The notes under the pieces are model-generated. The model did not search any database and was not told where the DNA came from. It saw nothing but the letters and a program-made list of their open reading frames with translations. A DNA stretch of 64,000 nt from Sulfurovaceae bacterium (GTDB lineage Bacteria; Campylobacterota; Campylobacteria; Campylobacterales; Sulfurovaceae). This document shows, one piece after another, positions 1 to 64,000 of this stretch. A program made the position numbers and the translations under genes. The stretch lies in contig JAQTLE010000005.1 of assembly GCA_028715055.1 (NCBI GenBank), positions 1 to 64,000 on the forward strand, written 5' to 3'. Every line of letters begins with the position of its first letter. Positions within the stretch are counted from its first letter, which is position 1.

Positions 1-826
1 AAACTCCTTCTAGTTTGGCAAAGTGATTTGTGGCTTCTACAAATCCTTTTACGCTTCCGCAATCAAATCTTTTACCTTTAAATTTATAAGCAATTACCCT
101 TCCTTCTTTGGCTTGAGTCAGCAAGGCATCAGTGATTTGTATCTCTCCGCCTTTTCCTGGTTTTGTATTTCTTAATATATCAAATATGTCAGGCGTAAGT
201 ATATATCTACCTATAATTGCTAGATTACTAGGAGCATCTACTGGATCCGGTTTTTCAACCATATCTGTAACACGATATATATCTTGATTTCCATCCACTA
301 ATTTCCCGGCTATTACGCCGTATTTGTTCGTCTCTTCTTTTGGGATCTCTTCTATTGCCACTATAGAACATTGATATTGTTCATAAATATCGACCATTTG
401 GGACAATACTCCTTTTTTGTCATCTTCACATAGATCATCTGCTAGAATAACAGCAAAAGGTTGATTTCCTATGAGAGTTTCTCCAGTGAGTATGGCATGG
501 CCTAGGCCTTTCATTTCTATCTGTCTTGTATATGAAAATGTACATTGATCTATCAAAGAACGGATTTCGTCTAGATATTCTTCTTTTGAGGTTCCTTGGA
601 TTTGATGCTCTAGTTCATACGATACATCAAAATGATCTTCTATTGCTCTCTTTCCTCTTCCTGTGACTATTGCCATAGTGCTTATGCCAGCTTCAAGAGC
701 CTCTTCTACTCCGTATTGAATAAGAGGTTTTGTGAGGATCGGCAGCATCTCCTTTGGCATAGCTTTGGTGGCAGGCAGAAATCTTGTTCCGTATCCTGCT
801 GCTGGAAATAAGCATTTTTTTATCAT
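1..826 (-). CDS. galU: UTP-glucose-1-phosphate uridylyltransferase, 3' end cut by window
   Basis: Makes UDP-glucose from UTP and glucose 1-phosphate in the cytoplasm, feeding surface polysaccharide synthesis. Translating the minus strand from the ATG at 826-824 gives MIKKCLFPAAGYGTRFLPAT, the N-terminal nucleotide-binding signature of GalU, followed by the family motifs KAMPKEMLPI and VEKPDP. The frame stays open for 275 codons to the window edge, so probably only a few C-terminal residues are missing. Its ATG overlaps the pgi stop codon (ATGA), making it the last visible gene of the ccoI-ccoS-manB-pgi-galU operon. Glucose 1-phosphate would come from the ManB-type mutase encoded upstream. Partial only because of the window boundary. 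Confidence 0.95.
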   Translation of the reverse strand, partial: MIKKCLFPAAGYGTRFLPATKAMPKEMLPILTKPLIQYGVEEALEAGISTMAIVTGRGKRAIEDHFDVSYELEHQIQGTSKEEYLDEIRSLIDQCTFSYTRQIEMKGLGHAILTGETLIGNQPFAVILADDLCEDDKKGVLSQMVDIYEQYQCSIVAIEEIPKEETNKYGVIAGKLVDGNQDIYRVTDMVEKPDPVDAPSNLAIIGRYILTPDIFDILRNTKPGKGGEIQITDALLTQAKEGRVIAYKFKGKRFDCGSVKGFVEATNHFAKLEGV

Positions 827-2058
827 TGTTGGCCTTTCAGTTTTTGTAATTTATTTTTGAGAATTATTTTTCCTAGTTCAACGCTCGGTTGATTATAAGT
901 ATCAACATTTATAAGTTGTCCTACCAAAGATGTAAGCAATTCATAATAATATATAAGTTCTCCTATGCTGTGTCCATCCACGGCTTTAATGGTAATTTCA
1001 TCAAGAGGAATGCTATCTTGTGCTTTTAGTGCTTCAAATGTTGCGTCACATTGCATATTTATAAGCTTATGAAATTCTATCTTGTTAATAATATCGAGCG
1101 ATTCTAGGTACGGCAATGAAATATTGGGAATAGTAAGTTCATCTTTGAAATCGGCTATCTTTATAAAAGTTGCTGTTTTATCTCTAGTACCTTCCATGAG
1201 CAGTTGTAAAAAGGAGTGTTGATCTTTTGGCCCTATGAGTCCTACTGGAGTAAGCCCAACATTAAATGCACTATTTAGTTGCTTTTTACCTAAGCTTTCT
1301 CCCCATAGCTGCACAAACCATTCGCAAAAATATCTAAGTGTTTCAGAATAAGCAAATATGCAACTTATATGGTATGCAGTATGATTTTTGGCATAAAAAA
1401 ACGCTTTATTTAAAAGTATCTCTTTTATATAGCCATCATTAAAAAAGCTCATTTCTATTTCTTTAGCACCATCCAAGATAGCTTGTATGTCAATGCCGGT
1501 AAGTGCAAGAGGCAATAATCCTGCTGCGCTTAGTACTGAAAATCTTCCACCGACATTGGCCGGTATGTTGAATACTTTAGCTTTTATTTCATCGGCAAAT
1601 TTTTCCAATGGCGAATCTTTATCAGTAACAAATGTAAAGTATTCATGATTGTTTTGTAGGGAATAGATATATTTAAAAACCGCAATGGTTTCAATGGTAG
1701 TGCCGGATTTGCTAATAACCAAAAAGTGGCTTTTTGATATATCAATTTGTGATAAGGTATGAGCTATGGATATAGGATCAGTACTTTCAAAAAATATTAA
1801 TTTCCTTTTTGTGCAATTAATAGGCTTTAAAAATTCATATATAGCTTTTGCTCCAAGAGAGCTTCCTCCTATCCCCAAAACTACAATATACTCTATGTTG
1901 CCGTCAAACGATGAAGCATATTCCAATATAGACGATATATCTTGATTTGGAAGGTTATAGTATCCTATGCTATCTTGTTCTATTTTTATATTTTCAAAAA
2001 GCTTTTTTTTTGCTTCAATGTTATTTTTGCTAATGTCAAAATAAAGTCTATTTTTCAT
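823..2058 (-). CDS. pgi: Glucose-6-phosphate isomerase
   Basis: Interconverts glucose 6-phosphate and fructose 6-phosphate. The 411-residue protein has the sugar-phosphate (SIS) motif GIGGSSLG at residues 62-69, SKSGTTIET at about 116-124, the signature GGRFSVLSAAGLLP at 170-183 and GPKDQHSF further on, which carries the catalytic His. It is short compared with the 550-residue enterobacterial enzyme but matches the compact form usual in Campylobacterota. It overlaps manB upstream by 4 bp and galU downstream by 4 bp, so translation is probably coupled. The three products link fructose 6-phosphate, hexose 1-phosphates and UDP-glucose. Confidence 0.96.
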   Translation of the reverse strand: MKNRLYFDISKNNIEAKKKLFENIKIEQDSIGYYNLPNQDISSILEYASSFDGNIEYIVVLGIGGSSLGAKAIYEFLKPINCTKRKLIFFESTDPISIAHTLSQIDISKSHFLVISKSGTTIETIAVFKYIYSLQNNHEYFTFVTDKDSPLEKFADEIKAKVFNIPANVGGRFSVLSAAGLLPLALTGIDIQAILDGAKEIEMSFFNDGYIKEILLNKAFFYAKNHTAYHISCIFAYSETLRYFCEWFVQLWGESLGKKQLNSAFNVGLTPVGLIGPKDQHSFLQLLMEGTRDKTATFIKIADFKDELTIPNISLPYLESLDIINKIEFHKLINMQCDATFEALKAQDSIPLDEITIKAVDGHSIGELIYYYELLTSLVGQLINVDTYNQPSVELGKIILKNKLQKLKGQQ

Positions 2059-3449
2059 ATCATTTCTTTTGCTTGAAGTATGAGTCGACCTAATTTTTCT
2101 TCATAAAGTTTTGCCAAATCTTCATGTGTCGATTCAAATCTTGTTACAAGAACAGGGGTAGTATTGCTAGCTCTTACCAGTCCCCAGCCATGTTCAAAGT
2201 TGACTCTTACGCCATCAACATCGATAATATTTTGAATAGCAGGAAAATCATAAGGAGGATTTTGGAGTAATATTTTTAGCTTCTCCATTATGGCAAATTT
2301 TTCATTTTCTGTGGTTTCGACTTTTATCTCTTCGGTAGAATAAAGTTTAGGAAGCTTTTCTATTTCAGCATCCAAGTCAAGACCGCTTTTTATAAGTTCA
2401 AGAACTCTCAAGGTTGCATATATAGCATCATCAAATCCAAAATATCTATCTGCGAAAAAGACATGCCCACTTACTTCACAAGCAAGTTGGGCATTAAGTT
2501 CTTTCATTTTTACCTTGAGATTTGAGTGTCCTGTTTTGTACATTACAGCTTTGCCGTATCGGTTGATAGTATCATACATTACACTTGAGCATTTCACTTC
2601 ACCTATAACGGTCGGATTTTGCATTTGGCTAGATAAAAGAATGGCTAATATATCACCTTTGATATTATGTTTTTTAGTTAAAACTGCAATTCTATCTGCA
2701 TCGCCGTCATAAGCAAAACCTATTTCAAAATCACCTTTAAGTTCTTTTTTAATATCTATTAAATTTTTTTCAACAGTCGGATCAGGGTGATGATTTGGGA
2801 ATGTTCCGTCAGGCTCAGTAAAAAGTGATTTATAATCAAGGTCAAGTGCATCAAAAATATCGGTAATTACGGTACCGGCTACTCCGTTACCGCAATCAAT
2901 GATGATTTTTTTATTCATACCTTTTAAATGAGAAAAATGCTCGATTATAAAGTTGATATAGTCATTTTTGGTATTAATGAAAGTGGTAGCAGCATTGTCA
3001 TTGATGACCATATCTTGATTTGCGATGACTTCATCTCCGAGAGTATAAATATCATCTCCAAAAAATGGTTTTTTATTAAGTGTGATTTTAAATCCGTTAT
3101 ACTCGCTTGGGTTGTGTGAACCTGTTATCATAATAGAAGCGTTAACAGGCTTATCAATGTTTGCCGGTTTTACAAAATTGGCAAAATAATTAACCGGCGT
3201 TGCTACCATACCCATATCAAGTACCATGCATTCGGCTTTATTTAATCCACTTGTCAAATAATCTCTAAGAATAGGCGAATGAGTTCTTGCATCATATCCT
3301 ATAGCCACAACACCGCCAATAATTTTTATTTTTTGACCTAAAAAAAAGCCTATCAGTTTGACGCTTTGTTCATTTAATTCGCTTTCAAATATACCGCGAA
3401 TGTCATATTCTCTAAAAATTGATTTTGTCACTTTCGCTTTATTTATCAT
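2055..3449 (-). CDS. manB: Phosphomannomutase/phosphoglucomutase
   Basis: Alpha-D-phosphohexomutase that moves phosphate between C6 and C1 of glucose or mannose. The 464 residues contain all four family loops: TGSHNPSEYNG at 109-119 (phosphoserine Ser111), the metal loop DGDADR at 248-253, the sugar-binding loop EVSGHVFF at 325-332 and the phosphate-binding loop RASNTTPVLVTRFES at 426-440. The EVSGH form fits the dual-specificity AlgC/ManB branch better than strict PGM. It starts 1 nt after ccoS and overlaps pgi by 4 bp. Its glucose 1-phosphate would be used by GalU in the same transcript. Whether mannose or glucose is the main substrate cannot be read from the sequence. Confidence 0.93.
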   Translation of the reverse strand: MINKAKVTKSIFREYDIRGIFESELNEQSVKLIGFFLGQKIKIIGGVVAIGYDARTHSPILRDYLTSGLNKAECMVLDMGMVATPVNYFANFVKPANIDKPVNASIMITGSHNPSEYNGFKITLNKKPFFGDDIYTLGDEVIANQDMVINDNAATTFINTKNDYINFIIEHFSHLKGMNKKIIIDCGNGVAGTVITDIFDALDLDYKSLFTEPDGTFPNHHPDPTVEKNLIDIKKELKGDFEIGFAYDGDADRIAVLTKKHNIKGDILAILLSSQMQNPTVIGEVKCSSVMYDTINRYGKAVMYKTGHSNLKVKMKELNAQLACEVSGHVFFADRYFGFDDAIYATLRVLELIKSGLDLDAEIEKLPKLYSTEEIKVETTENEKFAIMEKLKILLQNPPYDFPAIQNIIDVDGVRVNFEHGWGLVRASNTTPVLVTRFESTHEDLAKLYEEKLGRLILQAKEMI

Positions 3450-3450
3450 C

Positions 3451-3678
3451 TTAATCCGCTGGTCTATAATTTTCTTTTTTTTCTTTTTGAGATTTTTTCT
3501 TTTCTTCCATCATTGCAGCGTCACGCAACTCTTCTTCATTGTCATATCTTGCGCCGTCTATAAATTTGGATTGATCATCAAATTGTCCTGTTTTTAGTCC
3601 CCAAAGAAGTGCTATAAGACCCAATGCGCCCAAAAATGTTGATACGCTTAGCATCAGTATCATAATGTTGCTACTCAT
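3451..3678 (-). CDS. ccoS: cbb3-type cytochrome oxidase assembly protein CcoS
   Basis: A 75-residue inner-membrane protein with one N-terminal transmembrane segment (about residues 5-27), then the family's short motif GLKTGQFDD and a charged lysine/glutamate-rich cytoplasmic tail. CcoS is needed for cofactor insertion into the cbb3 high-affinity oxidase. It overlaps the 3' end of ccoI by 8 bp, the usual CcoI-CcoS pairing. The oxidase subunits CcoNOPQ are not in the window. Identity rests on size, topology, the motif and its neighbour. Confidence 0.9.
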   Translation of the reverse strand: MSSNIMILMLSVSTFLGALGLIALLWGLKTGQFDDQSKFIDGARYDNEEELRDAAMMEEKKKSQKEKKENYRPAD

Positions 3679-6100
3679 TTTTATTTCCTTTATTAAATTT
3701 AATGCGTTTGATTCTAATAGAATTGCCCACTACTATAAGTGAACTTAGACTCATAGATAAAGCAGATACAAGAGGATAGACAAATCCCATTACGGCTAAT
3801 GGTACCGCTATTATATTATACACTATTGAAAAACTAAGGTTTTCTTTGATAGCTTGATATGTTCGTTTGGATATGCGATATGCTTCTGCGATTTTTTGTG
3901 GTTTTTCATCTAGCAATACGACATCGCTTACATTTATAGCTATATCTGCTCCGCTTCCCATTGCTATTGCAATATCTGCTTTAGCTAGTGCAATTGAATC
4001 ATTTATGCCATCGCCTACCATAATTACTCTTTCACCTTTTGCATGAAAATCATCGATAAGTTTCGCTTTGTCTTGAGGCAGTAAACTATGGTAAACATTA
4101 TCGATACCGGCTTCTTTTGCTATAGCATTTGCACTTAATGCATGATCTCCTGTGAGCATTACAACTTTAAGACCAAGAGATTTTAATGTCAATAAGGCTT
4201 CTTTGGCACCAATTCTAAGTTTATCGCTAAGCTCAAATGATGCTACAAGCACTCCGTCTATTGCAAAAAAGAATAATGAATGTTTTGATGAAAGTGTAGT
4301 CTTTATGCCAAGTTCTTTCATAAAAGCATCATTTCCGCCGGCAATAGAATGAGTATCGTATTTGGCCATTATGCCTTTGGCTTGCAATGTTTGCATCTCT
4401 TTTAATTTTAGTTCATGGAGGTTATTGTTTTGTTCTTCCAAAAATATCTTGATTCCTTGGCTTATTGGATGGTTTGATGAAATTACCAATGAATACAAAA
4501 GATTGTAGTCAAATTCTTGATGAGTAATAGCATTTACAACAGAAGGTTTTCCTTCTGTGATCGTACCTGTTTTGTCGATCGCGACCATCGTGCTTTTTGC
4601 CATATTTTCTAGAAAAGTAGCTTCTTTAAATAGTATTCCTCTTTTTGCTGCTACACTGATACCAACTAGAGTCGACATCGGAGTGGCAAGCCCCAAAGCA
4701 CATGGGCAAGCAATTACAATAACCGATATAGATATGATGAGCGCTTTTTCAAAATTATTGTCATATAGATACCAACCAATAAATGTTGCTATAGCAATAG
4801 TAAGTATTACTACTGAAAAATAACCGGAAATGCTATTGGCAAGCTGTTCTATTTTTGGTTTTTTTGTTACTGATTCTTCAAGAAGTGTAACTATAGAATG
4901 CAGCAATGAATTCGAAGCATCTTTTGTGGCTCTGTATCGTATTACACTGTCTAAACAAATAGAGCCGCTGAGTATAGCATCACCCTCTTGTTTATACAGA
5001 GGAATACTTTCTCCGGTAAGTGAACTCTCATCGAATGATCCGGCACCATCTGTAATGATACCGTCTATTACGATTTTTTCTCCAGCCCTAACTTCTATTA
5101 TGTCACCTATGGCTATATTTTCTACTGCAACCAAACTTTTGATTCCATTATGAACTACCATAACCTCCGTTGGTATTGTGCTTGTAAGAAGATCAAGTGT
5201 ATCAACAGCATGTTTTTTGCTAAGCACTTCTAAGTATTTGCCGACAAGTACAAAAGTAATGATCATTACAACAGAATCAAAATACACTTCACCATGTTTG
5301 CTGATCATCGCGTATATGGAGTATATATAAGCCAATGTAGCTCCGGTAGCTACGAGTGTATCCATATTTACTATACGATTTTTATAGCCATAGTATGCGC
5401 CGCGGAAAAATACCGATCCGCTATAAAAAAGTACCGGAGTGGCCAATACAAATTCCGCAACATTGAGTATGTCTTTGAATCTTTGCTCGATACCTGTAAA
5501 ATATCCGGCATACTGTGCTACTGCTATCCACATGATATTCATCATACCAAATACAGCTACCAAAATTCTCGCATAATAATCTCTGCGTGTTTTCGTGGCT
5601 CTTTCTTCTTGCAAGGCCGGATCATAAGGAAAAGCATCATATCCTATAGAGCGAATGGTTTGTATGATTTGTGAAAGTCCGATAGTTTCATTGTCCCATA
5701 TAATTTTTGCTTTGTTATTTGTGTAGTTTATTGTAGCTTCTATAATGCCATCGGTTTTGTGAAGAACTTTTTCATTGAGCCATACACAAGCAGAGCAGTG
5801 AATTCCTTCTATGATAAGGTTTATCTCATTAGATCCGTCATGGTGTATTTTGACATATTTCTTGCGAAATCCATCTAGGTCAAATCGTTCTAGATCATCT
5901 CGCGGTACATTTGTAGGCGGAGTAAGCGTCGCTCCTCCTAATTTGGCATAAAAAGTATCTAGCCCTTCGTTTCTAAGCAGATGATAGACTCCTTGGCAAC
6001 CATGGCAACAGAAATAACAAATATCCCCATTTACTTCTTCTATTATCATTGCGCTTTCATCAAATATCAAATTACAATGGGTACATTTTACTTTTGCCAA
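3671..6100 (-). CDS. ccoI: Copper-transporting P1B-type ATPase for cbb3 oxidase assembly
   Basis: Pumps copper across the inner membrane to supply the CuB site of cbb3 oxidase (CcoI/FixI type). The 809 residues start with a cysteine-rich metal-binding region (C6xxC9 and CCHGC at 31-35), then a heavy-metal-associated domain with C102xxC105. The membrane part has the copper motif CPC near residue 464, the phosphorylation motif DKTGT near 508 and the hinge MVGDGINDS. The N-terminal cysteine-rich domain together with downstream ccoS separates it from the CopA detoxification type. It is first in a minus-strand operon continuing into manB-pgi-galU. Its promoter should lie in 6101-6195, divergent from rho. 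Confidence 0.95.
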   Translation of the reverse strand: MAKVKCTHCNLIFDESAMIIEEVNGDICYFCCHGCQGVYHLLRNEGLDTFYAKLGGATLTPPTNVPRDDLERFDLDGFRKKYVKIHHDGSNEINLIIEGIHCSACVWLNEKVLHKTDGIIEATINYTNNKAKIIWDNETIGLSQIIQTIRSIGYDAFPYDPALQEERATKTRRDYYARILVAVFGMMNIMWIAVAQYAGYFTGIEQRFKDILNVAEFVLATPVLFYSGSVFFRGAYYGYKNRIVNMDTLVATGATLAYIYSIYAMISKHGEVYFDSVVMIITFVLVGKYLEVLSKKHAVDTLDLLTSTIPTEVMVVHNGIKSLVAVENIAIGDIIEVRAGEKIVIDGIITDGAGSFDESSLTGESIPLYKQEGDAILSGSICLDSVIRYRATKDASNSLLHSIVTLLEESVTKKPKIEQLANSISGYFSVVILTIAIATFIGWYLYDNNFEKALIISISVIVIACPCALGLATPMSTLVGISVAAKRGILFKEATFLENMAKSTMVAIDKTGTITEGKPSVVNAITHQEFDYNLLYSLVISSNHPISQGIKIFLEEQNNNLHELKLKEMQTLQAKGIMAKYDTHSIAGGNDAFMKELGIKTTLSSKHSLFFFAIDGVLVASFELSDKLRIGAKEALLTLKSLGLKVVMLTGDHALSANAIAKEAGIDNVYHSLLPQDKAKLIDDFHAKGERVIMVGDGINDSIALAKADIAIAMGSGADIAINVSDVVLLDEKPQKIAEAYRISKRTYQAIKENLSFSIVYNIIAVPLAVMGFVYPLVSALSMSLSSLIVVGNSIRIKRIKFNKGNKNE

Positions 6101-6195
6101 TGCCGAGCCTTATTTTTTTAAAGTTGTTTATTTTACCAGAATAATAAATAGAACTTGTTTATTTAAAAGATTTGATATTTTAAGAGTCAAGATAG

Positions 6196-6201
6196 TATAA
6201 T
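6196..6201 (+). promoter_or_regulatory. Probable -10 box for rho
   Basis: TATAAT in AT-rich DNA with no clear -35 box, the usual pattern of Campylobacterota sigma-70 promoters. It predicts a leader of about 65 nt before the rho ATG at 6274, compatible with the autoregulation known for rho leaders. The start site is inferred. Confidence 0.5.
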
Positions 6202-6273
6202 GCTTTTATAAACTTATGGCAATTTGTCTATTTTATCTTCATAAACGTATATCCCATGCAATCAAGAGGAATA

Positions 6274-7593
6274 ATGAGCGATCAAAAAAAACCCAATCAT
6301 AACAATCGTAAAAACAGAACACATGTACCGGTAGAAGGTTACAAAGTAGAAGAATTACAACAAAAACCATTAACACAACTACTCGAAATCGCAGAAGAGA
6401 TGAAGGTTGAAAATCCACACGAGCTGCCTAGAAGAGATCTTATATTTGAAATACTTAAATCACAAGTCAGTCAAGGCGGATATATATTATTCACCGGTAT
6501 CTTGGAGCTCATGAGCGATGGTTACGGCTTTTTGCGTTCTGTAGATAGTAACTTTGCAAATTCTAGCAATGATACATATGTGAGCAGCACACAAATAAAG
6601 TTATTTTCACTTCGTAGCGGTGACGTGGTTACCGGTCAAGTGCGTCCGCCAAAAGATCAAGAAAAATACTATGCACTTCTTAAAATTGAAGCTATCAACT
6701 ATTTATCGCCTGAAATATCAAAACAACGGCCGCTATTTGACAACCTTACGCCATTATATGCATGTGAACAACTTAAGCTTGAATATAATCCAATGAAACT
6801 TACAGGACGAGTATTGGATCTATTTACTCCGATAGGAAAAGGTCAAAGAGCCTTAATAGTAGCTCCTCCTCGCACCGGTAAAACAGAACTTCTTAAAGAG
6901 CTTGCTCATGGAATTACTTATAATAATCCGGATGCTTCACTAATGGTTCTGCTCGTTGATGAGAGACCAGAAGAGGTTACAGATATGCAGCGTTCGGTAA
7001 AAGGAGAAGTATATAGCTCTACTTTTGACTTGCCTGCTCAAAATCATGTTAGAACGGCTGAAATGGTTATAGAAAAAGCTAAAAGACGTGTTGAGCTTGG
7101 CAGAGATGTTATTATATTGCTCGATTCCATTACAAGACTAGCCAGAGCCTACAATACAGTCACTCCAAGTTCGGGTAAAGTACTTTCCGGCGGTGTAGAT
7201 GCGAATGCATTACATAAACCAAAAAGATTTTTTGGAGCAGCTAGAAACATAGAAGAGGGCGGAAGCTTGACAATTATAGCAACTGCACTTATAGAAACCG
7301 GCAGCAGAATGGATGAGGTAATATTTGAAGAGTTTAAAGGTACAGGAAACTCGGAAGTAATCCTTAGCCGTTATATTGCTGATCGTCGTATATATCCTGC
7401 CATTGATGTTATCAAATCAGGAACAAGAAAAGAAGAACTTTTATTAAGTCCGGATAAATTGCAAAAAGTATGGGCTATTAGAAATGCCATGCAGAGCATG
7501 GAAGAGGTCGAAGGACTTAAATTCCTATTCTCTAAAATGCTTAAGACCAAAAATAATGAAGAATTCCTGTCTATAATGAACGACGGTGCGTAG
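6274..7593 (+). CDS. rho: Transcription termination factor Rho
   Basis: Hexameric RNA-dependent ATPase that ends transcription of untranslated RNA. The N-terminal helical domain is followed by the cold-shock-like RNA-binding domain (GYGFLRS). The ATPase core has the Walker [12 protein letters not shown] and the Walker B region [13 protein letters not shown]; the Q/R-loop region is also recognisable. An upstream in-frame ATG at 6256 would add six residues, but AAGAGGA sits just before the ATG at 6274, so 6274 (439 aa, starting MSDQKK) is preferred. murI follows after 7 nt, so the two are probably cotranscribed. Confidence 0.97.
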
Positions 7594-7600
7594 TTTATAA

Positions 7601-8383
7601 ATGACTGTCGGTGTATTTGACTCTGGCTTGGGAGGTCTAACGGTAGTTAGTGCTATGCTTAGACACTTAAAAGGTATCGACATCTATTATATAGCAGATA
7701 CTTCCAATGCACCTTACGGTGAGAAAACCAAAGAGCAGATAACGGACTTTAGTATTGCCATTACCGAATATCTTATTCATAATTACAAAATTGATGCGCT
7801 TGTGGTTGCCTGTAATACAGCAACAAGTGCAGCCATAGCTGAACTTAGAGAAAAATACCCACATCTTATTGTCGTTGGGACAGAACCTGGACTTAAACCC
7901 GCTATTTCTCATAGTAAGACCAAAAAAGTAGGGATATTAGCTACCCCCGCAACGTTAAACGGGGATAAATATAAAAGTTTGGTCAATGAGCTTAGCAATC
8001 AATATTCAGTTGAAGTTTTTGAGCAAGCTTGTGATGGCTTGGTCCAGCAGATAGAAAAAGGTGAAACAGATACTCCAAAAACTATATCTATGTTACAGCA
8101 TTGGCTAGCTCCTATGAAGGAGGCAAATGTAGATACAATTGTGCTGGGATGCACGCATTATCCATTGGTAAGTAAAACAATAGAAAAAGTCATGAGCCAT
8201 CCGGTTACATTAGTACAAACTGCTGATGCTATATCAATGAGACTTTTGTGTTTGCTAGAAGAAAAAGGTCATATCAATACCGGCGAAGATCATCTATATA
8301 TTGCATCAACAGGACCGATACAGTCTGATATGGTAGAACATATATTGGACAAGAAAATGGATATAAAAAGAATTAGTTTATAA
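7601..8383 (+). CDS. murI: Glutamate racemase
   Basis: Makes D-glutamate for peptidoglycan by a cofactor-independent two-cysteine mechanism. The 260-residue protein has the N-terminal signature VGVFDSGLGGLTV, the first catalytic cysteine in VACNTATSAA (Cys71) and the second in LGCTHYPL (Cys184). It follows rho by 7 nt and ends 4 nt from the convergent end of the TRIC gene, leaving no room for a conventional terminator between them. Confidence 0.97.
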   Translation: MTVGVFDSGLGGLTVVSAMLRHLKGIDIYYIADTSNAPYGEKTKEQITDFSIAITEYLIHNYKIDALVVACNTATSAAIAELREKYPHLIVVGTEPGLKPAISHSKTKKVGILATPATLNGDKYKSLVNELSNQYSVEVFEQACDGLVQQIEKGETDTPKTISMLQHWLAPMKEANVDTIVLGCTHYPLVSKTIEKVMSHPVTLVQTADAISMRLLCLLEEKGHINTGEDHLYIASTGPIQSDMVEHILDKKMDIKRISL

Positions 8384-8387
8384 TATT

Positions 8388-9002
8388 TTATAATTTTGGT
8401 AGATGCCAATTTCTATAAAAAGCAATAAGTCTTAATACAACACCGCCAATAAATACAGTTAAAATAGAAGCACTATTTAATAAATTCGCTAAATGCAATA
8501 TATAAAGTATGATCCCAACAAGCAAAGCTATGCTGCCATAAAAATCGCTTTTTAACAACAATGGTATTTCATTTAATAACATATCTCTTACAACTCCGCC
8601 GCCGACAGCGGTTATAAGAGCTAAAAACATCACTCCAATGACGTGAAAATTTACACCAATACCCAAAAGGGCACCTGTTATTGCAAATGAAACCAATCCT
8701 AAAGTATCGGAAAAAATAAACAGATAATGGCTTTCTATTTCGCTTTTTCGGTGTAATTTAAATAAAAGACCGATACTGACAACACCAATAACAAGCAATG
8801 CAGGCAAGAAATGAGTGAAGCTCATAGGTGGTCTGTCTATGATAATATCACGTATGACCCCGCCGCCAAGTGCTGTCAAAAAAGAAATTATAAAAAGCCC
8901 TAGCAGATCAAGACGATTTTTTTTGGCAATAAAGAGTCCACTTAATGTAAATGCAACGATTCCTATACTATCAGCTATGAGTAATAGTATATCATTGTTC
9001 AT
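8388..9002 (-). CDS. TRIC-type (UPF0126) cation channel membrane protein
   Basis: A 204-residue integral membrane protein with six to seven hydrophobic segments arranged as two repeats. Each repeat carries the family signature: GGGVIRDIIIDRPP in the first half and GGGVVRDMLLNEIP in the second. This is the YadS/UPF0126 family, structurally related to trimeric intracellular cation (TRIC) channels and probably a potassium-permeable pore. Its ATG directly abuts the trpS stop codon, so it is the third gene of the der-trpS operon. The physiological role in bacteria is not established. Confidence 0.9.
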   Translation of the reverse strand: MNNDILLLIADSIGIVAFTLSGLFIAKKNRLDLLGLFIISFLTALGGGVIRDIIIDRPPMSFTHFLPALLVIGVVSIGLLFKLHRKSEIESHYLFIFSDTLGLVSFAITGALLGIGVNFHVIGVMFLALITAVGGGVVRDMLLNEIPLLLKSDFYGSIALLVGIILYILHLANLLNSASILTVFIGGVVLRLIAFYRNWHLPKL

Positions 9003-9965
9003 CTATCTCAGGCCTACCGCATCTTTTACAGTTCTTAGTTTTATTTGAGCTATTTTTTTGACTTTTGATGCTCCGTTTTCTAGTATTTCTTCAACTATAT
9101 GCGGATTTGCTTCATAATAGGCTCTTTTTTCTCTGGCTTCTGCGAATTCATTCCAGATAAGCTCTTTTAGATATTTTTTGAAATGCCCATATCCTTCCTG
9201 CCCGCTTTGATATCTAGCTTGAAGCTCTTTTCTTCCTTTCATATCCAAAAACAAAGATGCAAGTGCATATACATTACAACTGCTAAAATCCAACGGTTCA
9301 CCTAGAGGAGTAGATGTAGTTACTATTTTATTACATTGTTTTTGCAATTCTTTTTCATCCATAAATATATCTATAGTATTGCCATAGCTCTTGCTCATCT
9401 TGTCACCATCGATCCCTGGAATGGTAGCAAGCTCATCTTCGACGATATACTCAGGGAGCGTAAATATGTCACCATATTCATTATTGAACTTTGTAGCTAT
9501 ATCGCGTGTGATCTCAACATGTTGTATTTGGTCTTTACCTACAGGGATCTTTTGAGAATCGAGTAATAATATATCAGCCGCCATAAGTACCGGATATGAG
9601 AAAAGTGCATGATTAGACGGTATTCCCTTTGCTACTTTATCTTTATAGCTATGGGCGCGTTCAAGTAATCCCATCGGAGTAAATTTTGATAATATCCAAT
9701 ATAGTTCAAGCACTTCAGGCACATCACTTTGTATCCAAAAAGTAGTCTTGTTTGGATCAATCCCTAAGGATAGATAATCGATTGCTGCGTCATGAGTATA
9801 TTGTCTTAATAAATTAGCATCAGTTGAACTGGTCAATGAATGATAATTGGCTATAAAAGTAAAAAGCTCATGTTCTTCTTGGAGTTTTATCATGGGCTTC
9901 ATTGCCCCGAAATAATTTCCAATGTGCAATTTTCCGCTAGCTTGGATACCTGTTAATATACGCAT
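9003..9965 (-). CDS. trpS: Tryptophanyl-tRNA synthetase
   Basis: Class I aminoacyl-tRNA synthetase that charges tRNA-Trp. The 320 residues begin MRILTGIQASGKLHIGNY, containing the HIGH-type motif HIGN at 14-17, and include KMSKS at 189-193. Length is normal for a bacterial TrpRS. It starts 12 nt after der and its stop codon directly abuts the start codon of the TRIC-type channel gene, so the three are one transcription unit. Confidence 0.98.
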   Translation of the reverse strand: MRILTGIQASGKLHIGNYFGAMKPMIKLQEEHELFTFIANYHSLTSSTDANLLRQYTHDAAIDYLSLGIDPNKTTFWIQSDVPEVLELYWILSKFTPMGLLERAHSYKDKVAKGIPSNHALFSYPVLMAADILLLDSQKIPVGKDQIQHVEITRDIATKFNNEYGDIFTLPEYIVEDELATIPGIDGDKMSKSYGNTIDIFMDEKELQKQCNKIVTTSTPLGEPLDFSSCNVYALASLFLDMKGRKELQARYQSGQEGYGHFKKYLKELIWNEFAEAREKRAYYEANPHIVEEILENGASKVKKIAQIKLRTVKDAVGLR

Positions 9966-9977
9966 TTGACCCCTTTT

Positions 9978-11363
9978 TTACTCTTCGTTTTCATCGTCTC
10001 TCTCGCCTCGTTTTCTTGCTATTATTTCAAGCGGCACACCCTCGAAATCAAACTTTTCTCTTAAAAAGTTTGCCAAATATCTCTTGTAGCTAAAGTGAAT
10101 ATATTCAGGACGATTTGATACTAACGCTATACGAGGAGGTTTGCTGTCATATTGTGTGGCAAATTTTATCTTGACTGACGCTCCATTATGCGATGGAACA
10201 TGGTGACGGCCTATTGCTTCACGAATGACATCATTTAGTTTAGCTGTAGGTATCCTCATGGAATACCTCTCATAGATCTTGACTATCTCATCCATGATTT
10301 TATGTACTCTCATTCCGGTTTTAGCAGATATTGTGATGAGTGATGCATAGTGTAAAAATTTGAGTTTATATCGTACATCAGCTACAGCTTCTTCATATGA
10401 TTTGTCTTCTCTCAAATCCCACTTGTTCAGCACTATTAGACATGCCAAGCGATATTTTTCTATAAGGCCGGCTACTCTCTCATCTAGTTCGCTAACCCCT
10501 TGCGTAGCATCAATTACTAACAAGACCAAATTAGCTTTTTCAAGCATGTCGGTTGTGCGGCCAAGAGCAAATTTCTCAATTCCAAGTATCTTACTTCGGC
10601 GACGAATACCAGCAGTATCAATAAACGTTATATCATAATCCCCATATTCTATAGTCTCATCAACCGGATCTATTGTGGTACCTGCTACATCACTTACTAC
10701 AGAGCGTTCTTCTTTAAGTAAAGCATTTAATAAAGAGCTTTTCCCGGTATTTACACGCCCAATGATAGCTACTTTGATATGTTTGTCATCTTCTTCCGGT
10801 TGTTGTGCTATTTGTTCTTCATCAAAAAGCGGATCAAACTCTTCTTGCATAGCTATAGTATTTTCTACTTTAGGCGGAATGTATTTCTCCAGCCATTGAT
10901 AAAATGGTACAAATTTGCGATTATGACTTACAGAAACCGCGAAACTCACTTCCGGCCCAAATGACATAAATTCCCAAAATCTTTCTTGTTCTTCTTTGTC
11001 GTTGTCTATTTTGTTTACTATTAATGCTAGCGGTTTGCCTAATTTTTGTAGACGATAAAACAATAGTCTATCTTCTTCATCAGGAAGCATTTTACCATCC
11101 ACCATATAGAGTATAATATCAGCACTCTGGGCAGCTTTTAGCGATAGTTCGCCGACTTTTGAAAAGAGTGCACTGCTGTCATCTATACCACCTGTGTCTA
11201 TGACTTCAAATTCTCTGTTTTCTGATATTGTTACTATTCTTTTTTTGATATCTCTGGTAGTACCGGCTACATCGGATGTGATAGCATCTCTTTGCTTTGC
11301 CAGACGATTAAAAAGAGAACTTTTGCCTACATTTGGGCGTCCGAGTATGGCTACTTTTTTCAT
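9978..11363 (-). CDS. der: Ribosome biogenesis GTPase Der (EngA)
   Basis: Double GTPase needed for 50S subunit maturation. The 461 residues contain two G domains in tandem: the first with GRPNVGKSS at 8-16, DTGGI and NKID, the second with GRVNTGKSS at about residue 200, DTAGI and NKWD. The C-terminal KH-like domain is present, with the motif PPRIALVSNRP. The first gene of the der-trpS-TRIC operon. Confidence 0.98.
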   Translation of the reverse strand: MKKVAILGRPNVGKSSLFNRLAKQRDAITSDVAGTTRDIKKRIVTISENREFEVIDTGGIDDSSALFSKVGELSLKAAQSADIILYMVDGKMLPDEEDRLLFYRLQKLGKPLALIVNKIDNDKEEQERFWEFMSFGPEVSFAVSVSHNRKFVPFYQWLEKYIPPKVENTIAMQEEFDPLFDEEQIAQQPEEDDKHIKVAIIGRVNTGKSSLLNALLKEERSVVSDVAGTTIDPVDETIEYGDYDITFIDTAGIRRRSKILGIEKFALGRTTDMLEKANLVLLVIDATQGVSELDERVAGLIEKYRLACLIVLNKWDLREDKSYEEAVADVRYKLKFLHYASLITISAKTGMRVHKIMDEIVKIYERYSMRIPTAKLNDVIREAIGRHHVPSHNGASVKIKFATQYDSKPPRIALVSNRPEYIHFSYKRYLANFLREKFDFEGVPLEIIARKRGERDDENEE

Positions 11364-11389
11364 ATTTATCCTATCTTTATTTGGTAGAT

Positions 11390-11395
11390 ATTATA
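11390..11395 (-). promoter_or_regulatory. Probable -10 box for the der operon
   Basis: On the minus strand the sequence reads GGTATAATATCTACC, with TATAAT 26 nt upstream of the der ATG. The box lies within a small imperfect palindrome (GGTA/TACC arms) that could also be an operator. Prediction only. Confidence 0.45.
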
Positions 11396-11502
11396 CCATA
11401 ACAAGTTATAAGGAGTGATTGTGATACAATTTCACATTTATGTCACAACTTATTTGCATAATTTAATCAATTAATTAATATAGCAATTAAGAGGAATTAG
11501 AT

Positions 11503-12243
11503 TTGAAAAAACTATTTTTATTTATATTATTTTTTTTAGGCAGTTTTATATATGCAAAAAGCATTGATGTTAATTACAGTGTTAGTTTTGGAATACTGGG
11601 TGAGCTTGGCAAGGCAAACGTATATCTTTATGAATCCGGCAATAGCTATTCAATAGATATTAGAGCCAAAACCACAGGAATGGTCAATATAATGAGCGGT
11701 AACCGTCAGGAGAGCCATACTAGCAAAGGCCATGTAATAAATGGTAAGTATGTATCAGATAACTATACGGTGATGATATCTTATAGAAACAAAATTAAAC
11801 AAAAAATATACATCATAAATCATCAAACAAAAACTGTAATAAAAAGAATTATCAAAAAAGAAAACGGCAGAGTGATATCGGATAAAAGCGAAAAGCTACC
11901 ATTTTATAGTTCCAATGATCTATTATCAATGTATATGAATATGCCCAAACTTATATCTCCATCTTCAGACAAGGCCAAAGCTTATCATTTTAAAGCAGTA
12001 GGAGCCGAAAATCAGGATGGAAATATAGATATATTTGTTCCTGCTGTCCCAAGTTTGCCAAGATATAAACAAGAACTTGGAAATAAAGGACATTGGTACT
12101 TTACAGCTATTATAAATCAACCGATCTTTGCTAGCAAAAGAGGGGAATTCATGATATCTATGGATAAAGACGGCGTGACACAAAAAGCAGTATTGCAAGA
12201 CCTTGTATTGTTTGGCGATTTGGTAGCCAGAAAGATAGATTGA
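11503..12243 (+). CDS. DUF3108-like periplasmic protein
   Basis: A 246-residue protein starting at TTG with AAGAGG 8 nt upstream. The N-terminus is a typical signal peptide (KK, then a long hydrophobic stretch ending YAKS), so the mature protein should be periplasmic or outer-membrane-associated. The rest is beta-rich, with features I associate with DUF3108: the early segment FGILGELG, a middle region of short strands around SSNDLLSMYMNMP, and a C-terminal strand TQKAVLQDLVLFGDL. The family has no settled function. It is transcribed alone, divergently from der. Family assignment is from memory of the pattern. Confidence 0.7.
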   Translation: MKKLFLFILFFLGSFIYAKSIDVNYSVSFGILGELGKANVYLYESGNSYSIDIRAKTTGMVNIMSGNRQESHTSKGHVINGKYVSDNYTVMISYRNKIKQKIYIINHQTKTVIKRIIKKENGRVISDKSEKLPFYSSNDLLSMYMNMPKLISPSSDKAKAYHFKAVGAENQDGNIDIFVPAVPSLPRYKQELGNKGHWYFTAIINQPIFASKRGEFMISMDKDGVTQKAVLQDLVLFGDLVARKID

Positions 12244-12284
12244 TCTTTTGTCTCACCATAATAGTCCGAAAGAATTTGGTATAT

Positions 12285-12398
12285 GCAAGGAAACGATAAT
12301 TATTGCTTCAACGGATTTTTCATTAATGCTAGGGGGGCTTTGTTCTCTTTTTGGAGAATGATTCGATCTATATAAATTGCATTTTATCGTTTCCTTGC
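12285..12398. repeat. 114-bp element bounded by a perfect 14-bp inverted repeat
   Basis: GCAAGGAAACGATA at 12285-12298 is exactly inverted at 12385-12398, with an 86-nt interior that includes a short hairpin (TTCTC/GAGAA at 12343-12358). It lies in the 346-nt gap between the DUF3108 gene and kdsA. It could be a structured small RNA, a miniature transposable element or a large hairpin at the end of the upstream transcript. No target-site duplication or coding potential was seen. Confidence 0.6.
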
Positions 12399-12399
12399 T

Positions 12400-12430
12400 C
12401 GGCAATTTAATGTTCAAAAATAAATTGCCG
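12400..12430. repeat. Perfect 10-bp hairpin next to the 114-bp element
   Basis: CGGCAATTTA at 12400-12409 and its exact reverse complement at 12421-12430 enclose an 11-nt loop. No T-run follows on the plus strand, so it is not a canonical terminator. The rest of the gap to kdsA is AT-rich with no other recognisable content except the kdsA promoter. Confidence 0.5.
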
Positions 12431-12553
12431 ATACATGAATAATAATGGATGAGTATTAATCTGGTGTTAATATATAAGAAAATAAATAAAATAAAAGATT
12501 TAATAGTGTTTATGACTATTTAAAATTTTAAGAGATAGTCGTAATCTTTTTGG

Positions 12554-12559
12554 TATAAT
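12554..12559 (+). promoter_or_regulatory. Probable extended -10 box for kdsA
   Basis: TGGTATAAT, an extended -10 of the TGnTATAAT type, lies 31 nt upstream of the kdsA ATG, leaving a leader of about 25 nt with a good GAGGAG ribosome site. It would serve the kdsA-ribH-nusB-mqnC-M16 operon. Confidence 0.55.
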
Positions 12560-12589
12560 CGTGATAATTATATTTGAGGAGAGATTGCT

Positions 12590-13390
12590 ATGATATTAAT
12601 AGCCGGACCATGTGTATTAGAAAGCAGAGAAAGTGTCATGCGAATAGCAGAGGCACTTAGTGTTTACAATGAAGATTGTACCAAAGATTTCTATTTCAAA
12701 GCCAGCTTTGATAAAGCAAACCGCACAAGCATAGACAGTTTTCGTGGCCCAGGGCTTGATGAGGGATTGAAGATATTGCAAGAAGTCAAAGATACATTCG
12801 GTTATAAGATACTCACTGATGTACATGAAGCATCGCAGCCAAAAAGTGTTGCTGAGGTAGTTGATGTGCTTCAAATACCTGCATTTTTGTGTCGCCAAAC
12901 CGATTTGCTAGTCGCTGCAGCGAAGACAAACGCGGTTGTAAATATCAAAAAAGGACAATTTCTTGCTCCTCAAGCAATGGCACATTCTGTAGGTAAAGTT
13001 CTAAAAACTAGAGGATACGAAGGTAAACCAAACTATGAAGCAGCACAAAAATATGGTGTTTGGTTATGTGAACGAGGAAGTACGTTCGGATACGGCAACT
13101 TGGTAGTTGATATGCGCGGACTTGCAATAATGAGAGAGTTTGCACCGGTCATTTTCGATGCCACACATTCTGTACAGATGCCGGCAAGCGGAGATGCTAG
13201 CAGTGGAGGCGATAGTTCATTTATTCCGTATCTTAGCCGTGCTGCTGCTGCTGCAGGTGTAGATGGATTTTTCTTTGAGACGCATTTTGATCCTAATATT
13301 GCTCTTAGTGATGGCCCAAATATGATACAATTAGACAAATTAGCGGATCTAATAGAACAAATTGATGCTATTAGAGCTATAGTAGAATAA
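12590..13390 (+). CDS. kdsA: 3-deoxy-D-manno-octulosonate 8-phosphate synthase
   Basis: Condenses phosphoenolpyruvate with arabinose 5-phosphate to make KDO 8-phosphate for the lipopolysaccharide inner core. The 266 residues include the N-terminal [27 protein letters not shown] and the C-terminal substrate-binding [13 protein letters not shown]. Cys8 in AGPC is the residue that distinguishes metal-dependent KDO8P synthases (Aquifex type) from metal-independent ones, which have Asn there as in E. coli; a metal requirement is therefore inferred. A GAGGAG ribosome site precedes the start. First gene of a five-gene run. Confidence 0.97.
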
Positions 13391-13416
13391 AATTTAAGTA
13401 TAAAAGGAAAGATAAA

Positions 13417-13884
13417 ATGAAAATAGTAGAAGGTAAATTGCAAGTAGATACTACTAAAAAAGTAGCTATTATAAATGCTAGATTTAACCATTTTATAACA
13501 GATAGTCTAGTTGACGGAGCAAAAGATGCATATGCCAGACATGGAGGAGATGCTAGCAAATTGGATCTTATACTTGTGCCCGGAGCATTTGAGATACCTT
13601 TTGCGCTTGATCGTGCATTGAGCACCGGCAAATATGATGCTGTATGTTGTCTGGGAGCAGTTATCAGAGGTGCAACACCTCATTTTGATTATGTTGCTGC
13701 TGAAACTACTAAAGGTGTAGCAAGCGTGACGCTAAAATATGGCAAACCTGCTACTTTTGGGGTACTTACTGTTGATACAATAGAGCAAGCAATAGAGAGA
13801 GCCGGCACGAAAGCCGGCAACAAAGGTGCTGAAGCAATGGTAAGTCTTATTGAAATGATAAATCTTTATAGCGAACTTGTGTAA
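13417..13884 (+). CDS. ribH: 6,7-dimethyl-8-ribityllumazine synthase
   Basis: Penultimate step of riboflavin synthesis, forming an icosahedral or smaller oligomeric capsid. The 155 residues contain [15 protein letters not shown], the substrate loop [24 protein letters not shown] with the catalytic His, and [17 protein letters not shown]. Length is normal for the family. It starts 26 nt after kdsA with AAAGGA upstream. Its stop codon overlaps the nusB start (TAATG), so coupling is likely; ribH-nusB adjacency is very common in bacteria. Confidence 0.98.
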
Positions 13885-14279
13885 TGGCTACTAGACATCA
13901 GGCACGAAGTGCAGTCGTTGGGTTGCTATATGCGTATGATTTGGGTAATGAAACTATTAGCGAATTTTTTGATGATATACTTGAAGAACAAAAGATAAGA
14001 AATAAACAAAAAGATTTTTCAAAAGAACTTTTTGCCGGAACTATTGCAAATCTAGATAAAATCGATAGTGAGATAGACAAACATTTGGCAAGTTGGGATA
14101 TGAGCAGTATCGGCAAAGTCGAAAAAGCTATAATGAGGCTTGGAGCATATGAGATACTTATTGCAGGTACAGACAGAGCAATAATTATAAACGAGGCTGT
14201 AGAACTAGCAAAAAACCTGGCAGATGAAAAGTCACCGTCGTTTATCAATGGCGTTCTTGATGCTATAGGCAAAGAGTGA
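13884..14279 (+). CDS. nusB: Transcription antitermination factor NusB
   Basis: RNA-binding helical protein that, with NusE/S10, promotes antitermination on rRNA operons. The 131 residues begin with ATRHQARSAVVGLLYAYD, the usual R-x-A-R-x-x-A-x-x-x-LY signature, and end with the family segment FINGVLDAIGKE. The start overlaps the ribH stop by one base. mqnC follows after 6 nt. Confidence 0.96.
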   Translation: MATRHQARSAVVGLLYAYDLGNETISEFFDDILEEQKIRNKQKDFSKELFAGTIANLDKIDSEIDKHLASWDMSSIGKVEKAIMRLGAYEILIAGTDRAIIINEAVELAKNLADEKSPSFINGVLDAIGKE

Positions 14280-14285
14280 TATAAA

Positions 14286-15329
14286 ATGAGAATGAGTATA
14301 GATGAAGCTATAGAGCTCATAGAACATGGCGATCTAAAGACTTTAGGCCGCATGGCATATGAGCGCAAAAAAGAGCTTCATCCTCAAGGTATCACTACAT
14401 ATATTGTAGATAGAAACATAAACTACACCAATGTATGTTGGGTAGATTGTAAGTTTTGTGCTTTTTATCGGCATGAAAAAGAATCAGACGGTTATATACT
14501 TTCTTTTGATGAGATAGATCAAAAAATCGAAGAATTAATAGCTATAGGAGGTACTCAGATCTTATTTCAAGGTGGCGTACATCCAAAACTTGAAATCGAA
14601 TGGTATGAGGATCTGGTAGAACATATACACAATAAGTATCCGACAATAACTATCCATGGTTTTTCTGCCATTGAAATAGATTATATAGCTAGACGCTCCG
14701 GGCTTAGCGTAAGAGATGTATTGCTTCGTCTTAAAGCCAAAGGCCTTAGTTCTATTCCTGGAGCCGGAGCAGAGATACTCAGCGATAGAGTCAGGGATAT
14801 CATAGCACCAAAGAAACTTGGCAAAGACAAATGGCTTGAAGTGCATCGCGAAGCGCATAAACTTGGCATAATGTCAACAGCAACCATGATGTTCGGCACG
14901 GTGGAAACTACTAGAGAGATTGTTGAACATTGGGATCATGTTCGTTCTCTTCAAGATGAAACCAATGGGTTTAGAGCATTTATCATGTGGTCATTTCAAA
15001 GCTCAAACACGCAGCTCAAAGTTGAAATCCCAAGCATAGAAAAACAATCATCAAATCGTTATCTAAGACTTTTAGCAGTAGCTAGGCTCTTTTTTGACAA
15101 TGTTAAAAACATTCAAAGTTCTTGGGTTACGCAAGGAAGCTATATAGGTCAGATGGCTTTGCTTTATGGTGCTAATGATTTAGGCTCAACAATGATGGAA
15201 GAGAATGTGGTAGCAGCCGCAGGCGTTACAAATGCCATGAATCAGGATGAAATGATTCGACTCATCAGCGATATCGGTGAAAAACCTGCAAAGCGTAATA
15301 CTGCTTATGAGATCTTGGAGAGGTTTTGA
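14286..15329 (+). CDS. mqnC: Dehypoxanthine futalosine cyclase (menaquinone synthesis)
   Basis: Radical SAM enzyme that cyclises dehypoxanthine futalosine in the futalosine route to menaquinone, the route used by Campylobacterota. The 347 residues carry CX3CX2C as Cys51, Cys55 and Cys58 (CWVDCKFC), which binds the 4Fe-4S cluster. The C-terminal half has QSSWVTQG and GANDLGSTMMEENVV, which fit MqnC rather than the related MqnE. Its TGA overlaps the TTG start of the M16 gene. A second ATG two codons in is possible. Confidence 0.93.
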   Translation: MRMSIDEAIELIEHGDLKTLGRMAYERKKELHPQGITTYIVDRNINYTNVCWVDCKFCAFYRHEKESDGYILSFDEIDQKIEELIAIGGTQILFQGGVHPKLEIEWYEDLVEHIHNKYPTITIHGFSAIEIDYIARRSGLSVRDVLLRLKAKGLSSIPGAGAEILSDRVRDIIAPKKLGKDKWLEVHREAHKLGIMSTATMMFGTVETTREIVEHWDHVRSLQDETNGFRAFIMWSFQSSNTQLKVEIPSIEKQSSNRYLRLLAVARLFFDNVKNIQSSWVTQGSYIGQMALLYGANDLGSTMMEENVVAAAGVTNAMNQDEMIRLISDIGEKPAKRNTAYEILERF

Positions 15330-16621
15330 TATTCCGATTAATTTATACTTTGATATTTTTGATTTTTACAGGAGATGCTATGGCTGCGACTATTACTGAT
15401 ATTGACATAAAAGGAGAAAAGGTTCCTTTTGTGTTTGAAGAAAGTTCTCAGCTGCCCATAGTTTCTTTGCAGATCGTGTTTCAAAATAGTGGGCAGCTTA
15501 ACACTTCTCATGATGGTTTGGCAGAAATGAGTGCCAAATTATTAGGAGAAGGTACAAAATCTGATGGGAGCATAGTGTTTGCTACAAAGTTGGAAGATAA
15601 AGCTATACAAATATCAGCATATACAAGCAGAGAAAATTTTATAATAGTTGTAAGCAGCTTAAAAAGCGAATTTAAAGATGCTACTTTGCTATTAAAAGAT
15701 TTGTTAAAAGACCCGAATTATACTGCAGGGGCTTTATCAAAAATCAAGAGACAAAAACAAGGATGGCTTAATCAGAAGAAAAGCGATTTTGATTATCAAG
15801 CCGGAGTGCTTTTAAGACAAACATTATTCGCTTCCACGCCGCTTGCTAGACCATATGAAGGTACCGAGGAAAGCATAAAATCGATCAGTTTGAAAGATAT
15901 ACGCTCATTTATAAACACACACCTTGGGTATAATAATGCAATTGTAGTTATGGGTGGCGATATAACACAAAAAGAAGCAGAAACTACTACAAAAGACATA
16001 TTGACTTTATTGCCAAAAGTAGATACTACACCACTCACCGCTATAACGGCTTCTAGTGAACAAAAAATAAATTATATCTACAATGATGATACTAGACAAG
16101 CATATATATATTTTGGTTCGCCTTTTGATTATTCATATCAAAATAAAGATCAATATAAGGCCAAAATAATGGAATATATTCTTGGCAGTGCCGGATTTGG
16201 AAGCCGAATTATGGAAGAGATACGGGTTAAAAGAGGTTTGGCATATAGTGCATATGCATCTTTGCAACGTACTAAAATATCTAATTATCTAACCGGTTAT
16301 CTACAAACTAAGTTAGAAAATGAAGAAGGCGCGAAAGCATTGGTAAAAGAAGTTATAAGTGAGTTTGTAACTAAAGGCATAACAAAAGAAGAACTTGAAG
16401 ATGCTAAAGAATTTCTAGTAGGCAGTGAAGCACTCCGCAATGAGACACTTTCTCAAAGACTCAATCGTACTTTTGACGATTATTATTATGGTCGTCCTCA
16501 AGATTTTTCTAAAGAGCAGAACGAGAAAATCATGAGCGTAACTCTAAAAGAGATGAATGAGTTTATAGCAGCTCATCCAGAGATTACAAAACTTTCATTT
16601 GGGATAGTTACAAAGAAGTAG
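15326..16621 (+). CDS. M16-family protein, probably inactive as a zinc peptidase
   Basis: Pitrilysin/processing-peptidase-like protein of 431 residues, with a TTG start overlapping the mqnC stop and GGAGAGG upstream. The first 20 or so residues are a signal peptide ending DAMA, so it is periplasmic. Two M16 domains can be followed: an N-terminal one around residues 35-200 and a C-terminal one with the family motifs MEYILGSAGFGSRI and EIRVKRGLAYSAYA. The zinc motif HxxEH of active members is absent; the aligned segment reads SHDGLAEMSAKLL. It resembles the non-catalytic partner subunits of two-protein M16 systems, but no catalytic partner gene is nearby. Confidence 0.88.
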   Translation: MIFRLIYTLIFLIFTGDAMAATITDIDIKGEKVPFVFEESSQLPIVSLQIVFQNSGQLNTSHDGLAEMSAKLLGEGTKSDGSIVFATKLEDKAIQISAYTSRENFIIVVSSLKSEFKDATLLLKDLLKDPNYTAGALSKIKRQKQGWLNQKKSDFDYQAGVLLRQTLFASTPLARPYEGTEESIKSISLKDIRSFINTHLGYNNAIVVMGGDITQKEAETTTKDILTLLPKVDTTPLTAITASSEQKINYIYNDDTRQAYIYFGSPFDYSYQNKDQYKAKIMEYILGSAGFGSRIMEEIRVKRGLAYSAYASLQRTKISNYLTGYLQTKLENEEGAKALVKEVISEFVTKGITKEELEDAKEFLVGSEALRNETLSQRLNRTFDDYYYGRPQDFSKEQNEKIMSVTLKEMNEFIAAHPEITKLSFGIVTKK

Positions 16622-16666
16622 ACTTGGCACTTTGTCTCTCATCATCCTGAACTTAAAAGTCGATAA

Positions 16667-16692
16667 ATAAAGTCAAACTGCTTTGACTTTAT
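16667..16692. repeat. Perfect 11-bp palindrome with 4-nt loop
   Basis: ATAAAGTCAAA, loop CTGC, then TTTGACTTTAT. It lies 46 nt after the M16 stop codon and could form a hairpin at the end of the transcript, but no U-run follows. It is part of a roughly 190-nt block (16622-16815) that is absent from the second copy of this intergenic region at 17540-17630, so the block looks like an insertion of repeat DNA. Confidence 0.6.
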
Positions 16693-16755
16693 GAGCTTTA
16701 AACCAAAAGCGATGTTCCAAAGAGAGACCGCTAAAGGAAAGAATTATAATTTTTG

Positions 16756-16776
16756 ATACTGAAATAAATTCAGTAT
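16756..16776. repeat. Perfect 8-bp palindrome, REP-like
   Basis: ATACTGAA, a 5-nt loop, then TTCAGTAT. The shape is similar to the palindrome at 38793-38813, and nearby 16643-16654 shares CATCCTGAACTT with that element, so both intergenic regions seem to hold fragments of one repeat family. Confidence 0.5.
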
Positions 16777-16896
16777 GACTGCTATTGGAATTTAGTATTA
16801 AAATATAAAATTCATATGTCATATTTTTGACAATTTCTATGCTTTTTGGATAATATAGCACTAGGACACCCCTTTTGGTTATTAAAAAGGCATAAA

Positions 16897-17169
16897 ATGC
16901 AAAATCATCATGCCGAGCTTTTTCGTAAACTTCACATTTCAAGTTTATTAGATTTGGCTTTTTTGGTATCGGCTAGATACAAGTATACTACTTTTAGCAG
17001 AGAACTTGTATTAGGCGATATACTGACTGCTGAAAAATGTGAAGCAGATTTAATAGTGCTAGACACTCTTGACAGAACCGGACTATCGCATCTATTAATG
17101 AGTAGCATTGCAGAAAAGGCAATCAGACATTCCACAAAACCAACATTCATTGTGCCACCCAAACCATGA
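16897..17169 (+). pseudogene. Chimeric remnant: recG 5' end fused to universal stress protein 3' end
   Basis: An open frame of 90 codons made of two unrelated pieces. Residues 1-44 (MQNHHAELFRKLHIS and on) align without gaps to the start of the intact RecG encoded at 17631, about 28 of 44 identical, and the upstream DNA including GGCATAAAATG is also similar. From about residue 46 it reads ADLIVLDTLDRTGLSHLL and IAEKAIRHSTKPTFIV, the C-terminal third of a UspA domain, though the ATP-loop glycines of UspA are lost (DTLD instead of GxxG). The UspA stop codon overlaps the DUF2061 start. It has no helicase domain and half a UspA domain, so function is doubtful, although the frame is intact. Confidence 0.75.
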
Positions 17170-17423
17170 TAGAAAAACTTCTTCCCAACACACATAACAC
17201 GACAGAGACACTTCAAAGGTCTATTTTTAAAACCATTAGTTACAGAGTGGTTATTTTAATTTTTGACTTTATTTCGATTTATTTGTTTACTGGACAAATT
17301 AAAGTAGCATTTGGTTTTATGATTGTGAGCAATATCTATACGACTTTTGGTTATTTTTTTCATGAGAGAATTTGGGACAAAATAAAGTGGGGCAAAATAA
17401 TTTATAAAAAAACTGACAAATAA
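17166..17423 (+). CDS. DUF2061 membrane protein
   Basis: An 85-residue protein with two hydrophobic segments (about 28-44 and 49-66) between an N-terminal amphipathic stretch and the family's ending FHERIWDKIKWGK. The motif pair TISYRVV and HERIWDKI is the DUF2061 pattern. The start overlaps the stop of the UspA remnant (ATGA), suggesting an original usp-DUF2061 operon. Function of the family is unknown; some members are linked to sulfate assimilation genes, but nothing here supports that role. The gene sits between the two copies of a duplicated M16/recG junction. Confidence 0.8.
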   Translation: MIEKLLPNTHNTTETLQRSIFKTISYRVVILIFDFISIYLFTGQIKVAFGFMIVSNIYTTFGYFFHERIWDKIKWGKIIYKKTDK

Positions 17424-17494
17424 TTAATCGACACAATTCAATAGACAATTGCATGCAGCCTCAAAAACTAATTCAAAGATGCGATATCATTACG

Positions 17495-17539
17495 GAGATC
17501 ATAAAACTTTTATTTGGCATAGTTACGAAAGCAAAATAA
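17495..17539 (+). pseudogene. Duplicated 3' end of the upstream M16 gene
   Basis: Reads EIIKLLFGIVTKAK and a stop codon, against EITKLSFGIVTKK and a stop at the true end of the M16 gene (16579-16621); about 29 of 34 aligned bases match over 17496-17529. Only the last 14 codons remain recognisable. It shows that recG, with its own upstream region, originally followed an M16 gene directly. The remaining bases from 17424 to 17494 show nothing recognisable. Confidence 0.65.
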
Positions 17540-17630
17540 GTTTAATATATTTAAGATGTCATTTTGTCATATTTTTGACAATGTTTATAGCTTTTTGATA
17601 ATATAACAATAGTTATCCAAAAGGCATAAA

Positions 17631-19433
17631 ATGCAAACCAATAATACAGAGCTTTTTCGTAAACTTCATATTACTTCTTTATTGGATTTAGCTTTGTTGG
17701 TGCCGGTAGGATATAGCGATACTACATTAAGCAAAGAACTTGTAATTGGCCGCACATTGACTGTCGAAGCATTTGTAAAAAGTGTACAAAGACAAAGAGA
17801 TATGCTCCATGTTATCTTTGATCTGCCTGCGTTTAACCATAAAGTCAGTGCTACATTTTTTCATGTGACACCTTATCATTTATCTACATTTATACCAAAT
17901 TCATCACATTATATACAAGGTAAACTAAGTGAGTATCAGGGCTTTTTACAATTATCACAACCAAAAAAGATAAATAAGCCCAACTGCATAATACCAAAGT
18001 ATAAAACAGTGTTGAAAAATTCCGAGATGATAGGATTGGTATCTTCAATGTTATCATATGAAAAGCTTATAAATGAAGGTTTAACTCCTAATGAAGCAAA
18101 TATTATTATGATGCTTCATGCTCCAAAAAGCTTGGATTTGATATTTGAACAAAAAAATTTCAAATCACACATAATTCATATCCTCAAAACCGTAGAAGCA
18201 TTTAATCATTTTAAAAAACTTAGCGGCAAGAGAATAGATTTTCCGGCAACTGCAGTTTTAAATGGAGATGAAACAAAATTTATAGATAGTTTGCCGTTTA
18301 TCCTAACGGATGAACAACTCAAAACTATACGAGAAATAAAATCAGATATTTCAAATATACATAAAGCTGCCAAGCGTATGATAGTAGGTGATGTAGGAAG
18401 CGGTAAAACCATGGTTATATTAGCTTCTGCTGTTATGGCATTACCAAAAAAGAGTATTTTGATGGCTCCAACTTCATTGCTCGCATTGCAACTCTATGAA
18501 GAGGCTGTAAAATATTTGCCAAAAAGTATGAAAATATCTCTTGTCATGCAAGGTAAAATGATAGGAGATTATCGCGAGTCGGATTTTATTATCGGTACGC
18601 ATGCTTTGCTTTACAAGGATGATCTACCGGAAATTGACCTGGTAATTATAGACGAACAACATCGTTTTGGCACAGCGCAACGCCATGCGCTTGAAAAACT
18701 TTCTTCAAGAGGCAAAGCAAAAGCTCATATGTTGCAGTTTTCCGCTACTCCAATACCTCGCACTCAAGCTATGATGGATTCAGCTCTCATTGATATAAGT
18801 CTCATTACTACTACCCCGTTTGCTAAAAGTATTACAACAAAGGTTATATCAAAAGAAGATTTTTCAACATTGCTGTCTCATATAAAAGAAGAGATCGCAC
18901 TTCATCATCAGGTACTTATAGTTTATCCGCTTGTGGAACAAAGTGAACAGATACCATATCAATCATTGGAAGAGGCAAGGGGTTTTTGGGAAAAAAATTT
19001 TGATAATGTTTTTGTAACGCATGGCAAAGACAAAGAGAAAGAAGAGGTACTTTTGGATTTCAGGGAGCATGGTGATATATTGCTAGCTACTACAGTTGTC
19101 GAGGTTGGCATATCTTTACCTAGGCTTACCGTGGTTATTATAGTAGGAGCTGAGAGATTGGGGCTTGCTACGCTTCATCAATTAAGGGGTAGGGTTGGCA
19201 GGCTGGGTTTAAAAAGTTGGTGTTATTTATATACTCATAACAAAACCAATGAAAGGCTAGAATCATTTGCAAAAACCATGAGCGGATTTGAAATAGCAAA
19301 ACTTGATCTGCAATATCGTAATAGCGGAGATATATTAGAAGGCACAATACAGAGTGGGCAAAAATTTAGATGGCTTGATATGGCAACAGACGAAAATATA
19401 GTAGCAAGTGCAAAAGAAAGATTTAGTAGTTAG
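17631..19433 (+). CDS. recG: ATP-dependent DNA helicase RecG
   Basis: Branch-migrating helicase for stalled forks and Holliday junctions. The 600-residue protein has Walker A GDVGSGKT at about 252, the DEAH-type box DEQHRFG at about 340, FSATPIPRT, and the C-terminal helicase half with VEVGISLPRLTV and QLRGRVGRLG. At 600 residues it is shorter than the roughly 690 of E. coli because the N-terminal wedge region is reduced, as is usual in this phylum. The first 44 residues have a diverged duplicate at 16897. The probable bidirectional terminator at 19439-19477 separates it from the convergent hpf gene. Confidence 0.96.
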   Translation: MQTNNTELFRKLHITSLLDLALLVPVGYSDTTLSKELVIGRTLTVEAFVKSVQRQRDMLHVIFDLPAFNHKVSATFFHVTPYHLSTFIPNSSHYIQGKLSEYQGFLQLSQPKKINKPNCIIPKYKTVLKNSEMIGLVSSMLSYEKLINEGLTPNEANIIMMLHAPKSLDLIFEQKNFKSHIIHILKTVEAFNHFKKLSGKRIDFPATAVLNGDETKFIDSLPFILTDEQLKTIREIKSDISNIHKAAKRMIVGDVGSGKTMVILASAVMALPKKSILMAPTSLLALQLYEEAVKYLPKSMKISLVMQGKMIGDYRESDFIIGTHALLYKDDLPEIDLVIIDEQHRFGTAQRHALEKLSSRGKAKAHMLQFSATPIPRTQAMMDSALIDISLITTTPFAKSITTKVISKEDFSTLLSHIKEEIALHHQVLIVYPLVEQSEQIPYQSLEEARGFWEKNFDNVFVTHGKDKEKEEVLLDFREHGDILLATTVVEVGISLPRLTVVIIVGAERLGLATLHQLRGRVGRLGLKSWCYLYTHNKTNERLESFAKTMSGFEIAKLDLQYRNSGDILEGTIQSGQKFRWLDMATDENIVASAKERFSS

Positions 19434-19438
19434 TTTTG

Positions 19439-19477
19439 AAAGTCTCAAGCACCATTACGTTGCATGAGACTTTTGAG
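19439..19477. terminator. Probable bidirectional terminator between recG and hpf
   Basis: AAAGTCTCA at 19439-19447 pairs with TGAGACTTT at 19465-19473, with further partial pairing inside (GCA/TGC), followed by TTTT on the plus strand. It lies between the convergent stops of recG and the hibernation factor gene. Confidence 0.65.
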
Positions 19478-19485
19478 GGCATAAA

Positions 19486-20028
19486 TCAATAAAGTCCGAA
19501 CTTGCCATCAGCTCGCTTATACATTACTCTTAGATTTCCGTCAATATCGTTAAATACTATAAATTGTCTTTTTTTTTCATCTTTGAGGGCTTGAATAGCC
19601 TCGTCAAAATCTATAGGTTTATGAAGTTCTAAGTCCATCGGTACGATTTCTACATCTTCATCCTTTATACCGCCAAATTCACTTACAGCTTCTGCTTCTG
19701 CACCCAAATCTTTGAAGCTCATAATTTTATGGTTTTTTATTTTATCCGCATGCCTTCTGAGTGTTTTTTTGGCTCTTTCTATAGCAACATCAATAGCACC
19801 ATATACATCTTTGTCTCTTTGAGATATGACTACGCTATTTTTATCTTTGAGATTTATGACAAACTCTACCATGAATCCTTTTTTGCCATTTTTTTCTTCG
19901 CTAGATATAAGTGTAGCCGCTGATATGATGTCTAAATTGTATTTATCTAAACCATCAATTGCACTACTAGCATAAGCTTTAATAGGTTCGGTCAATTCAA
20001 AATGTCGTCCCACAATACTTCTGTTCAT
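19486..20028 (-). CDS. hpf: Long-form ribosome hibernation promoting factor
   Basis: Binds the 30S subunit and pairs ribosomes into inactive 100S dimers in starvation. The 180 residues have the N-terminal beta-alpha RaiA/HPF domain (about 1-105, with GRHFELTEPIKAYA and VYGAIDVAIERAKKTLRRHADK), a linker, and the C-terminal dimerisation domain (about 125-180, ending RQFIVFNDIDGNLRVMYKR). Having both domains makes it the long HPF form, which needs no partner RMF. It is convergent with recG and lies upstream of the pilin operon. Confidence 0.93.
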   Translation of the reverse strand: MNRSIVGRHFELTEPIKAYASSAIDGLDKYNLDIISAATLISSEEKNGKKGFMVEFVINLKDKNSVVISQRDKDVYGAIDVAIERAKKTLRRHADKIKNHKIMSFKDLGAEAEAVSEFGGIKDEDVEIVPMDLELHKPIDFDEAIQALKDEKKRQFIVFNDIDGNLRVMYKRADGKFGLY

Positions 20029-20113
20029 CTTGTTTCCTTTGGAATACCTAATATGTAGATAACTCTACAATCTTATTTTATTCCTATATGCTTAATGAAT
20101 GATAAATGAATAG

Positions 20114-20602
20114 CTAAATTTTTTGAAGTGTGCGACGATGATATGTGATAGCTGGAGCATTCGCGCCGCTTGTGGCTATATGTTCCGGATCTTTGTAGAT
20201 TACATATACGTCTATAATAATATCCGGCACACTACCAAGAGGTACTGACGGCATACTAAGAGTATTTAATACTATGCTACAAGGCGGAAGGGAATTTGCC
20301 GTCGTTCCATTACCTATATAAGATATTATTGTATTTACTTCATATCCAGAGCCGTCATTATAATTACCAATTGTCCCATGGATAGTGTTTACGCAATTAT
20401 TGTTTTTTGTGCGATTATAATCAAGCACAGACATAATAGCTAGCTCCGTATAGCTTTTGGCATACAAGGCTGCTTGTTCATGGCGGTATTGCGTAGTAGT
20501 ATTATGGGTAGTAGTTGCTGCCATATTCAGTACTAGCATCGATATAGTTGCCAAAAGCACAATAACAAAAATTGCCGTAACCATAGAAAATGCTTTTCTC
20601 AT
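20114..20602 (-). CDS. Minor pilin, PilX/GspK-like
   Basis: A 162-residue protein with a type IV prepilin N-terminus: RKA followed by FSMVTAIFVIVLLATISML. Cleavage after Ala would leave Phe at +1, but position +5 is Thr rather than the usual Glu. Lack of Glu5 is typical of the tip-initiating GspK/PilX class. The rest is a Cys-containing globular domain. The start overlaps the stop of the next pilin gene upstream by 4 bp. It is the last of four genes transcribed from about 25000 leftwards. Family assignment is by the N-terminal motif and position. Confidence 0.75.
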   Translation of the reverse strand: MRKAFSMVTAIFVIVLLATISMLVLNMAATTTHNTTTQYRHEQAALYAKSYTELAIMSVLDYNRTKNNNCVNTIHGTIGNYNDGSGYEVNTIISYIGNGTTANSLPPCSIVLNTLSMPSVPLGSVPDIIIDVYVIYKDPEHIATSGANAPAITYHRRTLQKI

Positions 20603-21552
20603 CGTACAACCGCCTTTTCTTTACATAATGTGATCGGTTTTACATTTGCACCATTGCCTATTGGTTGCTGAACGCATATTTTAAATCTAATGGTATTGTC
20701 ATATTGTGAAAATTTAAATACAGAAACATTATTTAAGAGCAATGCACTAGACCCATTTGTATATTGCTCGCCTTCCCATGGTTGATAATTATAATATAAT
20801 CTCAAGTCGTATACATCGTTTTTCCCATCACCGTCGATGTCTCTATAGTTTTCTTGGACTATAGCATAAGCGCTCCAAGATAATGCATATTGCTCTGCAC
20901 GGATTTTTGGATTATTATTTCCAAATGTGAGCATAGGCGTGGCACCAGCAGTACCATATGCTTTTATGGCACAAGCCGTATTGCCTACTACTAAACCTAT
21001 GCAGTTTGGATTATATTTTATTGTATTGTCATAATCATCTGTTTTGAAAAATATAGCCGGTTTGTTTCCGGTAAAATTTGCGGTAGTAAAATTAACACCA
21101 TTATTTGAGAGATTAGCTATGATAGCCTGAGAAATTCCCATATTGCTTCCAGGAGTCGGACATCCCGTGCGGGTAGAGTTCTTTTCAGCACAATATCCGC
21201 TCCATCCAGGCGTTGCAGCAGCTTCGAAGCTATCCCCATCTACCCCTATCCATTCTAAAGTAGTATGTATATCATCACCATTTTTTAAGTCTCTAAGAAT
21301 TATATAATCATTAAACGGATTAGCAGGGTTTTTTGCAACTATGGTCCAAGGAATGGCATAACTAAGACGATTTGATATTTGCATAGCGGCCAATTCGGTC
21401 TTCGCAGATGAGTTGCTGACTGCTTTTTGAGATATATAGGTCCCCAATACTCTAGCTATTATAGAAGAACCTATAGAAGCCACAATTCCCAAAACAATAA
21501 TTACAAAAATTAGTTCTATCATAGAAAATGCATATCTGAATTTATTTTTCAT
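20599..21552 (-). CDS. Minor pilin, PilW-like
   Basis: A 317-residue prepilin-like protein. N-terminus KNKFRYA, then FSMIELIFVIIVLGIVASI with Glu at +5, so it should be processed by a PilD-type peptidase and N-methylated. The first half also keeps a helix continuing into the globular head. The head contains several Cys that could form disulfides and a segment DIDGDGKNDVYDLRL that looks like a calcium-binding loop. It lies 1 nt after the PilV-like gene and overlaps the PilX-like gene. Size and order (V-W-X) suit a minor pilin priming complex. Confidence 0.75.
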   Translation of the reverse strand: MKNKFRYAFSMIELIFVIIVLGIVASIGSSIIARVLGTYISQKAVSNSSAKTELAAMQISNRLSYAIPWTIVAKNPANPFNDYIILRDLKNGDDIHTTLEWIGVDGDSFEAAATPGWSGYCAEKNSTRTGCPTPGSNMGISQAIIANLSNNGVNFTTANFTGNKPAIFFKTDDYDNTIKYNPNCIGLVVGNTACAIKAYGTAGATPMLTFGNNNPKIRAEQYALSWSAYAIVQENYRDIDGDGKNDVYDLRLYYNYQPWEGEQYTNGSSALLLNNVSVFKFSQYDNTIRFKICVQQPIGNGANVKPITLCKEKAVVR

Positions 21553-21553
21553 T

Positions 21554-22243
21554 TTATGGACCTATTGTATTGGGAATCGCTGAGCCTATATTGCAGCTAA
21601 ACGCATCGAGACGGATGTTTTTGTTTGCAAATGTAGGCTCTGCAGATGTGAGAGTGAGTGATATCCGTTTTATATTGCTGGTTGCACCTCCAAGGTTTGC
21701 AGCAGTTGGATTATAATTAAATGTAGTAGTGGGAGCCAGAATAATAGAATCACCTATATAATCTACAGTAGATATCATATTAATATTTATATCTATGTAA
21801 TCACCGGTGCTAGTGGTGGTATTTTCAGTACGATATATACTAACTGTTGTATTGAAATTATTATAATCATCCATATCATTTTCTACACCGTCTGCGAAGT
21901 TGGCAGGTGCCGTGGCATATAGTTCCGTACCAATTGTGCTTCTATAAGTTCTACCATCAGAGTTTAACCCGGCTTTTGTAGTAAAATTATGAGAATCTGT
22001 TATTAGTATGGGCGAGCCCAGTGATGTGTTTGTATCGCTCTCATCCCAGAATTTTCCCATAATAAGCTGCATTTGTGAAGCAGCAGCAGCCACCGATTCT
22101 TGCATAATAGCACTATCTTCGCTTCTAGATGATTGAGCTGTGATCATGGGAATGCTGAGCAACACAATACCCATTACAACAATAGAAAATATAAGCTCTA
22201 TCATCGCTACAGCTTTTCTATTTTTGTATAGCTTTATTACCAT
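21554..22243 (-). CDS. Minor pilin, PilV-like
   Basis: A 229-residue prepilin-like protein with the N-terminus KNRKA, then VAMIELIFSIVVMGIVLLS; Glu at +5 is kept and Ala occupies -1. A coiled N-terminal helix leads to a head rich in Thr and Asn. It overlaps the 3' end of the large surface-protein gene by 7 bp and precedes the PilW-like gene by 1 nt. No major pilin, assembly ATPase or prepilin peptidase is in the window, so the apparatus served (type IV pilus or type II secretion) is undetermined. Confidence 0.75.
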   Translation of the reverse strand: MVIKLYKNRKAVAMIELIFSIVVMGIVLLSIPMITAQSSRSEDSAIMQESVAAAASQMQLIMGKFWDESDTNTSLGSPILITDSHNFTTKAGLNSDGRTYRSTIGTELYATAPANFADGVENDMDDYNNFNTTVSIYRTENTTTSTGDYIDININMISTVDYIGDSIILAPTTTFNYNPTAANLGGATSNIKRISLTLTSAEPTFANKNIRLDAFSCNIGSAIPNTIGP

Positions 22244-24954
22244 GATAGTCTATTGGTATTTGGTGTCGGTCTTGTCTTAATAACATTACCGGTTTTACCT
22301 ACTCCGGCCCACTCATACTCAGTTGTAGTGAATTTTATATCAAAAAATGGATTACCATTTTGGGCTATATCAGGATGGTATTTGAGCCACAAGTCAGGAA
22401 TTATAGTAATGCGTACTAATTGCGGGCGTATATTCATAGGATAACCTATGGTTACCGGGTTGGTAGCGCCGTTATTTACAAATTTGATATTAGCATGTGG
22501 TGTTATGGTCGTCGATGTCTTGCTGGCACTAAGACTTTGTATCAATCCGGAGGCATCTGCTAAATGGGCATTTACTTTATACCAATTTGTATCAATATTA
22601 TTTGGCGTGCCTATTAATGTGCTATATTGGGTACAGTTTTGATCGCAATATGCCAATGCGTACATAGTGGCTTTTGTATTGAGAGTTAGTACGCTTGGTG
22701 TATTTTTTTCAAAAGGTGTATAAACTCTGCCATACAAGAAAGTATATGTCTGATTGTATGTGACGTTGCCTTCCGGATGAAAATCATTTTTCATATTTGC
22801 CAAAGCATTTATTTCTGTGCCGCTATCATTTATGAGCATAGCTTTTAATGCTTTATAAAATATGCGTATAGGATTTAATACTTTGTCCAAAATCTTTGGT
22901 ATATTGTAAAGTATCTGCAGATTACTGGTTCCATTGTTGTCTTTGAGAAATTTAGTCTTTGAAATCATTATAAATGCAGATCTATTGACATCCCCAAAAG
23001 AATAGCTTTTATCACTATTGGACTCGATCCGATATCCCAATCTCACATTTGTTTCTGTATGATCATTGAGATTTTCAGCTATCATGACATCCGGTCCTGA
23101 ACTGTTAAAATCTAACTGCAGGTTGATATTTTCTGCTGCACATCCATTTACAAAATTGGTAGTAACACTATTTTTTGCATTTATAGCACTGAGTGATCCA
23201 TTCAAATCTACCGCCATATTTGGAGTTTGTTTCAAATCGCTCATATAAAGCCAATCTGATGCCCCATTTCTAGGCAGATGACCAAGCACCATAGATGACA
23301 CATTGATTCCATATGGTTCAAAACGAATAGGTATATTGCTAAAATTTGCTGTGCCTTTATCTGAACTAGTCGCACAACCTACTTTATAATTTTCAGAATC
23401 GCTACTCCCTGTTATACAATCAATTAGATTTTGAAATCCGGCAAATCTTGGCTTTATCGAGGTATCCCAGTCCACTCTTGTCCATGCATTATCTATCATC
23501 CAAACATTATAGTTTCCTATATTATCCCTGTATAGCATATCCCTGGCGCTGTTTGTGCCACTAATCAACACGCTGGTTCTAAGTTGTCTATGTGTAGTGT
23601 CATTGCAAGTATTTATATTATCATTGAATGCAATTGCCAGTAAATTCCCCGTACTCTTAATTAGGCTAAGATCACTATTTGGAATGATAGTTTCATTTGC
23701 ATTGATATTATAATACCCATCTGCTAGAGCATTGGAATTGTATCTGGTAGCATTTATCTCTATGGGATAATTATATCCGCTTACTAGATTTTTTATAGTA
23801 GGATTATTTTGATTGCCAGTTATCCATTTTTTGGTTAAATTCGCACCCTGATTATTATCTCCCACTCTAAGCCTGAGTCCATCCGGCCGAATAGCAAAAT
23901 TGTCTCTAGAGCATGTTGCACGCGCATAATTTCCAGCCAAGCATGCATAGCATTGTCTTTCGCTATTAGTTGTTTTGCAAAAATTGGCACACGTTGTATC
24001 ACCATATTTTTTATAATATTGGGTATAAATACTTTTATAGCAAGATGCCGGTGTACAATGATACTCAACTATACTATTATCGTCTTTATATTTAAATGCC
24101 CATACTCGCATCGCAGCATTCTTGATGGCTTTGTTTGGAGTCAAAGAAAATGTTGCACCGCTTGCCTGATTGTTTAAATATACAGTTTGATTGACATCTA
24201 CTGATTTGAAGCTTCTGCAATTTGTTGTATTATAAGATGTTTCATTAATATTACCGGCATCGACAAGCTCTATTGCTACATCACCATCGAATGCAGTCTT
24301 TGTTATATAATCCTGTTTATAAAAAACCGCTCGCAGATTAAATGGCCTGCCTGTTACTTGGGTATAGAGTCTATAGTCTCCATTCGTGTAATCAGGTGTG
24401 TTTCTTTCGACATTGAAGTTGCCGAATATTGGAAATGGAGTAGTAGCACATGGACCTATCTGGCCTCTATATTGTTGCCCATTTTTTGTATACACTCCAT
24501 AAAGGTTTTGACCGCTAAAAATATTTACACTTAGTAAAGATGCATTATAAATTGAGTGAAGGCCATTCGGACCATAATTGGGCATGGGTTGATAAACTAT
24601 ACCGCGATCCAAGACCCCCAAAATTCCACCTAGATCTATTAGACTTTGTTCGTTGCAATTGCCAGACACATTGTCGATGCCGCAACCTCTTAAGACACCA
24701 ACGTTTAAACCAGATAGGTCAATAACAGCTGTCATGTCTGTTAAATTATCTATGCTTAGATTGCGGATAGAAATGGTTTGTGTGTGAAATAAGCATATCC
24801 CAAGTATACAAAGTCCTGTCTCTGTCGGTTGTTCATAGCAGAGGTCATTTGCATTTTCAACAATAGGCAGATTGCTAGCAGGACTGCTTTGATTTATAGC
24901 TGTAGCAGCCCAAATAGCTAGACTAAAAAAAAGTAACGATATGATGATGAGCAA
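22237..24954 (-). CDS. Large secreted protein of the pilin operon, MshQ-like
   Basis: A roughly 905-residue extracellular protein, first in the four-gene pilin operon. The hydrophobic stretch LLIIISLLFFSLAIWA is a signal peptide core. A Cys-rich region (about 290-345) ends in CSRDNFAIRPDGL; the phrase NFAIRPD is characteristic of MshQ/DUF6701-type proteins of mannose-sensitive pilus loci. The rest is beta-rich with many Asn and Thr, consistent with an adhesin or pilus-tip protein. The TTG start at 24954 has no ribosome site close by. The frame is open upstream, and AAGGAG at 24995-24990 sits 5 nt before an in-frame ACG at 24984-24982; starting there would add TKTIKASKKW, a proper basic n-region. 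The true start is therefore uncertain. Confidence 0.7.
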   Translation of the reverse strand: MLIIISLLFFSLAIWAATAINQSSPASNLPIVENANDLCYEQPTETGLCILGICLFHTQTISIRNLSIDNLTDMTAVIDLSGLNVGVLRGCGIDNVSGNCNEQSLIDLGGILGVLDRGIVYQPMPNYGPNGLHSIYNASLLSVNIFSGQNLYGVYTKNGQQYRGQIGPCATTPFPIFGNFNVERNTPDYTNGDYRLYTQVTGRPFNLRAVFYKQDYITKTAFDGDVAIELVDAGNINETSYNTTNCRSFKSVDVNQTVYLNNQASGATFSLTPNKAIKNAAMRVWAFKYKDDNSIVEYHCTPASCYKSIYTQYYKKYGDTTCANFCKTTNSERQCYACLAGNYARATCSRDNFAIRPDGLRLRVGDNNQGANLTKKWITGNQNNPTIKNLVSGYNYPIEINATRYNSNALADGYYNINANETIIPNSDLSLIKSTGNLLAIAFNDNINTCNDTTHRQLRTSVLISGTNSARDMLYRDNIGNYNVWMIDNAWTRVDWDTSIKPRFAGFQNLIDCITGSSDSENYKVGCATSSDKGTANFSNIPIRFEPYGINVSSMVLGHLPRNGASDWLYMSDLKQTPNMAVDLNGSLSAINAKNSVTTNFVNGCAAENINLQLDFNSSGPDVMIAENLNDHTETNVRLGYRIESNSDKSYSFGDVNRSAFIMISKTKFLKDNNGTSNLQILYNIPKILDKVLNPIRIFYKALKAMLINDSGTEINALANMKNDFHPEGNVTYNQTYTFLYGRVYTPFEKNTPSVLTLNTKATMYALAYCDQNCTQYSTLIGTPNNIDTNWYKVNAHLADASGLIQSLSASKTSTTITPHANIKFVNNGATNPVTIGYPMNIRPQLVRITIIPDLWLKYHPDIAQNGNPFFDIKFTTTEYEWAGVGKTGNVIKTRPTPNTNRLSW

Positions 24955-24989
24955 CCATTTCTTTGAAGCTTTAATAGTTTTCGTCTTAT

Positions 24990-24995
24990 CTCCTT
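24990..24995 (-). promoter_or_regulatory. Strong ribosome binding site with no standard start codon after it
   Basis: AAGGAG on the minus strand. The first in-frame ATG, GTG or TTG of the surface-protein gene is 35 nt away (TTG at 24954), whereas ACG lies 5 nt away at 24984-24982, in frame and followed by a good signal-peptide n-region. An ACG start, a mutated ATG or a sequencing error are the options. Confidence 0.6.
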
Positions 24996-25143
24996 TTTGG
25001 CGCTAACTCCACTATCACATTTATATAATAATAGTATTAAATAAATTAAAATTTTATTAAGAAAAAAGAGAAAGATAGATTCCCATATTTATAGGAATGA
25101 GAGCGCTTGGTATCTTTGTCCTTTATGCATTTGTAAATACCCA

Positions 25144-25902
25144 TTATTTATGCTTTTGAGTAACCTCAAAAGCATGTTGTATTGCTTTGATAAATGCATC
25201 CCTTGCGCCACCTTCTTCCAAAGCAGCATATCCGGCTGCAGTGGTGCCTGCCGGACTCATCACGCTATCTTTGATAAGCGCTGGATGTAAATTTGCCAGA
25301 AGTGGAGCAAAACCTTTGAACAAAGACCGAACTAATTTCATACTGTCATCACGTTTAAGTCCTTGTTTGACCCCTCCGTCCATCATTGCTTCAGCAATGA
25401 GCGCTAGATAAGCCGGTCCGCTTCCCGCAATTGCCGTGGCAATATCAAGTTCTTTTTCGCTGTCCAACCAAAATGCATCGCCTATGGCACCAAATATTTT
25501 TAAAGCCTCGTTTTTTAGATCCTTGGATCCTACTAGTGTGGTAGTAGATACACCAAAAGCAGCTGAAACATTTGGCATGGCACGAATAATATGTTTGGCG
25601 TCAATTGCATCAGCCAAAGTTTTAATTGGAGTGCTTGCCAATATGGATATAAGGGAAGTTGCTTCTCCTTTTAAATTCGTAGCGACTTCATTAAGTGCAT
25701 AAGGTTTGACACATAAAAGTACAGTTTTTCCCGTAATATCATAATTTTCAATAGAGTGTATATCTATTTGTTTATCTAATTTTGAAGCAAGTAGTTTGGC
25801 TTTCGATATATCTTTGGCGACGATCTCTAATTCATAATATTCTTGAAGTCCTACGCTAAGTGCCGTAGCCATTGCACCGCTTCCTATAATGGTGAGTTTC
25901 AT
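25144..25902 (-). CDS. proC: Pyrroline-5-carboxylate reductase
   Basis: Last step of proline synthesis, NAD(P)H-dependent. The 252 residues start MKLTIIGSGAMATAL, a dinucleotide-binding loop, and contain HIIRAMPNVSA and the C-terminal signature TAIAGSGPAYLALIAEAM with DSVMSPAGTTAAGYAALE. Length is slightly shorter than the usual 265-280. It stands alone on the minus strand, divergent from bamD. The 189-nt gap after it holds only a weak ATTCC/GGAAT stem near 25079-25098 and the presumed pilin-operon promoter. Confidence 0.95.
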   Translation of the reverse strand: MKLTIIGSGAMATALSVGLQEYYELEIVAKDISKAKLLASKLDKQIDIHSIENYDITGKTVLLCVKPYALNEVATNLKGEATSLISILASTPIKTLADAIDAKHIIRAMPNVSAAFGVSTTTLVGSKDLKNEALKIFGAIGDAFWLDSEKELDIATAIAGSGPAYLALIAEAMMDGGVKQGLKRDDSMKLVRSLFKGFAPLLANLHPALIKDSVMSPAGTTAAGYAALEEGGARDAFIKAIQHAFEVTQKHK

Positions 25903-26130
25903 TTATTATCCTTGAAAAATTGAATCTTCTTACGCTATATCTCCAGGTTCAAAGTCGATTTGAGGTCCAAAGACAAGGCGTATTTGCACTAAATGCCATA
26001 TAAACTATACCATGGTGCAAATTAAAGAGTTCTATTATAAGTATTGTAACAAAAATCATAAACTTTTTACCTTTTTTAGGTATGATACTAAGATACAACA
26101 AACACAATAAAAGACATACAGAGGTAATTT

Positions 26131-26787
26131 GTGATGAAAACTAGACGAATATGGTTACTGATATCATTTTTGACAATTACATTAATTCTTGGCGGATGTG
26201 CATCCAAAAATAAAGAAGGCGCAGAATATGGCAAAAGTGCTGAGTATTGGTATCAGCAAATAGGAGATAGCATAGCTAAAAATAGTCTTGATAAAGCAGA
26301 TAAATATTTTGTATCACTAAAAAGCGAGCACCCGGAATCTCCTTTGGTAGAGACAGCAAATACAATGATAGCACATGCCCATATGGAAAAAGAAGAATAT
26401 TTATTAGCCGGTTATTTTTTTGATGAATATACAAAAAGATTTGGTGGCTTTAGTATGGCAGAATACGTAGAATTTATGAAAATAAAAGCTTCTTTTTTGG
26501 GTGTCAAAAAATATTATAGAGATCAAAAACTTATAATGGATACTATAACTAACGGTGAGAATTATTTGTTAACTTATCCAAATTCTCAATATGCCCCACT
26601 GGTTAAAAATATGGTTATACGTCTCAAAATGAGCCAATACCTACTTAATGAAGATATAGCTTCTTTATATGATCGCACAGGTAAAGAAGCAGCAGCTAAA
26701 ATCTATAGAGAAAAAAATAATGCTTATCCTATAAAAATGGAAGATATTGCTAAACCTAAAGAAGGTTTTTTTGACTATATATTTTGA
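26131..26787 (+). CDS. bamD: Outer membrane protein assembly factor BamD
   Basis: TPR-containing outer-membrane lipoprotein, essential partner of BamA in inserting beta-barrels. The 218 residues have a signal peptide with lipobox ILGGC and Cys23 as lipidation site. The helical repeats that follow carry the BamD pattern SAEYWYQQIGD and TYPNSQYAPLVKNMV. GTG at 26131 and ATG at 26134 are adjacent; GAGGT at 26121-26125 suits the ATG slightly better, so the protein may start one residue later. A likely -10 is TATGAT near 26082. lon follows after 54 nt. Confidence 0.92.
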   Translation: MMKTRRIWLLISFLTITLILGGCASKNKEGAEYGKSAEYWYQQIGDSIAKNSLDKADKYFVSLKSEHPESPLVETANTMIAHAHMEKEEYLLAGYFFDEYTKRFGGFSMAEYVEFMKIKASFLGVKKYYRDQKLIMDTITNGENYLLTYPNSQYAPLVKNMVIRLKMSQYLLNEDIASLYDRTGKEAAAKIYREKNNAYPIKMEDIAKPKEGFFDYIF

Positions 26788-26841
26788 TAATTAATAATTT
26801 ATTTTATTTGAAAAACGAGTATAAAAAAGGAGGAAATACTT

Positions 26842-29238
26842 ATGCATTTAAGTGATTATGACTCTTTTCCAACATCGCTTCCCGTTGTTGTAGAAGATGA
26901 GATTTTTTTATATCCATTTATGATCAGTCCTATATTTTTGACATCACAAAAAGATATAGATGCGGCATCGCATTCTATGGAAAACAATTCTTTGTTATTG
27001 GTGGTATGTTCAAAAAACGGTAAAGAAGGCAGTAGAAATCAAGATGATCTTTATAGGGTCGGTGTCATAGGCTCAATTATGCGCAAGGTCCAATTGCCTG
27101 ACGGTAGAGTCAAGATATTATTCCAAGGGTTATCAAAAGGCGAGATAATTGCCTTTGAAGATGCAGAATTTAATCAAGCTTTGGTATCTGTTATAGAGCC
27201 GTTGCCATATAATCAACTTAAAATAGATGCATTATTGGATATGTTAAGAGACAAAGTCAAAGTATTATCATCTATCAATTCAAATTTTCCGGCAGACTTA
27301 GTAAGAGCGATAGAGGATAACGGTGAGCCTTATCGTATAGCTGATCTAGTATCTTCTATGTTAAAACTTGACAAGGAAAGTGCTTACAGATTATATGTTG
27401 AAAATGATATAGAAAAACGGCTTATCGCTCTTATTGATATAATTAATGCCCAGGTAGAATCAGCAAAAGTTCAAAAAGAGATTCGTAATAAAGTTAATAC
27501 AAAAATTGAACAGCACAATAAAGAATATTTTTTAAAAGAGCAGCTCAAACAGATACAAAAAGAGCTAGGAAGTGATACTCAAAAAGAAGAGGAAATAGCA
27601 AATTTTAGGGAAAAAATAGAAGCTATTAAACCATATGTTAATGAAGATGCATATAAAGAAATAAACAAACAATTAGATCGTTTATCTAGGACACACCCGG
27701 ATAGTGCGGATGCTAATATCTTGCAAAGTTATCTTGAATGGGTATTGGAGATGCCGTTTGGCAAGTTCAATAAAAAAAAGGTAGACGTAAGTGAAGTATC
27801 AAAAAAATTAGATGAAGATCATTATTCGCTTGAGAAGCCAAAAGACAGGATATTGGAATTTTTTTCCGTTAAATCTTTGGCTCAAATGCGGAAACTTAGC
27901 GGTAAAGATACAAACGGGGCAATTTTGTGTTTTGCAGGACCTCCCGGTGTTGGTAAAACGTCATTGGCAAATTCTATCGCTACTGCATTGAAAAGACCGC
28001 TTGTCCGTATAGCTCTTGGTGGGCTAGAAGATGTAAATGAGCTTAGAGGACATCGTAGAACATATGTAGGAGCTATGCCCGGACGTATAGTACAAGGTTT
28101 TATAGAAGCTAAAAAAATGGATCCGGTAATAGTGCTTGATGAGATAGATAAAGTAGGTAGAACTTCCAGGGGTGATCCGACATCTGTATTGCTGGAGATT
28201 TTGGATCCTGAACAAAATTCTCATTTTAGAGATTATTATCTCAATTTCAGTATCGATTTGAGTAAAGCCATATTTATTGCAACTGCCAATGATGTGAGTA
28301 AGATCCCGGCACCACTAAGGGATAGAATGGAGTTTATAACGCTTAGCAGCTATACTCCAAAAGAGAAATTCGAGATTGCAAAGAGATATCTGATACCGCA
28401 AGAACTTAAAAAACATGCTTTGAAAAAAGATGAGGTTACTATCGCAGATAATGCATTAAAAGATCTCATTGAAGAATATACAAGAGAAGCAGGTGTAAGA
28501 AATCTACGACGCAAAATAGCAGGTATTATGCGTAAAAGTGCTAGATTATTGCTAGAAAATAAAAAAAAGAAAAATATTCATATTACAATGAAAAATCTTG
28601 AAAACTTTGCTGAAAAAAAAGTATTTGAGATAGTCGCGGTAGATAGCGAACCTAGGATCGGCGTAGTGAATGGTTTGGCGTGGACGGCCGTAGGCGGTGA
28701 TGTATTGACCATAGAAGCCATTAAGCTCAAAGGTAAGGGAACATTGCAGCTGACCGGAAGCTTGGGCGATGTAATGAAAGAATCAGCTCATATAGCCTAT
28801 AGTGTAGTTAAAATACTAATTGATCAAAATAAATTAGAAGTTGATGGCGATGCTGAAGTTGAAGAGGGCAAAGAAAATTTAGAATATTATAAAAGATTTG
28901 ATTTGCACCTACATGTACCAGAAGGAGCTACTCCAAAAGACGGACCAAGTGCGGGTATTGCTATGGTTACGGCTATTGCTTCAATATTGAGCGGCAAAGG
29001 TGTAGATAGCAGAGTGGCTATGACAGGAGAAGTTACTTTGACCGGGAAAGTATTACCTATAGGCGGACTGAAAGAAAAACTAATTGCAGCTTATAAAGCA
29101 GGCGTTAAAAAGGCTTTGATCCCGACTAAAAATTTTGAAAGAGACATGGATGAGATCCCTCTAGAGGTAAAAAATCATGTAGATATTATTCCGGTCTCAA
29201 CTGTAGAAGAGGTACTAAAAATCGCTTTAGTAAAGTAA
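26842..29238 (+). CDS. lon: ATP-dependent protease Lon
   Basis: Cytoplasmic AAA+ serine protease for damaged and regulatory proteins. The 798 residues have the N-terminal substrate domain, a coiled-coil around EQHNKEYFLKEQLKQIQKE, the ATPase with Walker A GPPGVGKTS near residue 366, and the C-terminal protease domain with the catalytic Ser in KDGPSAGIAM (about 700) and Lys in GGLKEKLIAAYKAG (about 743). AAAGGAGG precedes the ATG. The gene is convergent with the histidine-kinase-like gene, 20 nt away. Confidence 0.98.
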   Translation: MHLSDYDSFPTSLPVVVEDEIFLYPFMISPIFLTSQKDIDAASHSMENNSLLLVVCSKNGKEGSRNQDDLYRVGVIGSIMRKVQLPDGRVKILFQGLSKGEIIAFEDAEFNQALVSVIEPLPYNQLKIDALLDMLRDKVKVLSSINSNFPADLVRAIEDNGEPYRIADLVSSMLKLDKESAYRLYVENDIEKRLIALIDIINAQVESAKVQKEIRNKVNTKIEQHNKEYFLKEQLKQIQKELGSDTQKEEEIANFREKIEAIKPYVNEDAYKEINKQLDRLSRTHPDSADANILQSYLEWVLEMPFGKFNKKKVDVSEVSKKLDEDHYSLEKPKDRILEFFSVKSLAQMRKLSGKDTNGAILCFAGPPGVGKTSLANSIATALKRPLVRIALGGLEDVNELRGHRRTYVGAMPGRIVQGFIEAKKMDPVIVLDEIDKVGRTSRGDPTSVLLEILDPEQNSHFRDYYLNFSIDLSKAIFIATANDVSKIPAPLRDRMEFITLSSYTPKEKFEIAKRYLIPQELKKHALKKDEVTIADNALKDLIEEYTREAGVRNLRRKIAGIMRKSARLLLENKKKKNIHITMKNLENFAEKKVFEIVAVDSEPRIGVVNGLAWTAVGGDVLTIEAIKLKGKGTLQLTGSLGDVMKESAHIAYSVVKILIDQNKLEVDGDAEVEEGKENLEYYKRFDLHLHVPEGATPKDGPSAGIAMVTAIASILSGKGVDSRVAMTGEVTLTGKVLPIGGLKEKLIAAYKAGVKKALIPTKNFERDMDEIPLEVKNHVDIIPVSTVEEVLKIALVK

Positions 29239-29258
29239 TACTCTGACTATTTCGAGCT

Positions 29259-30977
29259 TCAGCCTTTTTGGCTTGCAAGCTCTTCTAAAATATTATTAGT
29301 TATAACTTTTACATCTTCGTTTATATCCGCATCTATTTTTTCTATTGTTTCTTCATCTGTGATAACTATATCAAACGTGCCATTTTGCAATGCATCCAAT
29401 AACACTTCAGGATCATTTGTTATCGTAGTCGTATATCCCATGTTTTGTGCCATTTTTTCTACTATTTTATTTTCCAGATCAATAGTTTTAGCTATCAAAA
29501 CATTACCTATTGATTTGTTAGAATCATTATGTGTTTCATTTTCTAAAGAGGCAGGATGGGTATCATTTGTAGCCATATATTTGGATAATATTGCTTTTAT
29601 ATCAGAAAGGCTAACAGGCTTGAGAAGAATATCTTGATCATTAAAACCTAATTGTAGTAATTTATCTGTATTTGTCGGTTGGCTTATTGGAATAAGTTTT
29701 GTTTTGTCGGTTTTTGTCAAGGCTTCAATGATTTCCGGTTCAGCTTTATCGATATCTATCAAGCAAAATTTGCATTTATTTTTTTCTCTTAAAGAATCTA
29801 GCTTATTGATCGATTGGAATGTTTTTACTTTTGTGCCGAAAAATTTGAGATATTTTTCTATGTAATTATTTAGCTTGGAAGGAATATCATCACTTTCATA
29901 AAGACCTATCATCATACCAGAATAAGCATCTTCCAGGCTGGAATTTTCTATTGTTATTTCCTCTATAGGAAATGTGAGATAAAAAGTTGTGCCAATATCT
30001 TTTGAGCTTTCAACTTCTAGATCGCCACCCATGCTGCGCGCGAGTTTATTAGAAGTTACAAGTCCAAAGCCCTTAGCTGTTTCCACTGTATCTAGAGGGA
30101 TGTCTTTAGAAAAAGATTCAAAAATAAGTTCTTGTTGTTCTTGTGTCATGCCGACACCATTGTCTTGAACTTTTATCAAAAGTGTACTTGTAACGACATT
30201 TTCGTGAAACTCTTCATTTATTTTGTTGAGCTCAACATTTATTTCGCCATCAGGATTTGTAAATTCGATAGCATTGCTAAGTAGATTTATCATGATTTCT
30301 TTGATTTTATCTAGATCACCATTTAGTTTAGGGCTGATCCTTGGATCTATATAAAAATTGAAATTTATATTTTTATCACTTGCGTTTGCCGCAAATATTT
30401 TCAAAATGCTTTCAAATTCTTCAAATGAATCAAATACAATATTTTCTAAATTTATTTTATTGCTTTGTGTTTCCGGTATTTGAAGTATATTATCTATAAT
30501 TGCAAGAATATTTTCAGAGCTTTTTTCAATAATCAAAATAAATTCTTGTTGCTCTTCATCTATATCGCTATTTTTCATAAGCTCTGAAAATCCGATTATT
30601 ATGTCTAAATATGTTCCAATTTCTGTAACCATAGATTTATTTTTTTGGTAAGAATCTATAATATTTTCTAGTTTAGCATAAGCTTGACTTCGGCCTTCAT
30701 ATGTATCTAGTTTTAAAGCAGAAATATCATTTTCCCCATTAAATAGTTTAACCAGTTCTGTAGTATTTTTTGTTTCTTGATTTGACGTTATATATCCATA
30801 TATTAATAATAACAAACCAAAGAAAATCACACTTCCATAAATAGCAATTGTTATCAATTGATTTTGGTTGTTTGCATCAAAATTCATGGTTATATTCCAT
30901 AACGGATAGCCGGCTAAACCGATCATTATCAAAATTGGCAATAAACTTATGAGGTTTAATCTATTTATTATGCTCAT
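29259..30977 (-). CDS. Histidine-kinase-like membrane protein lacking the phospho-accepting His, with two receiver-like domains
   Basis: A 572-residue protein with two transmembrane segments (about 10-27 and 41-62) and a short external loop. The dimerisation helix keeps the usual tail (IIGFSELM at 127-134, SSENILAIIDNIL at 153-165) but the H-box, normally SHEIRTPLN, reads VTEIGTYLD: Thr118 replaces His. The ATPase domain looks intact, with the N-box NLLSNAIEFT at 231-240, DNGVGM at 272-277 and KGFGL at 302-306. A receiver-like domain follows (about 355-467; Asp408 or Asp410, Lys453), then a second, shorter one (about 491-565) with Asp541 but without the acidic pair. It follows a gene for degenerate HPt domains by 11 nt. 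Autophosphorylation on His is therefore unlikely; a pseudokinase or scaffold role is inferred. Confidence 0.85.
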   Translation of the reverse strand: MSIINRLNLISLLPILIMIGLAGYPLWNITMNFDANNQNQLITIAIYGSVIFFGLLLLIYGYITSNQETKNTTELVKLFNGENDISALKLDTYEGRSQAYAKLENIIDSYQKNKSMVTEIGTYLDIIIGFSELMKNSDIDEEQQEFILIIEKSSENILAIIDNILQIPETQSNKINLENIVFDSFEEFESILKIFAANASDKNINFNFYIDPRISPKLNGDLDKIKEIMINLLSNAIEFTNPDGEINVELNKINEEFHENVVTSTLLIKVQDNGVGMTQEQQELIFESFSKDIPLDTVETAKGFGLVTSNKLARSMGGDLEVESSKDIGTTFYLTFPIEEITIENSSLEDAYSGMMIGLYESDDIPSKLNNYIEKYLKFFGTKVKTFQSINKLDSLREKNKCKFCLIDIDKAEPEIIEALTKTDKTKLIPISQPTNTDKLLQLGFNDQDILLKPVSLSDIKAILSKYMATNDTHPASLENETHNDSNKSIGNVLIAKTIDLENKIVEKMAQNMGYTTTITNDPEVLLDALQNGTFDIVITDEETIEKIDADINEDVKVITNNILEELASQKG

Positions 30978-30988
30978 GATATTTCCTT

Positions 30989-32323
30989 TTATGCATTTTT
31001 TATAAGATTTTCAAAAGACAGGAACTGAGCCCAATATTTCTTGAAAAGCGGCTCTACTTTCTCAATCTCTTCATTAGAGTGCAGCTCATAAAGCGACATG
31101 GCAAGAGGGGTAATATACAAATTGTTAGCGACTCTTTTGAGTAAACGAGCAATTTTTTTTGCTGTTTCAATATCACCTTTTTTATACGAATCCAATAGAT
31201 TACCGGTTTCTGTGTGACATTGTTCTATAAAATCTTTTATAAAATCTTTTACTATATCATCTGGAAGAGACAATTTTTTTGCCGCCTCATCAAGCGTAAA
31301 ATCAAATTCTACAGGGGTAACACCGGATAGGTCTATAAATAAAGCAGATTTTAGTTTCGGATTTTCATTTTCGGTTGCTTCGTCTCTTTTTTCAGACTCA
31401 TTTTGGTCAATTGCGCTTTGTTTAGAGTCAATGTTTTCCAAAGTAATTTCTGATATTTCATTATTTGATGAAAATTGATCTATCGCGTTGTAAAAATTAT
31501 CGATATTTTCTTGATTTGCATCGGATTTTAATAATGCAACAAGATTTGAAATATCTTCTGGCAAATAAAGTACATCTGACAAGTGCATCAAAAAGTTAAT
31601 AGCAGATTTTTTTGTTTCTTCATCCTGACCTTCTAGATCATTTTTGAGAGATTTTGCCGTTTGTAAATATTCTTGTAAAAATGAAATATAATCGGTTTTT
31701 GACAGTCCGATTTTCTGACTTATCGCTTCAATATCTATTTTTGATACTTTTGGGTCATTATTTGTTGCGATGTTGGTTTCTTGATGTATATTATCTTGCT
31801 CGATATTGTTGGGGTTGTTTATTTCAGATTCATGTAGTGCTTGTGTCTCGGTGTGGGCAGTTTGTTCTTGATCTATGTTTTGAGGAATATCAGATATTTC
31901 TCTGGTTTCATGAAATATAATTTCTTCCAAAATAAAATCATCAAAATCATTGAAATCATCTTTTAAGTCTTTATTCTTCTGTGTATGGATAGGTTTATTA
32001 TTTTTTAATGGATTTTCTTTTTGTTTACTGATAGTTTCGTTAATAATATTTTGATCGGTTTTTATTTCATTTTTTATAAGTTCTGGCAAAATCTCTATAA
32101 TTTTGCTTTGAGACAACAAACCGTTAACATCAAAGCTTTTTATTGGGTAAATTTGCACATCTCCTAAATTGCCAATGATGATCTCTTCTTTTTCGAAAGC
32201 AATATCTATATCCCCGATACTAATTTTCCGGTAAAGTTCCATGATATTATCTAGTTTTAATAATGAGAAAAACTCTTGATCAGCAGCTATTATGTCTTTA
32301 TTTTGATTGATGATGCAATACAT
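30989..32323 (-). CDS. Protein with two HPt-like domains lacking the conserved His
   Basis: A 444-residue cytoplasmic protein. The ATG at 32323 is preferred over an upstream TTG (32383) because AAGGAG lies 9 nt before it. Residues 1-85 resemble a small PAS-like sensor. Residues 90-195 are an acidic, Asn/Gln-rich, low-complexity linker. Two helical regions look like HPt phosphotransfer domains: about 200-285 and about 340-435. In the second, the helix that normally reads AHxLKGxAxNLG is ARLLKRVANNLY, with Arg393 in place of His; in the first, Asn243 occupies that place. It is cotranscribed with the kinase-like gene, which has also lost its His. Assignment as HPt-derived is by eye and needs structural confirmation. 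Confidence 0.65.
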   Translation of the reverse strand: MYCIINQNKDIIAADQEFFSLLKLDNIMELYRKISIGDIDIAFEKEEIIIGNLGDVQIYPIKSFDVNGLLSQSKIIEILPELIKNEIKTDQNIINETISKQKENPLKNNKPIHTQKNKDLKDDFNDFDDFILEEIIFHETREISDIPQNIDQEQTAHTETQALHESEINNPNNIEQDNIHQETNIATNNDPKVSKIDIEAISQKIGLSKTDYISFLQEYLQTAKSLKNDLEGQDEETKKSAINFLMHLSDVLYLPEDISNLVALLKSDANQENIDNFYNAIDQFSSNNEISEITLENIDSKQSAIDQNESEKRDEATENENPKLKSALFIDLSGVTPVEFDFTLDEAAKKLSLPDDIVKDFIKDFIEQCHTETGNLLDSYKKGDIETAKKIARLLKRVANNLYITPLAMSLYELHSNEEIEKVEPLFKKYWAQFLSFENLIKNA

Positions 32324-32463
32324 GATCCTAAACTCCTTGTTAGTCTTATCTTTTAGGAAGTACGATGTTACTATATTTTGCAAAACGATGGATATAACGA
32401 TACTATAATAAAGTTAAAAAAAACAATGAATACATGATAAATTAATACAATAAGACATAAGTT

Positions 32464-34254
32464 CTAAAATTCTTTGATTATTTTAGCTATTTTTTCATTC
32501 GTAATAGTAGACAAGTCATCAAAAGATGCATTGCGTATGGCTTCAAAAGAACCAAAATGGTTCAAAAGTTTGGTCAGTGTAGCTTTGCCTATACCTTTTT
32601 TTTCCAGTAGTTGGCTTTGTACCATGATCTTTCTCTTTTTTTGTCGATGAAAGTCAATCGCATATCTGTGTGATTCATCTCTGAGCTTTTGGACAAATTG
32701 AAGTCTTTCATCTGTCGATAGCAGTGAAAATTTATCGTTGATCGTATAAATAGTATCTTTTGCCGCGCCTTTGGCCCTATGAGCTTTTGCATCTATTTTT
32801 TCTTTGGCAATCGCAATTACATCTATGGTTACCCCAGCATTTTTTAAGAGTTCTTTTGCAAGATTCAATTGTGCTATCCCACCATCTAATATCCAAAGAT
32901 TAGGAGGCGGATTTTCTCCAAAGTCATTTATGCGTCTACTTATCATCTCTCTCATCTGCCCATACTCATCTTTGGCTTCAAGTGTAAATCTGCGATAACT
33001 ATTTTTATCCCACCCGCCTTCATTCCATACAACCATTGCTCCTACGCTGGCTTCTCCTTGGTGGTGAGAATTGTCGAATATCTCTATGCGGTACGGAAGA
33101 TCTTGCAGTTCAAAAATAGTTGCGATTTTATGTTCTATATCATTATCGTGCAATCTTGATTTTTGATTTAATAGTTCTTTGGCATTGGTAAGTGCGAGAT
33201 CTATGATCTTTGCTTTATATCCTCTTTGGGGCTTGGCAATGGATATTTTTTTGTCAAATCTTTTTGATAATAATTGCGAAAGTTCATCCATGCTTTCAAA
33301 ATTATCAGCGACTATTATATTATTAGGGACATCAGGCGTAAAGGCTTGATATGCAGACATGATCGTTTGTGCATATGCTTCGTTTGGATCATAAAATTCA
33401 TTGAACCTAAAGAAACTATGATCGCTTGAGATAACTTTTCCGTCGCGTATAAACAACTTGACGATAACGCCTCTGTCGTGTGTAGCAAATATAGCGATAG
33501 CATCACAATTTTCAAGTGACGCCGCATCCAGATTGGAAAAAAGAGTAAGAGAAGCTATTGTTTGCTGCGCATCTCTAATTTTTGCAGCTTCTTCATATCG
33601 TTCTTGAGAGGCTAATTGCACCATTCTTTGGCTCAAGGCTTCTAGTAAATTTTGACGTTTTATAATATTTTCTTTGGCGTTTTGAACTATCTTTGCATAC
33701 TCGTCTGCATTTATCTTTTTTTCGCATGGGGCTAGGCATTTGCCTATTTGATGAAAAAGACAAACTTTTTTACCTTTAATGCAGCTCTTTTTTTGCACAA
33801 GAGGATACACTTCGTAAAGTGCATCCAACAAAACCTTGGCTCCTGATGGGAATGGTCCGTAGTATGTTATATTTTTGCCTTTGATAATTTTTCTGGTTAT
33901 TTCAAATCTCGGAAAAGACTCTGATTCGTCTATGCATATATAAGGATATGTTTTATCATCTCTAAGCAAGATATTGTATTTTGGTTTAAGTTGTTTTATT
34001 AACGAATTTTCAAGTATAAGCGCATCTTCTTCACTCTCAACTACTATGTATTCTAACGAAGTAACTTCGCTTAGCATTTTAATAAGTCGATGAGATAGAG
34101 TAGGATTTGGCATAAGTTGCGGCATAAAACGCCAATAGCTTTTTACTCTGTTTTTGAGATTTTTGGCTTTGCCTACATATAAAAGTTTGCCATTGATATC
34201 AAAATATTGATATATACCTGCATTATGTGGAAGTGTTCGGATTATTGATTGCAT
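32464..34254 (-). CDS. uvrC: Excinuclease ABC subunit C
   Basis: Makes both incisions in nucleotide excision repair. The 596 residues start with the GIY-YIG nuclease domain (GIYQYFDINGKLLYVGKA), then a Cys cluster, a UVR domain (about residues 195-230, with ERYEEAAKIRDAQ) that binds UvrB, the RNase H-like endonuclease domain with DNSHHQGEASVGAMVVW, and the C-terminal helix-hairpin-helix around KKGIGKATLTKLLNHFGS. The start overlaps the DciA-like gene by 13 bp. The 140-nt stretch after it (32324-32463) should hold the promoter of the HPt/kinase-like pair. Confidence 0.97.
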   Translation of the reverse strand: MQSIIRTLPHNAGIYQYFDINGKLLYVGKAKNLKNRVKSYWRFMPQLMPNPTLSHRLIKMLSEVTSLEYIVVESEEDALILENSLIKQLKPKYNILLRDDKTYPYICIDESESFPRFEITRKIIKGKNITYYGPFPSGAKVLLDALYEVYPLVQKKSCIKGKKVCLFHQIGKCLAPCEKKINADEYAKIVQNAKENIIKRQNLLEALSQRMVQLASQERYEEAAKIRDAQQTIASLTLFSNLDAASLENCDAIAIFATHDRGVIVKLFIRDGKVISSDHSFFRFNEFYDPNEAYAQTIMSAYQAFTPDVPNNIIVADNFESMDELSQLLSKRFDKKISIAKPQRGYKAKIIDLALTNAKELLNQKSRLHDNDIEHKIATIFELQDLPYRIEIFDNSHHQGEASVGAMVVWNEGGWDKNSYRRFTLEAKDEYGQMREMISRRINDFGENPPPNLWILDGGIAQLNLAKELLKNAGVTIDVIAIAKEKIDAKAHRAKGAAKDTIYTINDKFSLLSTDERLQFVQKLRDESHRYAIDFHRQKKRKIMVQSQLLEKKGIGKATLTKLLNHFGSFEAIRNASFDDLSTITNEKIAKIIKEF

Positions 34255-34685
34255 TTGATATCTTGTACTATACGAGAAAAAAGATTTTTTAGATCTTCGT
34301 CTAGATAATCAAATTCGAAATTACCTTGTGCTTTTTCGCCATAATGAGGCACTGTATCTAGAATATCATCTATTTTAGGCAAATAGTGTTTTGAGATAAA
34401 AAATTCAATTTGTTTAATTTTGGGAAAACTACATTCATTGTCATGCTTAGAAAGCTCCATTAATATACTTTTTAATAAATCTTTATTATAATCAAGTTCC
34501 ATTTTATATCCTGGATGTGAAAGAGCAATCAGGAGAATGTCATTTTTAATGGTTACGAAAGCTATAGCCTTTCTAAAACGTTGTGGGAGCAGTGCTAAAA
34601 ATTTACCATAGCATTTATATCGAACAAGGGGGACAAATTGGGATTGTCGCATCAACTCGGAAAAAATATTTTTAGCTGTTTTCAT
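34242..34685 (-). CDS. DUF721/DciA-like protein
   Basis: A 147-residue protein without signal or membrane segments. The pattern (N-terminal helix AKNIFSELM, a small alpha-beta core around AIAFVTIKNDILLIALSHPGYKMEL with KSILMEL, and a variable tail) fits DUF721, whose members include the DciA replicative-helicase loaders found in bacteria lacking DnaC. It overlaps uvrC by 13 bp, so both probably share a promoter in 34686-34796. The assignment is moderate; the helicase-loading role is an inference from the family. Confidence 0.6.
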   Translation of the reverse strand: MKTAKNIFSELMRQSQFVPLVRYKCYGKFLALLPQRFRKAIAFVTIKNDILLIALSHPGYKMELDYNKDLLKSILMELSKHDNECSFPKIKQIEFFISKHYLPKIDDILDTVPHYGEKAQGNFEFDYLDEDLKNLFSRIVQDIKCNQ

Positions 34686-34796
34686 GTAATAATTATATCA
34701 TCTATTTGCTGTTTATTCTTATCTGGATGCGGATATAAAACCCCGCTAAAATATATGCCTGATAACAATATCTCTATGCAAAATAAAGGAAAATAG
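34644..34796 (+). CDS. Small lipoprotein resembling LptM (YifL)
   Basis: A 50-codon frame from TTG at 34644 to TAG at 34794-34796, one base before the nadB ATG. It reads a hydrophobic stretch IIISSICCLFLSGC and then GYKTPLKYMPDN. A lipobox LSGC followed at once by G-x-K-x-PL-Y is the hallmark of LptM, whose E. coli form continues GLKGPLYFP. LptM is a tiny outer-membrane lipoprotein that helps LptD fold; lptD is at 48084 in this window. The start is uncertain: no ATG is in frame before the lipobox, the TTG lies inside the 5' end of the opposite-strand DciA-like gene, and AAGGGGG is about 12 nt upstream of it. Confidence 0.55.
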   Translation: MSHQLGKNIFSCFHVIIISSICCLFLSGCGYKTPLKYMPDNNISMQNKGK

Positions 34797-36260
34797 ATGC
34801 CAAAATATGATGTTATCATAATAGGAGCAGGCATAGCAGGATTGTATGCTGCCATGAATCTGCCAAAGAGCAAAAAAGTGCTTGTCCTATGTAAAGATAT
34901 TCCATGGGAATGTAATACATTTTATGCTCAAGGCGGTATAGTAACAGCATTGAATGAAGCAGATATAGCAGTGCATGTACATGACACCATAGAAGCTGGA
35001 GCTCATCATAATCTCAAAAAAATTGTTCAGATATTGTCCGAGAACTCATTAAAAACCACAGCAGATATCATAGCTAAAGGTATGATATTTGATACTGATG
35101 TCAAGGGTAATCTATTATATACCAAAGAAGCAGCGCACTCAGTACCTAGAATACTACATGCAGGCGGTGATGCTACAGGTAGATACCTACATCATTTTAT
35201 GATGGCGCAAAATCCTCATCATTTGGAGCAAAATGCGCTTGTTTATGATCTTCTTATAGAAGACGGCAGGTGCTTCGGTGTCAAAGCTACTATCAACTAT
35301 CAGCCTGTTTCTTTATATTCAGATACGGTTATTATAGCTAGCGGCGGAGTAGGTTCGCTTTATGAGTATAATACAAATTCCAGAACGGTAAGTGCAGATA
35401 TCCATGGTATATGCGTGGAAAAAGGCATCGCTTTAAAAGATATGGAATTTATGCAGTTTCATCCTACGGTTTTTACAAAGACACCGTATGCGAGAAAACT
35501 GCTTCTTACCGAAGCATTGCGTGGGGAAGGTGCTCATGTGGTAAATGAAGCCGGAGAGAGAATATTATTCGAATATGACGAGAGAGGAGAACTTGCTAGC
35601 CGTGATATAGTATCTCGCGGCATATTTGATTATAAACGTCGTACCAAGGAAGAGGTTTATTTGGATTTTTCCATGTTTAAACCTAAATGGTTTCATGAGA
35701 GATTTCCAAATATTACACGTACCTTTGCTTCGGTAGGATTCGATTTTCCAAAAGATCGTGTACCGATTTCTCCGGCTTTTCACTATGCCAATGGCGGTAT
35801 AGCATGCAATAGCCACGGCATAGTCCCCGGAATTAAGGGGCTTTATGTCATAGGCGAAGCAGCACGAACCGGAGTACATGGAGCAAATAGATTGGCATCA
35901 AATTCTTTATTAGAAGGAATGGTGTTTGCCAAAAGAGCAGCAGACCACATATTGTCACATGAGTCATCGACCACAGTTATGCCAAAATTTGACAAAGATT
36001 ACGTCAATATTTTACATAAAGAAAGCGACAAAGAATATAAACATAAACTTCGTCAAATTATGTGGGATGAGGTAGGGATTATACGTACTACCAAAGGTTT
36101 GCATCATGCTAGAAACTTCATATATGATTTGAAAAACCGTGAGATCGGGCGATTATTGCAACTAAGGCTTAATACTGCTGCAGCTATCGTTGATGCTGCA
36201 CTTTCACGCAAAGAATCGCTCGGCACCCATTACATAGAAGAAGAAGAACAAGATATTTAG
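34797..36260 (+). CDS. nadB: L-aspartate oxidase
   Basis: FAD enzyme that oxidises L-aspartate to iminoaspartate, first step of de novo NAD synthesis. The 487 residues have the dinucleotide-binding loop IIGAGIAGLYAA at 8-19, FYAQGGIVTA, the active-site stretch KDMEFMQFHPT, REDUCTASE-type HYANGGIACN, and the C-terminal FAD-binding RTGVHGANRLASNSLLE. It is similar to fumarate reductase flavoproteins, but size and these motifs favour NadB. AAAGGA lies 5 nt before the ATG. nadA and nadC are not nearby. Confidence 0.94.
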   Translation: MPKYDVIIIGAGIAGLYAAMNLPKSKKVLVLCKDIPWECNTFYAQGGIVTALNEADIAVHVHDTIEAGAHHNLKKIVQILSENSLKTTADIIAKGMIFDTDVKGNLLYTKEAAHSVPRILHAGGDATGRYLHHFMMAQNPHHLEQNALVYDLLIEDGRCFGVKATINYQPVSLYSDTVIIASGGVGSLYEYNTNSRTVSADIHGICVEKGIALKDMEFMQFHPTVFTKTPYARKLLLTEALRGEGAHVVNEAGERILFEYDERGELASRDIVSRGIFDYKRRTKEEVYLDFSMFKPKWFHERFPNITRTFASVGFDFPKDRVPISPAFHYANGGIACNSHGIVPGIKGLYVIGEAARTGVHGANRLASNSLLEGMVFAKRAADHILSHESSTTVMPKFDKDYVNILHKESDKEYKHKLRQIMWDEVGIIRTTKGLHHARNFIYDLKNREIGRLLQLRLNTAAAIVDAALSRKESLGTHYIEEEEQDI

Positions 36261-36370
36261 ATATTTTATTCTTTTTTATCCATAATTAAAAAAACTTTCA
36301 AAATAATTTTTTATAATAAGTTATTATTTTTTGATATAATGATTTGAGATTATGAAAAAAAGGATATATT

Positions 36371-37087
36371 ATGGGTATATTTGATTTTGGAGAAACCATA
36401 AACGGCTACGAAATTAAAGTCATAAATGAAAGAGTTGCCAGAGCAGGTGCTGGAATACTTTTTGCCATAGGCCTTATTACATTTATTAACTCATTTTTGA
36501 CGCATGATTTTATTTTGGCAAAAGTATTTATAACGTTTTTTATGTTCGATTTTTTTGTGAGAGTTTTTATAAATCCTAAATTTTCGCCAAGTCTGATCTT
36601 GGGTTATTTTTTTGTTAGAGGACAAACCCCGGAATATGTCGGAGCAAGTCAAAAAAGATTTGCTTGGAGCATAGGATTTGTTTTGGCTCTTGTTATGTTT
36701 TTTATAGTTGTAGTGTTTGAGGTTATGACACCTATCAAGATAGCTATTTGTATGATTTGTCTTATTTTATTATTTAGCGAAAGTGCATTTGGAATATGTT
36801 TGGGATGTAAAATATATAATTTTTTGAATAAAAAGACAATGTATTGTGCCGGCGGTTGTGAGACACATTATTCTCCTAAAATATCATTTATGCAATGGAC
36901 GATAGAGTTGATGACTATAACTGCTATTATTTTTGGATTTACATATTTTAATAATATTAAAGAAATCACAAACGGATGGAAATCTCATATATCAAATATT
37001 AAATACGAAAAGCCATGTAGTAGTTGCAATAAAGCTATAGGACAAAATAATAAAATGAACGACGAACATATGAATCATAGTATGTGA
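36371..37087 (+). CDS. DUF4395 membrane protein
   Basis: A 238-residue integral membrane protein with five or six hydrophobic segments. It starts GIFDFGETINGYEIKVINER, followed by ARAGAGI, matching the DUF4395 opening, and has the conserved segment FGICLGCKIYNFL with a CxxC pair and a later Cys (CAGGCE). The C-terminal tail is hydrophilic with CSSC and a Met/His-rich end, which might bind metal. AAAGG lies upstream of the ATG. It stands between nadB and guaA with no obvious functional link. DUF4395 proteins have no established role; redox or thiol transport has been suggested from their cysteines. Confidence 0.75.
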   Translation: MGIFDFGETINGYEIKVINERVARAGAGILFAIGLITFINSFLTHDFILAKVFITFFMFDFFVRVFINPKFSPSLILGYFFVRGQTPEYVGASQKRFAWSIGFVLALVMFFIVVVFEVMTPIKIAICMICLILLFSESAFGICLGCKIYNFLNKKTMYCAGGCETHYSPKISFMQWTIELMTITAIIFGFTYFNNIKEITNGWKSHISNIKYEKPCSSCNKAIGQNNKMNDEHMNHSM

Positions 37088-37145
37088 AACAAATAAAAAG
37101 CGATATTTTTATATAATAGCATATAAACAATAAATAGGAATATCA

Positions 37146-38684
37146 ATGAAAAATGTACCCATAGTGATATTAGACTTTGGATCTCAATATACACAGCTGA
37201 TCGCAAGAAAGCTTAGAGAGAGCGGAGTCTACTGCGAAGTGGTTCCATATCGCGAAAAACTTGAAGACATAACAAGACGCAAACCGCAAGGTATCATACT
37301 TTCAGGCGGTCCGGCTTCTGTATATTCCGAGGATGCTTATAAGCCAGATAACGGTATTTGGGATCTTGGATTACCGATACTTGGCATCTGTTATGGTATG
37401 CAGCTCATCACTCAACATTTTGGCGGTGAGGTAGTGCCTGCAGATCATCATGAGTATGGCAAAGCAAAGCTTAACATTATTAAGAATTCTCCAATATTTG
37501 ATGGAGTAAATAATGACTCTATCGTATGGATGAGCCATGGAGACAAAGCTGTATCTATTCCAGCCGGATTTGAAGCTATTGGTGTGAGTGAAAACTCTCC
37601 ATATGCTGCAATAGCAAACGAAGACAAAAAACTATATGCTTTCCAATTTCACCCAGAAGTACATCACTCCGTAGAGGGTGTGACTATGCTCAAAAACTTT
37701 GCTAAACATATCTGCGGATGTGAAAGCACTTGGAATATGGGCAGCTTTGCTAAAGAAAAAATTGCACAAATTAAGGCACAGGTAGGGACACGAAAAGTGC
37801 TTTGCGGAGTAAGCGGTGGGGTGGATAGCTCTGTAGTAGCCGCACTTTTACATGAAGCATTGCCGGCAGATCAGTTGGTGTGCGTATTTGTAGATCAGGG
37901 TTTATTGCGTAAAGATGAAGCTTCTCAAGTACAAGATATGTTCCGTATGCTAGGAATTAATCTTATTACTATTAATGCACAAAAATTATTTTTGGATAAA
38001 TTAGCCGGAGTGACCGATCCTGAGCGAAAACGTAAGATCATCGGCGAAACTTTCATAGAAGTATTTGATGAAGAAGCGAAAAAACATACAGATGTGTCAT
38101 TTTTGGCCCAAGGCACGCTTTATACCGATGTTATCGAGTCGGTTTCCGTAAAAGGTCCATCAAAGACTATTAAATCACACCATAATGTAGGTGGACTGCC
38201 TGATTGGATGACATTTGAGCTGGTTGAGCCTCTTAGAGAGATATTTAAAGATGAGGTTCGGAAACTTGGACTTGAACTCGGACTACCAAAGGATATGATA
38301 GGCCGTCATCCATTCCCTGGTCCCGGGCTTGCTATCCGTGTAATGGGCGAGGTAAATGAAAATGCTTTGAGACTTATCAGAGAAAGTGATGCCATTATGC
38401 AGCAAGAGCTAAAATCAAGCGGATATTATGATAAAGTCTGGCAGGCATTCACGGTACTTCTAAATGTCAGTTCAGTTGGAGTCATGGGTGATAATCGTAC
38501 TTATGATAATACTGTATGTGTACGTATGGTAGAATCAGTCGATGGTATGACAGCGACCTTTGCTCATATTCCTCATGATATACTAGAAGGCATTAGCCGC
38601 AGGATCATTAATGAGATAGATGGCATTAACCGTGTAGTGTATGATATAAGCTCTAAGCCGCCGGCAACAATCGAGTGGGAATAA
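37146..38684 (+). CDS. guaA: GMP synthase (glutamine-hydrolysing)
   Basis: Converts XMP to GMP with ATP and glutamine. The 512 residues have the N-terminal class I glutamine amidotransferase with nucleophile Cys82 in GICYGMQL and the His/Glu pair in [10 protein letters not shown], then the ATP pyrophosphatase with P-loop [10 protein letters not shown] near residue 220, and the C-terminal dimerisation domain ending [12 protein letters not shown]. Length is normal. It is monocistronic, with a 502-nt gene-free stretch after it. Confidence 0.98.
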
Positions 38685-38790
38685 TTTATCTCTTATTTTA
38701 CTTCATATGCACAAGATTTACTCAGTCACCTACCAAAATGTAGGCTCTTTCGTAAATCTTGCACATCTAAAGCAAACCAAGAGTAAATTT

Positions 38791-38816
38791 GTCATCCTGA
38801 ACTTGTTTCAGGATCT
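38791..38816. repeat. Palindromic dispersed repeat fragment
   Basis: Contains ATCCTGAA, loop CTTGT, TTCAGGAT (38793-38813). This TCATCCTGAACTTGTTTCAGG motif is, to my knowledge, a common intergenic palindrome in many unrelated bacterial genomes. A partial copy (CATCCTGAACTT) lies at 16643-16654. The rest of the 502-nt gap from guaA to the next start (38685-39186) has the element at 38897 and a promoter at 39110, and is otherwise plain AT-rich DNA. Confidence 0.55.
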
Positions 38817-38896
38817 ACCACACCTCTTGTTCTTCTAAAAATAGCTCTTTTTCTCGAAAGTAATTTCATGCTCCTTTGTTGAGTATTGCACATTTT

Positions 38897-38922
38897 GTAG
38901 GGACGAACCTATGTGTTCGCCC
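38897..38922. repeat. Second dispersed palindrome
   Basis: GTAGGGACGAACC and TGTGTTCGCCC form an imperfect stem (GGG-A-CGAAC against GTTCGCCC). Similar GGGCGAAC-type palindromes recur between genes in many bacteria. It lies about 80 nt after the other repeat, so this gap is a mosaic of repeat fragments. Confidence 0.45.
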
Positions 38923-39109
38923 AATGTTTTTAGTAAGTTCCTTCGCAACAACATGCAAATCTAATACAATCCAAATACTAAATAAACTAAAAGTAAAATT
39001 TTAAATGGTAGATACATAGGTATATCTCAATAATAAACATAGCAAAAATACATTTTTTAACTAATATTATCTATAAGAATAAAAAATAATAAATTTTTTT
39101 GAAAAAATT

Positions 39110-39138
39110 GCACAAATCTTCCACATTTGTACTATAAT
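39110..39138 (+). promoter_or_regulatory. Promoter and possible operator of the first Tyr-rich lipoprotein gene
   Basis: TATAAT at 39133-39138 is directly preceded by ACAAAT (39112-39117), 7 nt, ATTTGT (39125-39130). Nearly the same block (GCACAAA, TCTTC, ATTTGTACTATAATAT) stands upstream of the second copy at 39726. The inverted repeat overlapping the -35 area is a reasonable operator candidate. Confidence 0.55.
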
Positions 39139-39186
39139 ATATAATGGAAAGCATAAGCTTTGCATTATATCACTAAAGGAGATGTT

Positions 39187-39450
39187 ATGAGTAAAATACA
39201 AATTAAGCATTTAGGTGCGATCGGTATTGTTTCCGGTGTGTTATTGTTGTCTGGGTGTTCGAATACAGGATCATTTCTTGGCGGGGCAGTCGTTGGTGCT
39301 GCGCTCATGAATGTATATGATCATCCTCGATATCACGATAGACCTTATTATTATTATAATAATCAATACTATTATGGTGGAGAATATCGCAATGGATATT
39401 ACTACCATAATGGCCATAGATTGCATGGCGGGCATTATTATTATCATTAA
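39187..39450 (+). CDS. Small Tyr/His-rich lipoprotein, copy 1
   Basis: An 87-residue protein with a signal peptide ending in the lipobox LLSGC (Cys25), then a glycine-rich hydrophobic segment GSFLGGAVVGAAL and a C-terminal half made almost only of Tyr, His, Asn, Gly and Arg (for example RPYYYYNNQYYYGG). AAAGGAG lies before the ATG at 39187; an upstream ATG at 39160 lacks this. The domain layout (lipobox, glycine-rich hydrophobic segment, aromatic tail) matches copy 2 at 39782, and both use GGAGAT before ATGAG. Possibly an outer-membrane-anchored, metal- or polysaccharide-binding tail; function unknown. Confidence 0.7.
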   Translation: MSKIQIKHLGAIGIVSGVLLLSGCSNTGSFLGGAVVGAALMNVYDHPRYHDRPYYYYNNQYYYGGEYRNGYYYHNGHRLHGGHYYYH

Positions 39451-39464
39451 AGATAAATTCTCAA

Positions 39465-39486
39465 CCATGGGCATTTTGCCTATGGG
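39465..39486 (+). terminator. Hairpin after lipoprotein copy 1
   Basis: CCATGGGCA, TTT, TGCCTATGGG, followed by TACTTCTATTT. The same stem appears after copy 2, with one arm changed compensating partly, so the duplicated unit includes its terminator. The rest of 39487-39725 shows only AT-rich DNA and a weak CCATA/TATGG stem. Confidence 0.55.
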
Positions 39487-39725
39487 TACTTCTATTTAAA
39501 ATAAAAAAATGAATAGTTTTCTTTTTTATTTCTCTCTACTTTAGGGTTGCCCCTCCATAGCTAAATTTATGGATATCCTATCAAATAAGACATGACAAAT
39601 TTCTTCAATCCTTTCATGCTGAACATATCTCATCATATAGACAAAAAAACAAATTTATAATTATATATTATATTTATTATTTATACAACATTAGAAATAA
39701 AAATAATAATTTTTTTTGAAAAACT

Positions 39726-39754
39726 GCACAAAATCTTCATATTTGTACTATAAT
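39726..39754 (+). promoter_or_regulatory. Promoter and possible operator of lipoprotein copy 2
   Basis: TATAAT at 39749-39754, with ACAAAAT and ATTTGT half-sites upstream in the same arrangement as at 39110. Retention of this block in both copies while the surrounding DNA has diverged suggests selection on it. Confidence 0.55.
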
Positions 39755-39781
39755 ATGGTATATATCATTAAAGGAGATATT

Positions 39782-40051
39782 ATGAGTAGAATAAAAATTA
39801 CGCAGTTAGCTGTAATCGGTATTGTTTCTGGCATGTTGTTCTTTACTGGGTGTACTCGCAGCGAGCAAGCATTTGTTACAGGCGCTGTTGTTGGAGCTGT
39901 GGTCGTGGGTGCATTTGATCATCCTCGATATCGTGATAGACCTTATTATCATTATAACAATCAATACTATTATGGAGGAAGGTATCAAGACGGATACTAT
40001 TATTATCAAGATCAAAGATTTTATGGTGGACGTTATTACCCATACCCATAG
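39782..40051 (+). CDS. Small Tyr-rich lipoprotein, copy 2
   Basis: An 89-residue paralogue of the protein at 39187: signal peptide with lipobox FFTGC (Cys25), a glycine/valine-rich segment (VTGAVVGAVVVGAFDHPRY) and a Tyr/Arg/Gly-rich tail (RPYYHYNNQYYYGG). Start chosen at the ATG with AAAGGAG; an upstream in-frame ATG at 39716 would cover the promoter. The two copies share the phrases HPRYxDRPYYxYNNQYYYGG and GYYYxxxxRxxGGxYY, indicating tandem duplication with divergence, mostly in the region near the Cys. Confidence 0.7.
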   Translation: MSRIKITQLAVIGIVSGMLFFTGCTRSEQAFVTGAVVGAVVVGAFDHPRYRDRPYYHYNNQYYYGGRYQDGYYYYQDQRFYGGRYYPYP

Positions 40052-40072
40052 GCATTTTGCCTATGGCTTTCT
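40046..40072 (+). terminator. Terminator of lipoprotein copy 2
   Basis: CCATAGGCA, TTT, TGCCTATGG, then CTTTCTTTT. It overlaps the stop codon. The following 285 nt up to htpG contain only the htpG promoter as a recognisable element. Confidence 0.7.
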
Positions 40073-40318
40073 TTTAAAATAAATTAAGTATAACTCTCTT
40101 TTTTCTCTTTATTTTTCATTTTTTAAAATCTAAATAATATTTCTTAATCTCACTCCAATTGTGCTATAGTAATGCGTATAACAGTCGATCTTGTGAGAAT
40201 TTATACCTATTTATTCTTTTTGTTGGATTTAAAAATATAAAAATAAACCCTTAGTCGTATTAACTCAATATTATTATTAAACTTAACTAAACTTCTTGCA
40301 AAATTTGTTAAAATGTAT

Positions 40319-40324
40319 TATAAT
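40319..40324 (+). promoter_or_regulatory. Probable -10 box for htpG
   Basis: TATAAT 34 nt upstream of the chosen htpG ATG, preceded by AT-rich DNA with periodic T-runs. No HrcA CIRCE or HspR element was recognised in the upstream 250 nt. Confidence 0.45.
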
Positions 40325-40358
40325 TCTCCCAAAATTATTTTTTAAAGGAATATACATT

Positions 40359-42221
40359 ATGGCAAAAAGACAATATCAAACTGAAATAGGTCAATTACTA
40401 CATCTTATGACCCATTCTTTGTATTCAAATAAAGAAATATTTGTCCGAGAATTGGTATCAAATGCTAGTGATGCTATAGATAAATTTAATTATTTTCATT
40501 TAACTGACGAAAAATTTAAAAGTGAAGAATGGAACGGTAAAATATTTATCACAACAGATAAAGACGACAATTCAATTACTATAGGCGATAATGGTATCGG
40601 AATGAATGAAGATGACTTGATAGCCAATATAGGAACAATTGCTAAATCGGGCACGAAATCATTCGTAGAAAATCTCACAGGCGATGCCAAAAAAGACAGT
40701 AATCTGATCGGACAATTTGGCGTTGGATTCTATTCTGTATTTATGGTAGCTTCGAGTGTGGATGTTATTACTAAGAAGGCTGGAGAAGAGCAAGCATATA
40801 AATTCAGCAGTGACGGTACAGGAGAATTTGAAATAGTACCTGTCACCAAAGAGTCCCACGGTACGATCATTTATATTAAACTAAAAGATGACGAAAAAGA
40901 ATTCACTAGTCCATGGAGAATCAAAGAGATAGTCAAAAAATACTCTAACCATATAGCATATCCTATAATTCTAAATTATAAGGAAGATGAGACAACAGGT
41001 GAGGGTGATAACAAAAAAACAGAGACTGTCAATAAAAGCGAGCAAGTAAACGCTGCCAAAGCATTATGGACTATGAGCAAAACTGAGCTTAAAAAAGATG
41101 ATTACATAGAGTTTTATAAAAGCATATCCCATAATGATAGTGAACCGTTAACTTATTTGCATAATAAAGCCGAAGGCGCAAATGAATATACTACACTTTT
41201 TTATATCCCACGCAAAGCACCTATGGATATGTATAGAGCAGATTATGAACCTGGCGTTAAGCTATATGTCAAAAGAGTATTTATCACTGATAGCGACAAA
41301 GAGCTATTGCCTCCGTATTTAAGATTTGTGCGAGGAGTTATCGATTCATCTGATCTGCCTTTGAATGTAAGCCGCGAGATATTGCAGGAAAATCGAATAC
41401 TGGCTAATATCAAACAAGGCTCAACGAAAAAAATACTCCAAGCCATCTCCAAGCTTGAAGGTGAAGATATGGACATATTTACAGTAGAATATAATCGTGT
41501 CATCAAAGAAGGTATTTATAGCGATTATATGAACAAAGAATTGCTGCTTGATATTGTGAGATATAAAAGTTCAAGCCAAGACGGGCTTGTGAGTTTAGAA
41601 AGTTACATTAGCCGTGGCAACAGCGAGAAAAAAGAGATCTATTATATCATAGCAGAAAATGAGAAAATAGCTAAAGCCTCTCCGCTTCTTGAGGCATATA
41701 AAAAAGCCGGTATCGAAGTACTCATCATGGATGATAGAGAAGTAGATGAGATAGTAACCCCATCAATTGGAAGCTATGAAGAGTGGAGTTTTAAAGATAT
41801 ATCTTCCATAGAAGCTCCTTCAAGCAAAAGCACAGAAGAACAAGCGGCTATCAGCGAAAGCATGAAGCCGCTTGTTGAAAAAATAAAAGAAGTTTTAGGC
41901 GATGCCATCAAAGAAGTTAAAGTCTCTTCTAGACTTACCGATAGTCCCGCTTGTGTTATAAAAGATAGTTCTGATCCGATGGCAAGTATGGCTCACCTTT
42001 TTAGACAAATGGGACAAGAGGTGCCAGCAACTCCTCTGATACTCGAGATAAATCCGGATAATGATATGATCAAAAAACTCTCAAATTTGGAAGACAAAAA
42101 TATGTTTGACGATATGGCATGGGTTTTATTAGATAGTGCCAAAATAGCAGAAGGATTAGATGTGGACGAGAAGTCGCAATTTGCACAAAGAGTAGCAAGA
42201 ATAGCCAGTAAAGCTTTGTAG
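40359..42221 (+). CDS. htpG: Chaperone HtpG (Hsp90)
   Basis: Cytoplasmic Hsp90 chaperone. The 620 residues from ATG 40359 start MAKRQYQTEIGQLLHLM, followed by the GHKL ATPase motifs LVSNASDAIDKFNY, GDNGIGMN and GQFGVGFYSVFMVA, the middle domain with LPLNVSREILQENRIL, and the C-terminal dimerisation domain. The frame is open 63 nt further upstream, but AAAGGA lies 11 nt before ATG 40359, and the residues before it are unlike the family. Monocistronic. Confidence 0.96.
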   Translation: MAKRQYQTEIGQLLHLMTHSLYSNKEIFVRELVSNASDAIDKFNYFHLTDEKFKSEEWNGKIFITTDKDDNSITIGDNGIGMNEDDLIANIGTIAKSGTKSFVENLTGDAKKDSNLIGQFGVGFYSVFMVASSVDVITKKAGEEQAYKFSSDGTGEFEIVPVTKESHGTIIYIKLKDDEKEFTSPWRIKEIVKKYSNHIAYPIILNYKEDETTGEGDNKKTETVNKSEQVNAAKALWTMSKTELKKDDYIEFYKSISHNDSEPLTYLHNKAEGANEYTTLFYIPRKAPMDMYRADYEPGVKLYVKRVFITDSDKELLPPYLRFVRGVIDSSDLPLNVSREILQENRILANIKQGSTKKILQAISKLEGEDMDIFTVEYNRVIKEGIYSDYMNKELLLDIVRYKSSSQDGLVSLESYISRGNSEKKEIYYIIAENEKIAKASPLLEAYKKAGIEVLIMDDREVDEIVTPSIGSYEEWSFKDISSIEAPSSKSTEEQAAISESMKPLVEKIKEVLGDAIKEVKVSSRLTDSPACVIKDSSDPMASMAHLFRQMGQEVPATPLILEINPDNDMIKKLSNLEDKNMFDDMAWVLLDSAKIAEGLDVDEKSQFAQRVARIASKAL

Positions 42222-42381
42222 TTATTTATTATTACTGCGAGCGTAGCTCAGCAGGCCATTTGAAATAATGTCATGATCGCATCATTGTGAAAAGATTTAA
42301 ACAAAGTCAAAACATATTCTGCTTGGCAAAAGAACATTATAAAAAAATAATTATTTGCCGAAGTACTTGCGATTATGACGA

Positions 42382-42418
42382 TTTATATGCTACTTTTTCT
42401 GAAAAAGTAGCATATAAA
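42382..42418. repeat. Perfect 17-bp inverted repeat with 3-nt loop
   Basis: TTTATATGCTACTTTTT, CTG, AAAAAGTAGCATATAAA. It lies in the 291-nt gap between htpG and the LpxH-like gene. The stem could stop transcription from htpG, although A-runs rather than T-runs flank it on the plus strand. Nearby 42236-42262 (ACTGCGAGCGTAGCTC) looks like a decayed dispersed repeat of the GCGAGCG type. Confidence 0.65.
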
Positions 42419-42512
42419 AAAACATCCTTGCTGACAAGAAAATACAAAAACATCTAAAATTATCATTTTGCAATGTAACCTTTTTGTTACTGTTTACAAA
42501 TAAAATCTCCTT

Positions 42513-43250
42513 ATGCAATACAGATCAATATTCATATCAGATATTCATTTAGGCACCAGGTTTTCAAAGGCAGAGGAATTTTTAAATTTCCTTAAACACA
42601 CTGAATCAGAAAATCTCATTTTTGTAGGCGACATTATAGATGGATGGGCAATAAAGAGAAAATTCAGATGGCTTCAAACACATTCTGATATCATCCAAAA
42701 AGTTCTCAAAAAAGCTAGAAAAGGTACAAAAGTATTTTTTATTACCGGAAATCATGATGAATTTTTGCGGCCGTTTGCTCCGCTTTTGATGGGAGATAAC
42801 TTAGAGATCGTAAATGAGTTAAGCTATACCAGTGTCAACGGCAAGCAGTACTTGATCACTCATGGAGATTTTTTCGATAGTATTACAATGACTCATAGAT
42901 GGCTGGCAATTGCAGGTGATATAGGTTATGATTTTGTATTATTTATAAATCATATACTTAATGAATTCCGCAAAAAATGCGGCATCAAAAGATATTGGTC
43001 GTTTTCAAAATATATCAAAGACAATGTCAAAAGTTCAGTAAGTTTCGTTAACAATTTTGAAGAGATATTAGCAACCCATGCAAAACACAAAAAATATGAC
43101 GGTGTAGTATGCGGACATATTCATAAACCGGAATCCAAGATGATAGAAGATATAATGTACTATAATTGTGGTGATTGGGTTGAAAATTGCAGTGCTGTCG
43201 TGGAGCATCATGACGGCAGATTTGAGATAATTCGTTGGGAGCATATATGA
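42513..43250 (+). CDS. LpxH-like metallophosphoesterase
   Basis: A 245-residue calcineurin-fold hydrolase of the COG2908 type, related to UDP-2,3-diacylglucosamine pyrophosphatase of lipid A synthesis. All five metal-binding motifs are visible: SDIHLG at 9-14, GDIIDGW, GNHDEF, THGDFFD and CGHIHKP. The ending with NCGDWVE fits this family. Campylobacterota often carry LpxH-like members rather than canonical LpxH, so the substrate is uncertain. The stop codon overlaps the patatin start by 4 bp (ATGA), so the two lipid-related genes are coupled. Confidence 0.82.
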   Translation: MQYRSIFISDIHLGTRFSKAEEFLNFLKHTESENLIFVGDIIDGWAIKRKFRWLQTHSDIIQKVLKKARKGTKVFFITGNHDEFLRPFAPLLMGDNLEIVNELSYTSVNGKQYLITHGDFFDSITMTHRWLAIAGDIGYDFVLFINHILNEFRKKCGIKRYWSFSKYIKDNVKSSVSFVNNFEEILATHAKHKKYDGVVCGHIHKPESKMIEDIMYYNCGDWVENCSAVVEHHDGRFEIIRWEHI

Positions 43251-44008
43251 GCGAAATATCACTTGCGCTTTCAGGCGGAGCAGCTAGAGGTGCTTACCAT
43301 TTAGGTGTTCTGCAATATATTGATGATATGAATATAAAAATAAAATATATTTGTGGGACATCTATAGGAGCTGTAATCGGCACGAGTTATGCTGCAGGAG
43401 TGAGTCCGCGCAGACAACTGGAGATTTTCAAATCAAAAGAATTCAGGGAAGCAATATCTTTTAATTTTTTTCGCAAATCTATATTTAGAATCAATTCTAA
43501 AGCTGCCATATTCAATGAATTGCTTCCGATAGATAATTTAGAAGAATTAAACATTCCTGTTTTTTTCACAGCAGTGGATTTAATTAGCGGCAAAGAGTTA
43601 TATTATTCGAGTGGAAAAGTTCCAGAAATTTGCATGGCATTTTCAGCGCTTATTCCTCTATTCCCTCCGGTTAAATACAATGAACTACTATTAGGAGACG
43701 GCGGTATCATAAACCATATGCCAATTAATCCTCTTCAAGAGCATCCATATCCTATAGTGGGTGTTAATCTTCATCCTCTTACAATATCGCATAATCAAAA
43801 TAATATTTTTGATTTTCTAAAAAGTTCAATATATCTCAAAACATATTCCAATTCCGGGGATAGTCAAAACAAATGTGATGTTTTTATTACAAATGACAAG
43901 CTTCGTGATTATTCACTTTTTTCATTTAAACATTTTGATGAATTATTTGATATGGGGTATCTTGATGCAGCAGATTCGCTTGATATTTACGCTACAATGC
44001 CGGACTAA
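43247..44008 (+). CDS. Patatin-like phospholipase
   Basis: A 253-residue serine lipid acyl hydrolase of the RssA/YlbK group. Oxyanion loop GGAARGAYHLGVL near the N-terminus, nucleophile elbow GTSIGAV (GxSxG), and the catalytic Asp in GDGGIINHMPI. There is no signal peptide, so it acts in the cytoplasm or on the inner leaflet. The ATG at 43247 overlaps the stop codon of the LpxH-like gene; a start 12 bp upstream (43235) would give four extra residues. TTG-started haem-binding gene follows after 29 nt. Confidence 0.88.
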   Translation: MSEISLALSGGAARGAYHLGVLQYIDDMNIKIKYICGTSIGAVIGTSYAAGVSPRRQLEIFKSKEFREAISFNFFRKSIFRINSKAAIFNELLPIDNLEELNIPVFFTAVDLISGKELYYSSGKVPEICMAFSALIPLFPPVKYNELLLGDGGIINHMPINPLQEHPYPIVGVNLHPLTISHNQNNIFDFLKSSIYLKTYSNSGDSQNKCDVFITNDKLRDYSLFSFKHFDELFDMGYLDAADSLDIYATMPD

Positions 44009-44037
44009 ATATATCTTGGTTTACAAGGAGCGTTATT

Positions 44038-44469
44038 TTGGTTAAAGCTTTAATTTTTATTGTCATAATGTTTATAGGTTTTCAATTTATAACAATTGAT
44101 ACCAAAGAAAATTTACCTACCAATCCAAAAGATGAGATTGCAGTCAGCAACGATATAAAGACAATACTCAAAAGATCATGTTATGATTGCCATTCAAATA
44201 ATACCACGATTCCTTGGTATGGAAATATAGCTCCATCTTCATGGCTTGTAAGGTCACACATAAATGATGGTAGAAAAATACTGAATTTTTCAGAATTCAA
44301 TAAATATGATGTTGAAAAACAAAAAGACCTATTTGACAGAATAGGAGGAGCTGTAGTTATCAGAATGCCGCTTCCTAGTTATGTCTGGATGCACCCAAAA
44401 GCAGAGTTGAGTCAAGAAGACAGAGACAAACTTAAAGCTTGGAGTGAAAGTGAATATCAAGCTAGGTAG
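44038..44469 (+). CDS. Haem-binding domain protein (CxxCH)
   Basis: A 143-residue protein starting at TTG with CAAGGAG 7 nt upstream. One N-terminal hydrophobic segment (about 4-20) is followed by SCYDCHSNNTTIPWYGNIAP with C48xxC51H52, then RSHINDGRKILNFSEF. This is the pattern of the short haem-binding domain family (PF14376-like), attached to the periplasmic face of the inner membrane. The single CxxCH indicates one c-type haem. The redox partner is unknown; it follows the patatin gene and may be cotranscribed. Confidence 0.82.
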   Translation: MVKALIFIVIMFIGFQFITIDTKENLPTNPKDEIAVSNDIKTILKRSCYDCHSNNTTIPWYGNIAPSSWLVRSHINDGRKILNFSEFNKYDVEKQKDLFDRIGGAVVIRMPLPSYVWMHPKAELSQEDRDKLKAWSESEYQAR

Positions 44470-44533
44470 AACTATATTTTATTTTTGTAAATATATGTTA
44501 AAATTTTATATTATGAATAATAAAGGATAATTT

Positions 44534-45448
44534 TTGGGCGTTCAAATCTCATCGCAAAAAAAAGCTACTATCATTTCAAGCAGTACCGCTTTTTTGTTGG
44601 TATGTATCAAATTTACCGCAGGTTTGCTTAGTGGATCAGTTGCAGTATTGGCTTCTGCTATTGATTCGTCACTTGATTTTATCGTTTCAATGTTTAATTT
44701 TTTTGCTATAAAAAAAGCCGAAGAGGATCCAACTAGCAATTTCCAATACGGTAAAGGCAAGATACAAGGAATAGCAGCAGTTATTGAAGGTACTGTTATA
44801 TCCCTTTCAGGATTATATATCATATATGAAGCAATTAAAAAAATAGTAACCGGCGGTAAGACAGAGTTGCTTGGGCCTTCCATTATTATTATGATCTTTT
44901 CTATATCAATTACTTTTTTCTTGGTTCGTTATTTGCTGCATGTGGCAGATAAAACAGCTAATATAGTTATAAAGTCAGATGCTCTTCATTATTCTACTGA
45001 CCTTTGGAGTAATGGTGTAACTCTTTTGGCATTGGTGTCGGTATGGATTACGGGAGAAAATATAATAGATGCAATATTTGGTTTTGGTATCGGCGTTTAT
45101 ATTATATATTCTGCCAGTGAGATCATAATAGATGGAACAAAAATATTGCTTGATCATGCTCTACCGGAGGACGAGGTGGATACTATACACAGTATACTTG
45201 ATAAGCATCCGGAAATCACTAGTTATCATTGGCTTAAAACCCGCACCAACGGTAGTGTAAATTTCGTAGAATTTCATATGGTTTTGCAACCGAATATGTT
45301 GCTACTGGAAGCTCATCGCATAGCCGATCAGGTCGAAAAACAAATAATGGCCATTGACCCGCTTAAGAAATGGGTTATAACACCGCACTTTGATCCATAT
45401 GATGATAAGGATATAAATGATGCTTTGTTTGCCAATGGCACCATTTAA
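44534..45448 (+). CDS. Cation diffusion facilitator transporter (FieF-like)
   Basis: A 304-residue inner-membrane metal/proton antiporter. The start is TTG with AAAGGA 6 nt upstream. Six hydrophobic segments; metal site motifs SAIDSSLDF in helix 2 and SDALHYSTDLWSN in helix 5 (the D-x3-D and H/D-x3-D pairs), and the FieF-type connecting motif FQYGKGKIQG. The C-terminal cytoplasmic domain includes HALPEDEVDTIHSIL and HFDPYDD. Metal (Fe, Zn or Mn) cannot be told from the sequence. Confidence 0.9.
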   Translation: MGVQISSQKKATIISSSTAFLLVCIKFTAGLLSGSVAVLASAIDSSLDFIVSMFNFFAIKKAEEDPTSNFQYGKGKIQGIAAVIEGTVISLSGLYIIYEAIKKIVTGGKTELLGPSIIIMIFSISITFFLVRYLLHVADKTANIVIKSDALHYSTDLWSNGVTLLALVSVWITGENIIDAIFGFGIGVYIIYSASEIIIDGTKILLDHALPEDEVDTIHSILDKHPEITSYHWLKTRTNGSVNFVEFHMVLQPNMLLLEAHRIADQVEKQIMAIDPLKKWVITPHFDPYDDKDINDALFANGTI

Positions 45449-45462
45449 GGATAAAGCATAAA

Positions 45463-46125
45463 ATGATATATCTTCTTTCTTCCTCATATCATAATGAGGT
45501 AGATAATTTGCCTATGATAGAATTTTTGCCGATCGCGGACAATATAGATTTATCACATGCGGATATATTATTATTCACTTCAAAAAATGCAGTTGTCATA
45601 ACAAATAAGATAAATCCGGCATGGAAAAAATTGGCTTCAATAGCAATAGGAAGCCAGACAGCAAAAGCTATAGAGGAACTTGGCGGAATGACTATTGAAA
45701 TTGATGAATCATTTTATGTTTCTAATTTAGCCAAAATGATTGCAGAAAAATTTGCTAATAAGAACATATTGTATCTTCGTCCTCAAAAAATAGCCTCCGA
45801 TGATATATCATCCTTGAAAGATCTGGGTATAAATATCACAGAAAAAATCATATATGAAACAAAATGCAAGATATATGATATAAAGGATAGGCCGCCTCTG
45901 GGTTCTATTATAATAGCCACTTCGCCGTCAACTATAAAATGTTTTATGAAAAATTTCGGTTCTTTAGATCGATATAAAATCATTGCAATTGGAACTACCA
46001 CCGCAGCATCTTTGCCCAAAGGTATAGATTTTAAAATACCACCCAAGCCTTTAATATCTGAGTGCATAAAACTCGCAAAAGAGATGTTAGATATGCAAAA
46101 TAAACCCATCTCTAACCGCAAATAG
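45463..46125 (+). CDS. hemD: Uroporphyrinogen-III synthase
   Basis: Closes the tetrapyrrole ring on the path to haem and sirohaem. The 220-residue protein is poorly conserved as usual for HemD, but has the two-lobe layout with LLFTSKNAVVIT in the first lobe, LYLRPQKIASDD at the hinge, IIYETKC, and IIATSPSTIKCFMK and IIAIGTTTAASL in the second. It follows the cation transporter by 14 nt and is followed by the 6S-like RNA. Confidence 0.85.
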   Translation: MIYLLSSSYHNEVDNLPMIEFLPIADNIDLSHADILLFTSKNAVVITNKINPAWKKLASIAIGSQTAKAIEELGGMTIEIDESFYVSNLAKMIAEKFANKNILYLRPQKIASDDISSLKDLGINITEKIIYETKCKIYDIKDRPPLGSIIIATSPSTIKCFMKNFGSLDRYKIIAIGTTTAASLPKGIDFKIPPKPLISECIKLAKEMLDMQNKPISNRK

Positions 46126-46127
46126 GA

Positions 46128-46133
46128 TATAAT
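46128..46133 (+). promoter_or_regulatory. Probable -10 box of the 6S-like RNA
   Basis: TATAAT directly after the hemD stop codon (46123-46125). A start about 6-7 nt downstream falls on the first paired bases of the RNA (46139). Confidence 0.55.
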
Positions 46134-46138
46134 TATTT

Positions 46139-46330
46139 ACTTGCCTGGGTGGTTCGATTACTGCAACACGTGGTCCAACATATTTCTTTGGCGGGACAAG
46201 TAGTAAATCCGTGTGTGGGTGGTGTCGTTTGAGCTAGTTTTAGCGAGAGATTGCCCCCTAAAGATTTCTCTCTCCTGCACCGTTGGCTTTATAGGGCCGA
46301 CTTCAAGCAGAACGGCTACTTGGGTAAGTA
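46139..46330 (+). ncRNA. ssrS: 6S-like RNA
   Basis: A 190-nt gene-free but GC-richer block. Its ends pair (ACTTGCCTGGGTGG at 46139-46152 against CTACTTGGGTAAGT at 46316-46329), an inner CTGC/GCAG pair follows, and a stable hairpin GTTGGC...GCCGAC lies on the 3' side, the layout of 6S RNA with a closing stem, central bubble and side hairpin. Location upstream of purD is, as I recall, the conserved site of 6S RNA in Campylobacterota such as Helicobacter. 6S RNA binds sigma-70 RNA polymerase in stationary phase. Lacks the SRP core sequence and tRNA or RNase P features. Identity is from structure and location, not a covariance search. Confidence 0.6.
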
Positions 46331-46375
46331 TACTTCAAATTTATGATATCCTAAGGTCATTATAAATTTGAAGTA
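46331..46375. repeat. Perfect 14-bp inverted repeat between 6S-like RNA and purD
   Basis: TACTTCAAATTTAT at 46331-46344 is exactly inverted at 46362-46375 around a 17-nt loop. It may end the 6S transcript or be an operator of purD; no U-run follows. Confidence 0.65.
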
Positions 46376-46400
46376 ATAAACTAAAACAAGGAATTAACCG

Positions 46401-47678
46401 ATGGACATTCTCATTATCGGCAACGGAGGCAGAGAGTACTCCATGGGACTTGCATTGCGCAATGATCCAAAAGTAGGCAAACTTTATTTTGCTCCAGGAA
46501 ACGGCGCAACAGATAATTTAGGCACAAACATACCTTCGGGTGACTATGAAGTGTTGGCAGATTTTGTTCAAGCAAATAATATAGAGCTTACCATTGTAGG
46601 TCCGGAAGCTCCACTAGTTGCCGGGATCGTAGATATATTTAAGGCTAGAGGATTGAATATATTCGGTCCGACTGCAGTAGCTGCACAGCTAGAAGGTTCT
46701 AAGATCTTTATGAAAAATTTTTTAGCTCGTCATAATATTCCTACCGCTAGATATATAGAAACAGATTCATTAGAAAAAGCATATAAATTTATAGAAACAC
46801 TTACTCCTCCAATAGTCGTCAAAGCAGATGGTTTATGCGGAGGCAAAGGTGTTATCATAGCCAAAAGCCAAGAAGAAGCGAAAAAAGAAGCTGGAAAAAT
46901 GCTTTCAGGCAACGCATTTGGTGAAGCAGGCAAAGCTATAGTAATTGAAGAATTCCTTGATGGATATGAGCTTTCAGTTTTTGCTATTTGCGATGGCAAA
47001 GATTTTGTCATATTGCCAGCAGCCCAGGATCACAAAAGACTTCTTGATAATGACGAAGGTCCAAATACAGGTGGAATGGGTGCATATGTACCGACACCTC
47101 TTGTTAATGATGAGATTTACCGCAAACTAGAAGAGAGAGTTGTTAAGCCAACGCTTGCCGGAATGCAAGCTGAAGGGATGCCATTTACCGGCGTACTGTT
47201 TATGGGTGTGATGGTAGTAAAAGACGAGCCGATTATATTAGAGTATAATGTAAGATTTGGAGATCCTGAGTGCGAAGAGATTATGCCTTTGCTAAAATCA
47301 CCTAGCGAACTATTTTACAAAGCAGCTACAGGACATTTAGAAGATGCAAATATAGAATTTTACGACAAATATGCAGTGGGTGTAGTCATGGCAAGTAAAA
47401 ATTATCCATATAAAGAGTCCGTTCCTGCGGAAATCATCATAGACAATATAGTCCATGATGATATATTAGCTAATGCACATATATCTTTTGCGGGCGTCAC
47501 AAAAGGAGAAGACGGCAAACTATATGCAACGGGTGGCAGAGTGCTTGTATGCGTAGGAGTAGGCGATAGTATAGCCGAGGCCCAAAGAAGAGCGTATATG
47601 CTATGCGGACAAGTGCATTTTGCTGGCAAACAATGCAGAAGCGATATAGCATATCAGGCATTAAATTTAAAGAGTTAA
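46401..47678 (+). CDS. purD: Phosphoribosylamine-glycine ligase
   Basis: Second step of purine synthesis (GAR synthetase). The 425 residues start [19 protein letters not shown], an N-terminal Rossmann-like domain, followed by an ATP-grasp fold with [14 protein letters not shown] and the C-terminal GARS motif [24 protein letters not shown] precedes the ATG. The RDD protein gene follows after 2 nt. Confidence 0.97.
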
Positions 47679-47680
47679 TC

Positions 47681-48091
47681 ATGGATATCGCTCCAATCAA
47701 AAAAAGAATATGGTCTTTTATTATCGATGATTTTATAGTATCTATGTTGATTTTTATCATATTTTATGAGCAATTAATTCATTTAACGAATATGGAAGCA
47801 CTTAGCCAATTTATGAATAATAATTTTTTTGTTATTGTACTTGTTAAACTTATTTATCATTGGTTTTTTGTATGGCAGAGCGGCATGACTATGGGTAATT
47901 TGGTATTGAAAATTCGCGTTGTCGATGAAGATAGCGGTAATTTATTGTTGTGGCATAAAGCATTGTTAAGATCCGCATTTAGGCTGATTAGCGAAGCAGC
48001 TTTTTATTTAGGCTTTTTGGTTGCATTTTTCTCTCCAAAAGTACAAACCATGCATGATAAATTTTCAAATGCAGTTGTAGTGAATGCATAA
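47681..48091 (+). CDS. RDD family membrane protein
   Basis: A 136-residue inner-membrane protein with three hydrophobic segments. The N-terminal APIKKRIWSFIIDDFIVS is the RDD motif in a modified form (R-x6-DD), and the middle has GMTMGNLVLKIRVVDED, typical of the family. The ATG at 47681 directly after the purD stop is preferred over an in-frame ATG inside purD. The function of RDD proteins is not settled. It overlaps lptD by 8 bp, so purD-RDD-lptD-J protein probably form one unit. Confidence 0.85.
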   Translation: MDIAPIKKRIWSFIIDDFIVSMLIFIIFYEQLIHLTNMEALSQFMNNNFFVIVLVKLIYHWFFVWQSGMTMGNLVLKIRVVDEDSGNLLLWHKALLRSAFRLISEAAFYLGFLVAFFSPKVQTMHDKFSNAVVVNA

Positions 48092-50201
48092 ATTATTATC
48101 AGTTGCAGCTTCTTTTTTCTTATTGTCGCAAGTGGGATATTCAGATGAATTGACAAATAATATTGAATTTATGGCAGGAAACATTGATGCTACCAAGACA
48201 ACTGCGGCAGCCAATGATGACGTACTGATATTTTATGATGATAGCGTACTTAGATCCGACAACGCTTTTTTTGATAAAAATACAAATATTCTTGTGCTTG
48301 ATGGCAATACAGAATCAATCGGATACAAACAGATAAAAGAACAAAGCGATCATGCTACAATAAATGTTGTCGACAAAGACACGACATTTGACAATCTTTT
48401 TTTGATGAATGAAAATAATATTTGGCTCTATACAGATGATGCAACAAAAAAAGGCGATACATATTTCCTTGGCAATACTTTGCTATCTAGCTGCTGCATC
48501 CAAAAACCGCTTTGGAAAATAGTTTTTGACCATTCTGTTTATGATGACAAAGCAGAATATATGAAACTATACGGCGCCAAACTTTATATGTGGGATATGC
48601 CTGTTTTTTATTTGCCTTATTTAGGATTTACTACGAATAGAGAAAGAAGCAGCGGACTTCTTTTTCCACGGTTTGGATCTAGCGGAGATCAAGGATTCAT
48701 ATATGAACAACCTATATTTTTAGCTTATGCTCCAAATTGGGATATAGAGTTAGATCCGCAAATTCGTACTAAAAGAAGTATCGGAGCCTACGCAACGCTT
48801 AGGTTTGCTGATAGTGCTGATTCTAGTGGAGAATTGAGGATAGGCGATTTTAGAGATTTTGATGATTATCAAAATTCCCATAATCTAAAATATCAAAACC
48901 ACTACGGAGTCGAACTTTTATATGATTCATCAAAGTTTTTTGATAACCTTCCTTTAGACTTCAAAGATGGGCTTTTTATTAACGGCATTTATCTTAACGA
49001 TATAGATTACATCAATTTGCAAAAATCTAAATTTAGTCATTTTGGTGTTTCATCATTTCAAGAAAGCAGATTGAATTATTTTTTAAATAATGAAGACTAC
49101 TACGCCGGGATGAATGCCAAGTATTTTATAGACACACTTAAAACTTCCAATAATGATACTTTGCAGATCCTTCCGGCTGTTCAGCTACATAAATATTATG
49201 ATTCGGTAGGTTTTTTGCCTGTGTATTATAGTGCAGATGTTTCATTGGACAATTATTTTCGTCCAAATGGAACCACCCTTAGACAAGCAGAATTTAATTT
49301 GCCATTAGAGTGGAGTACACCATTTTTGGATGATTATCTCCACTTGAGCTTATCTGAAGAACTTTATGGGTCAAAATTATTTTTTGGAAATGTTTTGACT
49401 GGAGAAGATAATTTTGAATTTTTAACAAACGTCAATAAAATTAAATTATATAGTGATCTAACAAAATCTTACCATGATTTCATTCATGTTATCCAACCAT
49501 CATTATCTTATTCCAACTTGGGCAATACTTATGAATCCCCGGTTTCATTTGATCTTTTAGGTCTTGAACAACAGAAACTTTTTTCTTTGAATCTTCCAGA
49601 AGTTCAGTATCAATTCGCTTTTAGTCAATATTTTTATGATAATGAAATGAATCTCAAATTTTCACAACGCATAATGCAGCCATATTATCCAAATAGAGTA
49701 TATAATTGGGGTGATATATATCACGAGATAGAATGGAATTTTGATAATATTCATTTTTCAAATATTTTTTTATATTCATATGAATTTGGTAAATTCCGCT
49801 CAATCTTTACAGGTGCTTCTTGGGTCAGAGATGATCTTTCTTTGGCTATGTCTCATGCTTATAAAAAAGATTTTCAAGATGAGATAAATGAAATAGCTGT
49901 AGCAAATAATTTAAATTTAGATATAGGCTATCAAGTCAATCCGAAAGTAAAAGTATATGGCGGCATTAGTTATGAGCTAGATAATGAATACAGCAAATAT
50001 TGGCATATAGGAACTAGCTATACTCAAGAATGCTTTGCTATATCAGCATCTATTTCCAAAAATGCTACTCCGATGCTAACTCAAAGCGGACCATCATATA
50101 ATGACAGCTTGGCAGCATATATTCAGCTCAAATTTATACCGTTTGCCACCGTTGGTTCATCTGAAGAAAAATCCGCAGTTCTTGGTTTATCTGAACAATA
50201 A
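48084..50201 (+). CDS. lptD: LPS-assembly outer membrane protein LptD
   Basis: Outer-membrane beta-barrel that inserts lipopolysaccharide in the outer leaflet. The 705 residues have a signal peptide ending near GYS, an N-terminal OstA-like jellyroll (about 30-190, with DNAFFDKNTNILVLDGN), and a barrel domain beginning with the conserved WDMPVFYLPYLGF and SGLLFPRFGSS. Cys in SSCC near residue 137 could join the disulfides known for LptD maturation. It is smaller than the E. coli protein, usual in this phylum. A possible LptM-like helper is encoded at 34644. Confidence 0.92.
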   Translation: MHKLLSVAASFFLLSQVGYSDELTNNIEFMAGNIDATKTTAAANDDVLIFYDDSVLRSDNAFFDKNTNILVLDGNTESIGYKQIKEQSDHATINVVDKDTTFDNLFLMNENNIWLYTDDATKKGDTYFLGNTLLSSCCIQKPLWKIVFDHSVYDDKAEYMKLYGAKLYMWDMPVFYLPYLGFTTNRERSSGLLFPRFGSSGDQGFIYEQPIFLAYAPNWDIELDPQIRTKRSIGAYATLRFADSADSSGELRIGDFRDFDDYQNSHNLKYQNHYGVELLYDSSKFFDNLPLDFKDGLFINGIYLNDIDYINLQKSKFSHFGVSSFQESRLNYFLNNEDYYAGMNAKYFIDTLKTSNNDTLQILPAVQLHKYYDSVGFLPVYYSADVSLDNYFRPNGTTLRQAEFNLPLEWSTPFLDDYLHLSLSEELYGSKLFFGNVLTGEDNFEFLTNVNKIKLYSDLTKSYHDFIHVIQPSLSYSNLGNTYESPVSFDLLGLEQQKLFSLNLPEVQYQFAFSQYFYDNEMNLKFSQRIMQPYYPNRVYNWGDIYHEIEWNFDNIHFSNIFLYSYEFGKFRSIFTGASWVRDDLSLAMSHAYKKDFQDEINEIAVANNLNLDIGYQVNPKVKVYGGISYELDNEYSKYWHIGTSYTQECFAISASISKNATPMLTQSGPSYNDSLAAYIQLKFIPFATVGSSEEKSAVLGLSEQ

Positions 50202-50202
50202 T

Positions 50203-50475
50203 ATGTCAATATCATATGGCGAGATACAACAAGCTCTTGATATTTTGGGTCTTCCAACTTTTATAACCAAAGAAGATGTTAAAAAAAGATATCGTCATGT
50301 TGCAAAAAGTGTACATCCTGACAAAGAAGGCGGCAGCGATGAAGCCATGGAAAAAATTAATTCGGCTTATGCGATTTTAATAGAGTATATAGATAATTTT
50401 CGATTTTCATTTGATGAAGCAGAGATAAAAAAACAATTGCCGTTTATTAGCCATACACAGAGATTTGGTATGTAA
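50203..50475 (+). CDS. Small J-domain protein
   Basis: A 90-residue protein consisting of a J domain only. ALDILGLPTFITKEDVKKRYRHVAKSVHPD carries the HPD triad at 38-40 needed to stimulate DnaK, then the AYAILIEYI helix 4 and a short tail. No signal peptide, membrane segment, glycine-rich or zinc region. It starts 1 nt after the lptD stop, so it may be part of the envelope operon. The complete DnaJ is encoded at 56141. The client of this J protein is unknown. Confidence 0.88.
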   Translation: MSISYGEIQQALDILGLPTFITKEDVKKRYRHVAKSVHPDKEGGSDEAMEKINSAYAILIEYIDNFRFSFDEAEIKKQLPFISHTQRFGM

Positions 50476-50535
50476 ATCTTTTTATCATAGCTCTTTTGAT
50501 ATAATATAAGATTATTTTCTAAAGGCAATCTTTTT

Positions 50536-52656
50536 ATGAGCGAAACAAATATATCCATTACTAACAATCTAATCACTGAAAACTTTGCATTTGGCAAAGT
50601 AGCAAAACAAGCCAATGGCAGTGTATGGTATACACAAGGCAATGCTGTTCTTATTGCTACGGTCGTGGTAGATACTGAGCCTGTTAAAGAAGATTTCCTT
50701 CCGCTTACTGTGCAATATATAGAAAAAGCATATGCTGCAGCAAAAATACCGGGGGGGTTTATTAAAAGAGAATCAAAACCGAGCGATTTTGAGACGCTTA
50801 CATCTCGTATAGTAGATCGTTCTTTGCGTCCGTTATTTCCTAAAGGATTTAATTATCCGATTACTATTACCGTATTGGTTGTAAGTAGTGATGCATCTGT
50901 TGATATGCAGATCGCTGCTATTAATGCCGCCAATTCAGCATTATTTACTTCGAACATTCCGGTATCAAAAAGTGTAGGAGCCGTTAGAGTAGGGATCATT
51001 GATGACGAGGTATTATTCAATCCGTCTCTTGAAAAACAAGAAAAAAGTAAATTAGATTTGTTGATTGTGGGTTCAGCCGATGAAGTTATAATGATCGAGA
51101 TGCGCACTCTCAGAATGGATGAAAAAAGTAATGTAATCGCCGAAGAGGAATTGATAGGACATATAAAAAGTGCCGGTGACGCTATAGCTGATATATCAAA
51201 AAAATATCAAGAACAATTTATGCCGTTGAAGCCAAAAGCACTTGAATTAAAATTATTCCACAACAGTGTTGATGATGAACTTGAAAAATATCTTTCTACT
51301 CATTTTGCAAATGATGTATATGAAGCGATTTGCCATATGGCAAAAAGCGAGAGAAGTAATGCATTGAATGAATTAAAAGATAAAATTATTTCTAAATTGA
51401 TGGCTGAAAATATAGAAGTTGATGAAGCCGGCTTATTTTATGCATTGTCTAGCTACAAAGCCAAAATATCAAGAACAATGATATTAAATGAGGGCAAAAG
51501 AGCCGATGGTAGAAAACTCGATGAGGTAAGACCAATTTCTATAGAGACCAATCTGCTCCCATCCGTACATGGATCTTGTCTTTTTACCAGAGGACAGACT
51601 CAAGCTTTGGTTACTGCTACTTTGGGGGATAAAAAAGATGCTCAAATGTATGAGCTTATCACGGATAAAACTCCAAGAAGCGAAAATTTTATGGTGCATT
51701 ATAATTTTCCAGGGTTTTCTGTAGGAGATTCCAAACCGATAGGGCCGACAAACAGAAGAGAATTGGGTCATGGCAATTTAGCAAAAAGGGCTTTAGAATG
51801 CACAATGTCACTTGAAGCAAATCAAAGTGTGCGTGTTGTATCTGAGATACTAGAAAGTAATGGTTCGTCTTCTATGGCTACAGTTTGCGGCGGTTCTTTG
51901 GCACTATGTGCTGCTGGCATAAGCGTAGAATCGTTAGTCGCCGGTGTTGCAATGGGGCTCGTGAACGATGGCAAAAATTATGCTGTATTAACCGATATTA
52001 TGGGGCTTGAAGATTTTGAAGGTGATATGGATTTTAAAGTAGCAGGAACCATAAATGGAGTTAGTGCTATGCAGATGGATATAAAACTTCAAGGCGTATC
52101 TTTTGATATTATCAATGATACCATCACGAAAGCCAAAAAAGGCAAAGAACATATTTTAGGCATTATGCAATCCGCGCTTAATTCGATGCAGCCATCCCAA
52201 GCATTACCTAAAACAGAGTATTTTGATGTGCCGGTTGCAAAAATCGTTGATATCATAGGTAGAGCTGGCGTTACTATTAGAGAGATTATAGATAAATTTG
52301 ATGTGAGTATTGATCTTGATCGTGATAAAGGCGGAGTTAAACTTAGCGGTCAAGATGCACAAAAATTACAAGATGCCAAAGCTTATATTCTAAATATTGC
52401 CGGTGCTCCTGCAAAAGAACCTATGTTATTTGAGATCGGCAAAACATATCAAGGTAAGGTCAAAAAAATTATGGACTTTGGTGTTTTTGTAGAGATGCCG
52501 GATGGATATGATGCCTTGCTTCATGTTTCAAAGGTAGATAAAACAAGAGTAAATAACCTAACCGAGAGATATAAAGAAGGTGATATCATAGATATAGTAG
52601 TATTGGAGCAAAGTGGCAAAAAGATAGAATTGGCAACTCCTCAATTTTTGGCTTAA
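50536..52656 (+). CDS. pnp: Polyribonucleotide nucleotidyltransferase
   Basis: Phosphorolytic 3'-5' exoribonuclease of the degradosome. The 706 residues have a first RNase PH domain (about 10-210), a helical linker, a second catalytic RNase PH domain (GKRADGRKLDEVRPIS to about 545) with MVHYNFPGFSVGD and the acidic site DFEGDMDFKVAG, a KH domain (VAKIVDIIGRAGVTIREII) and a C-terminal S1 domain (GKVKKIMDFGVFVEM). The ATG at 50536 has AAAGG about 10 nt upstream. Monocistronic or with the J gene. Confidence 0.98.
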   Translation: MSETNISITNNLITENFAFGKVAKQANGSVWYTQGNAVLIATVVVDTEPVKEDFLPLTVQYIEKAYAAAKIPGGFIKRESKPSDFETLTSRIVDRSLRPLFPKGFNYPITITVLVVSSDASVDMQIAAINAANSALFTSNIPVSKSVGAVRVGIIDDEVLFNPSLEKQEKSKLDLLIVGSADEVIMIEMRTLRMDEKSNVIAEEELIGHIKSAGDAIADISKKYQEQFMPLKPKALELKLFHNSVDDELEKYLSTHFANDVYEAICHMAKSERSNALNELKDKIISKLMAENIEVDEAGLFYALSSYKAKISRTMILNEGKRADGRKLDEVRPISIETNLLPSVHGSCLFTRGQTQALVTATLGDKKDAQMYELITDKTPRSENFMVHYNFPGFSVGDSKPIGPTNRRELGHGNLAKRALECTMSLEANQSVRVVSEILESNGSSSMATVCGGSLALCAAGISVESLVAGVAMGLVNDGKNYAVLTDIMGLEDFEGDMDFKVAGTINGVSAMQMDIKLQGVSFDIINDTITKAKKGKEHILGIMQSALNSMQPSQALPKTEYFDVPVAKIVDIIGRAGVTIREIIDKFDVSIDLDRDKGGVKLSGQDAQKLQDAKAYILNIAGAPAKEPMLFEIGKTYQGKVKKIMDFGVFVEMPDGYDALLHVSKVDKTRVNNLTERYKEGDIIDIVVLEQSGKKIELATPQFLA

Positions 52657-52676
52657 TATTTTAAACTAACTTTCGA

Positions 52677-52782
52677 TATAATTTCGGCGTTAAATGAGAT
52701 ACCTAGTAGGGATACGCAAGCCGAACGGATTTCTATGGCAGTCGACAGTGACTTTAAACCTATTAATTTTGAAGGATATAAA
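52677..52782 (+). promoter_or_regulatory. atpE promoter and structured leader
   Basis: TATAAT at 52677-52682 just after pnp suggests a start near 52690. The roughly 95-nt leader is GC-richer than its surroundings and CGGCGT at 52685-52690 can pair with ACGC at 52713-52716 and the CCG after it. An in-frame ATG at 52735 would add 16 residues to AtpE but has no good ribosome site; GAAGGA sits 6 nt before the ATG at 52783. A leader acting on the high expression of subunit c is possible. Confidence 0.45.
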
Positions 52783-53091
52783 ATGAAAAAGTTTTTCTTA
52801 CTTTTCGCAGCACTTGGTGCTTTTGCTTTTGCTGCTGAAGATGGTACATCTATGATCCAAGCTTACTCAGTAGTAGCTGCTGGTATCGGTCTTGGTCTTG
52901 CTGCTCTTGGCGGTGCAGTTGGTATGGGTAATACTGCTGCTGCAACTATTGCAGGAACTGCAAGAAACCCGGGTCTTGGCGGTAAATTGATGACTACAAT
53001 GTTCATCGCAATCGCTATGATCGAAGCGCAAGTTATCTATACACTTGTTATCGCTCTTATCGCTCTTTATGCTAACCCGTTTCTTGGTTAA
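52783..53091 (+). CDS. atpE: ATP synthase F0 subunit c
   Basis: Proteolipid ring subunit of the F1F0 ATP synthase. The 102 residues start with a leader-like hydrophobic segment (KKFFLLFAALGAFAFAAED), present in Campylobacterota c subunits, followed by the two-helix hairpin with AAGIGLGLAALGGAVGMG, the polar loop AGTARNPG, and the second helix with the proton-binding Glu in IAMIEAQVIY. The residues around the Glu are of the proton type, without the sodium-binding set. It stands alone; the rest of the atp operon is not in the window. Confidence 0.96.
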   Translation: MKKFFLLFAALGAFAFAAEDGTSMIQAYSVVAAGIGLGLAALGGAVGMGNTAAATIAGTARNPGLGGKLMTTMFIAIAMIEAQVIYTLVIALIALYANPFLG

Positions 53092-53107
53092 TTAGTATAA
53101 ATTTAAG

Positions 53108-53134
53108 TTCGGAAGGATATAATTTCTTTCCGAA
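53108..53134 (+). promoter_or_regulatory. Hairpin holding the tRNA-Leu promoter
   Basis: TTCGGAA at 53108-53114 and TTCCGAA at 53128-53134 enclose TATAAT at 53118-53123, which is 21 nt before the tRNA. The stem may serve as the atpE terminator while its loop carries the -10 box of the tRNA gene. Confidence 0.5.
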
Positions 53135-53143
53135 ACTACATAC

Positions 53144-53228
53144 GCGGTCGTGGTGGAACGGTAGACACGCTACCTTGAGGTGGTAGTGCCTTACGGGTGT
53201 GGGGGTTCAAATCCCCCCGACCGCACCA
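53144..53228 (+). tRNA. tRNA-Leu(GAG)
   Basis: An 85-nt class II tRNA. Acceptor stem GCGGTCG/CGACCGC, anticodon stem CTACC/GGTAG with loop TTGAGGT giving anticodon GAG, a long variable arm typical of tRNA-Leu, T arm GGGGG-TTCAAAT-CCCCC, and an encoded CCA end (53226-53228). Reads CUC and CUU codons. Confidence 0.97.
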
Positions 53229-53357
53229 TATTATTCGATATTCATTCATAAATTCTATTTAAAACTTCAAAAACAATATTTTTTTTATTTTTTTATTTTC
53301 ATTTTATAATTTTATATGTTATAATGCACACATCTTATATTTTCAAAAGGATAGACA

Positions 53358-53633
53358 ATGACAAAAGCAGAGTTCATAGAGCTTGTACAAAAAAACGGTA
53401 ATTTTGAGAGCAAAGCGGCAGCAGAAAGAGCTGTGAAAGCATTTACAGCATCAGTAACTGAAGTTCTAGCCAAAAAAGATGATATAACGCTTGTTGGTTT
53501 TGGCACTTTTTCAACTGCTCATGTAGCAGCAAAATGCGGTACAGTTCCAGGAACTACAAAAACTTATAACAAACCAGCTTGTATTGCTCCTAAATTCAAA
53601 TTTGGTAAAACAGTAAAAGACGCTGTAAACTAA
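53358..53633 (+). CDS. hup: HU family DNA-binding protein
   Basis: A 91-residue nucleoid protein. The N-terminal helices read TKAEFIELVQK, then the VGFGTFSTAHVAAK strand; the DNA arm is PGTTKTYNKPA, where the usual core is GRNPxTGxxxxIPA, and the end KFGKTVKDAVN fits the family. Only one HU gene is visible. It lies alone after the tRNA with AAAGGA upstream. Confidence 0.93.
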   Translation: MTKAEFIELVQKNGNFESKAAAERAVKAFTASVTEVLAKKDDITLVGFGTFSTAHVAAKCGTVPGTTKTYNKPACIAPKFKFGKTVKDAVN

Positions 53634-53646
53634 ATCTTCCTTTCTT

Positions 53647-53690
53647 CCCCACCTCTTGGTGGGATAGTAATACTCTTTCTTTTTTAAGCA
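53647..53690 (+). terminator. Probable terminator of hup
   Basis: CCCACC (53648-53653), TCTT, GGTGGG (53658-53663) form a GC-rich stem. A T-rich tract ending CTTTCTTTTTT begins about 10 nt later, so the U-run is further from the stem than usual. Confidence 0.5.
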
Positions 53691-53749
53691 TTTTTTCTTA
53701 TTTTTTGATTATACTTTTTGTTTAAAATTTATTATACAAGGATATATTT

Positions 53750-54544
53750 ATGGGTTTTCATGAAGCAATCGGTTTTGGAGTAGCGGGCAATTTTGCTCAT
53801 CATTTGGAACAAGCTGGAGAACTCGAAGATTTTAAAGATGTTGTCACAGAAGAAGTTAATGCACCAAAGGGTATATTTCCTTTTTATCTTCCTGGGGACG
53901 ATACTTTTTTAGGCCGTTATCCTATCAGTACTGAAACGCTTACCTTGCCTATAGATGATGATGCACAAGTGGAACCGGAAATAGTACTTTTTTGTGAGAT
54001 AGTATATGATGAAAACAAAAAGGTAGTTTCTGTTTTGCCAAAATCTTTTGGTACTTTTAACGACTGTACTATTAGAAAAGAAGGGGCAAAAAAAATATCG
54101 CACAAAAAGAGCTGGGGCGACGATAGCAAAGGAATTTCAACCAAGTTTATAAATATTGATAAATTTAGCAAGGGTGGGATTATGGATAATTATCATCTGT
54201 GCTCTTATTTGTTTAGAGATGGCAAACTTCATGAATATGGCGTTGATGCACCATTGCTTGGCTATGGGTATTTTTATGAAAAATTGATAACATGGCTTGT
54301 GGATAAATTAAATAATCAAAAAGATTTCGGACCTCTGGAAGATATGGCTATGCATCTAAAAAATTGCGCTTACCCATCGACAGCTCTTATATCAATAGGA
54401 GCAACAGCATATGCATCTTTTGGAGAAACTCACTATTTGCAAAGCAAAGATGAGATATTTGTTGTGGCATATGACGCAAGAGTAGATGACAACTCTATAA
54501 ATGAAAGCGAAACAAAAGTAGTGTTGCACCAAATAGTAAAATAA
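53750..54544 (+). CDS. DUF5718-like protein with hydrolase-like core
   Basis: A 264-residue soluble protein starting GFHEAIGFGVAGNFAHHLEQAGE. The middle segment VEPEIVLFCEIVYDENKK, followed by LPKSFGTFNDCTIRK, resembles the acid-residue region of fumarylacetoacetate hydrolase-fold enzymes, where EPE binds metal. I recall DUF5718 proteins of Campylobacterota with this opening. AAGGATA lies before the ATG. It is followed by acylphosphatase after 12 nt, with which it may be cotranscribed. Enzymatic activity is not shown. Confidence 0.55.
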   Translation: MGFHEAIGFGVAGNFAHHLEQAGELEDFKDVVTEEVNAPKGIFPFYLPGDDTFLGRYPISTETLTLPIDDDAQVEPEIVLFCEIVYDENKKVVSVLPKSFGTFNDCTIRKEGAKKISHKKSWGDDSKGISTKFINIDKFSKGGIMDNYHLCSYLFRDGKLHEYGVDAPLLGYGYFYEKLITWLVDKLNNQKDFGPLEDMAMHLKNCAYPSTALISIGATAYASFGETHYLQSKDEIFVVAYDARVDDNSINESETKVVLHQIVK

Positions 54545-54556
54545 AAGGCAAGCAAG

Positions 54557-54832
54557 ATGCAACTTTATAGGTTTATAATCAGCGGCAAAGTCCAGGGTGT
54601 ATTTTATCGCAAAAGCGTATCTCAAAATGCCATGATGGTAGGATATAAAGGAAGCGTCAAAAATTTAAATGACGGAAGCGTAGAAGTGTATGCCGAGCTT
54701 TTAGAAGACGAACTAGAAGGATTTCTAGAACTTCTAAAAGTTGGTTCGCCTATGTCTGAAGTAAAAGACATATCATTTGAGACAGCCAATGATAATACAT
54801 TGGAATATGACGGATTTATCATCATCAGATAA
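54557..54832 (+). CDS. acyP: Acylphosphatase
   Basis: Hydrolyses acyl-phosphate bonds such as that of 1,3-bisphosphoglycerate or carbamoyl phosphate. The 91 residues have the phosphate loop GKVQGVFYRKSV with catalytic Arg18 and the second motif VKNLNDGSVEV with Asn36. Length is normal. Convergent with the rubrerythrin gene, 5 nt apart, and 12 nt downstream of the DUF5718-like gene. Confidence 0.95.
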   Translation: MQLYRFIISGKVQGVFYRKSVSQNAMMVGYKGSVKNLNDGSVEVYAELLEDELEGFLELLKVGSPMSEVKDISFETANDNTLEYDGFIIIR

Positions 54833-54837
54833 TAAAA

Positions 54838-55497
54838 CTACCCTGCGGTAACATTTTTATTCCTTTTTTTGAAGTATTCTTTTTCAGCTCCACATAGCGA
54901 GCATTTGCCGGGAGCTTTTTTGCCCTTATGAACATGTCCGCATATCTCACATATATATTCTTCTTCTTCATTGGAATCAAAAAATCCTTCAGCTGCAAGA
55001 GCTTCTTTTAATGCTAGATATTCAGCTTCATGTTCTATTTCCACTTTGCCGATGGCTAAAAAAAGTCTTGCTATCTCATTGAATCCTTCTTCTTTTGCTA
55101 TTGCAGCAAAATTTGGGTACATTGTTTCATGTTCATATTTTTCACCATTTGCTGCATACTGCAGATTTGTTTTCGTGTCATTTAATTCTATGCCATTTAC
55201 TAATTTGTTGTACGCTTTATATTCTGCTCTTGCATGATATTTTTCATTGTTAGCAGCTTCTTGGAAAAAGCGTGCTATACGATGATAGCCTTCATTAAAT
55301 GCAACTTCAGCAAATAATTCATATTTATTTCTAGCCTGTGATTCACCGGCAAATGCTTTCATGAGATTAACCGCTGTTAGATTTTCTGTTATACAATGCA
55401 TCGGTTCTCCACAGCATACCAGAGTACCTCCGCCGACATGACTTACTTCTACTTCATTGCCGCATTTGTTGCATTTATAAGTTTCATATTGTCTCAT
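54838..55497 (-). CDS. Desulforubrerythrin (three-domain rubrerythrin)
   Basis: Peroxide-reducing non-haem iron protein of 219 residues. It has an N-terminal desulforedoxin-type centre (C9xxC12, C28C29), a four-helix diiron domain with the Glu and His ligands ([33 protein letters not shown]) and a C-terminal rubredoxin centre (CEICGHVH and CSLCG). This three-domain layout is that of the Campylobacter jejuni Rrc/desulforubrerythrin. It lies 8 nt after a ferritin-like gene; both answer oxidative stress. PerR-type operators were not recognised. Confidence 0.92.
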
Positions 55498-55505
55498 GAT
55501 AATTC

Positions 55506-56021
55506 CTATGCCATACTTTTTTTAATTTGCTCTATAAACTCTCCGATATCATCATGTAATGTTTGCAAATCTTCTTCATGTTCTACTTCATCTGCAAGTA
55601 TAGATGAAACCATGTTATAAGTAATAATGTCTTTATCTTTTGTTATGTCAACTAGTTTGGAATAAACGGAGATGGCGCATTGCTCGCCTTTGATAGCATC
55701 GTTTAGTATGGCAACCACATCAAAGTCTTTTGGTTCTCCATACTCACAATTTGCATGAGTAAACCAAGCTTGAGGATGAGTAAGTGGTGTACCGCCTAGT
55801 TGAATAATGCGATCTGCTATCATCGTCGCATGTCTAAGCTCATCGGCTGCATGCTGGGTTAATTCTGCTATCGCAGCATCTCTCATTATACCTTTTATGA
55901 CTTTTGATTCTATGAAGTATTGATAATATGCTAACCACTCATCTGAATATGCTTTATTTAGCATTGTAATGATCTCACTTATCTCTAAGCCTTTGATTAT
56001 AGAATTTCTTCGCATTGCCAT
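55506..56021 (-). CDS. Ferritin-like (Dps-like) diiron protein
   Basis: A 171-residue four-helix protein with the ferroxidase pattern: [43 protein letters not shown] and [12 protein letters not shown], providing Glu and His ligands on all four helices. It resembles the bacterioferritin-like DPS-like family rather than canonical ferritin or Dps. It is first in a two-gene operon with desulforubrerythrin (8 nt gap), pointing to iron storage with peroxide removal. ATG at 56021; a second at codon 3 is possible. Confidence 0.82.
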
Positions 56022-56140
56022 TGTAAATCCTTTTCAATACTAAAATTAAGGATATTTTTTATCCTTTATTAGAGTATAACACTTATATACTTAATTGAAT
56101 ATAAAGCTTAAAAAAGGATCTTTGGGAGCAAATAAGCCTG

Positions 56141-57265
56141 TTATTTAAACCAATTCTTTACTTTTGCAAAACTATTTTCAAAGATAGTTTTATGCGGTTT
56201 GCTTTCGATGCCAAAGCTATTTTGCAACTCTTCAATTAGGTTTTTTTGTTCATCATTCAATGATGTAGGAAATACGATATGGACTTGAGCTATAAATCTG
56301 CCTTTGCGCCCGCTATGCACATCTGCTACACCTTCATTTGGAAATACAAATTGTTCTTTATCTGCGGTCCCTTTTTTGAGTTCTAATTCAAGTTCACCTT
56401 TGAGTGAAGGTATCGTAACTCTTTCACCCAAGATAGCTTGAGTAAAAAATATAGGTACTTCTATATATATATCATTTCCATTGCGTATGAAATGTTCATC
56501 ATCTTTTACCATAAATGTCACGTATAGATCGCCTCTTTGACCTGTTTTGGATATATTGCCATGGCCTTTTACTCTAAGTCGATTTCCATTGTCGATACCT
56601 GCAGGTATTTTTATGGTAACTTTTTCTTTTTGGGTCTCAAATCCACTTCCGTCACATGAATTACATTTATCTTGAGCCATTTTTCCTTCGCCGTGACACT
56701 TAGGGCAAGTTTGTGCAAATGTCATAAATCCTTGTTTCATGACTACCTGTCCTTGTCCGCCGCAAGTTTTACAAGTAGTTAGTTTGCCGTTTTTGGCACC
56801 TGTTCCATTGCAGTCTTCACATGCACTTTTGTATGAGATCTCTATTTCTTTTTCGCAACCGAAAATCGCTTCATGGAATTCCAAGGTGTATTTTATCTCG
56901 AAATCCAACGGGTATTTAGAAGAGTTTTGGGTTCTACCGCTTCCGCCAAATCCGCCAAAGCCTCCTCCAAACATGGAATTGAAAATATCCATTATATCGT
57001 CCATGTTTGCGCCGCCGCCAAATCCGCCCATACCTCTGCCATCAAGTCCGGCTTTGCCATATCTATCATATATAGAGCGTTTTTCATCATCGCTAAGTAC
57101 TTGATATGCTTCATTTACAAGTTTAAAATTCTCTTCTGCTTCTTTATCATTAGGGTTTCTATCCGGATGGTATTTCATTGCAAGTTTACGGTAAGATTTT
57201 TTAAGTTCACTTCCATCACAGTCCCTGCTTACCTCAAGCACCTCATAATAATCTAGTTCGGTCAT
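56141..57265 (-). CDS. dnaJ: Chaperone protein DnaJ
   Basis: Co-chaperone of DnaK. The 374 residues have the J domain with HPD at 33-35, the Gly/Phe-rich region ([15 protein letters not shown]), four CxxCxGxG zinc motifs ([32 protein letters not shown]) and the C-terminal substrate-binding domains. Complete and normal length. Monocistronic; dnaK and grpE are not adjacent here. Confidence 0.98.
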
Positions 57266-57364
57266 AATAAATTCCTTAGGATTTTGTTATTAGTAGTATG
57301 AATATAATTTTTGGCGAATTCTACCATAATTTTGTTATAATGGCAATCAAAAAGAGCACTTTAT

Positions 57365-57658
57365 ATGATCGTACATGTTGTTTTATTTAGTTTCAAAGAA
57401 GATGAAAAAATATTAAATATCAAAAAAGCAAAAGAGATGCTTGCCGCACTTCAAGACAAGGTCCCGTCATTGAAATATATAGAAATCGGTGAAAATTTTT
57501 GCGTAGAGGGCAGGGCAATGGATCTTAGTATCATTACACATTTTGATACAAAAGAAGATTTGCAAGAATATGCTGTGCATCCGGAACATCTAGAAGTTAT
57601 AAATTTTATAAAGCAGGTAGTGGAGTACTCCAAAGTAGTCGATTATGAAACGCTCTAA
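57365..57658 (+). CDS. Dabb-type stress-responsive barrel protein
   Basis: A 97-residue alpha-beta barrel protein starting IVHVVLFSFKEDE and containing HFDTKEDLQEYAVHPEHLEV, the Dabb-family signature. Dimeric proteins of this fold include stress proteins and small-molecule monooxygenase-like enzymes; the specific role is unknown. It ends 14 nt inside recR, so the two genes are cotranscribed and translation is probably coupled. Confidence 0.88.
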   Translation: MIVHVVLFSFKEDEKILNIKKAKEMLAALQDKVPSLKYIEIGENFCVEGRAMDLSIITHFDTKEDLQEYAVHPEHLEVINFIKQVVEYSKVVDYETL

Positions 57659-58214
57659 AATTGAAGCATTTGAAAATTTAGTGAGTGCATTTGAGGCATT
57701 TCCAAGCATAGGCAAAAAAACCGCAATTCGTTTGGCATATCACTGTGTGGCGGTAGATAATTTTGCAGCCATGAAATTGGCTCACGCTATAGAAAATGGA
57801 GTTGCCAATATAAGAAAATGCAACAAATGTCATAATATGAGTGAAAATGAAATATGTCAAATATGCGCTGATCCATATAGGGACAGTTCTATTTTATGTA
57901 TAGTGCAAAGCGCAAAAGATATATTGGTCATTGAAGAAAGCGGCCAGTTCAATGGCGTTTATTATGTTGTTAGGGAACTCGGCGATCTGGATGAAAGTCA
58001 TTTGTTTAGCGCAGTTCAAGGCGCAGAAGAAGTGGTTTTTGCTTTCCCTCCAAGCATAGCAACTGACACTATGATACTTTATATAGAAGATAAGCTCAAA
58101 GATTTTGATCTGATATTTACCAAAATAGCCCAAGGAGTGCCAACTGGGGTAGAGCTGGAAAATATAGATCTATTGTCACTCTCTCGCGCTTTGCAATCAA
58201 GGGTAAAGGTTTAA
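57645..58214 (+). CDS. recR: Recombination protein RecR
   Basis: DNA gap-repair protein acting with RecF and RecO. The 189 residues have the helix-hairpin-helix EAFPSIGKKTAIRLAYH, the zinc finger CNKCHNMSENEICQIC and the Toprim domain with CIVQSAKDILVIEESGQF. Length is in range. Its start lies inside the Dabb gene. Confidence 0.95.
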   Translation: MKRSKIEAFENLVSAFEAFPSIGKKTAIRLAYHCVAVDNFAAMKLAHAIENGVANIRKCNKCHNMSENEICQICADPYRDSSILCIVQSAKDILVIEESGQFNGVYYVVRELGDLDESHLFSAVQGAEEVVFAFPPSIATDTMILYIEDKLKDFDLIFTKIAQGVPTGVELENIDLLSLSRALQSRVKV

Positions 58215-58547
58215 TTTTTTAAACAAATCCTTATTCGTCAAGATTCTTTTATATCATAACTCAATAATTTAACAATAACTTAACAGAACTCACATATAAT
58301 TTTTTATTAATAATATTAAAAACATTTAGATTTGAAATGATAAATTTAAAAATTTAAGGAAAATAGGTGAAAAAGTTAAGGTTTTTGATAAGCACTAAAA
58401 CTATTCAGTGTCAGTGACAATTCAAATGATAATGGTTGATTTGGTAAGAGCCGGTGATATGCTTGTATTATAAATTTAAACTTAATAAAAATTATTAAAT
58501 ATATAATATAATATTAAAATATTTTGAGACTTTGAAAAGGAGAATTA
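58215..58547. other. AT-rich gap with no gene recognised
   Basis: 333 nt between recR and the lipoprotein gene. A GTG-started 16-codon frame (58366-58416) and a 13-codon ATG frame (58433-58474) exist, but neither has clear homology. A perfect 11-bp palindrome TGTCAGTGACA stands at 58409-58419. The last 100 nt are nearly all A and T and would hold the promoter of the lipoprotein/RTX pair. No riboswitch fold was recognised. Confidence 0.4.
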
Positions 58548-59132
58548 ATGAAAAGGTTTAAAAAGTTATTTGTTGGTTTGGTTTTAGTTTTTGGATTTAA
58601 TGGGTGTGAGGCAAAAACGCAAACTCTTCCCCCGAAAGCACCTCTTGATGTTTCTAGGTTAGGAAATGTATATGAGAGTGTTTACAATAAATACTCTTTC
58701 GGTAGTTTAAATTGTATTGTCGGCAAGAAAATATTAGATGATGGAATTTCTGAAAGAGCTTTTATTAAAGTTGTTGATAAAAGTATAGCTATTAAAAACT
58801 GGAATAAAGAGCTCGATTTGCCGGAATCTTATTTTTTTCAAAATAGAGCGACACATTGTGCTTTTTTTGACGATAATATATATGTTTTAGAGCAGGTTGA
58901 TACACAATCTTCCCAATCATTATCTCAAACATTACTTTATGTGTGCAAGTTTAATAAAAATGGTGAAAATAAAATGTGCAAGATTGTTGAGAATAATTTT
59001 TATACAAGTTGGGTTGAATTGGAAAAGAAAAATTTTAATGTCAGCAATGACAGTATAGAAATTCATGGTAAATTTAAAAATAGAAATAGTGATAATATCG
59101 AGGATTTTGATACTAAAATGAAACTTTTTTAA
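58548..59132 (+). CDS. Putative lipoprotein upstream of the RTX glucosaminidase
   Basis: A 194-residue protein. The N-terminus KRFKKLFVGLVLVFGFNGCEAK is a signal peptide with a weak lipobox (FNGC, Cys20), so it should be membrane-anchored and periplasmic. The remainder is mixed alpha-beta with several Cys (around 57, 104 and 134) and no recognised domain. AAAGGAG precedes the ATG, and the RTX protein gene follows after 34 nt on the same strand with its own AAAGGA. Because that protein is a peptidoglycan hydrolase, an immunity or inhibitory role for this lipoprotein is a reasonable hypothesis, but nothing in its sequence proves it. It could also be an accessory or unrelated protein. Confidence 0.7.
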   Translation: MKRFKKLFVGLVLVFGFNGCEAKTQTLPPKAPLDVSRLGNVYESVYNKYSFGSLNCIVGKKILDDGISERAFIKVVDKSIAIKNWNKELDLPESYFFQNRATHCAFFDDNIYVLEQVDTQSSQSLSQTLLYVCKFNKNGENKMCKIVENNFYTSWVELEKKNFNVSNDSIEIHGKFKNRNSDNIEDFDTKMKLF

Positions 59133-59166
59133 TATTTTTTTAAGCATATAACTAAAGGATTTTAAA

Positions 59167-62100
59167 ATGACATCAGAAGAGTTTATACAAAAATTATATC
59201 CAGCAGCCATCAAAGTTTCTAAAGAGACTGGAATGTCATGGGAACTAATATTGGCTCAAGCAGCTCAAGAAACACAATGGGGAAAAAGTGTATTGCCTGG
59301 TACAAATAATATTTTTAATATCAAAGCTTCAAATGACTGGCATGGTGAAACAAAAGAGTTTCGTGTTTGGGAAATAGAAAATGGTAAAAAAGTATGGGTA
59401 ATTGACGAATTTAGAGTTTATGATAGCATTGAAGAATCATTAATGGATAGAGTAGATTTTCTTAAAAATAATCCTCGTTATACTAAAGCCGGACTATTTG
59501 ATGATGGAACGCTTGGAAATTTAGAAAAAGAGGCTGTTGTGCTACAAAAAGCTGGATATGCAACAGATCCTAAATATGCTGATAATTTAATAGCCGTATC
59601 AAATGGGCCAACAATGAAAAGAGCATTAAGTGATATCTCTTTGAATGAAAATTTTAGTCACTACAATACTGATAGTAATGAAAACAATGGCGTATTTGAC
59701 TTCGGCGACAAAGGAGATGATGTTAAAGAGTTGCAATCCATGCTCAATGATTTAGGGTATCATGTTACGGTTGACGGTATATACGGTAAACAGACAGAAC
59801 AGGCAGTCAAAGACTATCAGTCTCAAAATGGTTTAACGGTTGATGGAATCGTGGGTAAAAATACGATGATGTCACTTGAGATAGACGTTGGCGATACTCT
59901 ATTTAATATGAACAATGATATTTTTTACGGAATAAACGGTAACCTCCTTGGCAATATCAGACAATACGACCCTCAAGACACATTATCTCCTTACACATCT
60001 ATAAGCTCAGTATCAGACTTATTAGAATCATTTCAAACAAGTATGGTTCTCAATTCCATGGAAGCAGCCCAGATTTATAGCTCTGTGTTTAGCGGTTCTT
60101 CTTCAGAGTTTAAAGATTTTTTATTTTACTCATGGGATGACAAATATGAAGACAATGACTTTTGGCTAGAAAAACAAGATGACTATAGCTGGATGGAACT
60201 TCGTGACAATGATGAAACATTTTGGATAAGCGATGAGTTTGGAGCTATCATGACTGTCAATCAAGATATATTTGGTGATTATTATAATAGCTTAACGACC
60301 AATTATAAAGGTACAGATATAAGCAATTCTGATTTTATAGTTTATAGTGACTGGTACAATGATGTTGGATTTTCATTTGATGGTGTAAGTGTGAATGCAA
60401 ACTATGGAAGTAGTGGTGGCAATGCTAGCTTTAGTTTTTCTTTTTCTTTTCCGGTTGCACTTGACCTTGACGGCGATGGAATAGAGCTTACATCTGTCAT
60501 AGACAGCAAATCTTGGTTTGATATAGCTGGCGATGGTACTATGCATCAAACTGGATGGGTAGGAGCTGATGATGGGTTGCTGGCATATGATGAGAATGAT
60601 GATGGCAAGATAACAACGGCTAGAGAAATCGCATTTGCTAATAGAACTGAATCAAATGATACAGACCTTGAAGCGCTAAGAAGTGAGTTTGATTCAAATC
60701 ATGATGGCAAACTGGATGCAAACGATACAGAGTTTGATAAATTTAGGATATGGCAAGACAAGGATAGTGATGGCGAGAGTGACGATGGAGAACTTATAAC
60801 ATTGACAAAAGTAGGCATAGTATCTATCGATTTGGAGGGCACTGAAACATCTTATGCTATAGACGGCAACAAGATCAATGCTTTTACAGCTTATACAAAA
60901 ACAGACGGTACTACTGGAATGGGTGCTGATGTAGCACTTGCTTATGATTATACCGGCTATACAACTACCATGACAAATGAATATATGACAGTTAAACGCA
61001 CAGGAAGTGAAGCGGTGTATGCTATGGCTACAAGTGCTACTCCATTGATGCTTGATCTTTCGATTGCCAAACTTGATGGTGCTATAGGAAATAATGGCAA
61101 TGACACGCTCGATGCCAGTAGCAAAAGCACATCAGTGATTTTAGAAGGAATGGCAGGCGACGATGTACTAAAGGGAGGAGCAGGCGATGACTGGCTTGAC
61201 GGCGGGGAAGGAGTAGATACACTCGAAGGCAGAAAAGGTAACGATACATATATAGTTGATAATTATATAGAGTTAAACAACATCAAAGAACCTTTGATAG
61301 GAAATGATACAGATTTTAATACTGTAATATATAAAGGATCGGATGATCTTAAAATTGATATTGAACATATAAATGTTGAGGCAATATATAGCGGATCTGG
61401 AAATGATACTATCGTTTATGCGTATAATTTTGATACAAATAGACAATATGGAAAAGGATATTTATCAAGAAATCTTGTAATAGATGGAGGTGCCGGCGAT
61501 GATACTATATATGGACATAAATTCAATGATCTGCTTAAAGGCGGGCTTGGTCATGATATATTAAACGGCAGGTCAGGAGATGATATATATTTGTTTTCAA
61601 TAGGCGATGGTGTCGACACAATAGCCGAATTTTCCGAAGATTATGTAATAGTAAAAAAGCATAAATGGTATCAAGGCACAAGCTCGGATAAATACGGTTA
61701 TATTGAAGCAAACGGAGGAGATGACACTATACAGTTTGGTGAGGGTATTACACTTGACAATATTGATATTAAGCTTATCGGCAGTGATCTTTTGCTCGGC
61801 GTAAGAAATGCAGGAGATGTGTCTGATATAGAAACATTGAATGATAGAATATTGATCAAAGATTTTCTTAATAATCTTAGAACAATTGAAAATTTATCAT
61901 TTTCTGACAAAACAACCGCATCACTTACAACCATAAGCGGATTAAATATCGGTACATCATCAAATGATACAATAATCGGTTTAGCAGGAAATGATATTAT
62001 TAATAGCAAAGAAGGAGCAGACAAATTAAGCGGAGGGACAGGGGATGATGTATTTATATTTGATACTGTTTTTTCTATGCAAGCAATGGGTTTGACAACG

Positions 62101-62436
62101 GTAACTTTTGGTACACTAAGCAGATCAATATACGGTATGATTGAAAAATCTAACGGTAATATAGATACTATATCCGATTTTGAAGCAGGCAAAGATATTA
62201 TTTATTTAGATAATACGATATTTAAACAATTGAGTGATGGTCCACTAAGCATTGATAATTTTGTAGCCAATTCTACTGGCAATGCAGATGATGCAAATGA
62301 TTATATAATATATAACACTTCCAATGGAAAACTATCTTACGATATCGATGGCAATGGTAAAGGTATGTCTGTGGTGTTTGCAATCCTGTCAAACAAGCCA
62401 ACAGATCTATCGCATCAGGATTTTTATACGATGTAG
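59167..62436 (+). CDS. RTX-type secreted protein with N-terminal glucosaminidase and peptidoglycan-binding domain
   Basis: A 1089-residue protein with no signal peptide. Residues 4-155 form a glucosaminidase (FlgJ-type) domain: AQAAQETQWGKS places the catalytic Glu at 35 and FNIKASNDWHG follows. Residues about 177-240 are a peptidoglycan-binding domain 1 (FGDKGDDVKELQSMLNDLGY, DGIYGKQTEQAV). A middle region of unknown fold extends to about 430. Next come EF-hand-like calcium loops (DLDGDGIE, DSNHDGKLDANDT) and RTX blocks at about 659-698, 775-810 and 938-965 (GGAGDD, GGLGHD, GGTGDDVF). The end (DYIIYNTSNGKLSYDIDGNGK and a short hydrophobic tail) matches type I secretion substrates. Export by a type I secretion system, followed by cutting peptidoglycan, is inferred; no transporter is in the window. 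It may act on other bacteria or on the cell's own wall. Confidence 0.85.
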   Translation: MTSEEFIQKLYPAAIKVSKETGMSWELILAQAAQETQWGKSVLPGTNNIFNIKASNDWHGETKEFRVWEIENGKKVWVIDEFRVYDSIEESLMDRVDFLKNNPRYTKAGLFDDGTLGNLEKEAVVLQKAGYATDPKYADNLIAVSNGPTMKRALSDISLNENFSHYNTDSNENNGVFDFGDKGDDVKELQSMLNDLGYHVTVDGIYGKQTEQAVKDYQSQNGLTVDGIVGKNTMMSLEIDVGDTLFNMNNDIFYGINGNLLGNIRQYDPQDTLSPYTSISSVSDLLESFQTSMVLNSMEAAQIYSSVFSGSSSEFKDFLFYSWDDKYEDNDFWLEKQDDYSWMELRDNDETFWISDEFGAIMTVNQDIFGDYYNSLTTNYKGTDISNSDFIVYSDWYNDVGFSFDGVSVNANYGSSGGNASFSFSFSFPVALDLDGDGIELTSVIDSKSWFDIAGDGTMHQTGWVGADDGLLAYDENDDGKITTAREIAFANRTESNDTDLEALRSEFDSNHDGKLDANDTEFDKFRIWQDKDSDGESDDGELITLTKVGIVSIDLEGTETSYAIDGNKINAFTAYTKTDGTTGMGADVALAYDYTGYTTTMTNEYMTVKRTGSEAVYAMATSATPLMLDLSIAKLDGAIGNNGNDTLDASSKSTSVILEGMAGDDVLKGGAGDDWLDGGEGVDTLEGRKGNDTYIVDNYIELNNIKEPLIGNDTDFNTVIYKGSDDLKIDIEHINVEAIYSGSGNDTIVYAYNFDTNRQYGKGYLSRNLVIDGGAGDDTIYGHKFNDLLKGGLGHDILNGRSGDDIYLFSIGDGVDTIAEFSEDYVIVKKHKWYQGTSSDKYGYIEANGGDDTIQFGEGITLDNIDIKLIGSDLLLGVRNAGDVSDIETLNDRILIKDFLNNLRTIENLSFSDKTTASLTTISGLNIGTSSNDTIIGLAGNDIINSKEGADKLSGGTGDDVFIFDTVFSMQAMGLTTVTFGTLSRSIYGMIEKSNGNIDTISDFEAGKDIIYLDNTIFKQLSDGPLSIDNFVANSTGNADDANDYIIYNTSNGKLSYDIDGNGKGMSVVFAILSNKPTDLSHQDFYTM

Positions 62437-62445
62437 TTTAAAATA

Positions 62446-63489
62446 TCAAGCTTTGTTTTCGAAACTCTTATCATTAAGATACGCTTGCACAAAATTTCTA
62501 ACCTCTTCATATATAAACGAATCAACATATCCCTCAATTTTGCCACCACTTGCGTTTTTATGTCCGCCACCATTGCCGACATGAGCAGCCATTACTGATA
62601 GATCAAGGGTATCATTACCTCTAAGTGAAAAACTGCCACGATAATTGATATCCATATAAAAGTTATAATCAGGATTTTGCACTAAAAATGCATTACCTAT
62701 AATGGATGTATTTCCTATATTATAACCCAGCATTCCTTTGTAGCCTTGATATGTAATAGTAAACCTCTCTTTTTGGCTAGAGAGCAGAGAAGTTATGTAG
62801 GAGGCTACCAGATTGTCTTTGGTGTTGTTTTCTTGAAAAATAAAAAATTCTTTTTTAAGTCTGTGTATCGCATCGTCGAGTGTTATGTGAGCATTATTAT
62901 TTCCAAGCATTGATTTGGCATGTTCGATCAAAGATAACTTAAAAGCAGTATCTTCCGTTGGGAACATGGTACGATTTATCTCTTTCGCGGATGAAAGCAT
63001 ACTCATCATTACTTTGCCATATTCAAATAGAGCATCTTTACTGTGCCACATGTCAACCGCGTCAATAGTATCTACTATTTGTTTGAGTTCATTTTTTGCA
63101 TCAAAGTCATATTTGTCTTGAAGCCACTCATATGTTAGCCAAGTGCCACAGTGTGCAGTATTGAGATGATACCATAGGTGACTCAGAGCAGTTTTTTCGC
63201 CTGTGATGTGATGATCTAGAAGTTGCAATCCTGCTCTAAGCACTTCTGCTTCTTTTTCTATCCAGTTTGCTTCTTTTTGGGAAAGATTAAGGTCGGTTAT
63301 TAGAATGATAGCATTTGATTGATTACCGTCTTTTTTTATATGGTTTACGATCTCTTTGAGTCTTGCAGCAATTTCAGGACCATAATTGGCATTGTAACAA
63401 GAAATCTCATCAAAAGTTTGCGTTGTGAGATATTGACACCCATATCCGTCTAGATCAATATGGGATAGATGATATAGTTTAGGCTTCAA
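62446..63489 (-). CDS. DHH/DHHA1-family phosphoesterase
   Basis: A 347-residue cytoplasmic protein with N-terminal DHH domain: SHIDLDGYGC with His10, Asp12 and Asp14 as metal ligands, DLN near residue 66, and LDHH at about 91-94. The C-terminal DHHA1 part has GNGGGHKNASGGKIEGY. The layout fits nanoRNase or cyclic-dinucleotide phosphodiesterase enzymes (NrnA/GdpP-like without membrane or PAS parts). The substrate is uncertain. Its start overlaps the Rrf2 regulator gene by 11 bp, so both form an operon. Confidence 0.88.
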   Translation of the reverse strand: MKPKLYHLSHIDLDGYGCQYLTTQTFDEISCYNANYGPEIAARLKEIVNHIKKDGNQSNAIILITDLNLSQKEANWIEKEAEVLRAGLQLLDHHITGEKTALSHLWYHLNTAHCGTWLTYEWLQDKYDFDAKNELKQIVDTIDAVDMWHSKDALFEYGKVMMSMLSSAKEINRTMFPTEDTAFKLSLIEHAKSMLGNNNAHITLDDAIHRLKKEFFIFQENNTKDNLVASYITSLLSSQKERFTITYQGYKGMLGYNIGNTSIIGNAFLVQNPDYNFYMDINYRGSFSLRGNDTLDLSVMAAHVGNGGGHKNASGGKIEGYVDSFIYEEVRNFVQAYLNDKSFENKA

Positions 63490-63883
63490 AGATCTCTCCT
63501 AAGCTCAATTCTTTTAAAAAGAAATTGATTTTTCCTTGAAATCTAGCCAAAAACGGGGATATTGCACATTGTCCCATCGCGCCATTCGGACAAGTATCTG
63601 AATATTGCCCGCAGTCAAAAATCGCCGGTGCTTTACCTTCGGCTGCTACGATGACAGTATATAATGATATTTCGTTCACCGGTTTTGCCAAAACAAATCC
63701 GCCTTTTGCACCTTTTTTGGATACCAAAATATCTTCTTTGGCAAGGTTTTGCAGAATTTTGGCCAAAAAGCTTTTTGGAATATTGAGTTCATTAGCTAGA
63801 TATTCTACCCCTATAGGAGATTTGGCGGTTCTGATGATATCTAGTGAAAGTAGGGCATACTCACTAGCACGAGTTAGTAACAT
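63479..63883 (-). CDS. Rrf2-family transcription regulator with cysteine triad
   Basis: A 134-residue winged-helix regulator. The DNA-binding half reads SEYALLSLDII, then IPKSFLAKILQNLAKEDILVSKKGAKGGFVLAK. The end of the sensor region has Cys91, Cys98 and Cys106 (CX6CX7C), an iron-sulfur-ligating pattern similar to IscR and NsrR, so it could respond to iron-sulfur status, nitric oxide or redox. It overlaps the DHH gene, which may therefore be its target. Targets elsewhere cannot be predicted. Confidence 0.9.
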   Translation of the reverse strand: MLLTRASEYALLSLDIIRTAKSPIGVEYLANELNIPKSFLAKILQNLAKEDILVSKKGAKGGFVLAKPVNEISLYTVIVAAEGKAPAIFDCGQYSDTCPNGAMGQCAISPFLARFQGKINFFLKELSLGEIFEA

Positions 63884-64000
63884 AAGAGTTGTTCCTTGAT
63901 ATAAATTAGGACTATTTTACTCTAAAATAACTTATATTACCTTAATGACAAATTCATATTGATATTTATAAAAGGATAATATAAGCTTTTTGTGGTATCA
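63884..64000. other. Upstream region of the Rrf2 gene
   Basis: 117 nt to the window edge. On the minus strand AAGGAA (about 63890) precedes the ATG, and the AT-rich segment around 63911-63945 probably contains the promoter, with TAAAAT as a -10-like box. A divergent gene may begin past the edge; AAAGGATA at 63971-63978 could be its ribosome site. Confidence 0.35.

Follow-up and report, generated by a model that had tools for sequence, protein, structure and literature searches.

The locus and its relatives

The question raised by this locus is whether two neighboring genes that resemble the parts of a phosphorelay can still have a function after the histidines that carry the phosphate have been replaced. 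The genes were found in the window, a stretch of 64,000 nucleotides of a Sulfurovaceae bacterium (contig JAQTLE010000005.1). Both are on the minus strand, at the positions given in a preliminary description of this DNA: HPT, the former HPt protein of 444 aa, at 30989-32323, and KIN, the former hybrid histidine kinase of 572 aa, at 29259-30977. They are separated by 11 bp and flanked by uvrC and lon. In the relatives, the order is nadB, followed by orf147-uvrC-HPT-KIN-RR and then lon-bamD-proC, where RR, immediately after KIN, encodes a single-domain receiver of about 121 aa. RR is missing from the four members of one clade. The locus of the relatives reads as a complete phosphorelay, comprising an NIT-sensing hybrid kinase, a PAS-HPt protein and a single-domain response regulator. 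The full relay is conserved throughout the Sulfurovaceae, and it is also present in G026 and G038, two more distantly related genomes from the same order. HPT and KIN of the window are the remnant of this phosphorelay between uvrC and lon.

The four genomes with the stripped form are the window genome (G000), G005 (UBA5622), G006 (UBA7648) and G007 (ZodW 273). They belong to one genus and were monophyletic on Lon with a support of 100/98. The stripped form is known from these four genomes only, of which three are metagenome assemblies, one of them 74% complete. The sister clade that retains the histidines (His+; G001, G003, G009 and G010) was used for comparison, and genome-wide statements are based on searches of the genomes. 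No homologues were found in the viral contigs searched, and the papers searched for the locus in Sulfurovum gave no description of it.

Domain architecture of KIN

The ancestral form of KIN has about 1050-1140 aa and contains, in order, an NIT sensor, HisKA with ANMSHEIRTPLNG, the ATPase and a canonical receiver (MDIQMP) that is flanked by a pseudo-receiver on either side. In the window, KIN is preceded by the Shine-Dalgarno-like AAAGGA and begins with two hydrophobic helices (residues ~3-31 and 39-65; 30783-30971), recognized by hydropathy and alignment. The NIT sensor between these helices is absent from both the stripped clade and the His+ sister clade; Pfam NIT was matched in the relatives L084 and L107 and had no match in L073 or the window. 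The sister clade lacks NIT yet keeps every phosphate site and RR, which places the loss of the sensor earlier. The DHp remnant (residues 93-171; 30465-30701) carries a 15-residue deletion immediately ahead of the H-box. The H-box MVTEIGTYLD aligns to MSHEIRTPLN with Thr118 (codon ACA, 30624-30626) exactly opposite the phosphoacceptor His, as had been proposed, and HisKA scored below the Pfam cut-off (25.9 vs. 26.9 bits).

The HATPase_c domain (residues 171-342; 29952-30467) was recognized by Pfam with an E-value of 2.4e-22. N235 of the N box and D272 and G276 of the G1 box are retained. The lid/G2 motif TRKFGGTGLGL has become VETAKGFGL, leaving GFGL as an altered G2 box, so that the intact ATPase boxes claimed earlier are intact for N and G1 and not for G2. 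Among the sister genomes of the clade, G006 has lost the G2 box, and G007 retains half of it and has Ser in place of a G1 Gly. The KIN of G006 (L072:8425-10014) carries an in-frame deletion of the whole DHp domain together with the G2 box; what is left is the membrane helices, fused to part of the ATPase, and the two pseudo-receivers.

Pseudo-receiver 1 (residues 354-468; 29574-29918) was delimited by alignment and predicted structure. Asp408, Asp410, Lys453 and Pro454 are invariant in all 38 aligned sequences, and the Response_reg profile did not recognize the domain in the window. The next segment is a junction (residues 469-490; 29508-29573) at which the alignment shows that the canonical receiver was excised. 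The motif of this receiver is present in 68/68 complete orthologues outside the clade and in none of the four members. Pseudo-receiver 3 (residues 491-572; 29262-29507) shares 41-44% identity with the C-terminal domain of the His+ sister kinases. The receiver-like domains first described are the two ancestral pseudo-receivers; the canonical receiver with its phosphoacceptor Asp is gone.

AlphaFold2 with 38 aligned sequences predicted a pair of membrane helices and a DHp-like hairpin, followed by an ATPase fold of the kinase type and by two domains folded like receivers. The best structural match of this model was ShkA, and GacS, RetS, HK853 and DivL were also matched. With a predicted kinase fold and lost kinase functions, KIN would be classed as a pseudo-histidine kinase. 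It is evolving faster than its neighbor genes and its His+ relatives: KIN shows 61% identity where Lon shows 91%, while His+ pairs with Lon at 91-92% show 81%.

Domain architecture of HPT

HPT starts at the ATG at 32323, with AAGGAG upstream, and the orthologues share this start. A TTG at 32383 was rejected as the start, being a mere extension of the open reading frame. The protein consists of a PAS-like domain, a linker and two helical bundles. The PAS-like domain (residues 1-80; 32084-32323) was predicted as an alpha/beta fold with high pLDDT, and PAS structures were among its fold matches. AlphaFold2 with 43 aligned sequences also gave confident helical bundles at about residues 195-290 and 344-443. 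The fold matches included HPt domains (Shewanella, HptB, BarA and ArcB) and PAS, with weak E-values for a query that is a three-domain protein. This agrees with the two HPt-like helical domains that had been described. Scanned by itself against sequence families, the window HPT gave no credible match.

The N-terminal bundle (HPt1; residues 195-290; 31454-31741) contains Asn243 (31595-31597), which had been taken for the site of a lost His. The corresponding column has no His in any of 43 Sulfurovaceae orthologues and holds N, K, G, S, E, A, D, T or Q. Asn243 was therefore rejected as a His lost in this clade, since the domain is His-less family-wide. The distant genome G038 reads SHKLKG at this column.

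The C-terminal HPt domain (HPt2; residues 340-444; 30992-31306) was assigned from the Pfam matches of its orthologues and from its predicted four-helix fold. Pfam Hpt matched 42 of the 43 aligned orthologues and left the window HPT unmatched. At the position of the phosphorylated His, the alignment places Arg393 (codon CGT, 31145-31147), in line with the preliminary description. The codons of this site are CGT/CGC in the clade vs. CAT/CAC outside it. The combination of His and the xLKG motif of HPt domains is replaced by RLLKR in the window and RLLKG in the sister genomes. The alignment of orthologues, proposed earlier as a check, thus gave a mixed answer: Arg393 is conserved in the clade, Thr118 varies within it, and the Asn243 column is variable throughout the family.

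Loss of the phosphate sites and of the response regulator

The kinase His position is occupied by Thr in the window, Pro in G005 and Tyr in G007, and is deleted with the whole DHp domain in G006. ANMSHEIR is the sequence of each of the 72 complete H-boxes found outside the clade. The locus L104 was considered as one without an H-box and rejected, because its bases are masked and the His is readable; it is the 73rd H-box outside the clade. At the C-terminal HPt site, Arg is found in 4/4 clade members and His in 76/76 readable sites outside. Every phosphotransfer site is gone in this clade. Since each His-Asp transfer step is missing, the sequence implies that the pair is unable to relay phosphate by known chemistry.

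The response regulator gene lies behind KIN in 65 of the 68 complete kinase loci outside the clade. The few relatives without a recognizable RR gene are G012, L105, L125 and L142. In the window, a 20-bp gap between KIN and lon (29239-29258) is the site at which the sister genomes carry it, as judged by locus comparison. Searches for an RR orthologue elsewhere in the four clade genomes found none and matched only regulators of 217-255 aa. No Pfam Hpt domain was found anywhere in these four genomes, and 89 of 94 genomes of the family contain at least one. Relocation of the RR or HPt function to another place in the genome was therefore rejected.

In general, about 0.9% of HisKA domains and 0.9% of Hpt domains lack the His (PMC12632262), so that each loss alone is of a known kind. 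Both histidines are absent from 4/4 clade members, and all readable outsiders have both. The double loss exceeds chance, as the preliminary description had argued. The losses are linked, because they co-occur in one clade together with the loss of the receiver and of the RR gene.

Selection on the remaining pair

In codon models, the omega of the stripped clade was 0.167 for KIN and 0.183 for HPT, values that are approximate because the dS of the clade is 0.7-1.8. An omega of 1 was rejected with 2dlnL of 394 and 304, respectively. A neutral simulation, with the third-position divergence applied at all positions, predicted 15-22 stops per gene, and none was observed. The genes do not look like pseudogenes, since their frames are open in four genomes and the omega values are near 0.17 and 0.18. 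Both genes are under purifying selection.

The constraint differs among the domains. Compared with the His+ sister clade, dN/dS was raised in DHp with G006 left out (0.25 vs. 0.04, p = 7e-4), the ATPase (0.18 vs. 0.03, p = 1.5e-19), pseudo-receiver 1 (0.18 vs. 0.08, p = 2e-4) and HPt2 (0.12 vs. 0.06, p = 0.005); these p values are uncorrected for eleven tests and take the sister-clade value as known. No relaxation was detected in the membrane region, pseudo-receiver 3, the PAS-like domain and HPt1 (p = 0.14-0.77). The PAS-like domain had a dN/dS of 0.12 vs. 0.17 in the sister clade. Constraint has been kept in the anchoring and possibly binding parts and loosened in the catalytic parts, which points to a function by binding.

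A proposed function without phosphate and its alternatives

The ancestral relay has shed the kinase His, the receiver domain, the HPt His and the RR gene in one clade. With the losses linked and both genes still selected, a non-phosphorelay complex, one of the readings in the preliminary description, is the best reading. The remaining pair is still under selection, and we consider it fairly probable that it acts without His-Asp phosphotransfer as a membrane-anchored complex. KIN and HPT would bind each other stoichiometrically. The membrane anchor, the ATPase shell and two pseudo-receivers would come from KIN, and the PAS-like input and two helical bundles from HPT; the bundles may dock on the pseudo-receivers as HPt domains do on receivers. 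Such a complex would operate through binding and allostery, and the preservation of both proteins suggests that they now work without phosphorylation. There is a precedent in DivL, which has a kinase fold in use although it shows no kinase or phosphatase activity, and which senses through binding (PMC4211667). A broader proposal is that a whole phosphorelay was converted in this one clade into a phosphate-free signaling complex, in which a pseudo-kinase and a pseudo-HPt keep their docking surfaces and signal purely by binding. We put this forward tentatively, as a realistic possibility.

The acceleration of KIN and the DHp deletion of G006, as in a decaying gene, speak against a complex, as does the restriction of the stripped form to four genomes. 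The acceleration and the deletion are also what slow decay would produce, in which the relay became useless in the clade and both genes are heading for loss. The low dN/dS would then be partly inherited from the time of the working relay, or would come from avoiding toxic misfolding. The different H-box replacement in each genome and the relaxed constraint of DHp and ATPase fit decay as well. However, with a dS of 0.7-1.8 the measured divergence is that within the clade, and there are still no stops in four genomes. The membrane helices, PAS-like domain, HPt1 and pseudo-receiver 3 are constrained as in a working relay, and Shine-Dalgarno-like sequences are kept for both genes in the window. 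Slow decay is the main rival of the complex, and we regard it as unlikely with an appreciable chance of being right.

An ATP-sensing pseudokinase, in which KIN binds ATP and shifts its conformation while phosphorylating nothing, is favored by the HATPase_c match and the retained N235, D272 and G276. This earlier suggestion was weakened because the ATPase constraint is relaxed 3-6 fold and the G2 box of G006 is lost, to which the lost lid motif of the window and the G1 and G2 changes of G007 can be added. Conserved ATP sensing in the clade is unlikely, and as an account of the pair it seems improbable. Pseudo-receiver 1 might instead be a new working site whose state is read by HPT: Asp408 and Lys453 would either accept phosphate supplied by a non-cognate kinase or a small donor or, as happens in ShkA, bind a ligand. 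The invariant residues of this domain and the acidic YEDD/YEDE motif in G005, G006 and G007 are in its favor, as is the match to ShkA, whose pseudo-receiver binds c-di-GMP (PMC7010744). However, the window reads YESDD at this motif, Response_reg is not recognized there, and the constraint on the domain is relaxed too. c-di-GMP is unlikely as the ligand, since no GGDEF protein was found in G000. We think this site highly improbable. As for the proposed shift of phosphorylation to other residues such as Thr118, the residue sits exactly at the His position. The suggestion is unsupported, since the three sister genomes have Pro, Tyr or a deletion there, and no downstream acceptor is left; it is hardly credible.

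Comparison with known systems

The closest systems are the relays of the Sulfurovaceae themselves, with NIT (L084 and L107) or without it (L073 and L074), which have the same locus and order and orthologous proteins, and share all domains except those deleted in the window clade. They keep the kinase His, the receiver Asp, the HPt His and mostly the RR gene, and the window clade keeps none of these. DivL, a pseudo-histidine kinase of Caulobacter, resembles KIN in its retained kinase fold, replaced phosphoacceptor His and degenerate ATP use, and was a structural match. However, DivL acts on a living relay (DivK and CckA), whereas the window no longer has a relay and its HPt partner has degenerated as well. 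The comparison with DivL covers the kinase fold. RetS and GacS of Pseudomonas aeruginosa were among the best matches of KIN. RetS targets another kinase by blocking GacS autophosphorylation (PMC4866733). RetS belongs to a working relay, whereas searches of the window genome turned up no further hybrid kinase with HPt. ShkA of Caulobacter shares the DHp-CA-pseudo-receiver arrangement, but it is catalytically active, has a functional second receiver and is controlled by c-di-GMP (PMC7010744). In the window these features are lost, and no GGDEF protein was found in its genome.

Examples of pseudo-kinases, of pseudo-receivers and of HPt domains lacking His are known singly, and their roles are mostly open (PMC12632262). 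In the literature covered, which is incomplete, we found no description of a loss in both partners together with the receiver and RR, with intact relatives at the same locus showing the order of events. The locus offers a natural series from a full relay, through a relay without its sensor, to one without any phosphate site. Along this series, one can measure how constraint was released in the catalytic parts while it continued elsewhere, and the roles of relay proteins beyond phosphate transfer become directly testable.

Other variants in the family

Several minor observations were made. With the YEDD/YEDE motif beside the invariant Asp and Lys, pseudo-receiver 1 of L070, L071 and L072 is nearer to a true receiver than that of the His+ clade. 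GGDEF had no match in the window genome or the His+ sister clade, and c-di-GMP signaling is seemingly absent from most of the genus. Two genomes without a Pfam Hpt match, G043 and G048, were considered as parallel cases and rejected. G048 retains a kinase of about 1080 aa. G043 (genus g2) has no match to a full kinase but weak ones across ATPase and receiver stretches, and has apparently lost the whole system. In G012 (L035, lon-KIN gap at about 7046-7093), RR is lost, and the kinase His, receiver and HPt His are retained. This is an independent partial loss, perhaps a first step on the same path. Finally, the KIN of L137, L138, L141, L142, L145, L146 and L149 has about 800 aa and a short membrane region at its start. 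This group retains the kinase His, the receiver motif and the HPt His, and has apparently lost the NIT sensor independently.

What the first reader, a model, noticed from the sequence alone, without database searches (positions are those of the whole stretch)
58548..62436. A type I-secreted peptidoglycan hydrolase with a neighbouring lipoprotein: possible antibacterial toxin/immunity pair
One protein joins a FlgJ-type glucosaminidase (catalytic Glu35 in AQAAQETQWG), a peptidoglycan-binding domain, a middle region of unknown fold, three RTX blocks and a type I secretion-like tail. RTX proteins usually carry proteases, lipases or adhesins; a wall hydrolase at the N-terminus is unusual. A same-strand lipoprotein of unknown fold lies 34 nt upstream, where an immunity protein that protects the producer's periplasm could sit. 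The Sec-independent start and calcium-dependent folding after export would keep the enzyme inactive in the cytoplasm. This is inference from domains and position. A role in the cell's own wall remodelling would also fit.
Basis: partly seen in the sequence, partly recalled or inferred. Interest (0 to 1): 0.82.

Follow-up and report, generated by a model that had tools for sequence, protein, structure and literature searches.

The report
Swappable wall-cutting toxin and immunity pair
Two neighbouring genes look like an exchangeable weapon-and-shield cassette: a cell-wall-cutting enzyme carried on an exported calcium-binding protein, and a small lipoprotein that probably protects the producer; relatives seem to carry other toxins with other shields on the same kind of carrier.

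Summary
[quoted passage not shown] Its Asp-Pro cleavage site is Phe-Pro here, so self-cleavage is probably lost.
The toxin/immunity reading gains support. The two genes lie between recR and a DHH gene that are adjacent in 5 of 8 same-genus genomes. A same-genus genome keeps the promoter and signal-peptide DNA and the SPM/RTX carrier, but with another N-terminal domain and another mature exported protein. Among relatives with cargo before an SPM, 39 of 56 have an exported or membrane protein gene at most 100 nt upstream, against 77 of 290 control ORFs. Cargo type tracks partner type. One GH108-muramidase cargo has a LprI lysozyme-inhibitor gene 12 nt upstream.
I read this as a polymorphic toxin system in reversed order, exported by type I secretion. 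FrpC/FrpD was proposed as such a pair in 2019. No killing, binding or inhibition has been shown for this pair.

The parts
58215..62445 (.). segment between recR and the DHH gene that holds only these two genes: probable two-gene insertion (loss elsewhere not excluded)
   Evidence: recR and DHH genes are adjacent in 5 of 8 other same-genus genomes in which recR was found; in the other 3 DHH is not within the fetched flank
58470..58594 (+). conserved left arm: promoter/RBS region and signal-peptide codons
   Evidence: 78% (E 7e-22) identical to the DNA before the 203-aa gene of same-genus genome G007; 58478-58603 is 73% (E 4e-13) identical to that before its 148-aa gene
58548..59132 (+). putative lipoprotein (194 aa, Cys20 in lipobox FNGC, four further Cys), proposed immunity protein
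   Evidence: no Pfam or NCBIfam family above cut-off; GC 28.7% against 35.1% for the window
59167..62436 (+). 1089-aa RTX protein: cargo, linker, SPM, RTX, C-terminal tail
59200..59601 (+). glucosaminidase domain (aa 12-145), the proposed toxic cargo
   Evidence: PF01832 6e-26; FlgJ structures 2zyc and 3vwo, E 4e-29
59269..59271 (+). Glu35, putative catalytic acid
   Evidence: aligns with the Glu of 2zyc that is Ala in 3k3t
59713..59874 (+). peptidoglycan-binding domain (aa 183-236)
   Evidence: PF01471 9.8e-21
59833..60450 (+). linker (aa 223-428), start of the conserved right arm shared with both G007 copies
   Evidence: fold not known (model failed)
60448..60453 (+). Phe428-Pro429 at the position of the Asp-Pro cleavage site of FrpC
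60451..60948 (+). self-processing module (SPM), aa 429-594
   Evidence: phmmer to FrpC SPM 6sjw 2.4e-25, 1.6e-26 with the module alone
61147..61248 (+). RTX repeats, first block (aa 661-694)
   Evidence: PF00353 best stretch; GGxGxD motifs at aa 670 and 679
61486..61563 (+). RTX repeats, second block (around aa 774-799)
   Evidence: motifs at aa 774 and 792
62032..62055 (+). RTX repeat, third block (aa 956-963)
   Evidence: motif at aa 956
61951..62433 (+). C-terminal region, probable type I secretion tail
   Evidence: 45% identical over 158 columns (aa 929-1086) to the C-terminus of the G007 protein; signal not tested

Best explanation
The pair is a polymorphic antibacterial toxin with its immunity protein. 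The large protein leaves the cell unfolded through a type I exporter, folds on external calcium, and presents an N-terminal glucosaminidase with a wall-binding domain that cuts the peptidoglycan of rival cells. The small lipoprotein, encoded first, sits in the producer's envelope and blocks the enzyme when siblings' toxin reaches it. The linker-SPM-RTX part is a carrier on which cargo plus matching immunity is exchanged by recombination between a left arm (promoter and signal peptide) and a right arm (linker/SPM). With Phe in place of Asp at the SPM junction the cargo probably stays attached to its carrier. Shown from sequence: domains, presence as a unit, exchange between conserved arms, statistical pairing. 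Inferred: co-transcription, export, killing, entry into target cells, inhibition by the lipoprotein.
For: Domains. Exactly these two genes at a recR-DHH junction that is closed in 5 of 8 same-genus genomes. Same-genus G007 has the same left arm and right arm (41% over 774 columns; SPM 79%) around a different cargo (similar to the DUF6973 cargo of L105) and a different exported protein; a degenerate second copy there has a third N-terminus (HEMTHQW) and a lipoprotein similar to the window's only in the signal peptide. Upstream exported gene within 100 nt in 39 of 56 SPM proteins with N-terminal cargo, against 77 of 290 control ORFs in the same loci (p 1.8e-9) and 3 of 20 proteins with late SPM (p 4e-5); 12 of 13 in a second set from the stretches fetched. 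Hydrophobic cargo goes with multi-TM partners and other cargo with lipoprotein/signal-peptide partners: 11:4 against 4:20 (p 0.0007); pooled and de-duplicated 16:5 against 5:22 (p 1e-4). GH108 muramidase cargo with a LprI-family protein (PF07007, 1.5e-20) 12 nt upstream; LprI-family proteins are proposed immunity proteins of T6SS wall hydrolases (passages). Other cargos: M23, phage-lysozyme/SLT, lipase, DUF6973. Tandem units with SPMs 91-99% identical and cargos 24-29% in L209 (two of three pairs), L106 (only 17 cargo columns aligned) and L057. A type I exporter in the genome.
Against: No experiment. The lipoprotein has no family and no confident fold, so inhibition cannot be argued from structure. 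Of 49 upstream proteins scanned (the window's and 48 others) only one matches a known inhibitor family. The exporter is unlinked; its ABC protein is below the LssB cut-off (610 of 693 bits), and both models also ring in control genomes (HlyD in 9 of 14, over cut-off in 1; LssB in 14 of 14, over cut-off in 0). A wall enzyme must still pass a rival's outer membrane and nothing here explains how. 17 of 56 relatives have no exported upstream gene by my rule, though some look like missed starts. 52 of the 63 cargo-similar pairs have no detectable similarity upstream. The second set alone gives only p 0.08 for the cargo/partner match. Deleting the SPM of ApxIVA, a FrpC homologue, attenuated Actinobacillus pleuropneumoniae in pigs (passages), which points to host interaction for at least that member. 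Export classes are simple heuristics and the control ORFs may include spurious ORFs.
Confidence: 0.73

Rival explanations
1. The lipoprotein is a surface anchor or retention factor for the secreted protein, as proposed for FrpD with FrpC, and the protein works as an adhesin, host-directed factor or surface enzyme rather than as a weapon against bacteria.
For: FrpD is an outer-membrane lipoprotein encoded just upstream of frpC and binds its N-terminus at about 0.2 nM; FrpC fragments become linked to host cells (passages). SPM deletion in the homologue ApxIVA attenuated virulence in pigs (passages). Same gene order as here.
Against: An anchor should be conserved and bind the shared carrier. Upstream proteins instead differ: only 11 of 2016 pairs were similar, all with similar cargo (of the 11, one is an ORF artefact and one is signal peptide only). 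Many partners look like multi-TM membrane proteins, and one is a LprI-family protein beside a muramidase. The cargo here is an enzyme of the bacterial wall.
Confidence: 0.13
2. A secreted or surface hydrolase for the cell's own wall remodelling, flagellar passage or biofilm matrix, with an unrelated lipoprotein gene next to it.
For: The cargo is closest to FlgJ, a housekeeping flagellar enzyme (TIGR02541 1.5e-35, 123.5 bits, below its cut-off of 193).
Against: Accessory gene: absent from the recR-DHH junction in 5 of 8 same-genus genomes, one copy in the genome, and no match to the glucosaminidase part at E<=1e-10 in the genus genomes searched; relatives use the same carrier type with other cargos. 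Export on an RTX carrier would take it away from the cell's own periplasm.
Confidence: 0.09
3. A bacteriolytic enzyme for nutrition or predation (secreted lysin) without dedicated immunity, the lipoprotein being a passenger.
For: A review notes RTX hydrolases, RTX bacteriocins and one putative lysozyme among predicted RTX proteins (passages).
Against: Does not explain why the upstream gene comes and changes together with the cargo or the cargo/partner type match.
Confidence: 0.05

Closest known systems
FrpD/FrpC of Neisseria meningitidis
   Same: Upstream lipoprotein gene plus T1SS-secreted RTX protein with N-terminal cargo and SPM; hypothesised in 2019 to be a T1SS antibacterial effector with its immunity protein (passages of PMC6759196); a small N-terminal domain of FrpC-like proteins is reported as considerably variable (passages of PMC5472700).
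   Different: No sequence match of the window lipoprotein in the PDB set, which should hold FrpD; cargo is a glucosaminidase, whereas the FrpC N-terminus was reported in 2010 without significant homology (passages); Phe-Pro instead of Asp-Pro.
Polymorphic toxin systems (CDI, Rhs, Maf, T6SS classes such as WHIX)
   Same: Constant delivery part, exchangeable toxin part, adjacent variable immunity gene, and in relatives stub cassettes.
   Different: Order reversed: toxin at the N-terminus, delivery part (SPM, RTX, secretion tail) at the C-terminus, immunity gene upstream, stubs 5' of the full gene; exporter is T1SS. The usual C-terminal order of CDI/Rhs/Maf is partly recalled. The passages found in the 2012 survey (first 300,000 characters held) name the type I system only for large RTX toxins.
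Smlt3024/Smlt3025 (Stenotrophomonas X-T4SS effector/immunity)
   Same: Effector similar to N-terminal domains of RTX proteins; immunity protein with an FrpD-like topology (passages).
   Different: T4SS delivery; not described as a peptidoglycan hydrolase in the passages seen; fold of the window lipoprotein not established.
RTX bacteriocins (RzcA and others) and the Cdz system of Caulobacter
   Same: Antibacterial proteins on RTX or type I routes (passages; abstract start of PMC5380434 in the listing).
   Different: Mechanism of RTX bacteriocins reported in 2010 as uncharacterised; Cdz is a two-protein bacteriocin of glycine-zipper proteins (title and abstract start); no SPM-based exchange described in what I saw.

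Membership tests
FlgJ-type glucosaminidase (PF01832) | catalytic domain above curated cut-off | tested here: met
   92 bits against 30.2
FlgJ-type glucosaminidase (PF01832) | catalytic Glu in place | tested here: met
   Glu35 aligns with the Glu of 2zyc that differs in 3k3t
FlgJ-type glucosaminidase (PF01832) | hydrolysis of peptidoglycan | not testable with these tools
   needs an assay
RTX proteins secreted by T1SS | glycine/aspartate nonapeptide repeats | tested here: met
   PF00353 4.2e-21, three stretches
RTX proteins secreted by T1SS | C-terminal secretion signal | tested here: inconclusive
   C-terminus conserved with G007; no signal predictor run
RTX proteins secreted by T1SS | type I exporter in the genome | tested here: met
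   HlyD-type protein over cut-off (298.9 bits against 208.65) beside an LssB-like ABC protein below its cut-off and a TolC-like ORF (by eye) at G000:C3 about 12-17.7 kb; not linked to the window; 1 of 14 control genomes is also over the HlyD cut-off
SPM (clip-and-link) RTX proteins | SPM domain homologous to FrpC | tested here: met
   1.6e-26 to 6sjw
SPM (clip-and-link) RTX proteins | Asp-Pro cleavage site | tested here: not met
   Phe428-Pro429; in 62 relatives with early SPM the residue is Asp in 29, Ser in 22, others in 11
FrpD family | sequence similarity to FrpD | tested here: not met
   phmmer of the lipoprotein against PDB sequences: none at E<=5; FrpD is PDB 5EDF. Smlt3025 also lacks sequence similarity although its topology is FrpD-like
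FrpD family | FrpD fold | tested here: inconclusive
   all-beta model of mean pLDDT 50; no meaningful fold match
Polymorphic toxin systems | exchangeable toxin domain on a constant delivery part | tested here: met
   window against both G007 copies; tandem units in relatives
Polymorphic toxin systems | adjacent immunity gene varying with the toxin | tested here: met
   by position and co-variation only; function untested
Polymorphic toxin systems | orphan toxin/immunity cassettes | tested here: inconclusive
   present in relatives (L030, L104, L209); in the window only a possible decayed trace at 58428-58470 (not significant)
Polymorphic toxin systems | toxicity neutralised by the cognate immunity protein | not testable with these tools
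   needs co-expression and competition assays

The most novel reading that the evidence does not exclude
RTX proteins with an N-terminal cargo before an SPM are a widespread type I-secreted polymorphic toxin system built in mirror image: immunity gene first, toxin domain at the N-terminus, SPM as the recombination anchor, RTX and secretion tail last, with stub cassettes of immunity-cargo-SPM stored 5' of the full gene. The SPM, studied so far as a clip-and-link adhesion chemistry, would then serve to release or attach toxin cargo and to keep a conserved seam for cargo exchange; FrpC/FrpD would be one member.
Probability: 0.65. Interest if true: 0.88.

Novelty: new variant of a known kind. Interest (0 to 1): 0.79.

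Why it matters
FrpC and FrpD have been studied for decades without a settled function; meningococcal mutants were not attenuated in animal models (passages), although deleting the SPM of the homologue ApxIVA attenuated a pig pathogen (passages). The comparative data turn the 2019 suggestion into a general, testable rule: find the SPM, read the cargo before it and the exported gene upstream, and test the two as toxin and immunity. If true it would add type I secretion to the routes for exchangeable antibacterial toxins and give the SPM chemistry a natural role between bacteria. It would also yield candidate inhibitors of wall enzymes and lipases.

Tried and rejected
Lipoprotein family and fold: no Pfam or NCBIfam family above cut-off, no PDB sequence match at E<=5; AlphaFold2 from a single sequence gave mean pLDDT 50; Foldseek had no match at E<=0.001; VIA-align's best Z was 8.2, to a chain of a nuclear-pore entry, with propeller-like proteins (my reading) below it. 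With so weak a model I draw nothing from this; FrpD is not among the 50 rows listed in either table. Fold of linker plus SPM from three sequences failed (mean pLDDT 32).

Homologues of the lipoprotein: of 174 other family genomes three matched, only in the signal peptide of proteins I take to be NosL; of 397 other order genomes two weak partial hits, one with five stops inside. The similarity between the window lipoprotein and the 203-aa G007 lipoprotein is carried by the signal peptide, so I do not count it as a shared immunity family.

Decayed older cassette upstream (58428-58470): in register with the G007 stub ends in a MAFFT alignment, but three local alignments did not stand out from shuffles (58, 13 and 12 of 300 as high) and two of the three did not use that stretch. 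Left as a hint.

FrpD relation of the Snodgrassella lipoprotein (L107): no PDB sequence match at E<=10. Plasmid search: 207 records match; of the 40 rows listed 39 match at the SPM and one (H32) at the cargo; none covers 80% of the query. In one search the nucleotide identities for the N-terminal parts are not usable (end-gap scoring over few columns); only amino-acid values and SPM nucleotide values are used. Family tallies show 25 of 30 families and 25 of 40.

Rows dropped before counts: six short SPM-like proteins without RTX (L041, L043, L044, L046, L047, L048) were left out of the 56; with them the count is 39 of 62. Proteins whose start lay at a contig edge were left out. L211:13245 and L219:552 (pieces inside RTX genes) were left out but are inside the 64. 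Partners classed as cytoplasmic are left out of the cargo/partner tables. The odds of the best explanation were lowered from 0.74 to 0.73 on re-reading (ApxIVA).


Full report
What is there. Two same-strand genes, 58548-59132 and 59167-62436, lie 34 nt apart. The second encodes 1089 aa: a FlgJ-like glucosaminidase (aa 12-145), a peptidoglycan-binding domain (183-236), a linker, a self-processing module (429-594), RTX repeats and a C-terminal tail. Glu35 sits where FlgJ structure 2zyc has Glu and 3k3t has Ala. At the FrpC Asp414-Pro415 position the window has Phe428-Pro429, so calcium-driven self-cleavage is probably absent. The first Ca-binding motif of the SPM (DLDGDG, compare) is retained.

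The pair comes as a unit. In 5 of the 8 other same-genus genomes in which recR was found, recR is followed directly by the DHH gene that lies at 62446-63489 in the window; in the other three the DHH gene is not within the fetched flank. The window has only the lipoprotein and RTX genes in between. An insertion is the simplest reading; loss elsewhere is not excluded. The genome has one such protein. The lipoprotein gene is AT-rich (GC 28.7% against 35.1%).

Exchange between conserved arms. Same-genus genome G007 has a protein 41% identical over 774 columns from window residue 223 into the RTX part and 45% over 158 columns at the C-terminus, with the SPM at 79%. Its first 218 residues are different (similar to the DUF6973 cargo of L105), and the exported protein 2 nt upstream is also different. 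A second, degenerate copy in G007 has yet another N-terminus (with HEMTHQW) and a 203-aa lipoprotein that resembles the window's in the signal peptide. On the other side, window DNA 58470-58594, the promoter region and signal-peptide codons, is 78% identical to the DNA before that lipoprotein, and 58478-58603 is 73% identical to the DNA before the 148-aa gene. Between 58603 and 59942 no match was reported at E<=1e-3. What varies therefore lies between two conserved arms and consists of the mature exported protein plus the cargo.

Relatives at large. I added unnamed relatives. Of 56 proteins with 100-620 residues before the SPM, 39 have a same-strand gene within 100 nt upstream whose product looks exported or membrane-bound, against 77 of 290 long control ORFs in the same loci (Fisher p 1.8e-9) and 3 of 20 proteins in which the SPM lies later (p 4e-5). 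In a second set, from stretches fetched, 12 of 13. Cargo domains include GH108, M23, phage-lysozyme/SLT, glucosaminidase (the window itself), lipase and DUF6973, each in one or two of 56 members (single proteins). Many cargos match no family. Of 49 upstream proteins, four match a Pfam family at E<=0.01, one each, among them LprI.

Cargo and partner match in kind. Cargos with a hydrophobic stretch pair with multi-TM proteins, others with lipoproteins or signal-peptide proteins: 11:4 against 4:20 (p 0.0007); pooled and de-duplicated 16:5 against 5:22 (p 1e-4, and p at most 0.0013 over five thresholds). The second set alone shows the same direction at p 0.08 (5:1 against 1:5). In 2016 pairs of loci, upstream proteins were similar in 11, and in all 11 the cargos were similar too. 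One of these is an ORF artefact, one is the signal-peptide case and several come from one array, so the p value printed there overstates the case. The reverse does not hold: 52 of the 63 cargo-similar pairs have no detectable similarity upstream. Fast divergence of immunity genes, or cargo matches through shared linkers and RTX pieces, could explain this, but it is not shown.

The clearest single case is Nitrospirae locus L104: a GH108 muramidase cargo (1.3e-27) with, 12 nt upstream, a signal-peptide protein matching LprI, the lysozyme-inhibitor family (1.5e-20). LprI-family proteins are proposed immunity proteins of T6SS wall hydrolases (passages of PMC8867033 and PMC12135965).

Arrays. L104 and L209 hold several partner-cargo-SPM units in a row; the complete upstream units have no RTX motif and the last gene is long and RTX-rich. 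L098 has one such short unit before a gene that runs off the contig, L057 one before its full gene, and L088 two short units. L106 and L063 have two RTX-bearing genes each. One search compared 21 pairs in nine loci. In L209, L106, L098 and L057 (six pairs) the SPMs are 91-99% identical in protein; the cargos are at 24-29% in four pairs (only 17 columns aligned in L106), 42% in one L209 pair and 44% in L098. In L104 the SPMs are 56-86% and the cargos 19-29%; in L088, L063 and L030 the SPMs are 66-86% (two of them over short stretches) and the cargos 24-30%. In L207 the cargos of three units are themselves alike (76-85%). The tight cases are what one expects if the SPM is the seam at which cargos are exchanged.

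Export. The window's genome has a HlyD-type protein over its cut-off beside an LssB-like ABC protein (below cut-off) and a TolC-like ORF (by eye) on another contig. In the 14 control genomes the HlyD model rings in 9 (over cut-off in 1) and the LssB model in all 14 (over cut-off in none). Whether this exporter takes the window protein is not known.

Interpretation. The best reading is an antibacterial toxin with its immunity protein, in a polymorphic system whose order is the reverse of CDI, Rhs and Maf: the secretion tail must be C-terminal, so the toxin is N-terminal and the immunity gene lies upstream. Steps shown from sequence are the domains, the two-gene unit, the exchange between arms and the pairing statistics. 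Export, delivery, killing and inhibition are inferred. How a secreted wall enzyme passes a rival's outer membrane is open. Against a purely interbacterial role of the whole class stands the attenuation of Actinobacillus pleuropneumoniae by SPM deletion in ApxIVA (passages).

What is known. Bayer-Santos et al. 2019 hypothesised FrpC as a T1SS antibacterial effector with FrpD as immunity (passages). The listings of searches showed me no other paper stating this or describing cargo exchange at the SPM; some searches listed only part of their hits, I read passages of ten papers and none in full, and subscription papers and preprints are not held. RTX bacteriocins are known, with mechanisms reported in 2010 as uncharacterised (passages). 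I therefore call this a new variant of a known kind.

Limits. 

Noticed in passing
L041, L043, L044, L046, L047, L048 and many genomes: Proteins of roughly 270-580 aa without RTX motifs carry an SPM-like domain; in the six loci read the Asp-Pro junction is kept. Many of the 78 matching genomes have such a short frame. Pfam finds at most weak EF-hand matches in the two tested.
   Followed up: partly
L066 and L069 (assigned by eye), tally: Two of 56 members have a pretoxin-HINT/Hint domain in the stretch before the SPM, suggesting a second self-cleavage device in some members.
   Followed up: no
L035 upstream genes: Beside its own partner the G008 locus has, by eye, a similar second periplasmic protein and an orphan membrane protein resembling the partner in G004 (L032), like stored immunity genes.
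   Followed up: partly
58428-58470: Possible decayed end of an older SPM stub directly before the left arm; in register with the stub ends of G007 but not significant.
   Followed up: yes
L163 (G000:C3:6000-22000): Type I exporter genes near an ORF whose start looks like a BapA-type adhesin (by eye, recalled).
   Followed up: partly
L049 (G000:C1:468000-487000): Two further large ORFs (1488 and 976 aa) that match the RTX part, but not the SPM, of the window protein.
   Followed up: no
L146, L147, L148: The signal peptide of the window lipoprotein is 62-65% identical to that of proteins I take to be NosL lipoproteins in three family genomes, perhaps a borrowed export signal.
   Followed up: partly
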